A DNA stretch of 64,000 nt from Hyphomicrobiales bacterium (GCA_002400845.2 NVRK02000095.1:1-64000); one strand, 5' to 3'; numbered from the stretch's first letter, positions 1 to 64,000 are shown. Program-made: numbers and translations. Notes: generated by a model not told the origin, from the letters alone.

Positions 1-371
1 CGATATTGAAAGACTGGGAAAAGTTTTTTGCCAGTTTCTTGGGTCAACGCAATTAATTTATCGACCTCTTCAAGTGAGCAAACAAGGGGCTTTTCGCAAA
101 TGGCATGTTTGCCAGCTTCTAGCACTTGTTTAGTCACTGGGTAGTGCAAATGTGGAGGCAGACATACATCAACAATGTCGATGTTAGGGTCTGCTAGAAC
201 CGCATCTAAATCACTGGTTAGGGCAATTTCTTCGCCCTCTAAAAGTATTTCGCCAGCGCGTTCTAAATTTAGATCGCAAATGGTGCGTACTTCAAATTGG
301 TCAGCATTTTCGCGGTAGCCGTCCATGTGTTCTGCGCCAATGCCAGCGCCAATGATTGCAACACGGATCAT
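1..371 (-). CDS. Gfo/Idh/MocA family oxidoreductase (partial, runs off left edge)
   Basis: Minus-strand reading from ATG at 371 gives MIRVAIIGAGIGAEHMDGYRENADQFEVRTICDLN...EKPLVCSLEEV; GxGxxG Rossmann start and EKP motif; 4-nt ATGA overlap with the next gene. Confidence 0.85.
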   Translation of the reverse strand, partial: MIRVAIIGAGIGAEHMDGYRENADQFEVRTICDLNLERAGEILLEGEEIALTSDLDAVLADPNIDIVDVCLPPHLHYPVTKQVLEAGKHAICEKPLVCSLEEVDKLIALTQETGKKLFPVFQY

Positions 372-1372
372 TGATTTTTCCCATCTGCAAGCGCTTGTGC
401 TTTTAAGGCAAGTTCCATTGTTTTAAAGGCGTGTGCTTGGGGCATTGCCGTTTGGGTTCTGTTCTTAATGTCTGCAATTAAGCGTGGAAAATATGGCAAG
501 CCAGCATCTGATGCATCAATTTTTTCACAGCGTTCGCCGTTTACAAGAATTAGCGTATCGGTTTGTTCATTCGTGCCAGCATCTACATATTTGCGAAGTT
601 CGATATAACCTTTGGTTCCCAAAATGTTTAGGCGGCCATCGCCCCACGTTGGCAGAGCGTCTGGCGTGTACCAGTCTAGTCGCACATAGCCATGACCGTG
701 TTCGCTTTTAATAACAAACTCACCATAATCTTGCAGACCAGGCTTATCTGGATTTGCATAATTGCCAACGCTTGCATGTTCAATTTCTGCATCGGTTGAA
801 CCCGTGAAGAATAGAAATTGGTCAATTTGGTGACTGCCAATATCTGCAATGATGCCGCCATAAGCTTCGTTATCATAAAACCAATCGTCACGCATGTGTG
901 GGTTGTGTCGGTGCGGACCTATGCCCAAAGTTTGCACCACTTTGCCAATTGCGCCAGCCTGCACAAGTTCTGCGGCTTTGGTGACGCAAGGCACTTCAAA
1001 ACGTTCTGAAAATTCTACGCTCCAAATGCGGCCTGTTCTTTTAACCACTTCTTTAATTTGGTCTAGCTCTGAAAGCGAAATACAGCCCGGCTTATCAACC
1101 ATAACGTCTTTGCCAGCTTCCATGGCTTTTATCGCCCAAGCCGCGCGGTCTTTTGGAATGCAAGAAATAACTATTAGGTCAATCTCAGGATCGTTTAAAA
1201 CCGTGTCAGCTTCTTGGATACGCGGCACATTTGGGAAGCGTTTTAAAAACCCTTTCAATGGCTTTGGTGAACCTTGCGTCCACCAGCCAACAAAATCTGC
1301 ACCAGCATCTATTAGGTTTTGCGACATGCCAAAGATGTGAATATGGTCAATACCAATCGCACCAAATTTCAT
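368..1372 (-). CDS. Gfo/Idh/MocA family oxidoreductase
   Basis: 334 aa ORF, Rossmann N-terminus, DKPG motif in place of EKP. Confidence 0.9.
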   Translation of the reverse strand: MKFGAIGIDHIHIFGMSQNLIDAGADFVGWWTQGSPKPLKGFLKRFPNVPRIQEADTVLNDPEIDLIVISCIPKDRAAWAIKAMEAGKDVMVDKPGCISLSELDQIKEVVKRTGRIWSVEFSERFEVPCVTKAAELVQAGAIGKVVQTLGIGPHRHNPHMRDDWFYDNEAYGGIIADIGSHQIDQFLFFTGSTDAEIEHASVGNYANPDKPGLQDYGEFVIKSEHGHGYVRLDWYTPDALPTWGDGRLNILGTKGYIELRKYVDAGTNEQTDTLILVNGERCEKIDASDAGLPYFPRLIADIKNRTQTAMPQAHAFKTMELALKAQALADGKNQ

Positions 1373-1374
1373 AA

Positions 1375-2451
1375 TTATACCTCTATTTTCCGGCCCAAAC
1401 GTTCGGATTGTTCAATTGCGTGAATAAGTTGGTGTGCCATTAGCGCTTCGCGTCCCGATATGAGTGGGGTAGAATTTTGCCTAACGGTTTGTGAAAAGTC
1501 TTCAAGGACCTGTTGATGCCATTCGTGTGTAAAGGCCATTGGGTCAGCGCCGCCACCTGTGCCAGCTGTTGCGCCATGTTGTTCTAATGCGCCATTGCGC
1601 CAATGTATATTAAGAACGCCTGCCTCTAAATGTAGGCTGGCTTTTTCGAAATGTAAGTAGATGGATTCAGCAGTTCCTGGGAAACTGCAAGTGCTTGCAG
1701 AGAAGGACCCAACTGCGCCATTTTCAAATTTAAAGCCAGCGGATACAAAATCTTCGGCCTCCATCTCGTGAAACATACTGGTAGATGCCATTGCTTGTAC
1801 ATGGCTAACTGGGCCAGTGAGTGACAGCATTAAATCTAATGTATGAATGGCTTGCGAGATTAAAACGCCGCCGCCATCGCGCTCATATGTGCCTCTGCCT
1901 AATGCGTCGTAATAGTCTTGGCCGCGCCACCAAGGAACGTTTATTTCTGCCGCACCTAACTTGCCAAGTGTGCCACTTTCGATAATGCGTTTTGCTGCTT
2001 TTGAGGCTTCACGAAGACGGTGTTGAAAGACGATGCCAAGATGAACCTTTGCCTTTTCACAAAGTTCTACAATTGATGTTGCTTCTGCAACAGTTCGCGC
2101 GATTGGTTTTTCTAGCAATATGTGTTTGCCATCTTTTGCAAGTGGGGTAATTAATTTTTCGCGCACATTTGGCGGCGTGACCACAATGGCAATGTCTACA
2201 CTATCGTCGTTAGCTACTTGCTCAATCGTGTCGTAAATTTTTGGCTTTGTTGGGTATTCTAGCGGCAGCTCTTCTAGTAATTTTACTGCGCTTTCGGTTC
2301 TTCTTGCCAAAACACCACAAAGAATAACGCTGGACTGGGCGCTTATAATGGCTTGTAAATGTGTGCCAGCAACCATGCCTGCGCCAATTAATGCTACGCC
2401 CAGTGGTTTATCTGACTTGTTGGGTTTTGCTTTATTGCTATCAATAGCCAA
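1375..2451 (-). CDS. Gfo/Idh/MocA family oxidoreductase
   Basis: GAGMVAGTHLQAI Rossmann and LLEKPIARTVAEA motifs; operonic with the two preceding genes. Confidence 0.92.
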   Translation of the reverse strand: MAIDSNKAKPNKSDKPLGVALIGAGMVAGTHLQAIISAQSSVILCGVLARRTESAVKLLEELPLEYPTKPKIYDTIEQVANDDSVDIAIVVTPPNVREKLITPLAKDGKHILLEKPIARTVAEATSIVELCEKAKVHLGIVFQHRLREASKAAKRIIESGTLGKLGAAEINVPWWRGQDYYDALGRGTYERDGGGVLISQAIHTLDLMLSLTGPVSHVQAMASTSMFHEMEAEDFVSAGFKFENGAVGSFSASTCSFPGTAESIYLHFEKASLHLEAGVLNIHWRNGALEQHGATAGTGGGADPMAFTHEWHQQVLEDFSQTVRQNSTPLISGREALMAHQLIHAIEQSERLGRKIEV

Positions 2452-2480
2452 AGCTTTTCCTTCTTGGTAATCTATGTTAT

Positions 2481-2504
2481 TGCATACCAGTATACTGGTA
2501 TGCA
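2481..2504. promoter_or_regulatory. 24-bp perfect palindrome, candidate operator of the adjacent GntR regulator
   Basis: TGCATACCAGTATACTGGTATGCA equals its own reverse complement; lies between divergent genes. Confidence 0.8.
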
Positions 2505-2588
2505 GTTATTAACAACCTTGTATTCACATGACAAGTACTTGTGTGCAAGTATGGTATAGAAATTTGAAGTTTAGCGAGAGCGAATAAA

Positions 2589-3293
2589 ATGCAGGTATCA
2601 GACATTAACGATATTGATCTACCAAGATTAGATTTAGATCGACCTGCGGCGGATCAAATATTTACCAGCCTGCGCGATGCTATTTTAAGCATGGAATTAG
2701 CGCCGGGCTGTGTATTATCTGAAACAGAAATTGGTCAACGTTTTGGTGCTAGTCGCACACCTGTGCGTAGTGCGCTGGCGCAATTGCGAGAGCAGGGGTT
2801 GGTGGTTACTTGGCCAAGTCGTGGAAATTATGTTTCTAAGTTGTCTGAGCAAAAAATTCGTGCCGCACAATTCATTCGTGAATGTTTAGAGCTTGGTATT
2901 GTAAGACGGCTTTGCGAAATTGGCTTGACCGACGAGCACCTTGAAAAGCTTGAAGAAAGTTTGCAACGCCAAAATTCAGCGATACAAAATGATCAAGACC
3001 AAGATTTCCATACACATGATGAGGCGTTTCATAATGAGTTGGCATTGGCGACAGGAATGAAAACTGTTCAGTCGGTCTATATGCGTGAAAAAGCTGACTT
3101 AGATCGTTTGCGTCATCTAGGCATGAATAATGAGGATCATAAAAGCCAGCTTTGGGCAGAGCATAGAGCCATTTTAGATGCTGTTATTGCGCGTAATACA
3201 CCTGTCGCAGAAATTGCCATGCAAGCGCATGTGCGCTGTATGCTCGGTAAAATTTCTGGCTTAAAGGCCGCTAATGAAGATTATTTTGGGTAG
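2589..3293 (+). CDS. GntR family (FCD-type) transcriptional regulator
   Basis: N-terminal wHTH (LRDAILSMELAPGCVLSETEIGQRFGASRTPVRSALAQLREQGLV) and helical effector domain. Confidence 0.93.
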   Translation: MQVSDINDIDLPRLDLDRPAADQIFTSLRDAILSMELAPGCVLSETEIGQRFGASRTPVRSALAQLREQGLVVTWPSRGNYVSKLSEQKIRAAQFIRECLELGIVRRLCEIGLTDEHLEKLEESLQRQNSAIQNDQDQDFHTHDEAFHNELALATGMKTVQSVYMREKADLDRLRHLGMNNEDHKSQLWAEHRAILDAVIARNTPVAEIAMQAHVRCMLGKISGLKAANEDYFG

Positions 3294-3317
3294 ACTAATT
3301 TTGGTAGAATAGCGGTT

Positions 3318-3683
3318 CTATTTTACCATCATAGCTTTGCCTTTTCCTTTGTTGCGGATCAGAAGCAATTCGCTTCCATTGCTTTGCCAAAGTTGACAGT
3401 CTGGTTTTATGTTGGAGTTCTCAATTGTACGACACCAAAAACCATTTTTCCATTTCCATTTACCAGCAAGCGACTGTCCTGAAAATAAACCTGCCCAAGT
3501 TCCGTTTTTGTTGACTACGAAATGCCCATTTTCATGGGTCATTGATCTTCCAACGACTTCCTCAATAAACTTAGTTTTAGATTGTATCTGAACAAATTTA
3601 TCATTGCTGTAGCTTTGTGAATGGATTGTAACATTTAAAATCAAACCAATTGTAGCGGTGAATGCTGTGCGAATTAGATTCAT
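3318..3683 (-). CDS. hypothetical secreted protein
   Basis: 121 aa ORF with signal-peptide-like N-terminus (MNLIRTAFTATIGLILNVTIHSQS). Confidence 0.6.
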   Translation of the reverse strand: MNLIRTAFTATIGLILNVTIHSQSYSNDKFVQIQSKTKFIEEVVGRSMTHENGHFVVNKNGTWAGLFSGQSLAGKWKWKNGFWCRTIENSNIKPDCQLWQSNGSELLLIRNKGKGKAMMVK

Positions 3684-4059
3684 TATGGTCTCCGAAATTA
3701 TTAAACTAAAATTGGTTTGGGCAATGTTAATAGGTGGGTACTTTTAGAAATTTTCGCATTGCACGTCAATGGTGTATTTCTTAGAATTGATCTTATTATT
3801 TCGGGTCGTTGTGGTTCAATTATACTAAATCTTTCCCATCTTCGTTTATGACAATAAGCGTATTTAATTTTTAAGACACTAATCACATAAATTAGAATTA
3901 TTCTAAAATGCTTAGTAATTATAATGGCTTATAGATGAAATTTTATCATTGTGGGTATTAGATAATTTGTTATAGGTAGGGCTATATTTAATTAAGTTAT
4001 TTATATTTAGTTGTTAGGAAGTGGGGCACAGCTTAAATTAATTTTTAAGGAGTGCAGTA

Positions 4060-4380
4060 TTGAGTGGAATTGAACAACGTAAATCCAAACGTTATAAATT
4101 AGAAAAATGGGTGAAGGCATGGGTAAATGAAAGGGAGATTAACTGCCGTTTAATTGATATTTCTGAAAAGGGTCTGGGTGTTTCTAAAAGTGGTGTGCTT
4201 GGAATAAAATCGTACGATGCTATAATCATTGAATTAGAACATGTTGGTAAAGTCTATGGTGTTATAACTTGGACAGGCCAGATTAGTTTCGGTGTTTCTC
4301 TAAAACTTGATTTGATAGCAGAGCGAAAAATGGAATCTTTTATTAAGACATTGGCAGGTGAAACGCTTGAAGTTTATTGA
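4060..4380 (+). CDS. PilZ domain-containing protein (TTG start)
   Basis: RKSKRYKLEKWVKAWVNEREINCRLIDISEKGLGVS matches the PilZ RxxxR...D/NxSxxG pattern; AAGGAG upstream of the TTG. Confidence 0.8.
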   Translation: MSGIEQRKSKRYKLEKWVKAWVNEREINCRLIDISEKGLGVSKSGVLGIKSYDAIIIELEHVGKVYGVITWTGQISFGVSLKLDLIAERKMESFIKTLAGETLEVY

Positions 4381-4402
4381 GCATAAGAGTAACCAAAATT
4401 TT

Positions 4403-4438
4403 AAAAATGCTGAGGGTATTGCCTCAGTATTTTTTTTA
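4403..4438 (+). terminator. intrinsic terminator downstream of PilZ gene (may serve both strands)
   Basis: AAAAATGCTGAGG-GTATTG-CCTCAGTATTTTTTTT. Confidence 0.8.
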
Positions 4439-4445
4439 AATCAAT

Positions 4446-4883
4446 TTATTGAGAAAGCTCTGCAAAAGCTTTTGCGAAGCGTTCTTTAGATTTTTTATTC
4501 TTTTTAGCTTTCATGGCTTTTTCTAAGTTTACGGGCTCTCCTGCAACAATTAATGCTACCATTCCCATTGAGTAGTGCGGAGAGCATTTTATGCCATATA
4601 CACCTTCAGATGTTAGCGTTAGTACGTATTCTTTGTTGAATTTACTTTTGAATTTTTTAAAGCCTTCTGGCAGCATGCCTTTAATAGATTCAGCGTTATG
4701 ACCTTTGTTTTCTGGAATGAATTTTACGGTATCTCCGACGGCGGCTTTAATAAAGCTTGGTTCAAAAACCATGCTTCCTGCTTCACCTTTGTTTAGCATT
4801 TTAATTTCAAACTCTTCAGCAAAAGCTGGACTTGCGATTGTTGTTACTAATGCAACAGTTAATCCAATAATTTGAGAACGCAT
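4446..4883 (-). CDS. pseudoazurin (blue copper protein)
   Basis: Signal peptide plus EFEIKMLNKGEAGSMVFEPSFIKAAVGDTVKFIPENKGHNAESIKGMLPEG...YGIKCSPHYSMGMVALI; His/Cys/His/Met copper ligands. Confidence 0.95.
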   Translation of the reverse strand: MRSQIIGLTVALVTTIASPAFAEEFEIKMLNKGEAGSMVFEPSFIKAAVGDTVKFIPENKGHNAESIKGMLPEGFKKFKSKFNKEYVLTLTSEGVYGIKCSPHYSMGMVALIVAGEPVNLEKAMKAKKNKKSKERFAKAFAELSQ

Positions 4884-4945
4884 GGTATTTCCTTCTTTGT
4901 GGTATTAAGGTTATTTGACATATACTTTAATTCACCAATCGCTAA

Positions 4946-4959
4946 TTGCGATTTCGCAA
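4946..4959. promoter_or_regulatory. FNR/NNR-type box TTGCG-ATTT-CGCAA
   Basis: Perfect inverted half-sites with 4-nt spacer between the divergent pseudoazurin and Crp/Fnr genes. Confidence 0.75.
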
Positions 4960-4965
4960 ATAAGA

Positions 4966-5676
4966 ATGAACAAAATGACATTGCTTGATGTTTCACTGAT
5001 AAAAAATCTAGACCCATTTGTGGGTATGGAAGACACTGCACTACAAGATGTACTCGATTTATCGGATTCTATGCATTACGCAAAAGGTAAAATGATTTTT
5101 CGAGAGGGGGATCAGGCAAAGTGTTTTTATCTGTTACTTGATGGTCATATTAGGGTGGTGAAAACAAGTCCTCATGGAGAGCAAATCATCGCCCGGGTAA
5201 TTTCCAGCGGGGAGTTATTTGGCATCGCTAAGGCATTGCACCGTGATACATATCCTGCTGATGCCGTTGCTGCTGTTGATTGTTTAGTTTTGTGCTGGTC
5301 CAATCGTCATTGGGATAAAATTGTGAATGCGTATCCAAGTTTTGCAAGTAATACTAATAAGACTGTTGGTAAACGTCTTGCAGAAACACAAGCACGTGTG
5401 ATGGAATTAGCAACGGAACGGGTTGAACAGCGTGTCGCAAGTACGATCGTAAAACTTGCGGCACAAACCGGTAAGAAAACGAATGAGGGAATTTTAATTG
5501 ATTTTCCAATATCTAGGCAAGATGTTTCTGAAATGACAGGAACAACGCTTCATACCGTTTCACGTTTGATGAGTGCTTGGGAAAGTAAAGGTTGGGTAAA
5601 AAGTGGGCGCCAAAAAATTACATTGTTAGAAAGCCATAAATTGGCAATGGTTGCCGCAGGGCATGATAAAAATTGA
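4966..5676 (+). CDS. Crp/Fnr family regulator, NnrR/DNR-like (supplied ORF start 4915 probably too early)
   Basis: cNMP-binding fold (MIFREGDQAKCFYLLLDGHIRVVKTSPHGEQIIARVISSGELFG) and Crp HTH (SRQDVSEMTGTTLHTVSRLMSAWESKGWV); no N-terminal Cys cluster; adjacent to nirK. Confidence 0.88.
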   Translation: MNKMTLLDVSLIKNLDPFVGMEDTALQDVLDLSDSMHYAKGKMIFREGDQAKCFYLLLDGHIRVVKTSPHGEQIIARVISSGELFGIAKALHRDTYPADAVAAVDCLVLCWSNRHWDKIVNAYPSFASNTNKTVGKRLAETQARVMELATERVEQRVASTIVKLAAQTGKKTNEGILIDFPISRQDVSEMTGTTLHTVSRLMSAWESKGWVKSGRQKITLLESHKLAMVAAGHDKN

Positions 5677-5695
5677 GAACGTGAGGTTTTAAATT

Positions 5696-5974
5696 TTAGT
5701 CGCTTTTAACAACGCTCGTAATTTGTAACTGCTTAAGCAATTTATATTTATCTAAGCCGTGCTCGTAAGCTGCATCTTTCACGTTATGAAAGGGCGCTAG
5801 AGGGCAACCAATACAATGCATATTGTTGTGTTGTAATACTTTTATGACCCAAAAATTCTCAGACATAATAATGTCCATGGTCATATCCATCGTAATATTA
5901 TGGCCTACATTTTTGGGTGCAGTCAGCGTTAATGGAAATTTGTTCCCAGCGGTTTTTTTAATATTTTTCATCAT
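5696..5974 (-). CDS. DUF1858 domain-containing protein
   Basis: TMDIIMSENFWVIKVLQHNNMHCIGCPLAPFHNVKDAAYEHGLD resembles the DUF1858 CxGC module. Confidence 0.75.
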   Translation of the reverse strand: MMKNIKKTAGNKFPLTLTAPKNVGHNITMDMTMDIIMSENFWVIKVLQHNNMHCIGCPLAPFHNVKDAAYEHGLDKYKLLKQLQITSVVKSD

Positions 5975-6017
5975 AGCTCCAAACCCCCATTATTACTAAA
6001 AGTTAGGCTAGAGTTCT

Positions 6018-6031
6018 TTGCATTTGTGCAA
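6018..6031. promoter_or_regulatory. FNR/NNR-type box TTGCA-TTTG-TGCAA upstream of nirK
   Basis: Inverted half-sites with 4-nt spacer, 144 bp before the nirK ATG. Confidence 0.75.
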
Positions 6032-6161
6032 ATAAGTTTTTGATATATATGCTTTTTGTTTGCCATTGCTCAAAGAGGCGCGTGATTTAGCTTGGTAGTT
6101 TCATCTTATCGACAAACATAAGTACCGACAAAAAGTTGGCCAAGTCGATAAGGAGACAAAA

Positions 6162-7313
6162 ATGATGAATCGTAGAAACGCACTAAAAAGTGCAATTTTT
6201 GCTACTATGGCGGTGCCTGCTTTAATTCAAAAAGCTTCAGCAGAAGAAGCATTTACACCCGTGGCTGAAAAGGTGGATCTGTCTAAATTTAAACGTAAAA
6301 AAATTGAATTGGTTAAACCTCCATTTGTGCATGAGCATGACCAAGTGGCCAAAGGTGCGCCAAGTGTTGTTGAGTTTGAAATGACAATTGTAGAAAAAGA
6401 AATGGAAATTGATGATGAAGGAACAATGCTGCAAGCTATGACTTTTGACGGTTCTGTTCCCGGCCCATTAATGGTTGTGCATGAATGTGATTATGTTGAA
6501 CTGACATTAATCAATCCAGAATCAAATTCAATGCCACACAACATCGATTTTCACGCTGCAACAGGTGGCCTTGGTGGTGGTGCATTAACATTGGTCAACC
6601 CTGGAGAACTCACCGTACTTCGTTTTAAAGCGACACGCCCTGGTACTTTTGTTTATCACTGTGCACCTGGTGGCCCAATGATCCCATGGCACGTTGTGTC
6701 TGGAATGAGTGGTGCCATTATGATCTTGCCACGTGACGGTTTGAAAGACCCAGAAGGTAAATCTGTAAAATATGATACTGTGTTTTATATTGGCGAAAAC
6801 GACTTATACATCCCTAAGGATGAAGACGGCGAATATAAACGCTATGAAAGTCCGGGTGATTCATATTCAGATACTGTTGAAGTAATGAATGGACTTATAC
6901 CTAGCCATGTTGTGTTTAATGGCAAAGTTGGTGCGCTAACTGGTGACAATGCTTTAAAATCTAAAGTTGGTGAGACTGTTTTATTTATTCACTCACAAGC
7001 AAACAGAGATACTCGACCCCACCTCATTGGTGGTCATGGCGATCTGGTTTGGGAAACAGGTAAATTTAACAATCCACCAGAGCGTGATTTGGAAACTTGG
7101 TTTATTAGAGGTGGTTCGGCTGGTGCAGCATTGTATCGGTTCCGCCAACCTGGTGTGTATGCCTATGTAAACCACAATTTGATCGAGGCCGTTAACTTGG
7201 GCGCAACCGCACACGTGGTTGTCGAAGGTGAATGGAACAATGATCTTATGGAGCAAGTAAAAGCACCAATTGCTTTTGGGCAGAGTTATTTAGGTAAAAA
7301 AGCGCTTCCTTAA
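6162..7313 (+). CDS. nirK: copper-containing nitrite reductase
   Basis: Tat-like leader [75 protein letters not shown] and [13 protein letters not shown] copper/active-site motifs. Confidence 0.98.
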
Positions 7314-7338
7314 TCCTAAGTGTTTGATTTTGGAAATA

Positions 7339-7364
7339 TTCCCGGCATATTTTATTGTCGGGAA
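7339..7364 (+). terminator. hairpin in the nirK-nirV intergenic region (attenuator or mRNA-stabilising)
   Basis: TTCCCG-N14-CGGGAA, no strong T-tract. Confidence 0.45.
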
Positions 7365-7385
7365 CTTGCTTAATTGAGGTCTCAA

Positions 7386-8246
7386 ATGAAAATAAGTTAT
7401 TTATTCTTTGTTATTGGTATCATTTTTATTGGAGTGACTACAAAAGTAGCCTTTGAATCAAATTTAGACGTGCTAAAATTAGATAGTTTAGAAATGGTTT
7501 TGGTTCCTGGTGGATCGTTTATGTATCGTCAATCTGGCGAATATCTAAAAGATGATTTTCCCATTGATGCGCCACTTACAAAAGTGAAATTTGAGAAATT
7601 TCTTGAGATTATGAAATATCAAGTTTCAGTTGGGGATTATGAAAAGTGCGTAAGTGATGGGAAATGCGAACCCCGAAAATGGCAGGGTAAGCAAGATGAA
7701 AAATTACCTGCGACTGGTATTAGCTTTAATAACGCATTGTCATATGCACAATGGTTGACCAAAAATTCTGATTACGTTTGGCGTTTGCCCACCGATCAAG
7801 AATGGTCTTATGTGGCTGGAAGTAAATATGTCGATGATGCGTTGAAATCTGACAAAGTTAATTTAAGCATTTCTGATCGCTGGTTAGAAAAATATCAAAA
7901 ATACGCTGAGTTTAATTTCAGCCCGGTTGGGAAAGTTTCAATACGGGGTTTTTTTGGTGCAAATGAAAATGGGATATATGATTTGTCTGGTAATATTTGG
8001 GAATGGACCAGTGATTGCTATAACCGTACCCGATTGAATGCGAGCGGTATTGAATTAAACACGACAAATAATTGCGGTGTGCGCATTAGTGCAGGGAGCC
8101 ACCGTGCTTACATTAGCAGTTTTATTCAAGACGCACGTGGGGGTGGATGTTCTGTTGGTGCACCGCCAAGCTATTTAGGTTTTCGTTTGATTAAAGATGG
8201 AAAACGAGATGTGATCTCTCGTTTTTTAGACTTAACCAGACTTTAG
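7386..8246 (+). CDS. nirV: formylglycine-generating enzyme (SUMF1)-family protein, NirV-like
   Basis: LEMVLVPGGSFMYRQSGE...YQVSVGDYEKCVSDGKC...WRLPTDQEWSYVAG...GNIWEWTSDCY...RISAGSHRAY...YLGFRLIK; directly downstream of nirK. Confidence 0.85.
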   Translation: MKISYLFFVIGIIFIGVTTKVAFESNLDVLKLDSLEMVLVPGGSFMYRQSGEYLKDDFPIDAPLTKVKFEKFLEIMKYQVSVGDYEKCVSDGKCEPRKWQGKQDEKLPATGISFNNALSYAQWLTKNSDYVWRLPTDQEWSYVAGSKYVDDALKSDKVNLSISDRWLEKYQKYAEFNFSPVGKVSIRGFFGANENGIYDLSGNIWEWTSDCYNRTRLNASGIELNTTNNCGVRISAGSHRAYISSFIQDARGGGCSVGAPPSYLGFRLIKDGKRDVISRFLDLTRL

Positions 8247-8437
8247 AAAAACATCTGCCTGGTAGTCACTAGCAGACATCTCTCAATTATACTTTTACAC
8301 TTAAGATGTATTATGTTCCCAAAATAATGTTAGTCACTCAACTTATAGTTTTTAAAAAGATAATTGAAACCGATTTCAAGAAAATAATTCTATCTACAAT
8401 GGTATCGAAGTTTGGGATTTGCTATAGGTAAAAGACG

Positions 8438-8476
8438 ATAGAGTTATTATCTGTAAGTTTAAGATAATAACTCTAT
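8438..8476 (-). terminator. hairpin directly after the LacI gene stop, candidate terminator
   Basis: ATAGAGTTATTATCT-N9-AGATAATAACTCTAT 15-bp perfect inverted repeat. Confidence 0.6.
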
Positions 8477-8480
8477 AGCT

Positions 8481-9485
8481 TTAATTCTTTGGGTTAGAGC
8501 GCAAAGTAGAGCGCTCCACCAACATGCATGAAAATAATCTTGTCTCCGGATGTCTTTCCTGATCTTCCATTATTGCTTCAACCAACTCAATCGTCGAGGA
8601 TACAATTTGAGCAGTTGGCTGGTGTATCGTTGTTAAACTAATATTGTTCCAGCCAGCCATTTCCATATTGTTCATACCAATAACGCCTATGTCGTTTGGT
8701 ACGGAAAGCCCTGCATCTTGGATTGCGCTGATCGCTCCAATTGATAAAATATCATCGCTAAAAAAATAAGCATCAGCATGAGGCTTTTCTAATATTTTTT
8801 GCATCGTATTTCGGCCAGCGACAAACGAATGTGTTCCTGCAAAATGCTTGCAAAATTTAATATCAGGGTGTTTGGCTATCTCAGTTTCAAAACCAATAAG
8901 TCGATCGTTAATCACCTGCATGGTTGAGCCACCGCCAATAAAGCCAACTGACTTATAGCCTAATTTTAACAGGGTTTGAGCCGCAACTTGTCCACATTGT
9001 TTGTCATCTACGCTGATGGTATGTACTTGTACATCATCGGCAGGTCGACCAAACGAATGAACAACAGGAATGTCCTTTTGTCTAATGGCAGTTGAAAACC
9101 CTGCATGTAGTTCAGAACCCATAAATATTACGGCATCTACAGAATATTGTGCAAGCAATTCTGCGCACGCTTTTGGGTCTTCATCATTTGTAAGATTAAC
9201 TAAAAGAGGGCGTAACCCAATATCTTGCAGACCGCGTGTAAACAAATCAAAGATTTCAAAAAAAAACGGATTTTTATAATTGTTTGATATTAGACCAATA
9301 AGTTTTGTGCGGTTTGTGGTTAAGCTGCGCGCGAGTAAGTTCGGTCTGTACCCCAATAGGTCTGAAGACTTCTCAACTTTTTTTCTCATTTTGTCTGAAA
9401 CGGATGCGCCATCTGTGAATGTTCTAGATACTGCTGACCTTGACACTTGCGCATGCAGTGCCACGTCTTTTATTGTCACTGCCAT
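8481..9485 (-). CDS. LacI family transcriptional regulator
   Basis: VTIKDVALHAQVSRSAVSRTFTDGASVSDKMRKKVEKSSDLLGYRPNLLARSLTTNRTKLIGLI. Confidence 0.95.
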   Translation of the reverse strand: MAVTIKDVALHAQVSRSAVSRTFTDGASVSDKMRKKVEKSSDLLGYRPNLLARSLTTNRTKLIGLISNNYKNPFFFEIFDLFTRGLQDIGLRPLLVNLTNDEDPKACAELLAQYSVDAVIFMGSELHAGFSTAIRQKDIPVVHSFGRPADDVQVHTISVDDKQCGQVAAQTLLKLGYKSVGFIGGGSTMQVINDRLIGFETEIAKHPDIKFCKHFAGTHSFVAGRNTMQKILEKPHADAYFFSDDILSIGAISAIQDAGLSVPNDIGVIGMNNMEMAGWNNISLTTIHQPTAQIVSSTIELVEAIMEDQERHPETRLFSCMLVERSTLRSNPKN

Positions 9486-10115
9486 TTAATGTCCCCACAT
9501 TATATATTCGTGCTATTTTTTAAAAGTAAAACACTATATCACTAATATTGCAAATTTTAAAAATATATTTTGCAACCGATTGCAAAGTTGTTGCAATGGT
9601 GTTACTTGTAGATTCTAAGGTGAGTAAAAATAAATGCAACGCTAGAACTAGCGATGTGAAAAAAACAAATCTTACCTTAGGCACTGTCTAATTTGCAGTC
9701 GCTCATTTTACTCTGCGTATTGTACGGTTGGGCATTATTTTGTGGCGAAAACAGATAGCTTCGAAGGCAGGTTGTTCACTTTGTTCAAAATTTGCACAAT
9801 GAGCAGTTTGTCAATCGAAATATGGCTTGTCTATGGTTTGGTCATAGATGACCAAAATACAATGCCTAACGGGATGGCATTTTATTGAAATGAGGAATCA
9901 CCCGAGCGATGGAAGGTACGTCCCCAATTATATCTTCTATTGCTAGGTGGGGTGGCGAGGTATGGAAATGATGTGTGTTTTGTTTGGATAATTAGCAGCA
10001 ATTTGTTGTTAAATTTGTGAACAAAATACCTTCTGTAGTTTTGAAACTGCCCCGATAAGAAGGGCAGACTGGAAAAAATAGAGCGATAACTCCTATCGTA
10101 AAAAATTTCTCCCAA

Positions 10116-11045
10116 TCAACTACCCCATACCTCGCTAAGCAAATTTAAAACGGCCTGAACAACAGTATCCGCTAGTCGAGATTTTGGCACAGCAAAGCTT
10201 AATACAGCTGGTGCAAAAATATGGTCAGACACAGCGATACCGTGCGATTGTTGCTCGCTTAGCGCAATTGCCTCACGGCACAGGCTTAGGCCCATTCCAG
10301 ACTTTACCATTTCTAACATCGATGCTTCTTGGTCTACCAATGCGACTATGTTGAGCTCGCATTTATGTTTTTTAAGAAAAACATTCAATATGCGGTTATG
10401 TGCAGAGTTTGGTGGTGTGCCAATCCAAGGTAATTGTGCAAGCTGAGGCCATGAAAGGTCCTTAATTTTGGCATCCCAGCCAGCAGGCGCAACCATTCTG
10501 TAGTTAAATTTCGCTAATTCAACGAAATGAAAGTTAGATGGTGTTTCGACATCTATGTTTCCATGTGTACTTGAATTTGGATTAGGGCCACTTAGAAAGA
10601 AACCAACGTCTAATTGTTTGCGTTCAATTTTTTTAAGTACTTCACCGCTTATGCCGTGCGACAACTCTATTTGTAGGTCTGGGTGTGTCTCAACCAATTT
10701 TACCAAAAACTGGCCAAGGCGAATAAAACCAGGGTCAACAATTGTGCCGATGCTTAGTTTGCCACTAATTTTACCAGAATTTCTTTGTGCGCTTAGTTGA
10801 AAATCTGTGAGCGCGCTTAAAACATTTTGCGCTCTTGCCAAAAGTTTTGCACCTTCTGGTGTTATTTTAAGGCCTTTGGGTGTTCTATCGAACAGCGTTA
10901 CGCCAGTTTCTTCGGTTAGTCGCTTTATTTGGTGACTAATCGCTGGCTGTGTCAAATTAAGTGCTTCAGCGGCTTGTGAAACACTGCCTTCACGAGCAAC
11001 GGCTGTAAACGCAATAAGGGTGTTGAGGTTCATTAATCTGTTCAT
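10116..11045 (-). CDS. LysR family transcriptional regulator
   Basis: LNTLIAFTAVAREGSVSQAAEALNLTQPAISHQIKRLTEETGVTLFDRTPKGLKITPEG. Confidence 0.95.
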   Translation of the reverse strand: MNRLMNLNTLIAFTAVAREGSVSQAAEALNLTQPAISHQIKRLTEETGVTLFDRTPKGLKITPEGAKLLARAQNVLSALTDFQLSAQRNSGKISGKLSIGTIVDPGFIRLGQFLVKLVETHPDLQIELSHGISGEVLKKIERKQLDVGFFLSGPNPNSSTHGNIDVETPSNFHFVELAKFNYRMVAPAGWDAKIKDLSWPQLAQLPWIGTPPNSAHNRILNVFLKKHKCELNIVALVDQEASMLEMVKSGMGLSLCREAIALSEQQSHGIAVSDHIFAPAVLSFAVPKSRLADTVVQAVLNLLSEVWGS

Positions 11046-11144
11046 ATAAAAAACACTAATATAGCTCTTAAGTATTTGTCATTTGTTTTTTTCATTTTTC
11101 TTCTACAATTTACGCAAAACGACCTGAATATGATGGGAAATTCA

Positions 11145-12803
11145 ATGCAAAATACATTTGATTATATTGTTGTTGGGGCTGGAACCGCAGGCTGCTTGCT
11201 GGCTAATAGGCTTTCTGCTGATCCATCAAAGCGTGTGCTTTTATTAGAAGCTGGCGGCAAAGACAATTATCATTGGATTCATATTCCGGTTGGGTATTTA
11301 TATTGCATTGATAATCCGCGTACAGATTGGCTATATAGAACGCAAGAAGAAAGTGGCCTAAATGGTAGATCGTTGCTCTATCCGCGTGGGCGCGTTCTAG
11401 GTGGATGTTCTTCTATCAATGGTATGATTTATATGCGCGGTCAGGCCCGTGATTATGACCAGTGGGCAAATTTGACAGGTGAGAATAAATGGTCGTGGGA
11501 TGATTGCTTAAATGACTTTAAAAAACATGAGGATAATTATCGTTTAAACGGTGAGGTTGCTGGTAAATTGTCGGCTGAAACTGAAGATAAAATGCATGCT
11601 GGAGGCGGTGAATGGCGTGTTGAACAACAACGCTTAACATGGGATATTTTAGATGCTTACGCAAAAGCGGCTAACCAAGCAGGCATCGCTGCAATAGATG
11701 ATTTTAATACTGGAGATAATACGGGCACAGGATATTTTGAGGTAAATCAAAAATCTGGTTGGCGGTGGAATTCTTCCAAAGCATTTTTACGCACAACAAA
11801 GCACCGCAAAAATTTAGAAATATGGACCCATGCGCAGGTCGAAAAACTGATTTTAAAAAAGTCAGATAATGGTAAGCTTAAATGCACTGGCGCACAGTTG
11901 AACGTTAAGGGTAGAAGAGAAATAGTGACGGCTAATAGTGAAGTGATTTTAAGCGCTGGTGCTGTTGGTAGTCCAACCATATTGCAACATTCTGGCATTG
12001 GCGATGGTTTGCACCTTAAATCGCATGGCGTTGAGGTGAACCACAATCTTATCGGGGTTGGCAATAATTTGCAGGACCATTTGCAGCTTCGAACCATCTA
12101 CAATGTTGAAGGGGCTAAAACTTTAAATGAAATGGCCAATACACTGTGGGGCAAAGCTAAAATTGGTTTAGAATACGTGTTAAAACGCACTGGGCCTATG
12201 AGTATGGCGCCATCACAACTTGGGTTATTTACCAAAAGTGATGCAAAACAAGAACACTCCAATATTCAATTTCATGTACAGCCTTTAAGCTTGGAAGCCT
12301 TTGGTGAACCACTCCATCCATGGGCTGGTATTACAGCAAGCGTCTGTAATTTGAATCCGACCAGTCGTGGATCAGTGTTGATTGGTAGTAATAAGCCAAT
12401 GGAAGCACCTTTAATTGCGCCAAATTATTTAAGCACTGACATAGATAAAAAAGTTGCGGCAGATTCCATTCGTGTTGCTCGAAACATTGCCGAGCAATCG
12501 GCGTTGGCGCAGTATAACCCCAAAGAAGTTAAGCCTGGACCATCTTACAATAGTGATGAAGAATTGGCGAAAGCAGCTGGTGAAATTGGCACGACGATCT
12601 TTCACCCTGTTGGTACTGCTAAGATGGGAAAAAGTTCTGATAAGACGGCAGTGGTTGATAGTCACCTTAGAGTGTTTGGTGTGGAAGGTTTGCGCGTTGT
12701 GGATGCCAGTATTATGCCAACGATTACCAGCGGCAATACAAATTCTCCAACCTTAATGATTGCAGAAAAAGCTGCCGCTTGGATTGTCGCTGAAAATGCT
12801 TAA
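11145..12803 (+). CDS. GMC family oxidoreductase (choline/alcohol dehydrogenase-like); ATG at 11145 or 11130
   Basis: FDYIVVGAGTAGCLLANRLSADPSKRVLLLEAGG, PRGRVLGGCSSINGMIYMRGQ, LSAGAVGSPTILQHSGIG, FHPVGTAKMG. Confidence 0.93.
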   Translation: MQNTFDYIVVGAGTAGCLLANRLSADPSKRVLLLEAGGKDNYHWIHIPVGYLYCIDNPRTDWLYRTQEESGLNGRSLLYPRGRVLGGCSSINGMIYMRGQARDYDQWANLTGENKWSWDDCLNDFKKHEDNYRLNGEVAGKLSAETEDKMHAGGGEWRVEQQRLTWDILDAYAKAANQAGIAAIDDFNTGDNTGTGYFEVNQKSGWRWNSSKAFLRTTKHRKNLEIWTHAQVEKLILKKSDNGKLKCTGAQLNVKGRREIVTANSEVILSAGAVGSPTILQHSGIGDGLHLKSHGVEVNHNLIGVGNNLQDHLQLRTIYNVEGAKTLNEMANTLWGKAKIGLEYVLKRTGPMSMAPSQLGLFTKSDAKQEHSNIQFHVQPLSLEAFGEPLHPWAGITASVCNLNPTSRGSVLIGSNKPMEAPLIAPNYLSTDIDKKVAADSIRVARNIAEQSALAQYNPKEVKPGPSYNSDEELAKAAGEIGTTIFHPVGTAKMGKSSDKTAVVDSHLRVFGVEGLRVVDASIMPTITSGNTNSPTLMIAEKAAAWIVAENA

Positions 12804-12867
12804 TTGTAATTAACTTAAAGCGCTATGCTAATTTGATATATCGTCTTTTGATGGGGGATTTTTATAA

Positions 12868-13341
12868 TTATGGTGATAAATTATCGTGAATTGCTTTGGT
12901 AATCTGATTGATAGCGGCGAGCTCTTCATCATCCATATCTAAATAAGCTTGGCGCACTATTTTGCCTACTTTGCCGCGCATCACTTCCACTTTTTCTGCT
13001 CCATATTCAGTAACAAAAACTTTAGTCGATCTGGCATCTTCTGTGCATGTCTTAGTTTCTACCAGTCCATCTGCAGTCATTCTTTGTATGATTTTAGCAA
13101 TGGTTGAGATTTTAATGACAGATTCTTTGGACAGTTGAGTAATGGTTGCCTGTTCCATTTTTGTTAAAACTATTAAGATGCGCCAACGAGACGAATCCAT
13201 GCCAATGGGTTTTAAGGAGGCATCTACACGCTGATGATATAGGGCTGTTAATCGGACCATATTGTAAAAAGGTGTGGATTCGTAATCAAAATCTTTTTTT
13301 GTAGGATCAATAGTATCGCGTTGTATTTTATCGTGAAGCAT
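12868..13341 (-). CDS. MarR family transcriptional regulator
   Basis: IGMDSSRWRILIVLTKMEQATITQLSKESVIKISTIAKIIQRMTADGLVETKTCTEDARSTKVFVTEYG. Confidence 0.9.
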   Translation of the reverse strand: MLHDKIQRDTIDPTKKDFDYESTPFYNMVRLTALYHQRVDASLKPIGMDSSRWRILIVLTKMEQATITQLSKESVIKISTIAKIIQRMTADGLVETKTCTEDARSTKVFVTEYGAEKVEVMRGKVGKIVRQAYLDMDDEELAAINQITKAIHDNLSP

Positions 13342-13417
13342 ATAATAAGCCTGCGTAAGTTAATTTACACTAAGTGGTTAAAGCTCTTGATAGCTGAAAC
13401 TGTGTGAAAATGAAAGC

Positions 13418-13477
13418 AAGAATTTTCTTAAGAATTTTCTTAAGAATTTTATTTGGAATTTTATTTGGAATTTGATT
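13418..13477. repeat. five tandem 12-bp repeats (AAGAATTTTCTT and variants)
   Basis: AAGAATTTTCTT x2, AAGAATTTTATT, TGGAATTTTATT, TGGAATTTGATT read in sequence. Confidence 0.85.
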
Positions 13478-13585
13478 GTATATTAATTCTGACTTACATT
13501 TTGGATATTACAGTAGATACAAAAATGCGCCCAATCAAATTATGTTCGAGCGCATTGATAGTTTAAATTTTAGCTATAGGTTAAA

Positions 13586-14740
13586 TTATAGCAAGTTTGC
13601 TTTACTAAGGTCGCGCATTAATTGACTTGCGCTATAGGTCCAAGGATCGCATTCAGTTGAAAGTTTAACGCGGTTTTTCAACATGCCAAGATCGGCTGTT
13701 GAAATTGAAACGATATCATTTATCTTATGAGTAAAGCCTTTGCCTTCGCCGCCACGGTCTTGCACAGGCGCAAACATGGTTCCCAAATACAGCACCAAGC
13801 CATCTGGATATTGATGATGCCTGCCAATGGTGGATTCAACCAAAGATTCAGGTGTTCTTGAAATTTGGTTCATAGAGCTTGCGCCCTCTAAAAGAAAACC
13901 ATCTTCACCTTCAACGGTTAATTTGATTTCTGCATTCTTGACATTATCAATGTTAAACTCACTATCAAACAGGCGAATAAGAGGGCCAAGCGAAGCTGAA
14001 GCATTGTTGTCTTTTGCTTTACCAAGTAGCAGAGCAGAGCGGCCTTCTACATCGCGCAAGTTTACATCATTGCCCAATGTTGCGCCAACAATTTTGCCAG
14101 TGGAAGCAATAACAAGGGCAATTTCTGGTTCTGGATTGTTCCAGCTAGAACTTGGGTGAAGGCCAACATCTGCGCCATGGCCAACAGTAGACATTGGTTG
14201 GCCTTTGGTGAAGACTTCTGGGTCTGGGCCAATACCAACTTCTAAATATTGTGACCAAACGCCTTTTTTAATAAGCGCCTCTTTAAGTTCCATTGCGTTT
14301 TTAGAACCTGGAACCAATTTAGAAAGGTCTGTTCCAATTAGGCCTAAAATTTCTGTACGCAATTCATCTGCGCGGCCGTTATCGCCCATTGCCTGTTCTT
14401 CAATTACGCGCTCTAGCAAACTAACAACAAAAGTTACACCAGATGCTTTTACCGCTTGTAGGTCGATTGGAGATAAAAGCTCAGCTTTATCGGTAACCGA
14501 TTTTGGAATGGTGTTTGCTTGTAGCAATTCGTCAACGCTGCATATCTCAACGCCTTGTGCATTTGATACATAGTCAGCTGGGTTATCCATTTCACATATG
14601 TCGCGCACAGTTGGTGCTGTTTTATGTGTGATGTCTATAAGCTTATTATCGCGCACTGTAACGATGCGAGGAAAGTCATAGTTTGGTAATTTTACCCGCC
14701 CAAGTAAAACGCCAGATTTTGGAATGATTGCTACACTCAA
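13586..14740 (-). CDS. fumarylacetoacetate hydrolase-family protein, 2-keto-3-deoxypentonate dehydratase (XylX)-like
   Basis: GVTFVVSLLERVIEEQAMGD, WSQYLEVGIGPDPEVFTKGQPMSTVG, SSWNNPEPEIALV, LGNDVNLRDVEGRSALLLGKAKDNNASASLGP, HQYPDGLVLYLGTMFAP; strongly resembles Caulobacter XylX from memory. Confidence 0.82.
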   Translation of the reverse strand: MSVAIIPKSGVLLGRVKLPNYDFPRIVTVRDNKLIDITHKTAPTVRDICEMDNPADYVSNAQGVEICSVDELLQANTIPKSVTDKAELLSPIDLQAVKASGVTFVVSLLERVIEEQAMGDNGRADELRTEILGLIGTDLSKLVPGSKNAMELKEALIKKGVWSQYLEVGIGPDPEVFTKGQPMSTVGHGADVGLHPSSSWNNPEPEIALVIASTGKIVGATLGNDVNLRDVEGRSALLLGKAKDNNASASLGPLIRLFDSEFNIDNVKNAEIKLTVEGEDGFLLEGASSMNQISRTPESLVESTIGRHHQYPDGLVLYLGTMFAPVQDRGGEGKGFTHKINDIVSISTADLGMLKNRVKLSTECDPWTYSASQLMRDLSKANLL

Positions 14741-14865
14741 TTTATTCTCTCCGAAAATGTATGGGTTAGAACATGATATGTAGGATTATTATTGTGCCAA
14801 TTGCAACACTTTATCAAAAAATGTTATTGATAACTTTTTTGATATCCCGTTGAAAATATTAGCTT

Positions 14866-15786
14866 TTACTTGAAATCAATTTTGCTGTCATCAAAGCGCG
14901 GAGCGATAAAGCCTGGGTTTTCCATTCGCACGGAAAATGTGGTGCCTGCAAGTGGATATTTTTTGCGTCCTGCTTCATCTAAAAATGTTTGATGAGACGT
15001 TATATAAAGCGTTTTTAAATCTTCACCACCAAAGCAAGGCATGGTTGGGTTTGGCATTGGCACTGCAATTTTTTCAACCAATTCACCTTTGTCGTTAAAG
15101 CCATTGATGACGCCAGCCGATACGCCGCCGCTCCAATAAATGCCATTTGCATCCATGGTTGCACCGTCTGGTCTGCCTTCTTCTTCGTTTGGTGTGCAAA
15201 TGGTTTCTGGTTTCCCCAACGCGCCAGTTTTTGAATTTAACGCATAACGTTTGACCCACTCATGACGAGAATCTGAGTGCCACATGTATTTGCCATCTTT
15301 AGAAAATGCCAAGCCGTTTGAAACTTTTAAGCCAGTTACTACTTCTTTAACCTCATCAGCTGTTACGCGCCAAAGCGAAGCGAGTGGCTGAATATCAACA
15401 GGATTTACATCGTGCATTGTGCCAACCCAAAAAGCACCATCTGGGCCAACGCGCCCATCATTGGTTCTGCTGGTAAAATCTGTCGGGGGCAAAGATGCTA
15501 TTTTTTTGATCTCGCCAGTATCAAGGTCGGCAATTAATATATCCATGCCGCAGGCAACAATTAGGCGTCCACTCTTGCAAAGTCCAAAACTGCCAACCGT
15601 GCTTGGAAAGTTCATTTTCCATTGTAAATCACTAGCATGTATTTCACTCTTTGGTGTATGGCGATGGATTTGGCCACCCAAAGTATCACACCAATATAGC
15701 GCTTGTCGGCGTTCATCCCAAACGGGCGATTCCCCTAATTCACAAATAATGTTCCCAACTTGTTTTGGTTCACTTGGTTTGGTCAT
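14866..15786 (-). CDS. SMP-30/gluconolactonase family sugar lactonase
   Basis: ELGESPVWDERRQALYWCDTLGGQIHRH, NDGRVGPDGAFWVGTM, SNGLAFSKDGKYMWHSDS, PDGATMDANGIYWSG. Confidence 0.93.
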   Translation of the reverse strand: MTKPSEPKQVGNIICELGESPVWDERRQALYWCDTLGGQIHRHTPKSEIHASDLQWKMNFPSTVGSFGLCKSGRLIVACGMDILIADLDTGEIKKIASLPPTDFTSRTNDGRVGPDGAFWVGTMHDVNPVDIQPLASLWRVTADEVKEVVTGLKVSNGLAFSKDGKYMWHSDSRHEWVKRYALNSKTGALGKPETICTPNEEEGRPDGATMDANGIYWSGGVSAGVINGFNDKGELVEKIAVPMPNPTMPCFGGEDLKTLYITSHQTFLDEAGRKKYPLAGTTFSVRMENPGFIAPRFDDSKIDFK

Positions 15787-15831
15787 TCATTGGTCCTGAC
15801 ATTGGTCCGAAATTTTAGATATTGCAAAAGT

Positions 15832-16944
15832 TTATGCGCCGAATAATTCGAATTTTTGAATGCCATAAGAAACACCATTTATAATTATTTCTACTTTGTG
15901 CAATCCGTTATAATATTTTCGTGTGGTTATCTTTTTCATTGGATGCTTTTTGCTAGCGGTAATGTTTGCGCCAGATTTTAGCGTTGCAATTTTCCATTTG
16001 AAAACTTTGGGCGTTGTCTCGCCATTGGCTTTCATGTGGTGAATTGCATAGTCGATAATTAAATCTTGACCAATATTATTGTCTGATTTTAAAACCATAT
16101 CGAATTCTAAAGCACTGCCAAAATTGACCTGTGTATTCTTGATTTCAAATTTTTCTAAAATCACTTGTGGTTCGCCATAGCCAAGTGCGGTTAGTGTTTT
16201 TTTGTGGCCTTGTTTAATGAGCGTTCGACAAGCATGTTTGACTAATTTTGTTCGGTCTTTATTGGCGCCTGCTAGCCAATCTTTTGCGATGTTTGCCACG
16301 ATATCAGGATTGTCTTTTGCTATGTCGTTCAAGCTGTTGGCAACTGAGCGGCGTACATATTCTTCGTCATCGTCTTTTAGCGCTTCAAGCAATGGCAAAA
16401 TGGGTGAGGGGTCGCTGACAAAGGATTGTAGTTTTATGCCCCATGGAAGACGAGGTCGTGTGCCTTCTGACACCAAACGTCTGACATGATGATTGGGATC
16501 ATGAAGCCAGCTCTTTAGCACTTCAAGCGTGCGTTTTTCATCGTCTATCAAGAAGTGACGGATATCAAATTCAGAACTAAAATGCGGCGTTAGGGCTTTG
16601 AATATACGCATCGAAGTTTCAAAGTCGTTCTTGCCATGCGTGCTAACATATTGATTCATCGGCCATGTTGACCAACCTGTAATGCCCAATTTTGGATCGT
16701 AAGGTTCTGATGGCGCTAAGCTATCAATTAGAATTTTTGCCGCGACCTCAAAATCATCGGGTAAAAAGTCAGCGAGGATATTTGCAATATGGGTTGATCG
16801 CTCTTTAAGTTCTAGTGATTCTAAACCAGCGCTAGCTTTTGCAGTAAAACCCTTTGCGTCAAAAGTAGGTGATACGCGTTTGAAATGCTCCCCCATTTGA
16901 AAGAGCATTTCTTTGTTAAATTCATTTTTAAAAGGTTCAGCCAT
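15832..16944 (-). CDS. DNA alkylation repair-like HEAT-repeat protein
   Basis: HEAT-like ALPHA repeats: HHVRRLVSEGTRPRLPWGIKLQSFVSDPSPILPLLEALKDDDEEYVRRSVANSLNDIAKDNPDIVANIAKDWL. Confidence 0.8.
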   Translation of the reverse strand: MAEPFKNEFNKEMLFQMGEHFKRVSPTFDAKGFTAKASAGLESLELKERSTHIANILADFLPDDFEVAAKILIDSLAPSEPYDPKLGITGWSTWPMNQYVSTHGKNDFETSMRIFKALTPHFSSEFDIRHFLIDDEKRTLEVLKSWLHDPNHHVRRLVSEGTRPRLPWGIKLQSFVSDPSPILPLLEALKDDDEEYVRRSVANSLNDIAKDNPDIVANIAKDWLAGANKDRTKLVKHACRTLIKQGHKKTLTALGYGEPQVILEKFEIKNTQVNFGSALEFDMVLKSDNNIGQDLIIDYAIHHMKANGETTPKVFKWKIATLKSGANITASKKHPMKKITTRKYYNGLHKVEIIINGVSYGIQKFELFGA

Positions 16945-16997
16945 TATTCTCTCTTACCGTCCAACTTATATCAGTAGCGTTTCTTATAGAAAAGAAC

Positions 16998-17016
16998 ACT
17001 GACATAACGTGTCAGT
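16998..17016 (-). terminator. hairpin directly downstream of the RraA-like gene
   Basis: ACTGACA-TAACG-TGTCAGT; minus-strand reading continues with a T-rich TGTTCTTTTC tract. Confidence 0.6.
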
Positions 17017-17021
17017 AGAGT

Positions 17022-17732
17022 TTAACGATTGTTTTCTTTGCGCCATTTGTTGAATGTTTCAAGATGCTCATCTTTAGTGCGCGGATAAAGGCCGATGATT
17101 GTCTCACCTGCTTTTACTTGCTCTACAACAAAGTCTTCATAAGCAGACATTTCAACACCTTCATCTGCAACTTCGTCAGCGATATGAGCTGGAATAACGA
17201 TTACGCAATCTGCATCGCCAACGATTATATCTCCAGGAAATACAGGCGCATCGCCACAACCAATTGGTCCGTTAATTTCTATCGCTTCATTTAGCGTTAG
17301 GTTTGTCGGACTAGAAGGGCGTGTGTGATAGGCTGGAATGTCTAATTCTGCTATCACAGCTGCATCCCGAAACCCGCCATCTGAAACAATACCAGCGCCA
17401 CCGCGCACCATTAAGCGCGTGATTAGAATATCTCCTGAAGAAGCCGCACTTGCATCTTTACGGCTGTCCATCACCAATACGTGGCCTTTAGGACATTCTT
17501 CAATTGCAACACGTTGCAGGTGTTTAGGGTTTCTAAATTCTGCCAACGTGTTTCTATCTTCACGTGCTGGCATATAGCGAAGCGTGTATGCTGGACCAAC
17601 CATGTTTTTGCCCTTAAAGCCAACAGGGCGAACCCCTTGTATAACTTGCGAGCGCAGGCCGCGTTTATAAAGTGCTGTAGCAAGTGTTGCTACAGACACA
17701 TTCATTAGTTTTTCGCGTGTTTCTTCTTTCAT
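17022..17732 (-). CDS. RraA/4-hydroxy-4-methyl-2-oxoglutarate aldolase-like family protein
   Basis: GPAYTLRYMPAREDRN, GHVLVMDSRKDASAASSGDILITRLMVRGGAGIVSDGGFRD, PGDIIVGDADCVIVIP. Confidence 0.88.
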   Translation of the reverse strand: MKEETREKLMNVSVATLATALYKRGLRSQVIQGVRPVGFKGKNMVGPAYTLRYMPAREDRNTLAEFRNPKHLQRVAIEECPKGHVLVMDSRKDASAASSGDILITRLMVRGGAGIVSDGGFRDAAVIAELDIPAYHTRPSSPTNLTLNEAIEINGPIGCGDAPVFPGDIIVGDADCVIVIPAHIADEVADEGVEMSAYEDFVVEQVKAGETIIGLYPRTKDEHLETFNKWRKENNR

Positions 17733-17741
17733 TCTTCTAAC

Positions 17742-19256
17742 TCACTTTAAATCTGTAGGCAGAATTGCATCTGGGAAATTCTGATAGCAAACTGGACGAA
17801 GGAAACGGCGAATTGCCATTGTACCAACAGATGTTGCGCCAAAGTTAGTAGATGCAGGATAAGGGCCGCCGTGAACCATTGTGTCTGATACTTCAACGCC
17901 CGTTGGGAAGCCATTTACCAACAGTCTACCAGCTTTGCGTTCTAAAATTGGCACAAGTGCATTGGCCACATCTGTATCGCCTTCATCCATATGGATTGTG
18001 CAAGTCAGTTGGCCTTTTAGCTGTTGAGCAATCGTTGTCATTTCTGCTAAATCTTTTGCAATTACCACAACACCCAATGGGCCAAATACCTCTTCGCCAA
18101 GTTCTTCGTTTTTCAACCAAGCTTCACCTGTTGTCATAAATAGATAAGGCGCGGCATCGCGTGTTTGGCAAGATGTTCCCAATAATTGGGTGACACCTGT
18201 TGAAGCTGAAATGCGTTTTGCGCCCTCACGGTATGCATCTGCAATGCCATCGGTCAACATGGTTTGTGTATCGGTTGCGGATAGGTCTTGGGTTGCGCTA
18301 GTGATAAAGGCATCGGCTTGTGCGCCTTCAATAACAATTGCAACACCAGGGTTTGTGCAAAACTGACCAGCGCCCATTATAAGAGAGCCTGCCCAGCCTG
18401 CACCAATTGCTTCGCCGCGATTTTGCGTTGCTTGCGGTAGCAAGAACATTGGATTTACTGAACCTAGCTCGCCAAAGAATGGAATTGGGTTTGTCCGCTG
18501 TGCACATAGATCGAACAATGCACGTCCACCGCCCAAAGAGCCTGTAAAGCCAACAGCGTTAATTAGCGGATGTTGAACCAATGATTGGCCTACATCTCTT
18601 TTTCCGCCCTGAACAAGTGAAAATACACCTGGGTGCAATTTGCATTTAGCAACGGCTGCTGCAATTGCATCGCCAACAATTTCGCCAGTGCCCGGGTGGG
18701 CGCTATGACCTTTAACAACAACTGGGCAACCAGCCGCTAATGCAGAAGCTGTATCGCCGCCAGCAGTAGAAAATGCTAGAGGGAAATTAGAGGCGCCAAA
18801 TACAGCAACAGGGCCGATTGGTCTTTGAACCATCTTTAGGTCAGGGCGCGGAATTGGCGCTCGCTCAGGAAGTGCTTCATCGAAGCGACGGTCTAAATAT
18901 TTTCCGTCTCTAATGTGGTTTGCAAATAGTTTTAGCTGGCCAGTTGTACGACCGCGTTCGCCTTGTAAACGTGCCTGCGGCAAGCCTGTTTCTTGAGAGC
19001 CTATTTCAGTAATAGCATCTGCGCGCGCATCAATTTCATCGGCAATGGTTTCTAAAAACACTGCGCGTTCTTCTGGCGTTGTTTGCGAGTAAGAAGCAAA
19101 TGCTTCTTCTGCCGCGATACAAGCTTGGTCGATCATTGCAGGCGTTCCAACAGCAAAGCTATGGGCTGTGCCAGTAGCAGGATCTGATTGAAATGTTGCT
19201 TCACCAGTAATTTTTTCACCAGCGATGAGTTGTTTTCCGTGAGGTGTGTAGCCCAT
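17742..19256 (-). CDS. aldehyde dehydrogenase family, 2-ketoglutarate semialdehyde dehydrogenase-like
   Basis: GPVAVFGASNFPLAFSTAGGDTASALAAGCPVVVKGHSAHPGT, FFGELGSVNPMFLLP, MGAGQFCTNPGVAIV; context of pentonate pathway. Confidence 0.88.
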   Translation of the reverse strand: MGYTPHGKQLIAGEKITGEATFQSDPATGTAHSFAVGTPAMIDQACIAAEEAFASYSQTTPEERAVFLETIADEIDARADAITEIGSQETGLPQARLQGERGRTTGQLKLFANHIRDGKYLDRRFDEALPERAPIPRPDLKMVQRPIGPVAVFGASNFPLAFSTAGGDTASALAAGCPVVVKGHSAHPGTGEIVGDAIAAAVAKCKLHPGVFSLVQGGKRDVGQSLVQHPLINAVGFTGSLGGGRALFDLCAQRTNPIPFFGELGSVNPMFLLPQATQNRGEAIGAGWAGSLIMGAGQFCTNPGVAIVIEGAQADAFITSATQDLSATDTQTMLTDGIADAYREGAKRISASTGVTQLLGTSCQTRDAAPYLFMTTGEAWLKNEELGEEVFGPLGVVVIAKDLAEMTTIAQQLKGQLTCTIHMDEGDTDVANALVPILERKAGRLLVNGFPTGVEVSDTMVHGGPYPASTNFGATSVGTMAIRRFLRPVCYQNFPDAILPTDLK

Positions 19257-19274
19257 GGTATTTCCTTTAAGTTT

Positions 19275-20177
19275 TTATTTAATCAAACCATTGCTGGTTA
19301 AGAATAGTTTTAAGCTTTCTTGCTGTGTGTCCGTTAAAGGCCAAGCAGAAGGTGGGCGTGTTGAACCGCAATCGATTCCGATTGCTTGAAGTGCAGATTT
19401 TACACCCGTAACATTTGTGCCATTGCGCTCTTGCGATCTAATGTCTTCAAAACCGCGCATTTCAGCAATTAATTTTCTTGCTGTCGCATAGTCGCTTGCT
19501 TCTAGTGCGTTATGAATTGCAACGGAACGTTCTGGCCAAACATTGATAAGACCAGAGGTGAAACCGCGTGCGCCAACTGCATAAAATGTTGGGGCCCAAA
19601 CTTCTGCAAGACCGCCAACCCATATAATGTCTGGATCACAAGCTGAAATTGCTTCTGCCAATTTTTGTGGATTAGGCGTTGCCCATTTAACGCCTTTAAC
19701 GCCTGGTAAATCGCAAAGTGCTTTAATGCCATCAACACCAATATTATCGTCTCTAAGATATAACATCATTGGCAAGCCATCAGATGCGTCATGGATTGCT
19801 TTTACATAATCAACAGTGCCACGCGGTGCTACAAATGGATCTGGTGGTTGGTGGATCATTAGGGCAGTTGCGCCAGCATCGCTAGACGCTTTTGCAAGTG
19901 CACAAGCATCACGAATGCCGCGTCCAACACCAGCTAATAGCGGTACACGTTTGTTAATCATTTCAGACACACAATGGACCATTGTAATGGCTTCGTCTGT
20001 GGTTAGCGCGTAAAATTCGCCTGTATTGCCATTAACAACTGGCATGTGAACGCCAGCATCAATTGCTCTATCGATGATTGGTGTAAGGCGCTCTGGCGCT
20101 AAATTTCCATCTGCATCATATGGTGTCACCAATATGCCAGAAATGCCTATAATGGCCTTATCTAGATCAAGTATCAT
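19275..20177 (-). CDS. dihydrodipicolinate synthase/N-acetylneuraminate lyase family (sugar-acid dehydratase/aldolase)
   Basis: GISGILVTPYDADGNLAPERL, VNGNTGEFYALT, MMLYLRDDNIGVDGIKALCDLPGVKGVKWATP. Confidence 0.9.
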   Translation of the reverse strand: MILDLDKAIIGISGILVTPYDADGNLAPERLTPIIDRAIDAGVHMPVVNGNTGEFYALTTDEAITMVHCVSEMINKRVPLLAGVGRGIRDACALAKASSDAGATALMIHQPPDPFVAPRGTVDYVKAIHDASDGLPMMLYLRDDNIGVDGIKALCDLPGVKGVKWATPNPQKLAEAISACDPDIIWVGGLAEVWAPTFYAVGARGFTSGLINVWPERSVAIHNALEASDYATARKLIAEMRGFEDIRSQERNGTNVTGVKSALQAIGIDCGSTRPPSAWPLTDTQQESLKLFLTSNGLIK

Positions 20178-20225
20178 AAGTCGTTTTCCTAAAGTCAGGT
20201 ACAGTAATGTGTTTAAAATCGAGCT

Positions 20226-21974
20226 CTAAAAGATGTCTGGCTCGCCAGCGGCTTCGCCAAAGTCACGTTCTAGGTAGTCAAAATCGCAACCCTTATCGGC
20301 TTGTGTAACGTGTTGCGAGAACATGTAGCCATAGCCACGTTGGAAACGAGGTTTTGGTGCTACCCATTCTGCTTTTCGGCGCGCAATTTCGTCTTCGTCA
20401 ACCAGCATGTCTAAGCTGCGATTTTCTAAGTCGAGGCTAACAATGTCGCCAGTTTTTAAAAGTGCGAGAGGTCCGCCAATAAAACTTTCTGGTGCTACGT
20501 GTAAGACACATGCACCGTATGAAGTGCCCGACATTCTTGCATCAGAAATACGAAGCATATCGCGGTGACCTTGCTTGATAAGCGCTTTTGGAATTGGCAA
20601 CATTCCCCATTCAGGAAAGCCCGGTCCGCCTTGCGGTCCAGCATTGCGCAATACCAAAACAGTATCTGGCGTAACGTCGAGATCTTCGTCGTTAATCGCT
20701 TCTTTCATTTCTGGATAGCTATCAAACACTAGGGCTGGGCCTTTGTGTTTGTAATATTTAGGATCGCAAGCCGCTGGCTTAATCACTGCACCATCTGGGC
20801 ATAAATTACCGCGCAAGATTGCCAATGAACCTTCTTCGTAAACTGGGTTGTCTAGTGGGCGAATAACATCGTCATTATAAACAACAGCGCCCTCTAAGTT
20901 TTCACCCAATGTTTTGCCGTTCGCTGTAATACAACTTGTATCTAACTTGGTTTCGATTTGCTTCATTAATGCGCGCAGACCGCCCGCAAAATAAAAGTCT
21001 TCCATCAAATAGTCTTTGCCCGATGGTCTAACATTTGCAAGCAATGGGGTTATGCGACCCAATGCATCTAAATCGTCAAGTTCTAGCTTAACGCCAGCGC
21101 GACGCGCCATTGCAATTAGATGTACTACAGCGTTTGTAGAACAGCCCGTTGCCATTGCAACGATTGCGGCATTTTTAATAGAAGCATCGGTGATGAGTTT
21201 TGAAGGTACTAAATCTTCCCAAACCATATCAACAATTCTGCGACCGCAATCTGCGGACATGCGTTTGTGTCCAGAATCTGCTGCTGGAATAGAAGAGGCT
21301 CCTGTTAATGTTAAGCCCATTGAATCTGCAATGGCTGTCATTGTAGAAGCTGTGCCCATTGTCATGCATGTACCAACAGAGCGCGCAATGCCACCTTGCA
21401 TGCCAAGCCATTCTTGATCTGTTACATTGCCAGCACGACGTTCGTCCCAAAATTTCCAAGCATCAGAACCTGAACCAAGTGGTTTGCCAGCATAATTGCC
21501 ACTTAACATTGGGCCAGCTGGCATGAATATTAAAGGTACGCCTGCCGTTATTGCGCCCATGATTAGGCCAGGCGTGGTTTTATCACAGCCGCCCATAAGC
21601 ACAACGCCATCTAATGGGTGAGAGCGAATTGTTTCTTCTGTCTCCATGGCCAACATATTGCGGTACAGCATTGAAGTTGGTTTGGTGAAGCTTTCGTCGA
21701 CTGAAAGGGACGGCATTTCAACCGCAAAGCCACCTGCTTGTAGAACGCCTCTGCGTACATCTTCAACGCGCTCAGGAAAGTGACCGTGGCATGAATTTAA
21801 TTCTGACCATGTGTTTAATATGCCAATAATGGGCTTGCCAATGTAATCCTCTTCGGAATAACCTAGTTGCATCATTCTTGATCTATGACCAAAGCTACGA
21901 AGGTCGTCTGGAGCGAACCAACGGCTACTTCGAAGTGTGTCAGGTGTTTTTTTGTGGCTATGATCGCCCATCAT
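20226..21974 (-). CDS. IlvD/Edd family dehydratase, L-arabinonate/pentonate dehydratase-like (start 21974 or 21971)
   Basis: GKPIIGILNTWSELNSCHGHF, MGGCDKTTPGLIMGA, TCMTMGTASTM, ATGCSTNAVVHLIA, ISDARMSGTSYG; GGAAT SD before MMGDHSHKK. Confidence 0.92.
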   Translation of the reverse strand: MMGDHSHKKTPDTLRSSRWFAPDDLRSFGHRSRMMQLGYSEEDYIGKPIIGILNTWSELNSCHGHFPERVEDVRRGVLQAGGFAVEMPSLSVDESFTKPTSMLYRNMLAMETEETIRSHPLDGVVLMGGCDKTTPGLIMGAITAGVPLIFMPAGPMLSGNYAGKPLGSGSDAWKFWDERRAGNVTDQEWLGMQGGIARSVGTCMTMGTASTMTAIADSMGLTLTGASSIPAADSGHKRMSADCGRRIVDMVWEDLVPSKLITDASIKNAAIVAMATGCSTNAVVHLIAMARRAGVKLELDDLDALGRITPLLANVRPSGKDYLMEDFYFAGGLRALMKQIETKLDTSCITANGKTLGENLEGAVVYNDDVIRPLDNPVYEEGSLAILRGNLCPDGAVIKPAACDPKYYKHKGPALVFDSYPEMKEAINDEDLDVTPDTVLVLRNAGPQGGPGFPEWGMLPIPKALIKQGHRDMLRISDARMSGTSYGACVLHVAPESFIGGPLALLKTGDIVSLDLENRSLDMLVDEDEIARRKAEWVAPKPRFQRGYGYMFSQHVTQADKGCDFDYLERDFGEAAGEPDIF

Positions 21975-21990
21975 CAATTCCTTAAAATAT

Positions 21991-22026
21991 ACATCCATTT
22001 ATGTATACGCATTCATAAATGGATGT
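21991..22026. promoter_or_regulatory. 13-bp inverted repeat containing operator copy 1 (ATGTATACGCATTCAT, 22001-22016)
   Basis: ACATCCATTTATG-N10-CATAAATGGATGT in the dehydratase/transporter divergent region. Confidence 0.7.
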
Positions 22027-22107
22027 CAACAATTTGGGTTGTTATAACTAAGTTTATAAGGCTTTTATTTGTTGCTTGACAATTTAACAGGTTTTGTGCA
22101 AGTATTC

Positions 22108-22123
22108 ATGTATGCGCATACAT
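22108..22123. promoter_or_regulatory. 16-bp perfect palindrome ATGTATGCGCATACAT, operator copy 2
   Basis: Self reverse-complementary; 14/16 match to 22001-22016. Confidence 0.75.
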
Positions 22124-22203
22124 TGGTATTGATGGATGCGCATTTGGCGCACGTAGCGTAATGTTAAAAAGGCCGTGTGGCGCGGCCTATAAGGGAGAAG
22201 AAA

Positions 22204-23247
22204 ATGAGAATTTCACGTAGATTAGTATTGGGTGCTGTAGCTGCTGCAGCTCTTGCAACAACTTCGATTACTGCTTTTGCTGGTGAGTTACCAAAAAATG
22301 TCCGTATGGTTATTGGATCAAAATCAACGGGTGGTGATACATATCAAAACTCAGCGATTATTGCGGATGCTTTGGCTGAAAAGCTTGGCATTAACATTAA
22401 AGTAGATGCAGTTGGTTCAACTGAAGGTTTTAAAGCTTTGAAACGCGACAAGCGCGGTTCGACTATTATGATGTTCCACGACCAAGCTTATTTGGGTGAA
22501 TTGTATGGCCGTAAGGGATATGATGATCCATTTACGACTTACAAAATTGGTGCAGCTGTAGCAATTAATCCGGGAAACTCATATCTTGTTGCTAAAGATT
22601 CTAAATATAAAAACATGACAGAAATTTTCGCTGCTGCTGCTGCTGGTGAAAAAATTCGTGTGGCTATTCAGCCAGGTGGTGTATCTGAAATTGGTTTTTC
22701 TGCAATGAAAAATGCCGCTAAAGTTTTGTCTCCTGGATCGGAAGTAAATCTAGTCGCTGTTAAGACTGGTTCTCAGTCGGATAAAAACCAAGCCATGTTT
22801 GATGATTTGGCTGATGTAATTAACGGCTCAATTCAAGCCAATGAGCAGTTTACGCAATTGCCTGCTGATGACCAAAAAGCAATGCGCTTTGTTTGGGTTA
22901 CTGCGCGCGCAGAGACTTTGGACCAAGCGCCTGCTAAAGGCATGGGGGATACAACAAGAGATCAACTGTTGGCATATGCTAATCCAAAAACAAGTGTTCC
23001 ACTTACAAAAAGTGAAAACTTCACTTTTGATAAAGAGTTTTTCTTGCTTTACAATAAAGACATGGACGAAGGTATGGTTAAGCAGATTGATACTGCTTTA
23101 GCTGAAATTTTTGCAGAAGGAAAAATTCAGGAACGTCAAAAAGGCTCTTTCTTTATTCCTAACTTCTTACCATCTGACGAAGCGTCAGTTTATTACATGG
23201 GCAAGCGCGATATTTATCGTAAAATCATCCAAGATATCACAAAGTAA
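22204..23247 (+). CDS. tripartite tricarboxylate transporter substrate-binding protein (TctC-like)
   Basis: Signal peptide; VRMVIGSKSTGGDTYQNSAIIADALAEKLGINIKVDAVGSTEGFKALKR; upstream of TctB/TctA; AAGGGAG SD. Confidence 0.85.
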   Translation: MRISRRLVLGAVAAAALATTSITAFAGELPKNVRMVIGSKSTGGDTYQNSAIIADALAEKLGINIKVDAVGSTEGFKALKRDKRGSTIMMFHDQAYLGELYGRKGYDDPFTTYKIGAAVAINPGNSYLVAKDSKYKNMTEIFAAAAAGEKIRVAIQPGGVSEIGFSAMKNAAKVLSPGSEVNLVAVKTGSQSDKNQAMFDDLADVINGSIQANEQFTQLPADDQKAMRFVWVTARAETLDQAPAKGMGDTTRDQLLAYANPKTSVPLTKSENFTFDKEFFLLYNKDMDEGMVKQIDTALAEIFAEGKIQERQKGSFFIPNFLPSDEASVYYMGKRDIYRKIIQDITK

Positions 23248-23281
23248 TAAGCGTAAGTTTTTTACAGATATTGATATTGAG

Positions 23282-23302
23282 CGCGGCTATTTGTTAGCCG
23301 CG
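23282..23302 (+). terminator. GC-rich hairpin between tctC-like and tctB-like genes
   Basis: CGCGGCTA-TTTGT-TAGCCGCG followed by TTCTTT. Confidence 0.65.
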
Positions 23303-23355
23303 TTCTTTAAAATTATTGGCCAAGTTTCTCTGGTAAGATTTTTTTAGGAGTAAAA

Positions 23356-23775
23356 ATGTTTGAGTTCACCAAGGTTACGATTGATTTTGAAACCTCACAT
23401 CTTTTATTTCCAACAATAATCTCTTGCATACTTGCATTGTTAGGTATTTCTATTTTGATTAGGGATAGAAAACGAATTGCAACGTCTGGCAAACACTGGT
23501 CCATAATATTCAGTAAAATGGATAAAAAAAGATTTTTTGGGACGCTTTTCCTGACAGTTCTGTATTTTTCGTTGATGGTGCCTATTGGTGATCTATGGCC
23601 AAATACAGGATATGGTTTTTTAATTTGTTCCATTCCGTTTCTATTCTTAGCAGGCTTGTTGTTTCTGCACGAATATACAAAGCAAACGATATTACCAGTC
23701 GTAATTGTAGCCTTAATCGCACCGACCTTTGTATGGTGGCTGTTTACCGATCTCTTTTTTCTGTCATTGCCATAG
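23356..23775 (+). CDS. tripartite tricarboxylate transporter small membrane subunit (TctB-like)
   Basis: About 140 aa, four hydrophobic segments, between TctC- and TctA-like genes. Confidence 0.75.
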   Translation: MFEFTKVTIDFETSHLLFPTIISCILALLGISILIRDRKRIATSGKHWSIIFSKMDKKRFFGTLFLTVLYFSLMVPIGDLWPNTGYGFLICSIPFLFLAGLLFLHEYTKQTILPVVIVALIAPTFVWWLFTDLFFLSLP

Positions 23776-23799
23776 CGCGCGCGACGGGAGGGTATTAAC

Positions 23800-25308
23800 A
23801 TGGAATTATTTGAATTTTTAACACCACTATTTGTCTTACTTGTTATGGGCGGCACATTTGTTGGTATCATTTTTGGTGCTATTCCAGGTTTGACAGCGAC
23901 CATGGCGGTAGCTGTGTGTTTGCCGCTTACATATCCATTGGGTTTGGAAAATGGTTTAGCGCTTTTGTTGGGGCTTTATGTTGGCGGTATTTCGGGCGGG
24001 TTGGTTCCTGCTGTATTGTTGAATATTCCAGGCACACCTTCTTCTATAACAACTACTTTTGATGGGTATCCTATGTCGCAGCGCGGCGAAGGTGAACGCG
24101 CTTTGAAAATTGGTATCTTTTCGTCATTGGTTGGCGGAATAATAAGTTTAATTGCGCTTTACTTCTTCGCACCTGCATTGGCAGATTTTGCCATTCGTTT
24201 TTCTTATGTTGAAAAATTTCTAATCATCATTTTTGCCCTCAGCGTTATGGCGGCACTTTCTACTGATTTGTTGATCGGAATTTTTTCCGGATTTTTGGGG
24301 ATATTTATTAGCCTGATAGACACATACGATGTTGAGTATGGCGGCAATGGTAATACTCGATTAATGCCAGAAAGTTTAGAATATTGGCTTGAAGGTGGTT
24401 TTTCATTGTTGCCAGTGTTGATCGGTATTTTTGGTCTTGCTGCTATTTTGCATGAAGCAGAAGCTGGCGTGCCAAAGGGCATGTCAATGAAAGATTTAAA
24501 AGTTAGCAGTAAGAATAAGTTTTCGTTTTCGATTTTTAAAGATCAGATTGTCAATCTTGTGCGCTCATCTGGCATTGGTACATTTGTTGGTATTTTGCCA
24601 GGCGTTGGTGGCTCTGCGGCTTCAATTTTATCTTATACTTACGCAAAGACATTTTCTAAGAATCCTGAGAACTTTGGTAAGGGTGAACCTGCTGGAATTA
24701 TTGCATCCGAATCTGGTAATAACGGACTGACAGGCGGGGCGCTTGTGCCATTGCTTTCGCTTGGTATTCCGGGCGATTCAACTACCGCCTTGTTAATAGG
24801 TGCATTTACATTGCAAGGGGTTCAAGTTGGGCCATTGTTCATTGGTAATAATCCAATGACATGGAATGCAATGATAGTTGCAATGATTATCGCAAACTTT
24901 GCGATGTTCTTTATGATGTTCTACGCCATTCGATATATCGTAATGATTATTACTGTGCCTAAGCATATCTTATTCCCCATTATCTTAATGATGTGTGTGG
25001 TGGGTGCTTATACAATTAATTACGGCATTATTTTTGATGTTTGGACTTTGCTAATCTTTGGTATTTTTGGCTGGCTTGCAAAGCATCTTAGTTTAGAAAT
25101 TGCTCCTTTCATTATTGGATTTATTTTGGGGCATTCTTCAGAAATCTACTTTGTGAAAAGCCTAGAATCGTTCGAAGACCTATCTATATTCTTCACAAAG
25201 AGCTGGATTGCTGTTGTGTTATGGGTCTTGATAATAGGCTCTATTGGGTTCTCGGTATTGCTGTCTAGAAAAAAACAGGATAACACGGCGAACGAAGTGG
25301 CAGATTAA
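23800..25308 (+). CDS. tripartite tricarboxylate transporter large permease (TctA-like)
   Basis: GIIFGAIPGLTATMAVAVCLPLTYPL, GGISGGLVPAVLLNIPGTPSSITTTFDGYPMSQRGEGERAL, LGIPGDSTTALLIGAFTLQGVQVGPLF. Confidence 0.96.
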   Translation: MELFEFLTPLFVLLVMGGTFVGIIFGAIPGLTATMAVAVCLPLTYPLGLENGLALLLGLYVGGISGGLVPAVLLNIPGTPSSITTTFDGYPMSQRGEGERALKIGIFSSLVGGIISLIALYFFAPALADFAIRFSYVEKFLIIIFALSVMAALSTDLLIGIFSGFLGIFISLIDTYDVEYGGNGNTRLMPESLEYWLEGGFSLLPVLIGIFGLAAILHEAEAGVPKGMSMKDLKVSSKNKFSFSIFKDQIVNLVRSSGIGTFVGILPGVGGSAASILSYTYAKTFSKNPENFGKGEPAGIIASESGNNGLTGGALVPLLSLGIPGDSTTALLIGAFTLQGVQVGPLFIGNNPMTWNAMIVAMIIANFAMFFMMFYAIRYIVMIITVPKHILFPIILMMCVVGAYTINYGIIFDVWTLLIFGIFGWLAKHLSLEIAPFIIGFILGHSSEIYFVKSLESFEDLSIFFTKSWIAVVLWVLIIGSIGFSVLLSRKKQDNTANEVAD

Positions 25309-25331
25309 TAAATGATTGTGGTTGAAGTTAT

Positions 25332-26405
25332 ATGGGTAAAAAGGTCGATAATAATACCGAAATAAGCCCAAAAGGGGCGCTCTTTGAGAGCCGTAAAGGG
25401 GCAGGCCAGTCAATCACCATGGAAGCTGTGGGGCGATTGGCTGGCGTTTCGCAGGTTACTGTTTCGCGTGCTTTAAGCAATCCTGAAAAAGTTTCGCCAA
25501 AAACCTTAAAGAAAATTCAAGCGGCAATCGATGCTACAGGATTTGTGCCCAACGCTGTTGCTGGCGCATTGGCCTCTAAACGCAGCAAGTTGATTTCTGT
25601 ACTCATCCCTTCGATTACCAATATTGTTTACACCTCAATGGTGAAGGCTTTTACCGATAGTCTTGCAGGCAGTGGTTATCAAATATTACTATCTGAAACT
25701 GGGTTTGAAGATGGGGCTGAAGAGGCTTTAATTGCCGCGCATTTATCGCGCCGACCGGACGCTGTAATGTTGACAGGTATTGACCATTCTGCGCGGTCTA
25801 GAATGATGTTATTGGGCGCGAACTTGCCGATTGTAGAACTTTGGGATTTGACCGATTCTCCCATTGATGTGTGCGTAGGCTTTTCTCATCCAGAATCTGG
25901 ACGGGCAGTGGCTCGTTTTGCTATCGAGCTGGGTTTTACATCTGTGGCTACGGTTTCTGCAGGCGATGAAAGAGCGACACGCAGAGGAGATGCCTTTGTT
26001 CAGGAATTTGAAAAAATAGAGGGTAATAAAGTTACATCGATTGTTTTTGGTCAAACGGGAAGTCTTGCAAAAGGGCGCGCTGGCCTCACAAAATTAATTG
26101 ATGAACATGATTTTAAGAACAGTTTTATTTTTTGCAGTTCTGATAATTTAGCTCATGGTGTATTAATAGAGGCGCAGGCGCGCGGCCTTAAGGTCCCCGA
26201 AGATTTAGCAATTGTTGGTTTTGGAGATCAAGAGTTAGCAAGATCTGTTGATCCGCTCTTAACAAGTGTCCGAGTAGATCGACCCGCCCTTGGTCAAGCC
26301 GCGGCAAAAGCACTTTTAGATCAACTAAAAGGCGGTAAGGTCTCTAATCGTATCATAGACATTGGGTTCGAAATTATTCAACGTGAGTCTACAAAACCGC
26401 TTTAA
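25332..26405 (+). CDS. LacI family transcriptional regulator (GntR-gluconate-like)
   Basis: TMEAVGRLAGVSQVTVSRALSNPEKVSPKTLKKIQAAIDATGFVPNAVAGALASKRSKLISVLIPS. Confidence 0.94.
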   Translation: MGKKVDNNTEISPKGALFESRKGAGQSITMEAVGRLAGVSQVTVSRALSNPEKVSPKTLKKIQAAIDATGFVPNAVAGALASKRSKLISVLIPSITNIVYTSMVKAFTDSLAGSGYQILLSETGFEDGAEEALIAAHLSRRPDAVMLTGIDHSARSRMMLLGANLPIVELWDLTDSPIDVCVGFSHPESGRAVARFAIELGFTSVATVSAGDERATRRGDAFVQEFEKIEGNKVTSIVFGQTGSLAKGRAGLTKLIDEHDFKNSFIFCSSDNLAHGVLIEAQARGLKVPEDLAIVGFGDQELARSVDPLLTSVRVDRPALGQAAAKALLDQLKGGKVSNRIIDIGFEIIQRESTKPL

Positions 26406-26424
26406 AATGCTAATTTGTTAAATT

Positions 26425-26466
26425 ACATAGAGGCCACATACTTTTAGCAGTCTCTATGTTTGTTTT
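26425..26466. terminator. terminator hairpin between convergent LacI and CoA-transferase genes
   Basis: ACATAGAGGC...G(T)CTCTATGT followed by TTGTTTT. Confidence 0.65.
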
Positions 26467-26476
26467 AAAATAATCG

Positions 26477-27100
26477 TTAAACAAGCTTTGCTTTGGTTGC
26501 TTTGCGAATGTCTTCTTCGGTTACGCCCTCGGCAATTTCTACAATTTTTAGGCCACCTTCAACAACATCTAAAACACATAGATTTGTGATGATGCGGTCT
26601 ACAACGTTTTTGCCAGTGAGTGGCAATGTGCATTCAGATAAGATTTTTGAAGCACCTTTTTTGTTGGTGTGATCCATAACAACCACCACGCGGCCAACAC
26701 CAGCTACCAAGTCCATTGCACCGCCCATGCCTTTAACCAGCTTGCCCGGTATCATCCAATTGGCAAGGTCGCCATTTTCAGCAACTTCCATTGCGCCCAA
26801 AATCGCCATGTTTATTTTACCACCACGGATCATGCCAAAACTTGTGGCAGAATCAAAATAAGCAGTTTGCGGAAGTTCTGTAATTGTCTGCTTGCCAGCA
26901 TTAATTAGGTCGGCATCTTCTTCGCCCTCAAGCGGAAATTCACCCATGCCTAACATACCGTTTTCAGATTGTAGGGTTACGTTTACATCTTCTGGAATGT
27001 GATTTGCAACAAGGGTTGGTATGCCAATGCCTAGATTTACATACATGCCATCTTTAAGTTCAAGCGCGGCTTTTGCAGCCATTTGGTTTCTATCCCACAT
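26477..27100 (-). CDS. 3-oxoacid CoA-transferase subunit B
   Basis: [67 protein letters not shown]. Confidence 0.94.
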
Positions 27101-27104
27101 GGTA

Positions 27105-27839
27105 CTAACCTTTCTGCTCTTCATTTGTTTTAGAACTGTTTGCATCACGTTTGCGAACGGTGCGTTGCTCTATGCGTTTTTCGTGATCGCCCTGAATTAT
27201 TCTATGAACATAAATGCCAGGAAGATGAATGCCATCTGGATCAAGTGAGCCCGTGGGCACAATTTCTTCAACTTCTACAACGCAAATTTTTCCGCACATT
27301 GCGGCTGGTGGATTAAAGTTACGTGCGGTTTTTCTGAAAATTAAATTTCCAGTTTCATCAGCTTTCCATGCTTTTACAATTGCAAGATCAGCAACAATGC
27401 CTTCTTCTAAAATGTAATCTTCGCCATTGAATTGTTTAACTTCTTTGCCCTCGGCAATAACAGTGCCAACACCTGTTTTTGTGTAAAAACCGGGTATGCC
27501 GCAACCGCCAGAACGCATGCGTTCAGCCAATGTGCCTTGCGGGTTAAATTCAAGTTCTAATTCTCCGCTTAAATATTGGCGCATGAATTCGTCGTTCTCG
27601 CCTACATAAGATGAGATCATTTTTTTAACCTGTTTGGTTTGTAATAAAATGCCGATGCCAAAATCATCAACGCCAGCGTTGTTAGAAACAAATGTTAGGT
27701 CTTTTGCACCATGAGCTTTAATTTCGTTGATTAATAATTCTGGAATGCCGCAAAGGCCAAAGCCGCCAGATGCGATTAACATGCCATCTGTCAAAACATC
27801 TGAAAGTGCTTCTTTGGCTGAGCTGTATATCTTTTTCAT
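27105..27839 (-). CDS. 3-oxoacid CoA-transferase subunit A
   Basis: [65 protein letters not shown]. Confidence 0.95.
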
Positions 27840-27900
27840 GTTAGTCCTTGCCGTTTAGGGTCGGGTAGGGTCGGGTTAAATTCGAGTGGGGCTCGTATTT

Positions 27901-29124
27901 TTAAGAGGCGCGTTCAAGCACCATTGCTGTGCCTTCGCCGCCGCCAATACAAAGTGCGGCAACGCCAATATTTTTATCGTGTGCTTTAAGTGCGTTGAGA
28001 AGTGTTACGATAATACGTGCGCCACTTGCGCCAATTGGGTGGCCCACTGCACATGCACCACCATTTACGTTAACAACGCTGTGGTCCATATCTAACTCTG
28101 CCATTGCCGCCATAGGTACAACTGCAAAGGCTTCGTTTATTTCCCAAAGATCAACATCGCTAATCTTTAGGCCAGCTTTGTTAAGTGCATTGGTAATTGC
28201 GCCAACGGGCGCTGTGGTAAACCATTGCGGCTCGTGGCTGTTACTGCCATGGCTTAGAATACGAGCGATAATATTAGCGCCAGATTTTTTAGCATCGCTT
28301 TCGCGCATTAATACAAGAGCGGCCGCTCCGTCAGAAATTGATGAAGCATTTGCGGCTGTTACTGTTCCGTCTTTTTTAAATACTGGTTTTAAACGAGGAA
28401 TTTTGTCTGGCATTGCTTTGCCAACTTGTTCGTCTAATTCAACAATTGTATCGCCTTTACGAGTGGAAATCGTAATTGGGGTTACTTCATCTTTATAAGC
28501 ATCAGTCGATTGTGCCGCTTTAGCACGTGCCAAACTAGTGATTGCAAACTCATCTTGGGCTTCGCGCGTGAATTTATATTTGTCTGCGCATGTTTCGGCA
28601 AATACGCCCATGGCTTGGCCTTGTTCATATGCATCTTCAAGGCCATCACGCATCATATGGTCCACAGCATTAGAATGGCCTAATCTGGCACCCATGCGCA
28701 TGTTTGGAAGCATGTAAGGTGCTTGCGTCATGCTTTCCATGCCGCCAGCAATTAAGATGTTGCCATTATGTGCTAGCAATTGGTCATGGGCCATCATTGC
28801 CGCTTTCATGCCAGAGCCACACATTTTGTTTATGGTAACAGCAGGAACGCCTTTGCCTAAACCGCCGTGAAAACCAGCTTGACGGGCAGGGGCTTGGCCT
28901 TGGCCAGCAGAAAGCACATTGCCCATGATGTTTTCAGAAACATCTTCTCCTGAAATATTCGCTGATTTTAAAGCGGCTGCAATTGCAACGCCACCTAATT
29001 GGCTTGCAGTTTTTGAGGTTAAACTGCCCATAAAACTGCCTATGGGCGTGCGTGCCATGCCTACAATTACAATTGGGTCTCTTTGGGCGGCTTTTGGGTC
29101 GTTGTTGCTCATCTTATCCTCCAA
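27901..29124 (-). CDS. acetyl-CoA acetyltransferase / thiolase
   Basis: INKMCGSGMKAAMMAHDQL, GGMESMTQAPYML, NVNGGACAVGHPIGASGARI, ALCIGGGEGTAMVLE. Confidence 0.96.
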   Translation of the reverse strand: MEDKMSNNDPKAAQRDPIVIVGMARTPIGSFMGSLTSKTASQLGGVAIAAALKSANISGEDVSENIMGNVLSAGQGQAPARQAGFHGGLGKGVPAVTINKMCGSGMKAAMMAHDQLLAHNGNILIAGGMESMTQAPYMLPNMRMGARLGHSNAVDHMMRDGLEDAYEQGQAMGVFAETCADKYKFTREAQDEFAITSLARAKAAQSTDAYKDEVTPITISTRKGDTIVELDEQVGKAMPDKIPRLKPVFKKDGTVTAANASSISDGAAALVLMRESDAKKSGANIIARILSHGSNSHEPQWFTTAPVGAITNALNKAGLKISDVDLWEINEAFAVVPMAAMAELDMDHSVVNVNGGACAVGHPIGASGARIIVTLLNALKAHDKNIGVAALCIGGGEGTAMVLERAS

Positions 29125-29265
29125 TAATGACTTTGTGCAAAATTGCGCACAAATTTGGCGCTATGCTTTTGTATAGTGTACATGAATTTTATGATCTTTA
29201 AATGGCTGACATTTCGCTTTTGGATGTGTATAAATGCACAGATAGAGGTCTATGTCTGGTGATTT

Positions 29266-30150
29266 ATGAATTGGGATGATTTAAAAATATTTTTAACATT
29301 GGCGCGATGCGAGCGTTTGAGTGAGGCTGGAAGACAGCTAAAAATTGACCATTCTACTGTTGCAAGACGTATCAAAAGCCTTGAACAATCACTTTCTACG
29401 CAATTGTTTGAGCGCCAGCCCTCTGGTTATTTTATAACTTCTTCTGGGCGAGAACTGCTTGAACATGCTGAAAATATTGAAGCCAATGTAATCGCGGCTG
29501 AAAATGCAGTTGTTGACAAACGTATGCAATTGTCTGGCCCTGTTAGGGTAGCCGCGCCAGAAGGCATTGCGGCCTTTGCAATTGCTAAAGCGGCGCAACA
29601 ATTGTGCGATAAAAATCCTAGTTTGAAAATTCAACTTGTTACCAATGCACAGCGTTATTCGTTATCAAAGCGCGAGGCCGACTTTTTGGTAACGGTATCA
29701 CGGCCAAAAGCTGGGCGTATAAAAATTCAAAAAATTGTTGATGTGCCACTGCATATTTATGGGACTAGAGACTATTTAGAAAATAAACCGCCGGTTAATT
29801 CACTTGAGGATTTGAAAAAGCTTAGTTATATTTCTTATGTGCCTGAACTCTTGCCAGAAAAAGAATTGGATTATTTGTCGGATTTAAGTGTTGCTTTAGA
29901 TCCACAACTCACAGCGACCAGTGTGCATGTTCAAGCAGCTGCTATTTTGAACAATGCTGGCATTGGTATCATGCATGATTTTATGGCGGCGCCGCACGCT
30001 AGCTTAGTTAAATTACTGCCCGATGAAATATCTTTAACGCGTACTTTATGGGGCGTGGTGCATGAAGATCACCAACATGTTGAACGCACTAAAGTTACCT
30101 CTGAAGCGATTGTTGAGGGTATTAGGAAATTGGTTTTGCAGGGCTCATAA
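29266..30150 (+). CDS. LysR family transcriptional regulator
   Basis: MNWDDLKIFLTLARCERLSEAGRQLKIDHSTVARRIKSLEQSLSTQLFERQPSGYF. Confidence 0.94.
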   Translation: MNWDDLKIFLTLARCERLSEAGRQLKIDHSTVARRIKSLEQSLSTQLFERQPSGYFITSSGRELLEHAENIEANVIAAENAVVDKRMQLSGPVRVAAPEGIAAFAIAKAAQQLCDKNPSLKIQLVTNAQRYSLSKREADFLVTVSRPKAGRIKIQKIVDVPLHIYGTRDYLENKPPVNSLEDLKKLSYISYVPELLPEKELDYLSDLSVALDPQLTATSVHVQAAAILNNAGIGIMHDFMAAPHASLVKLLPDEISLTRTLWGVVHEDHQHVERTKVTSEAIVEGIRKLVLQGS

Positions 30151-30172
30151 TTTTAGTAAATTTAGTACACGC

Positions 30173-30189
30173 GCAAGAATCGGATTGTT
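30173..30189 (+). repeat. 17-nt motif GCAAGAATCGGATTGTT, copy 1
   Basis: Identical to 31091-31107; upstream of the SDR gene. Confidence 0.8.
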
Positions 30190-30245
30190 TAGTGTGCGTG
30201 TTTAGATGTTTAACGTTCCTGTTAAAAACAATAGGAATATAAACT

Positions 30246-31013
30246 ATGCAATTAAAAGATAAGACGATTATTATAACAGGTGCCAGCAGTGGTATTGGAA
30301 AAGCAGCGGCTATATTATTTGCCAATGAAGGTGCAAATATAGTTTTAGGCGCACGCCGTGAAAAAGAATTATCTTCAGTCTCCAGCTCTATAAATGAATC
30401 AGATTGTGTAGGTAAGGCTGTCTATCTTTGTGGTGATGTTTGTGACGAAAATTATGCCAAGTCTTTAGTAGAATTGGCCGTGGATACATATGGTGGCTTA
30501 GACGCAGCCTTTAACAATGCTGGAATTATGGGAGACATGATCTCGATACCAAAAATGGAATCTGATAATTGGAATACTGTTATTAGTACCAATCTGAGTA
30601 GTGCGTTTTATGCGGCAAAGTACCAAATTCCCGCTATGAAGAAATCTCGTGCTGGATCGATAATTTTTACGTCCAGTTTCGTTGGCACTACCGCATCACT
30701 TCCTGGAATGGGGGCATATGCAGCCAGTAAAGCTGGGCTAATTGGCCTCACGCAAACATTGGCTGTGGAACATGGTGCAGACGGTATTCGTACAAATGCA
30801 TTGTTGCCCGGTGGTACCAAAACAGCCATGGCAGGTGATATAGACAATAACCCTGAGCAGTTGGAGTTCTTGAATAATCTTCATGCCTTAAAACGCTTGG
30901 CAGAACCAGAAGAAATTGCACATGCTGCAATGTTTTTGGCGTCTGATAATTCTAGTTTTGTTACGGGTAGTACCTTCATTGTGGATGGTGGGAATTCTGT
31001 AAACAAAGTCTAA
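30246..31013 (+). CDS. SDR family oxidoreductase
   Basis: TGASSGIGKAAAILFANEGA, NNAGIMG, YAASKAGLIGLT. Confidence 0.95.
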   Translation: MQLKDKTIIITGASSGIGKAAAILFANEGANIVLGARREKELSSVSSSINESDCVGKAVYLCGDVCDENYAKSLVELAVDTYGGLDAAFNNAGIMGDMISIPKMESDNWNTVISTNLSSAFYAAKYQIPAMKKSRAGSIIFTSSFVGTTASLPGMGAYAASKAGLIGLTQTLAVEHGADGIRTNALLPGGTKTAMAGDIDNNPEQLEFLNNLHALKRLAEPEEIAHAAMFLASDNSSFVTGSTFIVDGGNSVNKV

Positions 31014-31090
31014 AATGTAATTTATTTTTAGCCATTATTGCGCCGGTGCAATTGTTGTATCGGCGCATAAAGCTCTAAAATTATAGATGT

Positions 31091-31107
31091 GCAAGAATCG
31101 GATTGTT
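31091..31107 (+). repeat. 17-nt motif GCAAGAATCGGATTGTT, copy 2
   Basis: Identical to 30173-30189; 65 bp before the ATG of the Ada-domain gene. Confidence 0.8.
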
Positions 31108-31171
31108 GGCGCGGTTGTATTTTCGTATATTCAAAAATAGGAAAGTAACTGAAAATCTATCGGGAGGTTCC

Positions 31172-31447
31172 ATGCAAAAAGAAACTACAATTGATGAAAA
31201 TGACCCTAGATGGTTGTCTGTTTTAGCGAGGGAAAACTTAGGTGTTCCGCCATTTTTGTACGCTGTTAAAACGATGGGCATCTATTGTTTAATTGGATGT
31301 TCGTCACGTGCGCCATTGCTAAAAAATGTTGAATTTTTTGATTTGCCAGAACAGGCAGAGCAAGCAGGGCATAGAGCCTGCAAAAAGTGCAAGCCAAACC
31401 AAAATTGGAAATCTCATACTTTAAAAGTGCTGGGGTTGTTCAAATGA
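31172..31447 (+). CDS. stand-alone Ada-type Zn-binding (methylphosphotriester acceptor) domain protein
   Basis: DPRWLSVLARENLGVPPFLYAVKTMGIYCLIGCSSRAPLLKNVEFFDLPEQAEQAGHRACKKCKPN; the four Ada N-domain Cys are present; GGGAGG SD. Confidence 0.88.
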   Translation: MQKETTIDENDPRWLSVLARENLGVPPFLYAVKTMGIYCLIGCSSRAPLLKNVEFFDLPEQAEQAGHRACKKCKPNQNWKSHTLKVLGLFK

Positions 31448-32166
31448 GTGAAGCCATTTTATCACTTGCAGTGCGCTTAGATAATGTGGATCGTGTTTTA
31501 CTTAAGAGCGATTTAAACGTTTTTGGTAATGCTAAAATTAATTGTCTATTGAACACAGATGAGTGTGATACATTAAAAAATCTATATGGGCAGGATGACA
31601 AATTTCGCAGTCACATACAAATGGCAAGACATGGCTTTGGTAAAGGCGAGTATAAATATTTCAAGTATCCACTGCCAGATATAGTCGAGGAATTGAGGGT
31701 GGGGCTGTATCCGCTTTTAGTATCTATCGCGAATAGTTGGCATGAGCGCATGGGAATAGAGATAAGATTTCCTGCCGCCCACGATGATTATATTTATGAA
31801 TGTCATTCAGCTGGGCAATTGAGGCCCACACCGCTTTTGTTGCAATATGGAAAAGATGATTTTAACTGTCTTCATCAAGATGTTTATGGCGATTTACTGT
31901 TTCCATTGCAGGTAGCAATATTACTGTCATCGCCAGTTGATGACTTTAAGGGTGGTGAATTTGTGCATACAGAACAACGCCCTAGGATGCAAAGCAAGGC
32001 AGAAGTTATTTCGCTTAATAAAGGTGATGCTGTTATTTTTGCTGTAAGGAACAGGCCAGTCCAAGGCGTGAAACGAGACTATCGTGTGACAATGAGGCAT
32101 GGGGTAAGCCGAATAAGAGAAGGTCAGCGGCATACACTCGGCATCATATTCCACGACGCTAATTAG
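31444..32166 (+). CDS. 2OG-Fe(II) oxygenase superfamily protein (prolyl-hydroxylase-like)
   Basis: CLHQDVYGDLLFPLQVAILLSSPVDDFKGGEFV gives an HxD motif; RVTMRHGVSRIREGQRHTLGIIFHDA C-terminal His/Arg segment; ATGA overlap with the Ada-domain gene. Confidence 0.82.
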   Translation: MSEAILSLAVRLDNVDRVLLKSDLNVFGNAKINCLLNTDECDTLKNLYGQDDKFRSHIQMARHGFGKGEYKYFKYPLPDIVEELRVGLYPLLVSIANSWHERMGIEIRFPAAHDDYIYECHSAGQLRPTPLLLQYGKDDFNCLHQDVYGDLLFPLQVAILLSSPVDDFKGGEFVHTEQRPRMQSKAEVISLNKGDAVIFAVRNRPVQGVKRDYRVTMRHGVSRIREGQRHTLGIIFHDAN

Positions 32167-32321
32167 CATTTTAAACGCTCTTCTATTTAATTCAAATTGT
32201 ATCACCATCGCGTGAAGTGGGGCGCTGCTGACAATAATTGTCACCACATAATGACATTGTTTACCAACCGCGCGGCCAAATTGGTTTAAGCGCATGGGTG
32301 AATGATTTAGAGGAGGTGAAA

Positions 32322-33644
32322 ATGCCTGTTGTTCCAAAGCAAAATATTACACAAAAGAACTTAAATCAGTCGAAAAATGGATTAGCGTTTTATGAGTTGG
32401 TTCGTAAGCGTTCAATGCAATTGGTTATAGGCCTAACGCCAGAAGATATGATGTTGCAATCTATGGAAGATGCCAGTCCTGCTAAATGGCATTTAGCACA
32501 TACGACTTGGTTCTTTGAAGAATTTATTCTTAAGGTTAAAGATGCAGATTATGTGTCACCAGATGAGCGTTTTGCATTTTTATTCAACTCTTATTACGTG
32601 AATGCTGGTCCGCGTCATGCGCGCTCACAAAGGGGACTAATTTCAACGCCTGATGTTAATTCGGTCATGGCATATCGCGATCATGTAGATGATGCGATCA
32701 GTGATTTATGTACGCAAGTTCGAGATGATAAAAAAGAGCTTTTAGACCTTGTAGAGTTGGGCTGTCATCACGAAATGCAGCACCAAGAATTGTTGGTGAC
32801 AGACTTGCTGCATGGGTTTTCGTATAATCCATTATTGCCAGCTTTTAGTGCACCAGAACCAATGTCTGTAAGGGATGCTGTTCCTTTGAACTGGATAGAG
32901 CATGAAGGCGGTTTATTTGAAATTGGACATGATGGTAATGGCTTTTCTTATGACTGCGAAATGCCGCGTCATAAAGCATTTTTTAATCCGTTTAAAATTG
33001 CAACGCGTCCAGTAACCAATAGCGAATGGATAAAGTTTATTGACGCCGGTGGTTATGAAGATGCAACGCTGTGGTTGTCTGATGGTTGGGCGACTTGCGA
33101 ACGCGAAAAATGGGATTGTCCGCTTTATTGGTGGCAACAAGATGGTGTTTGGTGGACCTATACATTGCGAGGGCCGCAAGAGGTAAATCTAAACGCGCCT
33201 GTTGTGCATATCAGTTATTATGAAGCTGATGCTTATGCGCGTTTTGTTGATAAGCGCTTACCCACAGAAGCCGAGTGGGAATTGGTTGCGCGTGATATTC
33301 CAATTGAAGGTAATTTTTTGGATGATGAAGTATATCGTCCTTTACCCACTGGACCCACTGGATCCTCTGGTCCTGCGGCTAGTTCTAATGACGCTTTAAA
33401 AGGCCAGCAATTTTGGGGGGATGTTTGGGAGTGGACGCAAAGTCCGTTCACCCCTTATCCAGGATTTAAAAAACCCGAGGGCACGATTGGCGAATATAAT
33501 GGCAAGTTTATGAGCAACCAATATGTGCTGCGAGGTGGGTCTTGCGTCACGCCAAAGGCGCAAATTCGCTCTACCTATCGTACCTTCTTTTATCCGCATC
33601 AGCGTTGGCAGATGTTGGGTCTTAGACTTGCGTCAGATGTTTAA
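32322..33644 (+). CDS. egtB: ergothioneine biosynthesis sulfoxide synthase EgtB
   Basis: DinB-like N-domain (SPAKWHLAHTTWFFEEFIL, HHEMQHQELLVTDLLH) and FGE-type C-domain (RLPTEAEWELVARD, GDVWEWTQSPFTPYPGF, YVLRGGSCVTPKAQIRSTYRTFFYPHQRWQMLGLRLA). Confidence 0.93.
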   Translation: MPVVPKQNITQKNLNQSKNGLAFYELVRKRSMQLVIGLTPEDMMLQSMEDASPAKWHLAHTTWFFEEFILKVKDADYVSPDERFAFLFNSYYVNAGPRHARSQRGLISTPDVNSVMAYRDHVDDAISDLCTQVRDDKKELLDLVELGCHHEMQHQELLVTDLLHGFSYNPLLPAFSAPEPMSVRDAVPLNWIEHEGGLFEIGHDGNGFSYDCEMPRHKAFFNPFKIATRPVTNSEWIKFIDAGGYEDATLWLSDGWATCEREKWDCPLYWWQQDGVWWTYTLRGPQEVNLNAPVVHISYYEADAYARFVDKRLPTEAEWELVARDIPIEGNFLDDEVYRPLPTGPTGSSGPAASSNDALKGQQFWGDVWEWTQSPFTPYPGFKKPEGTIGEYNGKFMSNQYVLRGGSCVTPKAQIRSTYRTFFYPHQRWQMLGLRLASDV

Positions 33645-33681
33645 ACAAAACTTTAATAGTTAATTAAATCATAGGCTTATT

Positions 33682-34683
33682 ATGCATACTAAAAATTTAA
33701 AAGATATTTCAAAGTTGTCGAATGTTAATAAAAATTACGACCTTACTTTTACAAAATCCATTTTGTTTGGATTGAAAGCACGGCAAAAAACCATCGAGAG
33801 TAAATGGCTTTACGATGAAAATGGTTCCAAAATTTTCGATGCTATTACTGAACTGGAAGAATATTATCCAACACGTGCAGAGACTGAAATTTTGCGCAAG
33901 TGTTCTGGCGATTTAGCTCAGTTTATATCACCCGATACGGTTATGATTGAGCTTGGAAGTGGCTCAAGTACGAAGACGAGATTGGTGTTGGATGCTTTGC
34001 CAGCGCTTAAACATTATGCGCCATTGGATATATCTAAGGAATATTTAGAGGTGGCGGCGAAGGGCCTATCTGCTGATTATCCTTCTATTGAAGTTACGCC
34101 TATTGTGGCTGATTTAACCAATGAAATGAAGTTGACCAGTGCGTTAGAGGAAATGCCAAAATTGATATTTTTTCCAGGGTCAACCATTGGTAATTTTGAA
34201 GTGAATGAAGCACGAAAGATGTTGCGCCGTATTGCCAAAATGAAACATGTTGCAGCGTTAGTAGTTGGGTTTGATTTGGTGAAAGATACTTCAAAACTTA
34301 TTAGAGCTTATGATGACAGTAAGGGCGTGACAGCCATGTTTAATATGAATTTGCTAACACGTATCAATAGAGAATTGCATGCAGATTTTGATTTAGAAAT
34401 GTTTTATCATGAAGCGCGCTGGAATGATAAATTAAGCCGCATAGAAATGCACTTGGTTAGTAAATGTAACCAAGATGTTTATCTCTTAGAAGCGTGCATT
34501 AGTTTTAAAGCAGGCGAGACTATTCATACCGAAAACTCGCACAAATACACAGCTGATTCTTTTACCACACTGTCAAAAGAATCAGGTTGGGCTATACAAG
34601 ATATTTGGAATGATGAAGAAGGTTTATTCGCAGTCGCCGTGCTAAAGCCAAGTGGCGAATTTTGCCTTGTTAGCCTTGCTTGA
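33682..34683 (+). CDS. egtD: L-histidine N(alpha)-methyltransferase EgtD
   Basis: KWLYDENGSKIFDAITELEEYYPTRAETEIL, IELGSGSSTKTRLVLDAL, FFPGSTIGNFEVNEARKML; downstream of egtB. Confidence 0.94.
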   Translation: MHTKNLKDISKLSNVNKNYDLTFTKSILFGLKARQKTIESKWLYDENGSKIFDAITELEEYYPTRAETEILRKCSGDLAQFISPDTVMIELGSGSSTKTRLVLDALPALKHYAPLDISKEYLEVAAKGLSADYPSIEVTPIVADLTNEMKLTSALEEMPKLIFFPGSTIGNFEVNEARKMLRRIAKMKHVAALVVGFDLVKDTSKLIRAYDDSKGVTAMFNMNLLTRINRELHADFDLEMFYHEARWNDKLSRIEMHLVSKCNQDVYLLEACISFKAGETIHTENSHKYTADSFTTLSKESGWAIQDIWNDEEGLFAVAVLKPSGEFCLVSLA

Positions 34684-35152
34684 GTAAATTAGAAATAGTT
34701 CTCTTAACAGGATTTGGAGCAAGTTTTTGCACTGAACCATGATATCTATCAATTAAATTTTCTAATGTATTAGAATATCCAGCAAGAGAATTATCTTCCT
34801 GCTTGGGTAGCGCTAGTCGAATAAAAAATTTCATCTGTATTGTGATGTCTTCGTTAGTTACAACATGTAACTTTCGAATCGAATCAACAATATTTTGAAT
34901 TCTAGAATCAACGTCTTTTATAGCGCCGATATCGGCGTCAATATGAATTAAGTTTTTGAGTAGCATGTTCTGCTCCTCAAAATCTTGAGTAAGTTTTTTT
35001 ATCACTACACATTCCCCAATGTAGTCCACGTAAACATCTAAACTGTTGCATACAGTATTTATCGTGGTCGCTTTTTTAGCCTGGCGATCAATAATAGTCA
35101 CCACCTTCGATATAGATGTGGGCTTATTACAGTTATATAAGATTAAATGCAA
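34670..35152 (-). CDS. hypothetical protein
   Basis: 160 aa ORF, no antisense competitor over most of its length; 14-bp convergent overlap with egtD. Confidence 0.5.
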   Translation of the reverse strand: MHLILYNCNKPTSISKVVTIIDRQAKKATTINTVCNSLDVYVDYIGECVVIKKLTQDFEEQNMLLKNLIHIDADIGAIKDVDSRIQNIVDSIRKLHVVTNEDITIQMKFFIRLALPKQEDNSLAGYSNTLENLIDRYHGSVQKLAPNPVKRTISNLLKQG

Positions 35153-35203
35153 GTGTAGTGCCGATATATTGTTGCAACTATACGTGGAATTTATTTTATT
35201 TAC

Positions 35204-35249
35204 TTAGCGTAAGGCATGTGGTTAACTTAGAGTAAGGTATGTGGTTAAA
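35204..35249. repeat. tandem 23-bp direct repeat
   Basis: TTAGcGTAAGGcATGTGGTTAAc / TTAGaGTAAGGtATGTGGTTAAa. Confidence 0.8.
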
Positions 35250-35663
35250 TGTGTGAAGCATTTGATGTTGCTCTTATAATTTAGTTGCGAGTGTGTTAGA
35301 TGTTTGTTGCGATAGTAATAAAATAACATGTGTGGGTTGATAAAAGGGGTGTGCCAAATAAAGCGTTCTGGAAGTGTTTTATAGCTAAAATAGCTTTTCA
35401 TTTGTTTGTAGGGGATGGGTGAAATGAAATGCAGTTGTATCGATTTTGGGGTTGAGTCTTTTAGATTTTTTTAAACTACTATACTTTAGTTTATTGTCGA
35501 TACAGTCAAAAATCCATAATGTTTAAGTAATATATATGACGTTACAATTGTCTCTTTTGGCTATTCATGTTCGTGTGTACAGTTTTGGTTTACCTTTTTT
35601 TTAAGTGCATAGACTTTGATGCTTTTCGAAGCTTAATAATAAAAAAAAAGAAGACGATGGACT

Positions 35664-36422
35664 ATGGGTGTTGAAAATCAAATTGAGAGTATTGGTACAG
35701 CTGTGAAAAGCACTGGCTTTGCTCTGAACTTAAAAAAGTTACAATCTGTTGAAGATTTGAACGAGGTCGAGTGGATATTGGATCAATTGAGCCATGTCTT
35801 TGGCTTTGAGAATGCTTTTCTATTAGAGCGCAATAGACTTGGTACGATGCCTGTTAAGGCTTCTGCTGTTTTCGATAATAAATCGGCATTGTCGCAAAAA
35901 CGCCAATTGGGTACAGGAGCGTTTGATTTTCAAACACTGTCCCAATTTGTTGGTGTTGGTGGCGCTAAATCACAGCCTTATATTTTGTTAAACGAATCAA
36001 CTGATGGCGATTTAACTGAAGTAAATATTCAATATTCTGATGATGTCGCGCAATGTCGTTTCGATGTAATTTTAATTCCAATGCTACCAATTTGGAGCAT
36101 TGATTACGTTGTTGGAATGCATGGTAAAAATGTCGACATGTCATTTGAAATACTGGGTAAAATTCATGTTGTCGCACGTGAGTTGAAAAAGGCACTGGCA
36201 AGATGTCTTAAAAGAGATTTTGATGCTTTGGCGGATCTTAGTAAGCGTGAGCAAGAAGTACTTGCTTGGACCAGTCAAGGTAAGACTAGCTTTGAAATCG
36301 CTGGTATTCTTGAATTAAGCGAACACACAATAAACAATTATATGGCTAATCTGATTAATAAGCTGGGCGCCACCAATCGTAACCATGCTGTTGCGATCGC
36401 TATTCATTTGGGACTTATTTAA
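35664..36422 (+). CDS. LuxR-type regulator, VisN/VisR-like candidate
   Basis: C-terminal LuxR HTH (LSKREQEVLAWTSQGKTSFEIAGILELSEHTINNYMANLINKLGATNRNHAVAIAIHLGLI) at the edge of the flagellar locus. Confidence 0.85.
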   Translation: MGVENQIESIGTAVKSTGFALNLKKLQSVEDLNEVEWILDQLSHVFGFENAFLLERNRLGTMPVKASAVFDNKSALSQKRQLGTGAFDFQTLSQFVGVGGAKSQPYILLNESTDGDLTEVNIQYSDDVAQCRFDVILIPMLPIWSIDYVVGMHGKNVDMSFEILGKIHVVARELKKALARCLKRDFDALADLSKREQEVLAWTSQGKTSFEIAGILELSEHTINNYMANLINKLGATNRNHAVAIAIHLGLI

Positions 36423-36488
36423 GTATTGCCTCATTTGAATTAGGTTTTTAATTTCGTGAATAAGACCATTAATTTGATGTAATAGAGT

Positions 36489-36689
36489 TTAGGTTAAAAC
36501 CGAGCCTATGGTGAAACCTGCTATTGCTATGAATGTGCCAACTGAGAAGCCAAGCGTAAAAATAAACGGTTGGTTCGTCGTCTCAACAAAAGTACTTTTA
36601 GAAATATTCATTTTGACGGCTTGAAGTAGAGCGTCTTGAAGCTCATTTTTAGACAATTTGTCAATTGGTTTGTTTTTCCAGTGTATCAT
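36489..36689 (-). CDS. hypothetical small single-TM protein
   Basis: 66 aa, SD-like GAAGGG upstream, C-terminal hydrophobic segment. Confidence 0.5.
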   Translation of the reverse strand: MIHWKNKPIDKLSKNELQDALLQAVKMNISKSTFVETTNQPFIFTLGFSVGTFIAIAGFTIGSVLT

Positions 36690-36881
36690 TTTGAAACCCT
36701 TCGTTTAGGTAAACAAAAGGTTGCAAAAGGTATGCCAAATTGGATGTTTGTATAAAATTAAGTCGAGCGAAAATACTTCGTGCTTAATATGTGTCGTTAA
36801 TATTTTTGGTTAAGTTTTGTGAAGTTGCTTAAAAGCTGAAAAATGATATCAAAAATGCGATATATTGTAATAAAATGGCGT

Positions 36882-37610
36882 TTATCCGCGTCTTTGCGAT
36901 AATTCCATAGTAGCGCGTGAAATTGTTTCATTTGCTTTATCTACGACACCACTGGCCGCTTCGAAGTGTTGCGTAATCGTAATTAGATTTGCAAGTTCCT
37001 TCATTGGGTTAACGTTTGAAGATTCAAGTGCGCCTTGTCGTATAAACGTACTGGCGCCTGGCGCTAGTGGTTGGGCGGGTGTGCTGGTAAAGAACGCTGA
37101 ATTCCCATATCGGGACTCAACATATTGTTGATCTACAGAAAATACACCTAATTCAGCAACAAAATTTCCATTAACTAATATGCGACCGTCTGAGGAGATA
37201 ATTGGTTTTGAAGATGTATCTGGAATTTGAATTGGTGAATTGCCAGAATCAAGAACTGCATGACCTTCTATAGATTGTAAATCGCCAAAAGGGGTGACCT
37301 GAAATCTACCATCTCTAGTATAAGCAATGCCTGCTGGGGTTTGAATTGCGAAAAAACCTTCGCCTGACAAAGCGACGTCATATGGGTTGTTAGTGTCGAT
37401 ATGGGTGCCTTGAACCGTTGAGGCATGAATGCCCGATATCGTTGGGAAGTGTACTGGGTTTTTGTCTGCGTTTGAAACGATGGAACTGAAATCTACACCT
37501 TCAGAACGAAATCCAATGGTGGTAGAATTTGCAATATTGTTAGCAACTGTTTCTAATTGCTTACTTAAAGTACGCTGTGCTGCTGTGCCAACTGCAAGTG
37601 CCGATTCCAT
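36882..37610 (-). CDS. flgF: flagellar basal-body rod protein FlgF
   Basis: QLETVANNIANSTTIGFRSEGVDF, NPYDVALSGEGFFAIQTPAGIAYTRDGRF, ESSNVNPMKELANLI. Confidence 0.93.
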   Translation of the reverse strand: MESALAVGTAAQRTLSKQLETVANNIANSTTIGFRSEGVDFSSIVSNADKNPVHFPTISGIHASTVQGTHIDTNNPYDVALSGEGFFAIQTPAGIAYTRDGRFQVTPFGDLQSIEGHAVLDSGNSPIQIPDTSSKPIISSDGRILVNGNFVAELGVFSVDQQYVESRYGNSAFFTSTPAQPLAPGASTFIRQGALESSNVNPMKELANLITITQHFEAASGVVDKANETISRATMELSQRRG

Positions 37611-37632
37611 CTAATTTCCTCTGAGTGGTATT

Positions 37633-38406
37633 TTAAAACCTGGTTTTAAGATTTTGAATTGCAGATAATGTATCTATTGAGATGTTTAAGATTGCATTTG
37701 GATTAGAGAGAATGGGCGGTATTGAAACCGAAGTTGGATTTTGCATATCCCAACCTGTCAAAAATCTGCTCACCATTTCTTCTATTTTTTCAGGATCTTT
37801 TAGGTCTTCAATATCAAATTTGTCTTCAATCAGCTCAACTTGTTTGTCTAGGGATTGATAACTCATTGCTGTTGGCATAGCGAATGTGGTTTGTACAAAT
37901 TGCAATAGAGCCGCATCAGCCAATATATTTAATGGCGTCTCAATGTCTTCGGCCTTACGTTGAAAGTACATGGCAAGCCTAACGCCAGCATTTTGATTGC
38001 CTGCTTCAACTTCTAAGTTTTGTTGATAAAACTTGTCAATTACACCAACGGTAACTTTACTAAATGCAGTTGTTGCTTCGCCATTTCTTACAAAATTGAA
38101 ATCTTCGGCTAATTCTTGGTAACGCGGATCTGTAAGTCGGTTAGCCATAGAATCTTCGTCATCTATGCCGCCTTCTAATAGCTTGCGCACAAACCCTTTG
38201 GCGTAAGTCATTTCTTCTAGGCCATAGGCCTCCATAACGGTCGCAAAAATTCGATCATCATCTATAAGCGCATCAATGGATTTTATGCTCGTGATGTTTT
38301 CTTTATAATATTCAACTTCGCGAGAAACCTGAGGTTTGGACTGAATGCGCTCAAGAGCGCGGGCAGAATCTGCGGCAAAAAGCTTATATGTTAAAACAGC
38401 ATCCAT
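37633..38406 (-). CDS. DUF1217 domain-containing flagellar-associated protein
   Basis: YKLFAADSARALERIQSKPQVSREVEYYKENITSIKSIDALIDDDRIFATVMEAYGLEEMTYAKGFVRKLLEGG. Confidence 0.82.
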   Translation of the reverse strand: MDAVLTYKLFAADSARALERIQSKPQVSREVEYYKENITSIKSIDALIDDDRIFATVMEAYGLEEMTYAKGFVRKLLEGGIDDEDSMANRLTDPRYQELAEDFNFVRNGEATTAFSKVTVGVIDKFYQQNLEVEAGNQNAGVRLAMYFQRKAEDIETPLNILADAALLQFVQTTFAMPTAMSYQSLDKQVELIEDKFDIEDLKDPEKIEEMVSRFLTGWDMQNPTSVSIPPILSNPNAILNISIDTLSAIQNLKTRF

Positions 38407-38578
38407 GTTGATGATCCATTAGTTTTGAGAACCCTTATTGTTTGCAATAATATGGTTGGCTTGCGCGAAACTGTTGAAACTTCCAGCTTCGCGCAAGCTA
38501 GCGCGCCTAGTTTAAAAGTATTCGCATGCCAAATGAATTGGAGCGACCTTATGTTTATTTATTTCTAGGGGAAATATA

Positions 38579-39451
38579 GTGACAATTATTATTGGCCTCG
38601 TTGTTAGTTTGGTTTGTATGCTTGGTGGCTATATGGCCATGGGGGGTAAGCTGGGCGTGCTTAATCAGCCTTGGGAATTTGTTATTATATGTGGTGCGGC
38701 GCTTGGTACGTTTATTGTGGCCAACCCGATGCCAACTATTAAAGATACTGGAAAAGCATTGGGTGATGCTTTTTTCGATAGAGGGCCCAAGCACCAAGAT
38801 TATCTTGATGTGCTTGGTCTGTTGTTTGCTTTAATGCAAGAAATGAAATCTAAGACGAGTGCTGAAGTTGAAGCGCACATTGATGCGCCTGATGACTCTC
38901 CAATATTTACTGCTTTCCCAAATATCTTGAAAGACCGGCACAAGGTAGATTTTATTGCAGATTATGTACGCATTATGATTATTGGTACAGCAAGACCGCA
39001 CGAAATTGATGCTTTGATGGATGAAGAAATTCACACGATTGAATATGATAAACTAAAACCATATCATGCAATGCAGGCTATGTCAGATGGATTGCCAGCG
39101 CTTGGTATTGTTGCTGCGGTTTTGGGTATTATTAAGGCGATGGGGTCGCTTGATAAGCCACCAGAGGTTCTGGGTGCGCTTATTGGCTCTGCGTTGGTTG
39201 GTACGTTTGCGGGTATTTTTATGTCGTACGGTATTGCGGGGCCGATTGCGACAAAAATAAAAACGGTGCGCTCTAAGCAAGTAAAATCATTTGTTATTAT
39301 CAAGCAGACATTGATTGCCTATATGAGTGGTGCAACGCCACATATTGCGATTGAACATGGTCGCAAAACCATTTCATCTAAAGATAGGCCGTCAATTGAT
39401 GTGGTTGAAGAGCAAATGATGAATGTTGCAGCGCCAGCTGCTGCTGAATAG
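38579..39451 (+). CDS. motA: flagellar motor stator protein MotA (GTG start)
   Basis: GTFIVANPMPTIKDTGKALGDAF, LPALGIVAAVLGIIKAMGSLDKPPEVLGALIGSALVGTFAGIFMSYG. Confidence 0.96.
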   Translation: MTIIIGLVVSLVCMLGGYMAMGGKLGVLNQPWEFVIICGAALGTFIVANPMPTIKDTGKALGDAFFDRGPKHQDYLDVLGLLFALMQEMKSKTSAEVEAHIDAPDDSPIFTAFPNILKDRHKVDFIADYVRIMIIGTARPHEIDALMDEEIHTIEYDKLKPYHAMQAMSDGLPALGIVAAVLGIIKAMGSLDKPPEVLGALIGSALVGTFAGIFMSYGIAGPIATKIKTVRSKQVKSFVIIKQTLIAYMSGATPHIAIEHGRKTISSKDRPSIDVVEEQMMNVAAPAAAE

Positions 39452-39456
39452 ATCTG

Positions 39457-40404
39457 GTGGGTGATGTGAGTTTTGATGGTAACGATAATATGAAGCAGGG
39501 TATTTCTGGATCTGGTCCAGATTTTGATGCAGATATATTAAATGCGCTGCGCCAGAGTGCGGAATATTCAATCGATAGTGACGATAGACTCTCTGGTTTT
39601 TTTGCTGACCTCCATGAGGGATGTGCCGAGACATTAGCTAATTTTATTGGCGCAAAAGTTGTGACATCTGAACGTTCTGTTGAGATGCTAAAGTTTGATT
39701 TAACTGCTGATATAACTGCTGATAGTGGAGAACTTTTTTGTAAAGTTCAAGGCGATGATGGGAAAATATTATTCGTTTATTCAATTGCTCAATCTGATTT
39801 TAAAAGACTGTTGCACTTGGTGTTGAGCGGAAAAATTGACGAAGGTAATTTGAGAGCTGATAAACTATTAAGTCCAGCAGAGAGCAAACTACTAGTAAGG
39901 GTATTTAATCTTTTTAGTGAATTTCTTTTTGGCAAATTTGAAGTGCTTGCAGTGCGTGGTGTGCCAAGAAATCCATTGATAATTAATGGTCAAACATATG
40001 CTGCACTTACTGAATTGGAAGAGTTTTCAAAGGTGAAAATGACTTTTGTTGCAGGGGAATTTAAATTTATGATCGATATGGCTGTTCCTTTTGAAATGAT
40101 TAGCACGCCACCAGCGGTGGTCTTTACGCCTAATGAGATGCAGGAAAAAAATAAATCTGAACGCATTTGGAAAGAAATGCTTCGTAATTCTATCGAGTCT
40201 TTACCTATAGAATTGGAAGCAGAGTTGATATCTGCAGATATGTCTTTAAGCGAGATTTCGCGTTTAGTGGTTGGCGATATGTTGAATATTAGTTTTGGAC
40301 AAAAGCCTATTCTCGTCAACTATGAAGATGGCGATAAGGCATTTATGACAAGGGCTGAATTGAACGGCTCACAATTATTACTAAGAGTAACATCAGGAGC
40401 GTAA
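39457..40404 (+). CDS. fliM: flagellar motor switch protein FliM (GTG start)
   Basis: 315 aa; C-terminal SPOA-like segment (LPIELEAELISADMSLSEISRLVVGDMLNISFGQKPILVNYEDGDKAFMTRAELNGSQLLLRV); position between motA and fliN. Confidence 0.82.
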   Translation: MGDVSFDGNDNMKQGISGSGPDFDADILNALRQSAEYSIDSDDRLSGFFADLHEGCAETLANFIGAKVVTSERSVEMLKFDLTADITADSGELFCKVQGDDGKILFVYSIAQSDFKRLLHLVLSGKIDEGNLRADKLLSPAESKLLVRVFNLFSEFLFGKFEVLAVRGVPRNPLIINGQTYAALTELEEFSKVKMTFVAGEFKFMIDMAVPFEMISTPPAVVFTPNEMQEKNKSERIWKEMLRNSIESLPIELEAELISADMSLSEISRLVVGDMLNISFGQKPILVNYEDGDKAFMTRAELNGSQLLLRVTSGA

Positions 40405-40406
40405 GT

Positions 40407-40967
40407 ATGGAATTTAATGTTGGAATGTTTGTTGTGTTTTTGATGTTGGCGGCTTCGCTTGGTGTTGCAAGCTATGTGGGCTTTTTGGTTTATCGTCTAA
40501 GTAAAGACAGCCAACGCCAGTCTAATTTGATGCTGAAGGCATTGGTTAAAAGCACGCAAGATATGCGTAGTTTTGATACAAAAATTAATCTTGTTCAAGA
40601 AACTGGAATGCAATCACTTACTTTTCAGAAAAAAGCTTTTGACCATAATAGAATTTTAGTTTTATCGATGAATCAGCAATTGAAATCAATTCAAAAAATG
40701 CTTGATGATGGATCACATAATTCTGCGGGCAAGGTTGCAAATAAAGTGCGTGAGAATGTGTCTTTAACAAAAGGGGCATTGGCAAATAATTTTAAAACTC
40801 AGAGCCCTAAAATTGCAAGAACTCATGTTGGCTCTACTGAGGCAGTTGTTAAATTGGAGGATTTATTCGCACATAAGTTTGTAGATAATTCTTCTCAGAC
40901 TGAAAGAGCTTTAAGAATGTCAACCGAGCGAAATGCTGCACTAATTCGGAGAGTTGTAAATGGCTAA
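40407..40967 (+). CDS. hypothetical membrane-anchored protein inserted between fliM and fliN
   Basis: 186 aa with N-terminal TM segment (VGMFVVFLMLAASLGVASYVGFLVYRL); overlaps fliN start by 8 nt. Confidence 0.75.
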   Translation: MEFNVGMFVVFLMLAASLGVASYVGFLVYRLSKDSQRQSNLMLKALVKSTQDMRSFDTKINLVQETGMQSLTFQKKAFDHNRILVLSMNQQLKSIQKMLDDGSHNSAGKVANKVRENVSLTKGALANNFKTQSPKIARTHVGSTEAVVKLEDLFAHKFVDNSSQTERALRMSTERNAALIRRVVNG

Positions 40968-41538
40968 TAATCCTGTAGTAGGCTTAGATAATCTTGACGG
41001 TCTGCCTTCATTGGATGGTGGGGCTGATGATGGTTTGCCATCATTAGATGCTGGTTTGCCATCATTAAATACTGGTGCCAGTGTTGAATTAGATACGTTA
41101 CCTCCATTGGGAACGGGTGATGGTGCGGCTTCTTTGGGAGATGAATTGGCAAATCAAATGCCTGATCTTGAAACACCGACAAATGCAGGGTTTATGCCAG
41201 AAATAACTTCTGAGCCGAGTACCCCAGCACCAAGTGCTTCGATTAGTAAACAAGCTGGACCCAGTGGTAAAATAGTGAATATTAAAAATATCCAATCCAT
41301 TAAAGTTCGTGTTCAGGCCATTTTAGGTGGGGTGAATATGTCGGTTTCAGAATTGGCGGATCTAAAGCAAAATGATTTAATTCCTTTGGATGCATGTATC
41401 GGCGATGAAGTAGACCTTTGGGCCAATGGTGTCGTGATTGGTAAAGGTGAAATTGTTGTTATTGAAGCTGAAACGCCAAGATTTGGAATCACACTAACAA
41501 GACTTGTAAATTCTGACGTTGCTAACGCAGCTGAGTAG
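40960..41538 (+). CDS. fliN: flagellar motor switch protein FliN
   Basis: SIKVRVQAILGGVNMSVSELADLKQNDLIPLDACIGDEVDLWANGVVIGKGEIVVIEAETPRFGITLT. Confidence 0.93.
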   Translation: MANNPVVGLDNLDGLPSLDGGADDGLPSLDAGLPSLNTGASVELDTLPPLGTGDGAASLGDELANQMPDLETPTNAGFMPEITSEPSTPAPSASISKQAGPSGKIVNIKNIQSIKVRVQAILGGVNMSVSELADLKQNDLIPLDACIGDEVDLWANGVVIGKGEIVVIEAETPRFGITLTRLVNSDVANAAE

Positions 41539-41575
41539 TTCAACGGCTGTAGTTAGCCGAATTTAAGGTACGATA

Positions 41576-42583
41576 ATGTCGAGCAGTCCGCAGTCTATAA
41601 ATGCCATCACTGAACTATCTGGTCCGCAAAAGGCTGCAGCATTCTTGATGGTGCTAGGCAAGGATGCCGCCGTAAAAGTTGGTGAATATTTTACAAAAGA
41701 AGAATTACGGATAATTGTAGCAGCGGCAGAGGAATTGCCATCTGTGAACACAAATACAGTCGATACACTTGTGCAAGAATTTGACGAAAACTATTTATCA
41801 ATTGGTTTACTTGCCGAGCCAGATGAACTGTCCAGTGTATTTGGTACTTCTGATAATGGTATTGCAAAGGGGAAGAAAGCTGATTCTGAAAAGGCAGCGA
41901 GCGACCCTGCAACATTAATAAATAATCTTGATGACGATATGGTTTTGGAATTTTTTCAAAATGAGCCGCCTATGATTAGTGCCTTACTATTGGATGCTTT
42001 AGGACAAGAAAAAGCGGCAGCTATATTGAATAAACTTGATCCTGAACTGCGTAATCAGGTGTTTACAAGCTATATGAATCGTAAAGAATTAAGCCCAGCA
42101 ATGGAGAGCATGTTAGCCGCTGATCTGCTGGAACTTGTTCAAGCTGCGGAAGCTGATGATAGTGCGACTGAAGCTGTAGAAAAAGCAGCTTCGATGATTA
42201 ATTTCTTACCTGAAAATATTTCAGATGATCTTGTTGAATTTATAAAAGAGCAAGATCCAGGCCTTGCTAATTCTATTACGAAGGCGTTGTTCCGCTTCCC
42301 AATGATAGAATTCTTAGACAAGCCAACCAGAGCAAAAATTATGGATGGTGTGGATTCTAGTGATGTTGCTAAAGCGCTTATTGATGTTAGCGAAGGTCTT
42401 AAGGATGCAGTGCTTGATGTGATGAGCCAACGTAATCGTAGAATGATTGAATCTGAATTGGCCTTAGGCGCTAAAGAAGATGCAATTGATATCGCTAGAA
42501 AAGCTATTGCATCGCATGTGTTGAAGCTTGTTAAAGCAGGCAAAATAACTTTGCCAACTGAAGACGAAGAGTTAGCAGCGTAA
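41576..42583 (+). CDS. fliG: flagellar motor switch protein FliG
   Basis: LSGPQKAAAFLMVLGKDAAVKVGEYFTKEELRIIVAAAEEL; FRFPMIEFLDKPTRAKIMDGVDSSDVAKALIDV. Confidence 0.93.
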   Translation: MSSSPQSINAITELSGPQKAAAFLMVLGKDAAVKVGEYFTKEELRIIVAAAEELPSVNTNTVDTLVQEFDENYLSIGLLAEPDELSSVFGTSDNGIAKGKKADSEKAASDPATLINNLDDDMVLEFFQNEPPMISALLLDALGQEKAAAILNKLDPELRNQVFTSYMNRKELSPAMESMLAADLLELVQAAEADDSATEAVEKAASMINFLPENISDDLVEFIKEQDPGLANSITKALFRFPMIEFLDKPTRAKIMDGVDSSDVAKALIDVSEGLKDAVLDVMSQRNRRMIESELALGAKEDAIDIARKAIASHVLKLVKAGKITLPTEDEELAA

Positions 42584-42599
42584 TACCTGGGGCTTAAAC

Positions 42600-43688
42600 A
42601 TGTCAGACGAAGATAAAGACAGTAAAACCGAAGACCCTTCGGATCAAAAGATTCAGCAAACCTTGGACAAGGGTAATGTTCCTTTTTCAAAGGAAATTAC
42701 AAATGTTGCTTCTTTGTTTGCAATTTTACTCGTCTCTTATTTCGCATTGCCTGCCTCGGCTGTTAATCTAACAACATTGTTAAATGCTCTTTTTGCCAAC
42801 ATAAATGATTGGCCTTTAGATTCAGCTGAAGAAGCTGAAAATTTATTCACGATTATCAGAGGGCGGTTGCTTTGGGTATTAGTGCCGCTTGTGTTTCCAT
42901 TGATGGCAATTGGTTTGGCGTCTGCTCTGTCGCAAAATCAGCCACGTTTAATCTTAAATCGAATTTCACCGAAATTTGAAAAAATATCTTTAATGAAAGG
43001 CATAAAGCGTTTGTTTGGTAAGCAAACTGTACGTGAATTTGCAAAATCGCTCACAAAAATGGGTGGTGCAGGTTTTATTGCATTTAGCGTTTTGTATTTT
43101 GAAAGAGATTATATTTTGTCGCTCATTATGGTCGATCAAAATCAAATTCCTGCTGTCATTCATTCGTTATTTTTAAAGTTAGTTTTTGGGTTGGCGGTGA
43201 CCATGATTACCCTAGGTATTGCCGATTATATTTGGATAAAAAAGGATTGGTTTGACGATCAAAAAATGACCAAGCAAGAAGTGAAGGATGAAATGAAGCA
43301 GTCTGAGGGTGATCCAGCTCTTAAACAAAAGGCGCGTTCGCTTGGTCAAAGCAGATCTAGAAGAAGAATGATAAAAGAAGTTGATAAAGCGACATTGATT
43401 ATTGCAAATCCGACGCATTTTGCCATTGCCATAAGATACAGGCAAGGAATTGATGATGTACCTATTGTATTAGCAAAAGGGCAGGATTTAATTGCGCTCA
43501 AAATACGTGGAATTGCGGAGGAAAATAACATTCCTGTATTTGAAGATAAGCCATTGGCTCGTGCACTCTATAAAGTTGCAATGGTAGAAAAAGAAATTCC
43601 TGCCGAGTTTTTTATACCAGTTGCCGCGTTAATTCGTGGGCTGATGAAGGTTGATAATAAAGTGGCTGGTAAAGTGGCTATACAGTGA
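42600..43688 (+). CDS. flhB: flagellar export protein FlhB
   Basis: DKDSKTEDPSDQKIQQTLDKGNVPFSKEI; VDKATLIIANPTHFAIAIRYRQGIDDVPIVLAKGQDLIALKIRGIAEENNIPVFEDKPLARALY (NPTH autocleavage site). Confidence 0.97.
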   Translation: MSDEDKDSKTEDPSDQKIQQTLDKGNVPFSKEITNVASLFAILLVSYFALPASAVNLTTLLNALFANINDWPLDSAEEAENLFTIIRGRLLWVLVPLVFPLMAIGLASALSQNQPRLILNRISPKFEKISLMKGIKRLFGKQTVREFAKSLTKMGGAGFIAFSVLYFERDYILSLIMVDQNQIPAVIHSLFLKLVFGLAVTMITLGIADYIWIKKDWFDDQKMTKQEVKDEMKQSEGDPALKQKARSLGQSRSRRRMIKEVDKATLIIANPTHFAIAIRYRQGIDDVPIVLAKGQDLIALKIRGIAEENNIPVFEDKPLARALYKVAMVEKEIPAEFFIPVAALIRGLMKVDNKVAGKVAIQ

Positions 43689-43698
43689 GTAGTGGGAC

Positions 43699-44124
43699 AT
43701 GATTAATAATTTTAGTAATTTTAGTAATTGTTTAGAGGGGCGCGAGGCAGCGATTCATCAAGCGGCGAAAAGGCTAGAGCCTGAACTTCGTATGATTGAT
43801 CCTTTGTGCTTTGCAATGCATTTGGCTTTTGGGCAACTGCCTGAGGTACACGACCAAATTGTTGGAATCTTAGATCGAAATTTTAAAGACTATTCAATGA
43901 GTTTTGCCTGTACAGGCGAAGTTGATAGCTCATGGTCTAAGGTTCCAGAAGTAGGGTTAGATTTTGAATTTAACTCAAATGGAGTTTTTGCATTTTTCAG
44001 GTTTATTTTATCTGGTGATACTTCAAAGGTGGAATTACATCACATTTCATTTGAAGCAAATGACAACAGCCCTGAGGAAAATTCTCAATTGTTGATTGAT
44101 AATTTATCCCAGGTAGCATGCTGA
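43699..44124 (+). CDS. hypothetical protein in flagellar operon
   Basis: 141 aa ORF between flhB and flgB, no recognised motif. Confidence 0.6.
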   Translation: MINNFSNFSNCLEGREAAIHQAAKRLEPELRMIDPLCFAMHLAFGQLPEVHDQIVGILDRNFKDYSMSFACTGEVDSSWSKVPEVGLDFEFNSNGVFAFFRFILSGDTSKVELHHISFEANDNSPEENSQLLIDNLSQVAC

Positions 44125-44247
44125 TTATATTGCTTTAAGGGCAAGCATTAAGCCATAGATTTCATTCAGAATTATCTTCAAGTAAGCTTCACACAAGTTA
44201 GCTCGGCTATCAAAAAAGTGAGATATGTTTAATCGAGGAGTGGGTAG

Positions 44248-44625
44248 ATGGCAGAAGTATACCTTAGTGCGCTTTCAAAATCGCATGCTGATTGGTTGTC
44301 CGTCAGACAGACCCTCATTTCGAGCAATATCGCAAATGCTAATACACCCGGTTTTAAAGCTCAGGACGTTAAGGCATTTGACCAAAAAAATACAAAATTT
44401 ACCGATTTATTGGTTACCAATGCCAATCACCTGCAAGGTGGTCTTGGCGGTGTTGATGGGGTTGCTAGTGGCGCCGATAGCGCATGGGAAACTGTGCACT
44501 CTGGCGGCAATGTTAACTTGGCTCGTGAAGCGATTAAATCTGGAGATGTTGCAACAGCGTTTGAATTGAATACTTCGGTTGTTCGTTCATTCCACCGCAT
44601 GGTCTCTTCGGTTTACGGAGGATAA
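44248..44625 (+). CDS. flgB: flagellar basal-body rod protein FlgB
   Basis: TLISSNIANANTPGFKAQDVKAF. Confidence 0.93.
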   Translation: MAEVYLSALSKSHADWLSVRQTLISSNIANANTPGFKAQDVKAFDQKNTKFTDLLVTNANHLQGGLGGVDGVASGADSAWETVHSGGNVNLAREAIKSGDVATAFELNTSVVRSFHRMVSSVYGG

Positions 44626-44626
44626 T

Positions 44627-45043
44627 ATGGCTGATCCATTAAAAGCAGCGCTGGCAATTTCTGGTTCTGGTATCGAGGCTCAAACGCATCGTATGCGTAT
44701 TGTGTCTGAAAATATAGCAAATGCAAATTCTACGGGAAATACTCCTGGCTCTGATCCATACAGTCGCAAAACAATTACCTTTGCTTCAGTGATGGATCGA
44801 GCTAGCGGCGTAGCTAAAGTGCAAGTATCTCATTTTGGTGTCGATAGGACTGGTTACATAAACCAGTATGACCCAAGTCACATAGCGGCAGATGAAAAAG
44901 GCATGGTTAAAATGCCTAACGTCGATATGTTTATGGAAATTGCAGATATGCGCGAAACCGTTCGTACTTATGAGGCCAACATGCAGGCGACTAAACAAGC
45001 GCGTGAAATGATTTCAATGTCTATCGATTTGATGAGGAATTAA
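44627..45043 (+). CDS. flgC: flagellar basal-body rod protein FlgC (supplied ORF start 44579 is upstream of the likely ATG)
   Basis: MADPLKAALAISGSGIEAQTHRMRIVSENIANANSTGNTPGSDPYSRKTI; VDMFMEIADMRETVRTYEANMQATKQAREM. Confidence 0.95.
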   Translation: MADPLKAALAISGSGIEAQTHRMRIVSENIANANSTGNTPGSDPYSRKTITFASVMDRASGVAKVQVSHFGVDRTGYINQYDPSHIAADEKGMVKMPNVDMFMEIADMRETVRTYEANMQATKQAREMISMSIDLMRN

Positions 45044-45045
45044 AG

Positions 45046-45384
45046 ATGTCGGCTGTTATGGGGGTATCGTCTATCAATAGCGCAATTTCTGCTGCTCGTA
45101 GTATGGGTGTGGAGGATGCAGTTGGTTTATCTAATGATGCGAAAAGCAATGTTGGTGAAACTGCAAGTGTCTCATTTAAAGACGTATTGTTTGATGCTGG
45201 TAAAGACATGGTGGGTTCAGTTCAAAAGGCTGAAGCCATGTCGATAAAAGGCATAAAAGGCGAAGCCAGTGCTTATGATGTTGCTTCTGCTGTTGTGGAA
45301 GCTGAGCAAAGTTTAAAAATGGCTGTTGCTGTTAGAGATAAAATAGTCTCGGCATATCTTGAAATCAGCCGCATGCAAATCTAG
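45046..45384 (+). CDS. fliE: flagellar hook-basal body complex protein FliE
   Basis: SFKDVLFDAGKDMVGSVQKAEAMSIKGIKGEASAYDVASAVVEAEQSLKMAVAVRDKIVSAYLEISRMQI. Confidence 0.93.
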   Translation: MSAVMGVSSINSAISAARSMGVEDAVGLSNDAKSNVGETASVSFKDVLFDAGKDMVGSVQKAEAMSIKGIKGEASAYDVASAVVEAEQSLKMAVAVRDKIVSAYLEISRMQI

Positions 45385-45412
45385 CGCAAATTTATCTTAG
45401 GAAAGTGTTTCA

Positions 45413-46207
45413 ATGAGTTTAAAAGCATTATCAATTGCCGCAACTGGTATGCACGCGCAGCAAATAAATTTAGAAGTTATCGCCAATAATATTGCCAACA
45501 TTAACACAACTGGCTTTAAGCGTGGGCGTGCTGAATTTTCTGACTTAATGTATGAGACTGTTCGCAACCAAGGTGTTTCAAATGTGGCTGGTCTTGAAAT
45601 TGTTCCAGAAGGCGCGAAACAAGGCTTGGGTGTTAAGCTTGCTGGTATACGCGACGTGCATACACAAGGTGTTTTAACACAGACAGGCAATCCATTAGAC
45701 GTAGCTATTAATGGCGATGGATGGTTTCAAGTTATTGGGCCGGAAGGCGATACACAATACACAAGGGCTGGTGCATTTAACTTAAATCAAAATGGGCAAT
45801 TGGTAAATTTACATGGCAATATTATTCAGCCAGAAATTACTATTCCATCAACGGCACGAAATATTTCGATTACGGATTCAGGATTGGTAACTGCCAATTT
45901 AGATGGTGATTTAGTGCCGACTGAAATGGGGCAACTTACTATTTCGAAATTTGCCAATGAAGCAGGTCTTGAGCCATTGGGTAACAATTTGTTTGGCGAA
46001 ACAACCGCATCGGGTAGTGCGGTTCAAGGAACGCCAGCATCAACTGGTTACGGTGCTATTTCTCAAGGCTATTTAGAATCTTCAAACGTGGATGCGATAA
46101 AAGAGATAGCAGGCATGATTGCCGCTCAGCGTGCCTATGAAATGAATTCAAAAGTTATTCAAGCAGCGGATGATATGTCTAGCGTAGTAACGCAGGGTAT
46201 TCGATAA
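45413..46207 (+). CDS. flgG: flagellar basal-body rod protein FlgG
   Basis: LEVIANNIANINTTGFKRGRAEFSDLMYETVR; QTGNPLDVAINGDGWFQVIGPEGDTQYTRAGAF. Confidence 0.97.
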   Translation: MSLKALSIAATGMHAQQINLEVIANNIANINTTGFKRGRAEFSDLMYETVRNQGVSNVAGLEIVPEGAKQGLGVKLAGIRDVHTQGVLTQTGNPLDVAINGDGWFQVIGPEGDTQYTRAGAFNLNQNGQLVNLHGNIIQPEITIPSTARNISITDSGLVTANLDGDLVPTEMGQLTISKFANEAGLEPLGNNLFGETTASGSAVQGTPASTGYGAISQGYLESSNVDAIKEIAGMIAAQRAYEMNSKVIQAADDMSSVVTQGIR

Positions 46208-46695
46208 TGATTTTCTTAAGAGTAATGGAATTTAGTAAAGTGATGCTTGCTTGTGCAATATTGTTCTTTTCAGCTTTGACCTCCAATGTATTGGCTGGTG
46301 AGAACACAGAAATCCCTGTTCCAAAATCTATGATTTATGCTGGCAAACCCATAACTGCTTCGCAGTTAAGAGGGCGAATTGTTCCTAATAAATATTTAAA
46401 TAGCGTAAGTGTCTTTGTGAGTTCAAAAGATATCATCGGAAAAGTTGCAAGATTTAATTTGGTACCAGCACGGCCAATTCGCACGAACCAATTAGAAGAG
46501 CCCGATGTGATCTCGGTTAATAGACCCGTGATAATGAAATATACGACTGGATCGTTGGTGATTACAGCCGAAGTTATCCCACTTAATTCTGCCAAAACTG
46601 GCGAATCTGTTCGTGTGAGAAATATGCAGAATAATTCGATAATTTATGGCGTTGCAATGAATGACGGAACGATTGCGGCAAGGTTAACACGATGA
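46207..46695 (+). CDS. flgA: flagellar P-ring assembly protein FlgA
   Basis: Signal peptide; KSMIYAGKPITASQLRGRIVPN; LVPARPIRTNQLEEPDVISVNRPVIMKYTTGSLVITAEVIPL. Confidence 0.9.
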   Translation: MIFLRVMEFSKVMLACAILFFSALTSNVLAGENTEIPVPKSMIYAGKPITASQLRGRIVPNKYLNSVSVFVSSKDIIGKVARFNLVPARPIRTNQLEEPDVISVNRPVIMKYTTGSLVITAEVIPLNSAKTGESVRVRNMQNNSIIYGVAMNDGTIAARLTR

Positions 46696-47822
46696 AATTA
46701 AATCGAACTTTTCTTAACATAATTAGGTTTTTACTTACCGTGGCATTGTTAATGAATGGCGCGGTTTCTTCTGCTTTTGCAGAGGTAAGAATTAAAGATG
46801 TGGTTTCATTGCAATCGGCGCGTGAAAACCAAATTATGGGTTACGGACTTGTTGCAGGCCTAAATGGTACGGGTGATAGTTTACGAAATTCACCTTTTAC
46901 CGAAGCTTCTATGAAATCTATGCTCGACCAATTGGGTATTGGACGAACGAATGACCAATTCCGCACGAAGAATATGGCAGCGGTGCTTGTAACGGCAAAA
47001 CTACCTCCCTTTGCTAATAAAGGTACCAAAATTGATGTAAACATTGCATCTATTGGTGACGCAAGCTCGCTGTCTGGCGGTACTTTGATTTTCACGCCGC
47101 TTTATGGTGGTGATGGAGAGATTTATGCCTCTGCGCAAGGTGGCCTTATTGTTAGTGGTTTTTCTGCACAAGGCGATGCTGCTTCTATTACACAAAGTAC
47201 GCCAACATCTGCTCGCATACCAAATGGTGGTATTGTAGAAGTTTCTGCACCAGGTGATTTAAACAGTGAAGACGTCTTAGTTTTACAATTACTAAACCCT
47301 GATTTTGATACTGCTATATCGATCACTGACAGAATTAACAAATACACAAAATCAAAATTTAAAACAGAACTGGCCTCTGAGCTAAGCCATCAAGCAATTG
47401 GCGTGAAGGTTCCAGATTCGGTTTCGCCAACTAGATTTTTTGCCAGCATTGGAAGATTATCCATCACGCCGGATACGCCAGCTAGAATTGTGGTTGATGA
47501 ACGTACAGGTACTGTGGTTATTGGATCAAAGGTTCAAGTTTCAACGGTAGCAATTACCCATGGCGGACTTACCGTTAGTGTAACAGAAACGCCGGAAGCC
47601 TCACAGCCACAACCATTTTCTGATGGTCAAACAGTGGTTTTGCCAAATACTCAAATCGATGTTTTTCAACAAGAGGGTAACGTGGGTATCGTTAAAGGTC
47701 CAAGCTTAGAGCAGTTGGTAAACGGTTTAAACATGATGGGTGCAAAACCATCCGGCATCATTGCAATATTGCAAGCGATGAAAACGAGTGGCGCCTTGCA
47801 GGCTGAATTGATTGTCCAATGA
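46692..47822 (+). CDS. flgI: flagellar P-ring protein FlgI
   Basis: RIKDVVSLQSARENQIMGYGLVAGLNGTGDSLRNSPFTEASMKSMLDQLGI; VVIGSKVQVSTVAITHGGLTVSVTE. Confidence 0.97.
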   Translation: MKLNRTFLNIIRFLLTVALLMNGAVSSAFAEVRIKDVVSLQSARENQIMGYGLVAGLNGTGDSLRNSPFTEASMKSMLDQLGIGRTNDQFRTKNMAAVLVTAKLPPFANKGTKIDVNIASIGDASSLSGGTLIFTPLYGGDGEIYASAQGGLIVSGFSAQGDAASITQSTPTSARIPNGGIVEVSAPGDLNSEDVLVLQLLNPDFDTAISITDRINKYTKSKFKTELASELSHQAIGVKVPDSVSPTRFFASIGRLSITPDTPARIVVDERTGTVVIGSKVQVSTVAITHGGLTVSVTETPEASQPQPFSDGQTVVLPNTQIDVFQQEGNVGIVKGPSLEQLVNGLNMMGAKPSGIIAILQAMKTSGALQAELIVQ

Positions 47823-48517
47823 CCAATAAAATGACGAATAAAATGATGAACAGTATTTGCAAAATATCAATAATAGCATTTTCAGTCAGTGTATTTGCTA
47901 ACGCGCCTTCATTTGCTTTTAAAAAAGAAGTGAAACCTGAGCTTGTTTTTCGTTTAGATAATGTAGCGCCTGTGGATGCTTTTTCTGACGTTGGTTTTCC
48001 AAATGTTGATTTAACCGTAACAGGATCTGTAGAAAAAAAGCCTGACGCTGGTAAAAAACCAAAAAAAGACGAGACTGGGCCAGGACCTGCCGCACTTAAA
48101 AGTTCTGTTGCTAGCAAACATGAATTATCTAATTATTGTTATAATATTTCAGATTCTGCAGTTGAAGCACGTAGCGCAATTTTAAAAGAGCAACTGCTTA
48201 CGATTGAAACGCAGGTGGACAAAAAGCTTGAACAGTTAGAACAAAAAACCAATGAATTAAAATCATGGATGGTTAAGCGTGAGAGCTTTGTGAACAAAGT
48301 AAACGAATCTGTTGTTAAAATTTTTCAGGTGATGCGGCCAGATGCTGCCGCTTCTCAATTTGCCGAACTTGGTCCTGTTGTAGCGGCTTCAATAATTTCT
48401 CAATTGCCGCCTAAATCCTCAAGTGCAATTTTGACCGAAATGAGCCCAGTAGATGCTGCTGAAGTTGCATTGGTGTTAACTGCTGCATTGGAGGGAGGGA
48501 AGAAGAGTGAACAGTAA
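47819..48517 (+). CDS. motE: MotE-type motility chaperone
   Basis: MRPDAAASQFAELGPVVAASIISQLPPKSSSAILTEMSPVDAAEV; position between flgI and flgH. Confidence 0.85.
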   Translation: MTNKMTNKMMNSICKISIIAFSVSVFANAPSFAFKKEVKPELVFRLDNVAPVDAFSDVGFPNVDLTVTGSVEKKPDAGKKPKKDETGPGPAALKSSVASKHELSNYCYNISDSAVEARSAILKEQLLTIETQVDKKLEQLEQKTNELKSWMVKRESFVNKVNESVVKIFQVMRPDAAASQFAELGPVVAASIISQLPPKSSSAILTEMSPVDAAEVALVLTAALEGGKKSEQ

Positions 48518-49262
48518 AAAAATCTTCAATCTGTCATTCTTGTTTTTGCTTTCACTAATAGTAAGTGGTTGCGGACATACATTCACTGATTATGGCAAGC
48601 CACCTACCATGACAGAACCTCAAACAGAGGTGTTAATGGAAGACATTTTAATTGTTCCTGAACCACAAGTAATCCATAATGCAATGCGGGTGGAAATGAG
48701 TGATAATTCTATTTGGAATAAAAAAGAAGGCATCTATTTTAAAGATACAAGAGCTTATGAAGTTGGTGATATTCTTACTGTTAAAATATTGATAAACGAT
48801 AGTGCACGTATTAAAAGTGCATCCCAAAGAGATTCAACAATTGATGGCTCTGCTGCTGGTACGCTTGGTGGCAGTATTGGAACATATGCCTTGCCAGTGG
48901 TTGATGGAACGGGAACAGCAACCACATCGTTAAAGACTGCTCGCGGTGGAACCGTAAACCGGTCTGAAAAAATTCAATTGCAAATAGCTGCGGCAGTTGT
49001 TGCTGCTTCGCAAAACGGCAATTTGAAAATATATGGAACGCAAGAAGTTCGAGTGAATTCTGAATTACGATTGATGAAAGTTGAAGGTATCGTTCGCTCG
49101 AAAGACATTGCTCCTGACAATTCAATTCCATACGAAAAAATTGCAGAAGCTCGTATTTCTTATGGTGGACATAACACTGGTACAGTTAGACGAAAAACTT
49201 TTGTACCTAAAATTGCCCGCAATCTTTATTCTTCTATGAAGGATAAAATAAATGGCAGATAA
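48507..49262 (+). CDS. flgH: flagellar L-ring lipoprotein FlgH
   Basis: Lipobox LIVSGCG; IWNKKEGIYFKDTRAYEVGDILTVKILINDSARIKSASQRDSTI; SYGGHNTGTVRR. Confidence 0.94.
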   Translation: MNSKKIFNLSFLFLLSLIVSGCGHTFTDYGKPPTMTEPQTEVLMEDILIVPEPQVIHNAMRVEMSDNSIWNKKEGIYFKDTRAYEVGDILTVKILINDSARIKSASQRDSTIDGSAAGTLGGSIGTYALPVVDGTGTATTSLKTARGGTVNRSEKIQLQIAAAVVAASQNGNLKIYGTQEVRVNSELRLMKVEGIVRSKDIAPDNSIPYEKIAEARISYGGHNTGTVRRKTFVPKIARNLYSSMKDKINGR

Positions 49263-49821
49263 AAAAGCTGGCAGCAAAGAAAATGTAGATGGTGAAGAAG
49301 CTAAGAAAAAATCTGGGTTGGTTCCATCGATAATTGCAGTTGTAATTTTATCTGCTATTGCCGTGGGTGCTGGTTGGTTTGTGGCTAGTCAAAGTGGGCC
49401 GAGTAAAATGGCAAGTGTTGAAGACAACGCCGGTAAGAAAATCAGCAAAAAGTCTAAAAAAGATAAAGATAAAAGAAAAACTGATAATAGTCACGCAGAA
49501 GGTGAATCTGCTAGTTTGTACTCAGATGAAAATGTTTTTACCAAATTTGAGCCATTTATTGTGAATTTACCGCGTAGTGGCAATTCATTGATACGGTTAG
49601 AGCTTGGAATGTTGGCTGAAAGTGGGTATTCAATAACGCGTGCTTCGACTCAAGCAGAAATAATCAATGGCATTTCGACTTATTTGAAAACTGTTGAATT
49701 AGATCTGTATTCTGGCCCTAGTGGCTATTTACATTTGAGGGAAGATTTACTCGAGCGTGCTCAGCTGATTAGTAACGGCAAAGTGCAAAAAGTGTTTATT
49801 TTATCAATGGCGGTTGAATGA
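49252..49821 (+). CDS. fliL: flagellar basal body-associated protein FliL
   Basis: N-terminal TM; VFTKFEPFIVNLPRSGNSLIRLELGMLAE. Confidence 0.88.
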   Translation: MADKKAGSKENVDGEEAKKKSGLVPSIIAVVILSAIAVGAGWFVASQSGPSKMASVEDNAGKKISKKSKKDKDKRKTDNSHAEGESASLYSDENVFTKFEPFIVNLPRSGNSLIRLELGMLAESGYSITRASTQAEIINGISTYLKTVELDLYSGPSGYLHLREDLLERAQLISNGKVQKVFILSMAVE

Positions 49822-50552
49822 GAATATTTCTGGCAATTGTATGTATCTGTATTTTGACAGATGTTTCTATGGCGCAAGAAATTGATCTTTCTAAGTTGGT
49901 TCCAGAAGGTGATGGCACTTTTACGGGGCGAATTATCCAAGGACTTATTGTCCTCACGGTTTTATCAATTGCGCCTGGTATATTAATTTCAACGACCTGT
50001 TTTACGCGGTTTATTATCGCCTTCTCTTTTTTGAGAAGTGGTCTTGGCATGCAGTCCACACCATCAAACCTTATTATAATTTCGTTAGCATTATTCATGA
50101 CTTATTTTGTTATGGCGCCTGTGTTCGAAAAGTCTTGGGAAGAGGGTGTACAACCTTTGCTTGAAAATAAAATTTCTCAAGAAGAAGCCTTTGATAAAGT
50201 AACTGGCCCGATGAAAGATTTTATGTTGCAACATGTAAGGCCCAAAGATATGCAATTGTTTGTGGAGGCTAGCAATGCCGAACCGCAAAATGTGATTACA
50301 AGTGAAGCACCTGATTTAAAAATAATAGTGCCAGCCTTTATGTTATCAGAATTGCGAAAAGGTTTTGAGATTGGGTTTTTGATTTTATTGCCGTTCTTGA
50401 TCCTAGATTTGGTCGTTGCTACTGTTACAATGTCGATGGGTATGATGATGTTACCACCAACGGTTGTCTCATTGCCCTTTAAAGTTTTGTTTTTCGTTTT
50501 AATAGATGGTTGGAATATAATTGTTGGAGAGTTACTTAATTCTGTTATTTAA
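49818..50552 (+). CDS. fliP: flagellar type III export protein FliP
   Basis: LIVLTVLSIAPGILISTTCFTRFIIAFSFLRSGLGMQSTPSNLIIISLALFMTYFVMAPVFEK; GFEIGFLILLPFLILDLVVATVTMSMGMMMLPPTVVSLPFK. Confidence 0.97.
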   Translation: MRIFLAIVCICILTDVSMAQEIDLSKLVPEGDGTFTGRIIQGLIVLTVLSIAPGILISTTCFTRFIIAFSFLRSGLGMQSTPSNLIIISLALFMTYFVMAPVFEKSWEEGVQPLLENKISQEEAFDKVTGPMKDFMLQHVRPKDMQLFVEASNAEPQNVITSEAPDLKIIVPAFMLSELRKGFEIGFLILLPFLILDLVVATVTMSMGMMMLPPTVVSLPFKVLFFVLIDGWNIIVGELLNSVI

Positions 50553-50648
50553 ATTTCATCCCTAGAAATCATCTATTGTTAATCTAATATTAATAAATTG
50601 CCTCTAATTGTAGGCTATCAATTAGGTGGATATTATTCATCTATCGAG

Positions 50649-50759
50649 GGTAGAGCACATATATAAATATATATTGGTGCCCGGCATGATGCCGAATCTA
50701 TCTTACTGGTTAATCCAGTTTGTCCCCTATTATTGATTAAAATTTACAAGGGACGTTTC
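50649..50759 (+). promoter_or_regulatory. structured 5' leader of flagellin 1 (flg-Rhizobiales-like RNA element)
   Basis: GGTAGAG; variable AT stem CAC...GTG; GGCATGATGCC hairpin; ACTGG-TTAAT-CCAGT hairpin; GTCCC (50722-50726) complementary to SD GGGAC (50750-50754). Confidence 0.85.
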
Positions 50760-51725
50760 ATGTCTAGTATTAATACAAACGCATCTGCGATGACTGCTCT
50801 GCAATCATTGAATATGACAAACAAAAGAATGGATTCTGTACAGAATGCCATTTCAACTGGCCTAAGTGTAGGTTCTGCTAAAGACAACGCAGCTTATTGG
50901 TCGATCGCTACCGAAATGCGTTCTGACAATAAAGCACTTGGCACTGTTAAAGATGCTTTGGGCCTTGGTGCTGCTAAGATTGATACTGCTTCAACTGGTT
51001 TGAATGCAGCAATTGACGTAGCAGACGAAATTAAATCCAAATTGGTAGCTGCGCGTGAGCCTGGTGTGGATCGCGACGCGATCAACACAGAGATCGCAGC
51101 CCTAAAAGAACAATTGATTACAATTGCTTCGTCTTCATCTTTTTCTGGTGAAAACTGGTTGCAAAATGATGAATCTACAGTATCGGGTACTAAATCTATT
51201 GTGGGTTCGTTCAATCGTTCAGCAGCAGGCAATGTATCAGTTTCAACAATCGATATTAATACAACAAATACAACATTGATTGGCACGGACGACGGCGCAT
51301 TCGGCATCTTAACTAAAGACATTGATGCGGACCAATTGCTTGATACACCTACAACTACAGCAGTCAACTATTTCCTACTTGATGCTGGTGATGGCGCTGC
51401 TAATGCAGGAACCGAGATTGAGATCGATGGTTCTACAACTGATACCGCAATTGATCAGATGATTTCAGTAGTTGATGATATTATATCTCAAATGACATCT
51501 GCTGCTTCAGACCTTGGTTCTGCAGGTAAGCGTGTTGATATGCAGAATGATTTTGTTAATAATCTTATGAATTCAATTGAAAAAGGTATTGGCCAATTGG
51601 TTGATGCTGACATGAACGAAGAGTCTGTAAAACTACAAGCTCTACAAGTTCAGCAACAGCTTGGTGTTCAAGCTCTTTCAATTGCAAATGGTTCAGCTCA
51701 AAGTATCCTATCTCTATTCAGATAA
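50760..51725 (+). CDS. flagellin (paralogue 1)
   Basis: SSINTNASAMTALQSLNMTNKRMDSVQNAISTGLSVGSAKDNAAYWSIA; C-terminal LQVQQQLGVQALSIANGSAQSILSLFR. Confidence 0.97.
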   Translation: MSSINTNASAMTALQSLNMTNKRMDSVQNAISTGLSVGSAKDNAAYWSIATEMRSDNKALGTVKDALGLGAAKIDTASTGLNAAIDVADEIKSKLVAAREPGVDRDAINTEIAALKEQLITIASSSSFSGENWLQNDESTVSGTKSIVGSFNRSAAGNVSVSTIDINTTNTTLIGTDDGAFGILTKDIDADQLLDTPTTTAVNYFLLDAGDGAANAGTEIEIDGSTTDTAIDQMISVVDDIISQMTSAASDLGSAGKRVDMQNDFVNNLMNSIEKGIGQLVDADMNEESVKLQALQVQQQLGVQALSIANGSAQSILSLFR

Positions 51726-51745
51726 TACGTTGAGTTAAAAAATTA

Positions 51746-51773
51746 AATTTGGCGCAGTAAAGTGCGCCAAATT
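51746..51773 (+). terminator. inverted-repeat hairpin after flagellin 1
   Basis: AATTTGGCGCA-GTAAAG-TGCGCCAAATT, no T-run. Confidence 0.6.
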
Positions 51774-51782
51774 GACAATTAA

Positions 51783-51884
51783 GGTAGAGTTCTGCGAATT
51801 TGCAGTGCCTGGCATGATGCCTAATCTATCTTACTGGATAATCCAGTTTGTCCCAAGTGTTTAGTTTAAAAGGGACTAAGAAAA
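51783..51884 (+). promoter_or_regulatory. structured 5' leader of flagellin 2
   Basis: GGTAGAG; CTGC...GCAG stem; GGCATGATGCC; ACTGG-ATAAT-CCAGT; GTCCC (51850-51854)/GGGAC (51872-51876). Confidence 0.85.
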
Positions 51885-52865
51885 ATGTCTAGTATCAATA
51901 CAAATGCTTCAGCCATGCAGGCCTTGCAGTCATTGAATATGACAAATAAAAAAATGGACGCTGTCCAAAATGCAATTTCTACAGGTTTGAGCGTTGGTTC
52001 AGCTAAAGATAATGCAGCTTATTGGTCTATCGCTACAGAAATGCGCTCTGACAACAAAGCATTGGGCACTGTTAAAGATGCATTGGGTCTTGGTGCTGCT
52101 AAGGTTGATACGGCTACAACTGGTTTGACTGCTGCAATTGATGTAGCCGACGAAATCAAAACCAAATTGGTTGCGGCTCGTGAGCCTGGTGTAGATCGCG
52201 ATGCTATCAATACAGAAATTACAGCTCTTAAAGAGCAGCTTCTTACCATTGCACAATCGTCATCGTTTTCAGGCGAAAACTGGTTGCAAAATGATGGTGC
52301 TACAGCGGCAACTGATAAATCAATTGTTGGTTCATTCAACCGTTCTGCTGCAGGTAATGTATCTGTCTCAACAATCGATATTACTGTATCAGATATCACG
52401 CTAGTTGGCGCTGATAATGAAAGCTTGGGCATTTTAACAAAAGATTATGATGCCAATCAATTATTGGATACACCTCTTACTGGCGTTGGTGTAGAAAACG
52501 AATTTCGTTTGCTTGATATGGGCACGGGTGCAACCACAGGTGAAGATGGTGCAGTTGTTGGCGTTTCCAGTTCAACATCTGATGCAGATATCGACAGTAT
52601 GATTAGTGTTGTTGATGCAATTATTTCTGACATGACTTCTGCAGCTTCTGGTCTTGGATCAGTCGGCAAACGTGTAGACATGCAATCTGATTTTGTTGAT
52701 AATCTAATGAATTCGATTGAAAAAGGTATTGGCCAATTGGTTGATGCTGACATGAACGAGGAGTCTGTAAAACTACAAGCTCTACAAGTTCAGCAACAGC
52801 TTGGTGTACAAGCTCTTTCAATTGCAAACGGTCAATCTCAGAGTATCCTATCTCTATTTAGATAG
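51885..52865 (+). CDS. flagellin (paralogue 2)
   Basis: Same conserved N/C termini as paralogue 1. Confidence 0.97.
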   Translation: MSSINTNASAMQALQSLNMTNKKMDAVQNAISTGLSVGSAKDNAAYWSIATEMRSDNKALGTVKDALGLGAAKVDTATTGLTAAIDVADEIKTKLVAAREPGVDRDAINTEITALKEQLLTIAQSSSFSGENWLQNDGATAATDKSIVGSFNRSAAGNVSVSTIDITVSDITLVGADNESLGILTKDYDANQLLDTPLTGVGVENEFRLLDMGTGATTGEDGAVVGVSSSTSDADIDSMISVVDAIISDMTSAASGLGSVGKRVDMQSDFVDNLMNSIEKGIGQLVDADMNEESVKLQALQVQQQLGVQALSIANGQSQSILSLFR

Positions 52866-52887
52866 ACTATTGAGTTAAAAAAATAGC

Positions 52888-52911
52888 TTTGGCGCTGTTC
52901 TTTGCGCCAAA
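52888..52911 (+). terminator. inverted-repeat hairpin after flagellin 2
   Basis: TTTGGCGC-TGTTCTTT-GCGCCAAA. Confidence 0.55.
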
Positions 52912-52923
52912 ATTATAACCCAA

Positions 52924-53025
52924 GGTAGAGCCCCGTATTTTCACGGAGCCCGGCATGATGCCAAATCTATCTTACTGGAAAATCCAGTTTGTCCCCAAGT
53001 ATTTAGTTTTTAAGGGACCTTTATA
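52924..53025 (+). promoter_or_regulatory. structured 5' leader of flagellin 3
   Basis: GGTAGAG; CCGT...ACGG stem; GGCATGATGCC; ACTGG-AAAAT-CCAGT; GTCCC (52991-52995)/GGGAC (53014-53018). Confidence 0.85.
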
Positions 53026-53994
53026 ATGTCTAGTATTAATACAAATGCATCCGCTATGACGGCGTTGCAATCATTGAATATGACAAATAAAAAAATGGAC
53101 GCTGTCCAAAATGCGATATCTACTGGCTTGAGTGTTGGCTCAGCAAAAGATAATGCAGCTTATTGGTCTATCGCTACAGAAATGCGCTCAGACAACAAAG
53201 CATTGGGCACTGTTAAAGATGCATTGGGTCTTGGTGCTGCTAAGGTTGATACGGCAACAACTGGTTTGACCGCTGCTATCGAAGTGACTGATGAAATCAA
53301 ATCTAAATTGGTAGCTGCGCGTGAGCCTGGTGTGGATCGTGATGCGATCAACACAGAAATTACAGCTCTTAAAGAACAACTTTCAACAATCGTAGAATCT
53401 TCTTCTTTCTCTGGTGAAAATTGGTTGAGTAACGACAGTGCAACAGCAGCAGCTGATAAATCAATTGTAGGTTCGTTCAATCGTTCTGCATCAGGTAATG
53501 TATCTGTTTCAACAATCGATGTAACTGTATCTGACATCACCCTAATCGGTTCTGACAATGAGAACTTAGGGATTTTAACTAAAACTTATGATGCCGATGC
53601 GTTGAAAGATGCACCTACTGGTACAGCAGACAATTTCAGATTGATTGATGTCGCTGGTCAAACAACAGCTGCCACTGGTACAGTTATTTCTGTTTCAAAT
53701 TCAACTTCTGATGCTGATATCGACAGCATGATTAGTGCTGTTGATGCGATGCTTAGCGATATGACATCGGCTGCTTCTAACCTTGGTTCTGTAGGCAAAC
53801 GTGTAGATATGCAAAGCGATTTTGTTGGTAATCTTATGAATTCTATCGACAAGGGCATTGGCCAATTGGTTGACGCTGATATGAACGAAGAGTCTGTTAA
53901 ATTACAAGCGCTACAAGTTCAACAGCAGCTTGGTATTCAAGCTCTATCAATTGCGAACGGTCAATCACAAAGTATTCTATCTCTATTTAGATAA
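53026..53994 (+). CDS. flagellin (paralogue 3)
   Basis: Same conserved N/C termini as paralogues 1 and 2. Confidence 0.97.
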   Translation: MSSINTNASAMTALQSLNMTNKKMDAVQNAISTGLSVGSAKDNAAYWSIATEMRSDNKALGTVKDALGLGAAKVDTATTGLTAAIEVTDEIKSKLVAAREPGVDRDAINTEITALKEQLSTIVESSSFSGENWLSNDSATAAADKSIVGSFNRSASGNVSVSTIDVTVSDITLIGSDNENLGILTKTYDADALKDAPTGTADNFRLIDVAGQTTAATGTVISVSNSTSDADIDSMISAVDAMLSDMTSAASNLGSVGKRVDMQSDFVGNLMNSIDKGIGQLVDADMNEESVKLQALQVQQQLGIQALSIANGQSQSILSLFR

Positions 53995-54028
53995 GTTTTA
54001 AGACTTAACTTCATAATGAACAATGGAT

Positions 54029-54057
54029 TGCCGCTAATTTCGATTGGCGGCATTTTT
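54029..54057 (+). terminator. intrinsic terminator of the flagellin array
   Basis: TGCCGCTAAT-TTCG-ATTGGCGGCA then TTTTT; 10-bp stem with UUCG tetraloop and T5 tail. Confidence 0.9.
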
Positions 54058-54126
54058 CTTATGTGAATGCAATGTTCGGACAAGGTTCATAGTCCATTTT
54101 GGCTATGAACACATAGGGGTCCGTAA

Positions 54127-55833
54127 ATGGCGTTGCAGCAACAATTCGAACAAGCTTTAGGTAATTTAAGCGCGTTGGAAACCAGTAAAAAAATTGCACT
54201 CGTTGTAGCAATATTATTTACCCTAGCCACAACCATTGGCATAAGCATGTTTTTTAGCATGCCAACCACAGCGCCGTTATATTCAAACCTTTCAAGTGAA
54301 GATGTAAATAATATCAGCCGTTTGCTATCTGAAAATGGTATTGAGTTTGATGCTTATCCAGATACTGGTATTGTTGAAGTCGCACCCCATGTTACTGCAA
54401 AGGCAAGAGTGTTACTTGCTGAAAAAGGACTGCCATCTTCGCAAGCAAGTGGATATGAACTTTTTGATAAACTCAATACATTAGGCCTTACATCTTTCAT
54501 GCAAGATGTAACGAATAAGCGAGCCATTGAAGGTGAATTGGTACGCACCATTAAAATGATTGAAGGCGTGAATGCTGTTCGGGTGCATTTGGTAATGGCT
54601 GAAAAAAATGTTTACCGCAGAAATTTAGTTGGCGCACCTACTGCTTCGGTGGTGTTAAAAACATATGGTTCACTGCAAGGTAAATCTATTGTTGCCATTC
54701 GTAATTTGGTTGCTGCCGCTGTGCCGGGGCTTGAATCTGGAAACGTTACAATTGTAAGCGCAAATGGGTCTTTGTTGGCTGGTGTTGATGACCAAGGACT
54801 TGGTGGAACGTCACGTCTTGTTGATCTTGAAAAGAACTTCGAAAATGATATTTCTAGTAAGATTTCGACGGCCCTTGGTGCATATTTGGGGGCAGAAAAC
54901 TTTAGAATTTCTGTTTCTGCGAAACTAAACAGCGATCAACGTAAAGTTAGTGAGCGGGTCTTTGATCCCGATTCTAAAGTCACTAGATCTGTGCAGATTG
55001 TTCGTGAAGTTGGCAAAAGTGAAAATAAAGAAAATTCTGCTCCTGCTACAGTTGAACAAAATCTTCCGGATGAAAATGCGCCAGCAGGGTCTGGACAATC
55101 ATCATTGGAAAACAATGAACGCCGTGAAGAAGTAACAAATTATGAAATAAATGAAAAAACCATTTCAACCGTCAGTGATGGGTATAAAATTGAAAAAATT
55201 TCTGTGGCTTTGGTTGTTAATAAAAGCAGAGTTGAAAGTATATTAGGAGAAGATGCCAATAAAGCAGAAGTCGATGAATTGGTGTCTGAGCTAGATAAAA
55301 TCATCAAGTCTGTGGTTTCATCGAATGAAAAACGTGGTGATAAAATTTCCATCAGTGTTGTTGAGTTTCTACCTTCTGAATTTTCTAAAGTCGAGCCGCA
55401 AGCAAATGGTATTGCGACATTCTTAGCATTGCATTTTAACTCGATCTTTAATGGCATTGGATTAATTGCTGCTGCATTCATATTCTCATTGTTTGGTATT
55501 AAACCATTAATTGGCATTATTGTTGGAAAACCTGAAGCGCCTGCTGCTGGTGAAGAAGACATGTTATTGGCGAATGCTGGCGACGGGGCACCGTCTATGA
55601 TGGGGGCGAGTGGCCTTGAGATGCCTGACCTTTTAGGTGATCTTGGTGCGCCAGAATTAAATGGTGGGTTGTCTATGCCTGGTGCTCCAGCTGTTAGTTC
55701 TGATGGGCTAGAAAGCTTAGCAATGAGAGAAGATGCAATAAAAGACCATTTAGAAAAAATGGTGGGGGAGAGCGAAAAACGCGCAGCCTTTGCAATTAAA
55801 AAATGGCTACAAGAAGAACGCATCGGTGCATAA
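54127..55833 (+). CDS. fliF: flagellar MS-ring protein FliF
   Basis: MPTTAPLYSNLSSEDVNNISRLLSENGIEFDAYPDTGIVEVAPHVTAKARVLLAEKGLPSSQASGYELFDKLNTLGLTSFMQDVTNKRAIEGELVRTI. Confidence 0.97.
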   Translation: MALQQQFEQALGNLSALETSKKIALVVAILFTLATTIGISMFFSMPTTAPLYSNLSSEDVNNISRLLSENGIEFDAYPDTGIVEVAPHVTAKARVLLAEKGLPSSQASGYELFDKLNTLGLTSFMQDVTNKRAIEGELVRTIKMIEGVNAVRVHLVMAEKNVYRRNLVGAPTASVVLKTYGSLQGKSIVAIRNLVAAAVPGLESGNVTIVSANGSLLAGVDDQGLGGTSRLVDLEKNFENDISSKISTALGAYLGAENFRISVSAKLNSDQRKVSERVFDPDSKVTRSVQIVREVGKSENKENSAPATVEQNLPDENAPAGSGQSSLENNERREEVTNYEINEKTISTVSDGYKIEKISVALVVNKSRVESILGEDANKAEVDELVSELDKIIKSVVSSNEKRGDKISISVVEFLPSEFSKVEPQANGIATFLALHFNSIFNGIGLIAAAFIFSLFGIKPLIGIIVGKPEAPAAGEEDMLLANAGDGAPSMMGASGLEMPDLLGDLGAPELNGGLSMPGAPAVSSDGLESLAMREDAIKDHLEKMVGESEKRAAFAIKKWLQEERIGA

Positions 55834-55888
55834 TTAATATGCTGTATCTTGTTGAATTAATTATCAAATTAGGAATGTAGAAAACGCC

Positions 55889-57271
55889 ATGGTAGACTCA
55901 GAAAGACAAGGCGATATAATAATAATCAAGCGCGGCAGAGGCGGCGGAGATGAGCATCACGGCGGCGTGTGGAAAATTGCGTTTGCTGATTTCATGACTG
56001 CTATGATGGCTTTCTTTTTGGTGATGTGGCTCATTAATGCGTCTGACGAAGATACAAAAAAAGCAGTTGCTAGTTATTTTAATCCTATCGAGCTTATGGA
56101 TAATACGACTAACCCTAAAGGCTTGAGTAAACCAAAATACGGCGTGAAGAAATTACCTGTCGATCATCCAGATGAGGACAATACCAATATAAGCCCACCA
56201 AAAATACCAACAGATAAAAATGCTGATTTAGCGGTAATGGATGACGCATCACTGTTTGAAGATCCATTGGCTTTGTTAGCAGAAATCTCAAGTGGGCATA
56301 CTGGAAGTGATGAGAAACTTGATCTTTCAAAAGAAGAAGGTAGGGGTAAAGGGCTGGGCCGAGGTGAAGGTAAAGGTGTTGCTGAGGACGATAGTGATAA
56401 AGAAATGACGCTTTCTGGTGGTTCAAACTTTAGAGATCCTTTTGATCCTTCTTCTTGGCAAACCGAATTAGATTCCAAATTTGTGGGCGAAGAAAAAAGC
56501 GCAGAGTTGAACATTGATTTTGGCGATGGTGACGTGCTTAAACAAATGGCTAAAAAGCAAATCGATCCTTTTTCAGAAGCCATGTCTGACCCAATTTTAA
56601 ATTCTAAAGCTAATTCTGAGAATATGAAAACGCCAATGACTGGTGGTTTTGAAGAATTTGAAATTGACCCTGATAAGGATGATGAGCAACTTGCCAAAGA
56701 AAAAATGGCTGCAGAAGTAAAAATGCTGGCTGATGAAAAAGCCAAAAAAGATGCCATAGAATTAACGGCAAAAAACATAGCAGATTTGAAAAAAGCTGAC
56801 GAAGCTGATGAAAGCGTTTTAAGTTTTGAGGCCGCGATTTTACAATTGAATGAACAATTGCAAGAACAGGGAAACTCCTCTTTAACAATCGAGCTTTCTC
56901 AAAATTCCGATGGTGCTTTAATTACCTTATCTGAGCGTGCAAATAATGGCATGTTTAACATTGGTTCTGCAAAGCCAACTCCAATTTTAGTTCAGGTTAT
57001 GGGCGAGATTGGAAGGCTAATTGGTGACAAGCCTGGTCGGTTAACAATTAGTGGACATACAGATGGTCGCAAGTATAAGAGCCGCAATTACAACAATTGG
57101 CGTCTTTCTACTGATAGGGCTCATATGGCTTATTACATGCTGATTAAGGGCGGGGTTCCAAAATCTGCCTTTGAAAAAATTGAAGGTCATGCTGACGCGA
57201 ACTTGAAAAAAACAGACGATCCAAATGCTTCTGAAAATAGAAGAATTGAAGTGTTCATTCGTAAATCATGA
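55889..57271 (+). CDS. motB: flagellar motor protein MotB
   Basis: HHGGVWKIAFADFMTAMMAFFLVMWLINA; OmpA-type LTISGHTDGRKYKSRNYNNWRLSTDRAHMAYYMLIKGGV. Confidence 0.96.
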   Translation: MVDSERQGDIIIIKRGRGGGDEHHGGVWKIAFADFMTAMMAFFLVMWLINASDEDTKKAVASYFNPIELMDNTTNPKGLSKPKYGVKKLPVDHPDEDNTNISPPKIPTDKNADLAVMDDASLFEDPLALLAEISSGHTGSDEKLDLSKEEGRGKGLGRGEGKGVAEDDSDKEMTLSGGSNFRDPFDPSSWQTELDSKFVGEEKSAELNIDFGDGDVLKQMAKKQIDPFSEAMSDPILNSKANSENMKTPMTGGFEEFEIDPDKDDEQLAKEKMAAEVKMLADEKAKKDAIELTAKNIADLKKADEADESVLSFEAAILQLNEQLQEQGNSSLTIELSQNSDGALITLSERANNGMFNIGSAKPTPILVQVMGEIGRLIGDKPGRLTISGHTDGRKYKSRNYNNWRLSTDRAHMAYYMLIKGGVPKSAFEKIEGHADANLKKTDDPNASENRRIEVFIRKS

Positions 57272-59082
57272 TTAGCTTTAAACGCCATATTTTATTGACG
57301 ACTTGTTTGGTCTTGCTTTTGCCTTATGTGGGTTTAACTGCGGAGAGAGAGCATGAACGTTACGTACCGAAAGTGATTTTAGAACTTGCTAAATCTAGGC
57401 TAGAAAAGCAGGCTAGAGCCATTAGTGGGCGCGCTAATAACACACTAGAGCATGTAAGTGTTGCTGGGCCTAAAATATTAAGAGCTGTTCGCATGGTTGG
57501 GCCAATTGTTGATTTCGAAAAAGCGGCAGGTATTAAATCAAAATCTATGGCTATGGATGCACATGATGAACATAATCATACTTTTAAAGTTGATGATGCA
57601 GGTAAAAAGCCTGAAACTGTGGACATGCAGGAAAGTACCTTTGAGGAGGTGCATAGTGATGTTGTTCGTGAGGCACATGTAGGTGAACCACATTCTAAAG
57701 GCATGAAACAGCCAGAGATGTTTAAATCAGTTCTGGATGAGCTGCTTGAGAAGAACGTGCTTGGCAAGAGTGGTGTGCATGGTGAAGTTGACAGTGGGCA
57801 TCAGGAGGCAGAAAATATTGATTCCACTGAGGAACACGCAAAAGAGGGCCACGCAAAAGAGGGTGAAAAACTTGACGAGGATGGCCACCCTATCAAGCAT
57901 GTAGTCGTTTTCGAAACTGTCGAAGTACCCTTTGAGCTTGGTGAGCCAACACGTGAAATTAGAGCGCTTCAACGATTGCAAGATGGTTTGGTCACAGGCA
58001 AAGCTGGATCTTTTAAACAGTATAGAGCGCGGCTTAAGACGGCTGCAAAAACGCTGAAATCTGTGGATGTTAAAGCATGGGATTATAAGAAAAATCTTGA
58101 TGCGATTGCGCTGTTTACATTGATAGGTGGAGACCCACGAGTTGGTAAACTAGCTAGGTCAAAGACCAAACTTTCTAAGGATCATACTTTATATCTTGAT
58201 GCTGCGTTGGCATATTCTACTGGTCGGTTGGGTAGAGCCTTTAACTTATTTAAAAAAATAGATTTTAAACATGTTCCTATTTCAACCGCTGCACAGTTTG
58301 CAATTGTAAAGTCGATGTTGTTTGGACGGGTTGATGCAAAATTAGCAAAAGATTATTTGGATATCGCGCGTAAAATTGCACCTGGTACATTGGCAGAAGA
58401 AGCTTCATTAAGAAGGCTTATAAGAATGTCTTCAGATGACGAAAACGTAAAAATGTTTACGCGTATTAGCACCATTTATATAACCAGATATAAAAACTCA
58501 TTCTACTTTAATGACTTTTTGAAGAACTACGCTTATTCGCTTGTTCGCATGCATAAAAGTTCTGAGGATGCTATTTTAAAGAATTTGAAATATCTATATA
58601 AGTCTTTGAAGCCTAACCAACAATTGGCAGTTTCAAGCTATGTTTCTGGCATCGCTACAGAGTTGGGAATGTTTAAATTATCCAGTTGGACGGCAAAAAC
58701 TGCAATTGTATTAAGCAGAAAAAATGGAAAGCTTCACACACGTATGAAGCTGTATCATTTGGCTTCAACGGTGACCGAACTTGGTGGTATAGAAACAATG
58801 ATGAGTATGGTTGACGGTATAAATGATGCGCATTTAAACTCTAAAGATAAATTTTTATACGATAATGTAATCGCGCTTAGCCAGCGAATTTATAACGACC
58901 CTATGACGCAAGTTCAAATTAAGAATGGGATTAAAATGGAAGTGACAAGATTTTCAAAAGCGGATCCCACAGATAAATTGTTTAAAGAGAGCGCTGAGTT
59001 TGCTCAAAAGAATGCCACGATTAAAAAGTCTATCGATATTCTTGCTATGAGTGAAAAAGTCTTGAATGGAGAAATTTTATGA
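57268..59082 (+). CDS. motC: MotC-type chemotaxis/motility protein
   Basis: Signal peptide, 604 aa, between motB and fliK/motD with ATGA overlaps; family assigned mainly by position and architecture. Confidence 0.8.
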   Translation: MISFKRHILLTTCLVLLLPYVGLTAEREHERYVPKVILELAKSRLEKQARAISGRANNTLEHVSVAGPKILRAVRMVGPIVDFEKAAGIKSKSMAMDAHDEHNHTFKVDDAGKKPETVDMQESTFEEVHSDVVREAHVGEPHSKGMKQPEMFKSVLDELLEKNVLGKSGVHGEVDSGHQEAENIDSTEEHAKEGHAKEGEKLDEDGHPIKHVVVFETVEVPFELGEPTREIRALQRLQDGLVTGKAGSFKQYRARLKTAAKTLKSVDVKAWDYKKNLDAIALFTLIGGDPRVGKLARSKTKLSKDHTLYLDAALAYSTGRLGRAFNLFKKIDFKHVPISTAAQFAIVKSMLFGRVDAKLAKDYLDIARKIAPGTLAEEASLRRLIRMSSDDENVKMFTRISTIYITRYKNSFYFNDFLKNYAYSLVRMHKSSEDAILKNLKYLYKSLKPNQQLAVSSYVSGIATELGMFKLSSWTAKTAIVLSRKNGKLHTRMKLYHLASTVTELGGIETMMSMVDGINDAHLNSKDKFLYDNVIALSQRIYNDPMTQVQIKNGIKMEVTRFSKADPTDKLFKESAEFAQKNATIKKSIDILAMSEKVLNGEIL

Positions 59083-60521
59083 TGCCACTTGGTTTCGCTG
59101 GTTCTATCAAAGCAGATGATACTGGGATTGCTTTTAGAAAAGGTAATGGCGACAGTCTGGCTTTAAAAAATGAAAACAAGGCTAATGATTTTGCTAAGGC
59201 TTTAGATAATGAAAAGAGCGTAGACTTAGTGGATAACGCTAGCGTTAAGAGTGATGAAACTAAACTAAATGATGCTGACGCACAGGATAACTTAGAGAAT
59301 AACTTATCTGTTCTAGACAACGCAAAATCTACAATAACTTCAAATTCAAAACAGATTGCATTTGTAACCATAGATAGTGCTCTGGCTGAAAAGCTGACGC
59401 CAGTTAATGTTACATATGCCAATAGCAATGAAAGCCTGTCTGTTGATATTAATGGTGCGCGCAAGGTTGTTAATGAGACTGCCGAGAAACTAGCGAAGAC
59501 ATCGGCATTGAGTGATAATGATAAGAAAAATAATCAAATTGTCTCTCAAATTTCAAATAATACAAATAATTCGACAGCTACTCCTGAAACTATGAATGAC
59601 AAGGTCTCGATCAAATCGCTTTCACAGGATAATAAGAAAAATCAAAAAGAAATACAAAATAGCATCTTAAAGTCAAATACATCAAAGACGAATGATAAGA
59701 GCGTTGATACTGGTAAAGCAGCAAATAAAAGCGTTGCAAATGATGGTGCCAATGCCAACACCAATGCAAAGAAATCCTCTAAGGTAGTAACTACTACAAA
59801 TCAGAATGTAAATTCTTCAAAACTGGCTGAGGGTTCAGACAAGTCGCAAGTAGGACGAAATGGTATTGAGAAGATTGTTGAACGCTCTGTCGATAAAAAT
59901 GGAAAAGCATCAATTGCAAATGCACAGATGAATGCTGGCCAGCTTAAAGTTAAATCTTCTAATAATACGTTGAATTATTTTGCCGAGACTAAGGTTGAAA
60001 ACCTTGGCAATGCACTACAACAAATTGTAATCACAAACGAAGCTAAGTTTGGCGCTAAGATAGAAACTGTTTCAGCCCCACGCATCGTTCTTCCTGAAAG
60101 CCAGTCGGTTGTCTCGCAAAAGACTATCGAAATCCAGTTGCTACCAAAAACACTCGGGTTAATTAAGGTCAAAATTGAAATTTCTGATGGCAAAATGACA
60201 CTTATGATTGAGGCTCAAACAGCTAAAGCTGAAGCTGCAATTAAGCAAGAAATTGTCCAAATTATTGACACGATTAAAGCCGCAGGCTTGTCGGTAGAGG
60301 AAATTTCTGTTCGTCGTAATGCAGAATTGAGTCAGCAAGATGAGGCAATAAAAGATTATTCTGCAGATGAAAACATGCAAGAGAATTTAGCAAATGGCAC
60401 TTTTGACGACCACTTTGATGGTCAAAAAGACAAGAAAATGGCTGATGATTTAGCCAGTCAGGGCACTGATATTAGTGATAACTCTGATCTAGTTGATACA
60501 CGCTCGGGAATCTATCTTTAA
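59079..60521 (+). CDS. fliK: flagellar hook-length control protein FliK/MotD
   Basis: Asn/Ser/Lys-rich N-region and FliK-C-like KTIEIQLLPKTLGLIKVKIEISDGKMTLMIEAQTAKAEAAIKQEIVQIIDTIKAAGLSVEEISV. Confidence 0.87.
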   Translation: MMPLGFAGSIKADDTGIAFRKGNGDSLALKNENKANDFAKALDNEKSVDLVDNASVKSDETKLNDADAQDNLENNLSVLDNAKSTITSNSKQIAFVTIDSALAEKLTPVNVTYANSNESLSVDINGARKVVNETAEKLAKTSALSDNDKKNNQIVSQISNNTNNSTATPETMNDKVSIKSLSQDNKKNQKEIQNSILKSNTSKTNDKSVDTGKAANKSVANDGANANTNAKKSSKVVTTTNQNVNSSKLAEGSDKSQVGRNGIEKIVERSVDKNGKASIANAQMNAGQLKVKSSNNTLNYFAETKVENLGNALQQIVITNEAKFGAKIETVSAPRIVLPESQSVVSQKTIEIQLLPKTLGLIKVKIEISDGKMTLMIEAQTAKAEAAIKQEIVQIIDTIKAAGLSVEEISVRRNAELSQQDEAIKDYSADENMQENLANGTFDDHFDGQKDKKMADDLASQGTDISDNSDLVDTRSGIYL

Positions 60522-60614
60522 TGAATACAATTTTAAGGTGGTGTTTGGGGTCGTTTGTCATAGTCCTCGTAAAACAAATCACTCCAATTTATTTTTTGAT
60601 TGCAAGTCTAAAAA

Positions 60615-60629
60615 TTAACAAATAGTTAA
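60615..60629. promoter_or_regulatory. candidate CtrA full site TTAA-N7-TTAA upstream of rem/ftcR
   Basis: TTAA CAAATAG TTAA, centred about 175 bp before the ATG. Confidence 0.55.
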
Positions 60630-60796
60630 TTATCAACTGTATTGTGAATCAACTTAGGAAATCAAACCTAAAATTGATGTTTTCTTACCTAAAGTTATAG
60701 ATGAAAACTTATCCCCTATTTTTGAGTTATTGGTCAAAAATTAAGATTCGCTTAACGATTCTACATCAAGCGGTTTAACTGATTCGGGGGGAAACA

Positions 60797-61510
60797 ATGA
60801 TTGTATTTGTCGAAGACAGGTCTTTAGTTGTTGAAAGCTATAAAAATAAATTTGAAAAAGCTGGTGAAATGTTGTTTAGGCTCGATGCGAATGATTTATT
60901 CGAGTGGTTAAGAACAGGCAGTAAAGCTGATTTAGCCTCCATTGAGGCCGTCCTTATAGGTGAGTGCTCAAATCAAGCTGAAGTCGTATCTCAGATACGG
61001 CTAAAAATTAATGCTCCAGTGGTTGCGATGTTAGACAATCGTTGCCTTGAGAGTTTGACTAGACTTTATAAGTTTGGTGTTGATGATGTTGTTGCTAAGC
61101 CAGTTCACTTTGAAGAACTGATGTTTAGAATTGCTGCAATCAAAAAGAGAATTGTTACTTCAGTTTCTAGCGAAATCACTTCAGCAATTACTGTTTATTT
61201 TGATGGGCGTGATCCTGAATTTGCAGGTGCACCTTTGGATTTGCCAAGACGTGAGCGCAGAATTTTAGAATATCTTGCGAGCATTAATGGTCGCAGAGCA
61301 ACCAAAGCTCAAATCTTTGGTGCCATCTATGGGGTGTTTGATGACCTTATTGAAGAAAGCGTCATTGAAAGTCATATCAGTAAATTACGTAAAAAATTAC
61401 GTTTGAAAATTGGTCATGATCCAATCGATTCTAAGCGTTATCTGGGATACAGATTTAACCCAAATTTCGTAAAGGTTGAGAATCAGTTTAACCATGCGCT
61501 CGTAGCGTAA
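60797..61510 (+). CDS. ftcR: OmpR-type flagellar regulator Rem/FtcR
   Basis: Receiver-like N-domain; LDLPRRERRILEYLASINGRRATKAQIFGAIYGVFDDLIEESVIESHISKLRKKLRLKIGHDPIDSKRYLGYRF. Confidence 0.92.
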   Translation: MIVFVEDRSLVVESYKNKFEKAGEMLFRLDANDLFEWLRTGSKADLASIEAVLIGECSNQAEVVSQIRLKINAPVVAMLDNRCLESLTRLYKFGVDDVVAKPVHFEELMFRIAAIKKRIVTSVSSEITSAITVYFDGRDPEFAGAPLDLPRRERRILEYLASINGRRATKAQIFGAIYGVFDDLIEESVIESHISKLRKKLRLKIGHDPIDSKRYLGYRFNPNFVKVENQFNHALVA

Positions 61511-61539
61511 CCAATCAAAAATCTTAAAGATTGTTCAGT

Positions 61540-61566
61540 GTAAATTGCCAAGCCGTGGCAATTTAC
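61540..61566 (+). terminator. hairpin downstream of rem/ftcR
   Basis: GTAAATTGCCA-AGCCG-TGGCAATTTAC, 11-bp perfect stem. Confidence 0.6.
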
Positions 61567-61710
61567 TACAGGATTTTCTTTGTCAAAATTTAGTGGGAAT
61601 TTAGAATTTCAAATATGCAACTTGTTTCGTGTGGGGCGTCAGGTTCACACAAGATAAAGCAGAGATGCTCATACACAAGAGAATCAATTCGCTTATAGAA
61701 AGGGAACATT

Positions 61711-62967
61711 ATGAGCCTTTATGGAATGATGCGGACCAGTGTGTCTGGCATGAATGCACAAGCTGAGAGGCTTTCCACTGTTGCGGACAACATAGCCAAT
61801 GCAAGTACGACTGGTTATAAAAAATCTACTATAGAATTTAATACACATGTATTGCAGTCAAATTCAGGCATGTATAATTCGGGTAGTGTGAACACGACAA
61901 CGCGAACGTTTGTCAGTGAGCAAGGCCCATTAAGGGGCACCACTTCTAATACAGATTTGGCCATTGATGGTGATGGATTTTTCATCGTGCAAAATGGAGC
62001 AGATGATTTCTTCTTAACGAGAGCTGGCGCATTTATCATTGATTCTACAGGTGATTTGGTCAATTCTGCTGGCAACGGTTTGATGGGTTATGATTTAAAT
62101 ACGACTGGCGGCGCACCTGTAGCCAATGGTTTTGGCGGCCTGTCTCGCATTAACGTTGGTGGGCAAGAGCTAAGCGCAGTGCCAACAACGCAAGCACAAT
62201 TAATACCGAACTTACCTTCCAGTGTAGATGTGATTGCTGCGGGTTCATTGCCATCAGATAATGTAGCAAACTCAGATTATCATGGTAAAACATCCCTGTT
62301 GATGTACGATTCACTTGGCAACGAAAAGCTTGTAGATGTGTATTTCGCTAAGACAGCTGATGATACTTGGGAAGCTGCGGTTTATGACAATGACGATGCT
62401 ACAAATGCTGGGTTCCCATATTCAAGTGCCGCGCTTGCAACACAAACATTAAACTTTGATCCAACTACGGGCTTCATAGCCGGTGGCGTTGACCCAGTTG
62501 TTACTTTCACGTTGCCAAACGGTTCATCTGTTGATTTAGAATTGGGTGGCATTAGTCAATTGAGTACAAATTATACCGTTGTTGATGCGAACTCTAATGG
62601 CAGCTCTCCGGCTTCTATTGAAAGAGTTGAAATTGGTGATAACGGGATAGTATCTGGCGTGTTTGAAAATGGTTACACAAGACCATTGTTCCAATTGGCT
62701 TTAGCAGATGTTCCAAGTACCGATAACTTGCGTCCAGAACCTGGCAATAATTACAGTGTTACGATTGAATCTGGTGATGTGCTTGTTGGGCTACCGCAGG
62801 GCGATTCATTCGGGCAAATTATTTCTGGTGCATTAGAAGAATCTAACGTTGATATGGCAAGTGAGCTTACGATCATGATCGAGTCTCAACGAAGCTACAC
62901 CGCAAATTCAAAAGTATTCCAAACAGGTTCTGACCTGATGGATGTTTTGATTAATTTGAGACGGTAA
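61711..62967 (+). CDS. flgE: flagellar hook protein FlgE
   Basis: SLYGMMRTSVSGMNAQAERLSTVADNIANASTTGYKKSTIEF; SNTDLAIDGDGFFIVQNG; GALEESNVDMASELTIMIESQRSYTANSKVFQTGSDLMDVLINLRR. Confidence 0.96.
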   Translation: MSLYGMMRTSVSGMNAQAERLSTVADNIANASTTGYKKSTIEFNTHVLQSNSGMYNSGSVNTTTRTFVSEQGPLRGTTSNTDLAIDGDGFFIVQNGADDFFLTRAGAFIIDSTGDLVNSAGNGLMGYDLNTTGGAPVANGFGGLSRINVGGQELSAVPTTQAQLIPNLPSSVDVIAAGSLPSDNVANSDYHGKTSLLMYDSLGNEKLVDVYFAKTADDTWEAAVYDNDDATNAGFPYSSAALATQTLNFDPTTGFIAGGVDPVVTFTLPNGSSVDLELGGISQLSTNYTVVDANSNGSSPASIERVEIGDNGIVSGVFENGYTRPLFQLALADVPSTDNLRPEPGNNYSVTIESGDVLVGLPQGDSFGQIISGALEESNVDMASELTIMIESQRSYTANSKVFQTGSDLMDVLINLRR

Positions 62968-62974
62968 TTTTTAG

Positions 62975-64000
62975 ATGACCCTATCCGCAGCACTTCGCAC
63001 AGCTACGAGTTCACTCTCTTCCACCTCTCAGCAGGCGGCAGTGACATCTCGTAATATTGCGGGTATTGGGGACCCAAATTACATTCGACGTGATGCTGCT
63101 GTTGTAACCAATTATTATGGCACGACACGCGTTGATACGCAGCGTGTTGTTAATCAGGCATTGTTCGATTCTTCATTAATGGCCAATGCCAAATATGCCA
63201 AGAGTGATGCCATTGCATCTAGCATCGATAGGTTAGCATCGTTTCAGCAACTTAATGAATTTAGCAATTCGGCAGCCAGTTTACTTGGTGAGTTGAAAAA
63301 TGCTACTGAATTTGCTGCTGCAACGCCATCAGACAATACGACACTGAATAGCTTAGTTGAAAATGCGCGTTCAATGGCAACGGCGCTCAACAGTTCATAT
63401 ACAGAAATAATGAACACTAAGACTGATATCGATAGCGCTATCAGAACGAGCGTAACAAACCTAAGAACAATGCTGGCTCAATTAACTGAACTGAACGATG
63501 CCATCGTTGAAGGCTCAAGATTTGGGAATGATGTATTTGATGAATTGGATATTAGAGACAGCCTATTAAATGAAATCTCAACTGAGATTGGTATTAATGT
63601 TGTAAGTCGTGAAAACAACGATGTGATGTTGACCCTAAACAATGGCGTTGTTTTATTTGAGAAGAAGCCAAGAGACATTCAATTTCAAGCAATGCCTTCA
63701 TATGGCCCTAATACACAAGGTTCTAACCTTTTTGTAGATGGCGTTCCAGTAACTGGCGATGATTCAAGGTTGCCAATTTATACAGGCGCTATTGCTGGTA
63801 ATTTTGAACTTCGAGACAGATATTTAGTAGACCAGCAAAATCAACTTGATGAAATTGCACGCGGTCTCATTGAAGCTTATTCTGAGCAAGATCAAACCGG
63901 TGGTGGCAAACCAGCATTGGCTGGTCTGTTTACTTGGGACGGTGGACCTGGTGTTCCAACTTCTGGAATCTTACAGCCAGGTATCGCTGGTTCGTTAAGT
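62975..64000 (+). CDS. flgK: flagellar hook-associated protein FlgK (partial, runs off right edge)
   Basis: Reading from ATG 62975: MTLSAALRTATSSLSSTSQQAAVTSRNIAGIGDPNYIRRDAAVVTNYYG...VFDELDIRDSLLNEISTEIGINVVSRENNDVMLTLNNGVVLFE. Confidence 0.9.
   Translation, partial: MTLSAALRTATSSLSSTSQQAAVTSRNIAGIGDPNYIRRDAAVVTNYYGTTRVDTQRVVNQALFDSSLMANAKYAKSDAIASSIDRLASFQQLNEFSNSAASLLGELKNATEFAAATPSDNTTLNSLVENARSMATALNSSYTEIMNTKTDIDSAIRTSVTNLRTMLAQLTELNDAIVEGSRFGNDVFDELDIRDSLLNEISTEIGINVVSRENNDVMLTLNNGVVLFEKKPRDIQFQAMPSYGPNTQGSNLFVDGVPVTGDDSRLPIYTGAIAGNFELRDRYLVDQQNQLDEIARGLIEAYSEQDQTGGGKPALAGLFTWDGGPGVPTSGILQPGIAGSLS

Follow-up and report, generated by a model that had tools for sequence, protein, structure and literature searches.

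A conserved structured leader RNA at flagellin start codons in Rhizobiales, a candidate target of FlbT

The flaA and hag leaders of Campylobacter and Bacillus are controlled by CsrA-FliW. In Alphaproteobacteria, FlbT is long known as a post-transcriptional regulator of flagellin that lacks a defined RNA target and has been reported with opposite signs within the class. The Caulobacter FlbT is described as binding to flagellin 5' UTRs and, together with the flagellin FljJ, as repressing until secretion starts or the hook-basal body is complete, whereas FlbT of Brucella is described as an activator of flagellin (PMC4347634; PMC9812332) and the lateral FlbT of B. diazoefficiens as a translational inducer of LafA1/LafA2 (PMC8429497). 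The mechanism of FlbT was listed as unresolved in a review of 2015. A comparative screen of Agrobacterium intergenic regions, published in 2005, describes five other motifs and makes no mention of flagella (PMC1273637). The leader element analysed below was undescribed in the openly licensed literature searched.

The window, that is, the whole stretch of 64 kb (64,000 nucleotides) analysed from a Hyphomicrobiales bacterium, carries three flagellin genes in series (50649-53025, from the first leader up to the third start codon), each preceded by one structured leader of 103-111 nt. Pfam Flagellin_N/C domains were assigned to all three genes, and all features are on the + strand. The leader elements listed in a first-pass annotation of this DNA were all present, one set per gene, including a first stem (P2 below) that changes its sequence but keeps its pairing, as confirmed by the minimum free energy (MFE) folds of ViennaRNA. 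That annotation described the hairpins correctly and overlooked the helix that closes them. Since GGTAGA pairs with TCTATC, the 5' part of the leader is a three-way junction and not a row of hairpins: helix P1 encloses P2 and P3, followed by P4 and then by P5 at the Shine-Dalgarno (SD) sequence. P3 has the form NGC-AUGAN-GCN with a conserved AUGA loop, P4 in the window leaders is ACUGG-NNAAU-CCAGU, and P5 is the helix of anti-SD GUCCC and SD GGGAC.

In leader 1, the P1 strands GGUAGA (50649-50654) and UCUAUC (50697-50702) enclose P2, a GCAC...GUGC stem with an inner AU-rich hairpin (50655-50680), and P3, CGGCAUGAUGCCG (50682-50694); they are followed by P4, ACUGG-UUAAU-CCAGU (50705-50719), the anti-SD (50722-50726) and the SD (50750-50754), 5 nt ahead of the ATG of flagellin gene 1 (50760-51725). 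All these assignments agree with the fold; P1, P2 and P3 are supported in addition by covariation among homologues (P3 also by sequence), P4 by homologue pairing, the anti-SD by the P5 alignment and the SD by its opening energy. P1 is longer by one pair in the other two leaders. Leader 2 consists of P1 (AGGUAGA, 51782-51788; UCUAUCU, 51825-51831), P2 with a CUGCG/UGCAG stem (51789-51808), P3 in the window form GGCAUGAUGCC (51811-51821), P4 (51833-51847), the anti-SD GUCCC (51850-51854) and the SD GGGAC (51872-51876), 8 nt from the ATG of gene 2 (51885-52865). Leader 3 has the same order, with P1 (AGGUAGA, 52923-52929; UCUAUCU, 52966-52972), P2 with a CCGU/ACGG stem (52930-52949), P3, again GGCAUGAUGCC (52952-52962), P4 (52974-52988), GUCCC (52991-52995) and GGGAC (53014-53018), 7 nt from the ATG of gene 3 (53026-53994). 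For leaders 2 and 3, P1 and P2 were assigned from the fold, P3, P4 and the anti-SD from the fold and the window counts, and the SD from the fold and its opening energy. On the + strand of the window, GGCATGATGCC occurs exactly three times (50683, 51811, 52952), as do ACTGG-NNAAT-CCAGT (50705, 51833, 52974) and GTCCC...GGGAC (50722, 51850, 52991), in all cases within the leaders only.

Some further features of the window were noted. GC-rich stems follow flagellin genes 1 and 2 (51746-51773 and 52887-52912), with a T tract on the - strand and none on the + strand, so that the three genes may be co-transcribed and then processed; an ordinary terminator (54029-54052) follows gene 3. Weak - strand matches to Rfam families (isrK and others) overlap these stem loops behind the flagellin genes below gathering scores and were discarded as chance. 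A scan for sigma-70 promoters gave sites no more numerous than in shuffled sequences, and genes 2 and 3 may either possess start sites of their own or be released from a longer transcript. Elsewhere, at 4446-8246, genes for a pseudoazurin-like protein, a Crp/Fnr-like regulator, a NirK-like multicopper protein and an FGE-type protein were recognized by eye from the translations, a likely nitrite-reduction cluster.

The folding energies of the three leaders are 2.2-3.0 standard deviations below those of dinucleotide shuffles, and the MFE fold of each agrees with the consensus architecture. Within the ensemble, the SD is paired with a probability of 0.93-1.0, and forced opening costs 6-9 kcal/mol at 37 C. 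The sequestration of the SD proposed in the first-pass annotation is thus thermodynamically dominant in the window leaders, and P5 is conserved, although it is not the conserved core of the element. The same annotation spoke of a switch. The GUCCC/GGGAC pairing indeed prevails, but the folds and opening energies of the window leaders gave no competing ON fold of the leader RNA, and switching would therefore need a factor acting in trans. With the SD inside a hairpin, the leader might be an RNA thermometer; the opening cost, however, is 7-10 kcal/mol at 15 C and still 6-8 kcal/mol at 42 C, and no thermometer of Rfam matched, making this extremely unlikely.

For a comparison among homologues, 46 diverse leaders, preselected for a clear P1 helix, served to build a covariance model (R1). 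In a sequence-only MAFFT alignment of these 46 leaders, 88.5% of the cells in helix columns are paired as against 79.1% after shuffling, with 132 double changes as against 46, and pairing falls below 47% when the partner columns are slid by 1-3 positions. Among 150 model matches, in an alignment fitted to the structure, the corresponding values are 92.0 and 80.1% for pairing and 464 and 137 for double changes. Compensation is abundant for the pairs of P1-P4 in this set, P2 included; the P1 column pair 4-120, for instance, is CG in 67, UA in 42, AU in 8 and GC in 8 cases. P4 is paired at 99.8% among 144 homologues, while the AUGAN loop of P3 and its closing C-G pair are nearly invariant. Given the preselection of the 46 leaders for P1, this helix was examined again in a set of 118 non-redundant leaders picked by P3 alone; there, a leader's own strands score 17.2 and swapped strands 14.3 (standard deviation 0.23). 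The P3 pattern is rightly placed in 207 of 231 distinct flagellin leaders from the named Rhizobiales and the family genomes. Homologous leaders thus show strong covariation for P1-P4, as in a conserved structured cis-regulatory RNA, and modest support for P5. Together with the folds below shuffles, this bears out the claim of a structured flagellin leader, and we regard the leader as almost certainly a real conserved RNA element.

Two other readings of the conserved letters can be judged by the same data. The motif sits close upstream of genes, and CtrA motifs have been reported upstream of flaA, flaC and flaD of S. meliloti (PMC3616915), so the inverted repeats could belong to a DNA operator or promoter element and merely resemble RNA helices. 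The three-way junction, however, is nested, contains G-U pairs and shows compensation specific to its helices; P5 is complementary to the SD, and the MFE folds agree with the structure. Such a DNA element is therefore very improbable. The AUG in the P3 loop, on the other hand, might start a regulatory leader peptide, and an open frame MMPNLSYW... is indeed found in the three window leaders. Among 139 leaders, however, the frame relative to the gene is random (43/54/42), and in 64 of them it reaches the gene without a stop; the lengths of the P4 loop are not multiples of 3, and an SD-like tetramer precedes the AUG in 18 of 150 cases. In the lack of a conserved short reading frame, a leader-peptide attenuator was rejected, its probability being close to negligible.

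Matches to R1 were detected in 120 of 151 genomes of the family, namely 118 of the 122 that bear flagellin and two of the 29 others, and in 54 of 249 genomes of the order, spread over many families of Rhizobiales. Taxa with the element include Rhizobium, Agrobacterium, Shinella, Mesorhizobium, Aurantimonas and Bradyrhizobium-like genomes. The occurrence in triplicate pointed out before holds for the window but is too low a count, since the leader stands before almost all flagellin genes of the family. Outside Rhizobiales, with nine candidates scored per genome, the class-level matches were weak and none preceded a flagellin gene, a result that falls short of proving absence. A flagellin-like open reading frame begins at the modelled ATG in 57 of the 58 best loci; in the remaining one (L209), that ATG opens an apparent degenerate flagellin paralogue (MISPIGSVSAPAML...) behind an intact leader motif.

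Searches for the core with the full model (R2) placed P1-P4 also upstream of icpA (protoglobin-MCP) in many Rhizobium-type genomes (L210, L211, L245-L254), where this gene heads che operons at a distance of about 30 kb from the flagellins, and in the leaders of MCP genes elsewhere (L212, L213, L214). The start codon of icpA is about 170-370 nt from the motif start in leaders with a readable start. In the window's own genome, a weak candidate of 21 bits (L260; G000:C67:12102-12200) lies directly before an MCP gene. The association with one gene class is consistent, with sites at flagellin starts and further sites at che and MCP genes. The icpA leaders are without UGUCCC/GGGACA, and P5 is mostly missing at che and chemoreceptor genes. 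As the che leaders keep P1-P4, mostly without P5, the core and P5 are separable modules, and a wider class III regulon that shares the core is likely.

Among 133 leaders with distinct anti-SD/SD combinations, GUCCC follows P4 in 100. The anti-SD/SD score is 15.8 for a leader's own strands, 15.0 for swapped strands (none of 200 swaps as high) and 10.0 after letter shuffling; the conservation of P5 partly reflects that of the SD itself. Compensated variants are UGUUCC/GGAACA (L192) and UGCCC/GGGCA (L116), and in the P5 alignment 15 double-changed cells stand against 6.7, a modest covariation. Mesorhizobium-like leaders (UAUGCAAA...GGGUACGAG) show no anti-SD/SD pairing. P5 is therefore a conserved and lineage-dependent module, not a universal one, and its absence from the Mesorhizobium-like and most che leaders indicates that SD release cannot be the sole function of the core. 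Sequestration of the SD is probably functional in most flagellin leaders. Separately, seven leaders of Mesorhizobium-like and related genomes were found to keep P1-P4 and to have lost the anti-SD (L058, L059, L061, L082, L190, L198 and L207); several of them have a longer P4 (CAUACCGG/CCGGUAUG), and another pairing might be possible at their SD region GGGUACGAGUACC.

The retention of the core where P5 is lost, and its position far 5' of the start codon in che operons, would also suit a simpler role, in which the core stabilises the 5' end of abundant class III mRNAs (flagellin, che), P5 sets a fixed level of translation and no reader is involved. Flagellin mRNAs need high output, which also speaks for a stabiliser. 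Yet the near-invariant AUGAN loop and the CCGG/CCGG pairs exceed the needs of a protective stem, and the linkage with one clade of FlbT, described below, is strict. We consider a plain stabiliser unlikely, although it retains some weight.

The first-pass annotation had further suggested possible identity with the flg-Rhizobiales RNA (RF01736), which belongs to the same order and likewise forms several stem-loops near flagellar genes. Rfam 15 gave no family at the gathering threshold in the window, and nothing except a tRNA at 15 flagellin loci of Rhizobiales. A cmsearch with the RF01736 model gave no match in the window even at E<10 and none in the window's own genome; with a covariance-model score of at least 55 bits as the cut-off for membership, RF01736 was found in none of 121 family genomes. 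True members exist in other families of the order. Those examined do not precede flagellin genes, as had been stated, but are found directly ahead of flgF-like rod genes (L133-L150; LDVIANNVANINTTGFK). Their hairpins carry loops of the GGGA type, and the three-hairpin consensus with UUGGGAGA-type loops is absent from the folds of the window leaders. In one Bradyrhizobium-like genome (G188), where both RNAs occur, the leader motif lies at 2.76 Mb, far from RF01736 at 6.51 Mb. By model scores, gene context, loops and separate loci, membership in RF01736 is refuted, and the chance that the leader belongs there is practically nil. As an observation on that family itself, clear sub-threshold relatives with repeated GGGGA-type loops precede flgF-like genes in many families of Rhizobiales (L136-L150), and RF01736 as drawn by Rfam looks too narrow.

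Several genomes carry two sets of flagellins and two FlbTs. In such dual-system genomes, no match up to E=10 was obtained at 18 flagellin loci of the other system. The marked system was checked at seven loci, every one of which matched, L277 with 35 bits and the others with 63-78 bits. Two loci of the window's own genome also score with the model, and three FlgL-like loci gave no motif match. In a tree of FlbT from a Rhizobiales sample, the motif-linked proteins (n=9) are split from the rest (n=11) by one branch with 100/100 support. FlbT is encoded in 53 of the 54 motif-bearing genomes of the order, the exception being an assembly of 86% completeness. The window's genome encodes FlaF and FlbT 1.5-2.3 kb beyond the window end (the FlbT gene at 1.9 kb), after ftcR-like, flgE, flgK and flgL genes. 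FlbT is thus encoded and co-inherited with the leader, and the nearness of its gene together with the segregation of the motif with one FlbT clade makes a link plausible. Inheritance of the whole flagellar cluster would give the same pattern, so that the link is an association and not a proof. FlbT is a candidate reader of the leader, and a fairly good one in our judgement; for its net effect, the balance tips slightly towards activation.

The opposite sign deserves consideration, since the Caulobacter FlbT is described as binding the flagellin 5' UTRs and repressing until the hook-basal body is complete. By analogy, FlbT, alone or with a flagellin as co-repressor, would bind the leader to repress, with P5 assisting. 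The motif-associated FlbTs form a different clade, however; the Brucella and Bradyrhizobium lateral proteins are described as activators, and the leader RNA already hides its own SD. Repression by FlbT is hence decidedly unlikely here.

The explanation that we favour overall, with somewhat better than even confidence, is a default-OFF leader opened by its cognate FlbT. P5 would hold the translation of flagellin low by default, and the P1-P4 core of this cis-acting element of about 105-115 nt would be the recognition site of the cognate lateral or Rhizobium-type FlbT, which may act together with FlaF or flagellin as co-factors. Binding of FlbT may open P5, stabilise the mRNA, or both, and flagellin and other late genes would then be translated once the hook-basal body is ready. 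Obtained by computation are the structure, its conservation in Rhizobiales, its position at the start codon, its restriction to one of two systems and the reuse of the core at che and chemoreceptor genes. Whether these reflect one Rhizobiales-wide regulon element, a class III core read by its own FlbT clade with P5 as an add-on that sets flagellins OFF, seems to us evenly balanced. If so, the activating role of FlbT in Brucella and in the Bradyrhizobium lateral system would be accounted for alongside its repressing role in Caulobacter, because a motif-associated clade that opens a default-OFF leader would reconcile the two signs. The element of about 110 nt supplies a defined candidate target for FlbT, with the second flagellar system of the same cell as an internal control, and its covariance model would annotate class III motility genes, at whose leaders Rfam is at present blank, in a large order of plant symbionts and pathogens.

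Compared with known systems, the leader resembles RF01736 as a Rhizobiales cis-regulatory RNA of several hairpins beside flagellar genes, and differs from it in sequence, in structure, in the flgF-like context of the latter and in the lack of a match to its model. With the fljK 5' UTR bound by FlbT in Caulobacter, it shares a structured or regulated flagellin leader and the presence of FlbT and FlaF in the same cluster; the Caulobacter-type FlbT represses, while the motif-linked FlbTs of the Rhizobiales sample form a clade apart. As in the flaA and hag leaders under CsrA-FliW, the flagellin SD is bound up in leader structure, with a protein implicated there and a candidate here; the repeated GGA-loop architecture is missing from the present leader, whose motif tracks FlbT. 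SD-sequestering leaders read by proteins, such as those of ribosomal proteins, likewise combine a conserved three-way junction, hairpins and occlusion of the SD, with a protein ligand suspected in the present case. Here the targets are flagellin and chemotaxis genes and the ligand is a candidate; judged against Rfam 15 and the openly licensed literature, the element is apparently a new RNA family among the structured cis-regulatory leaders of mRNA.
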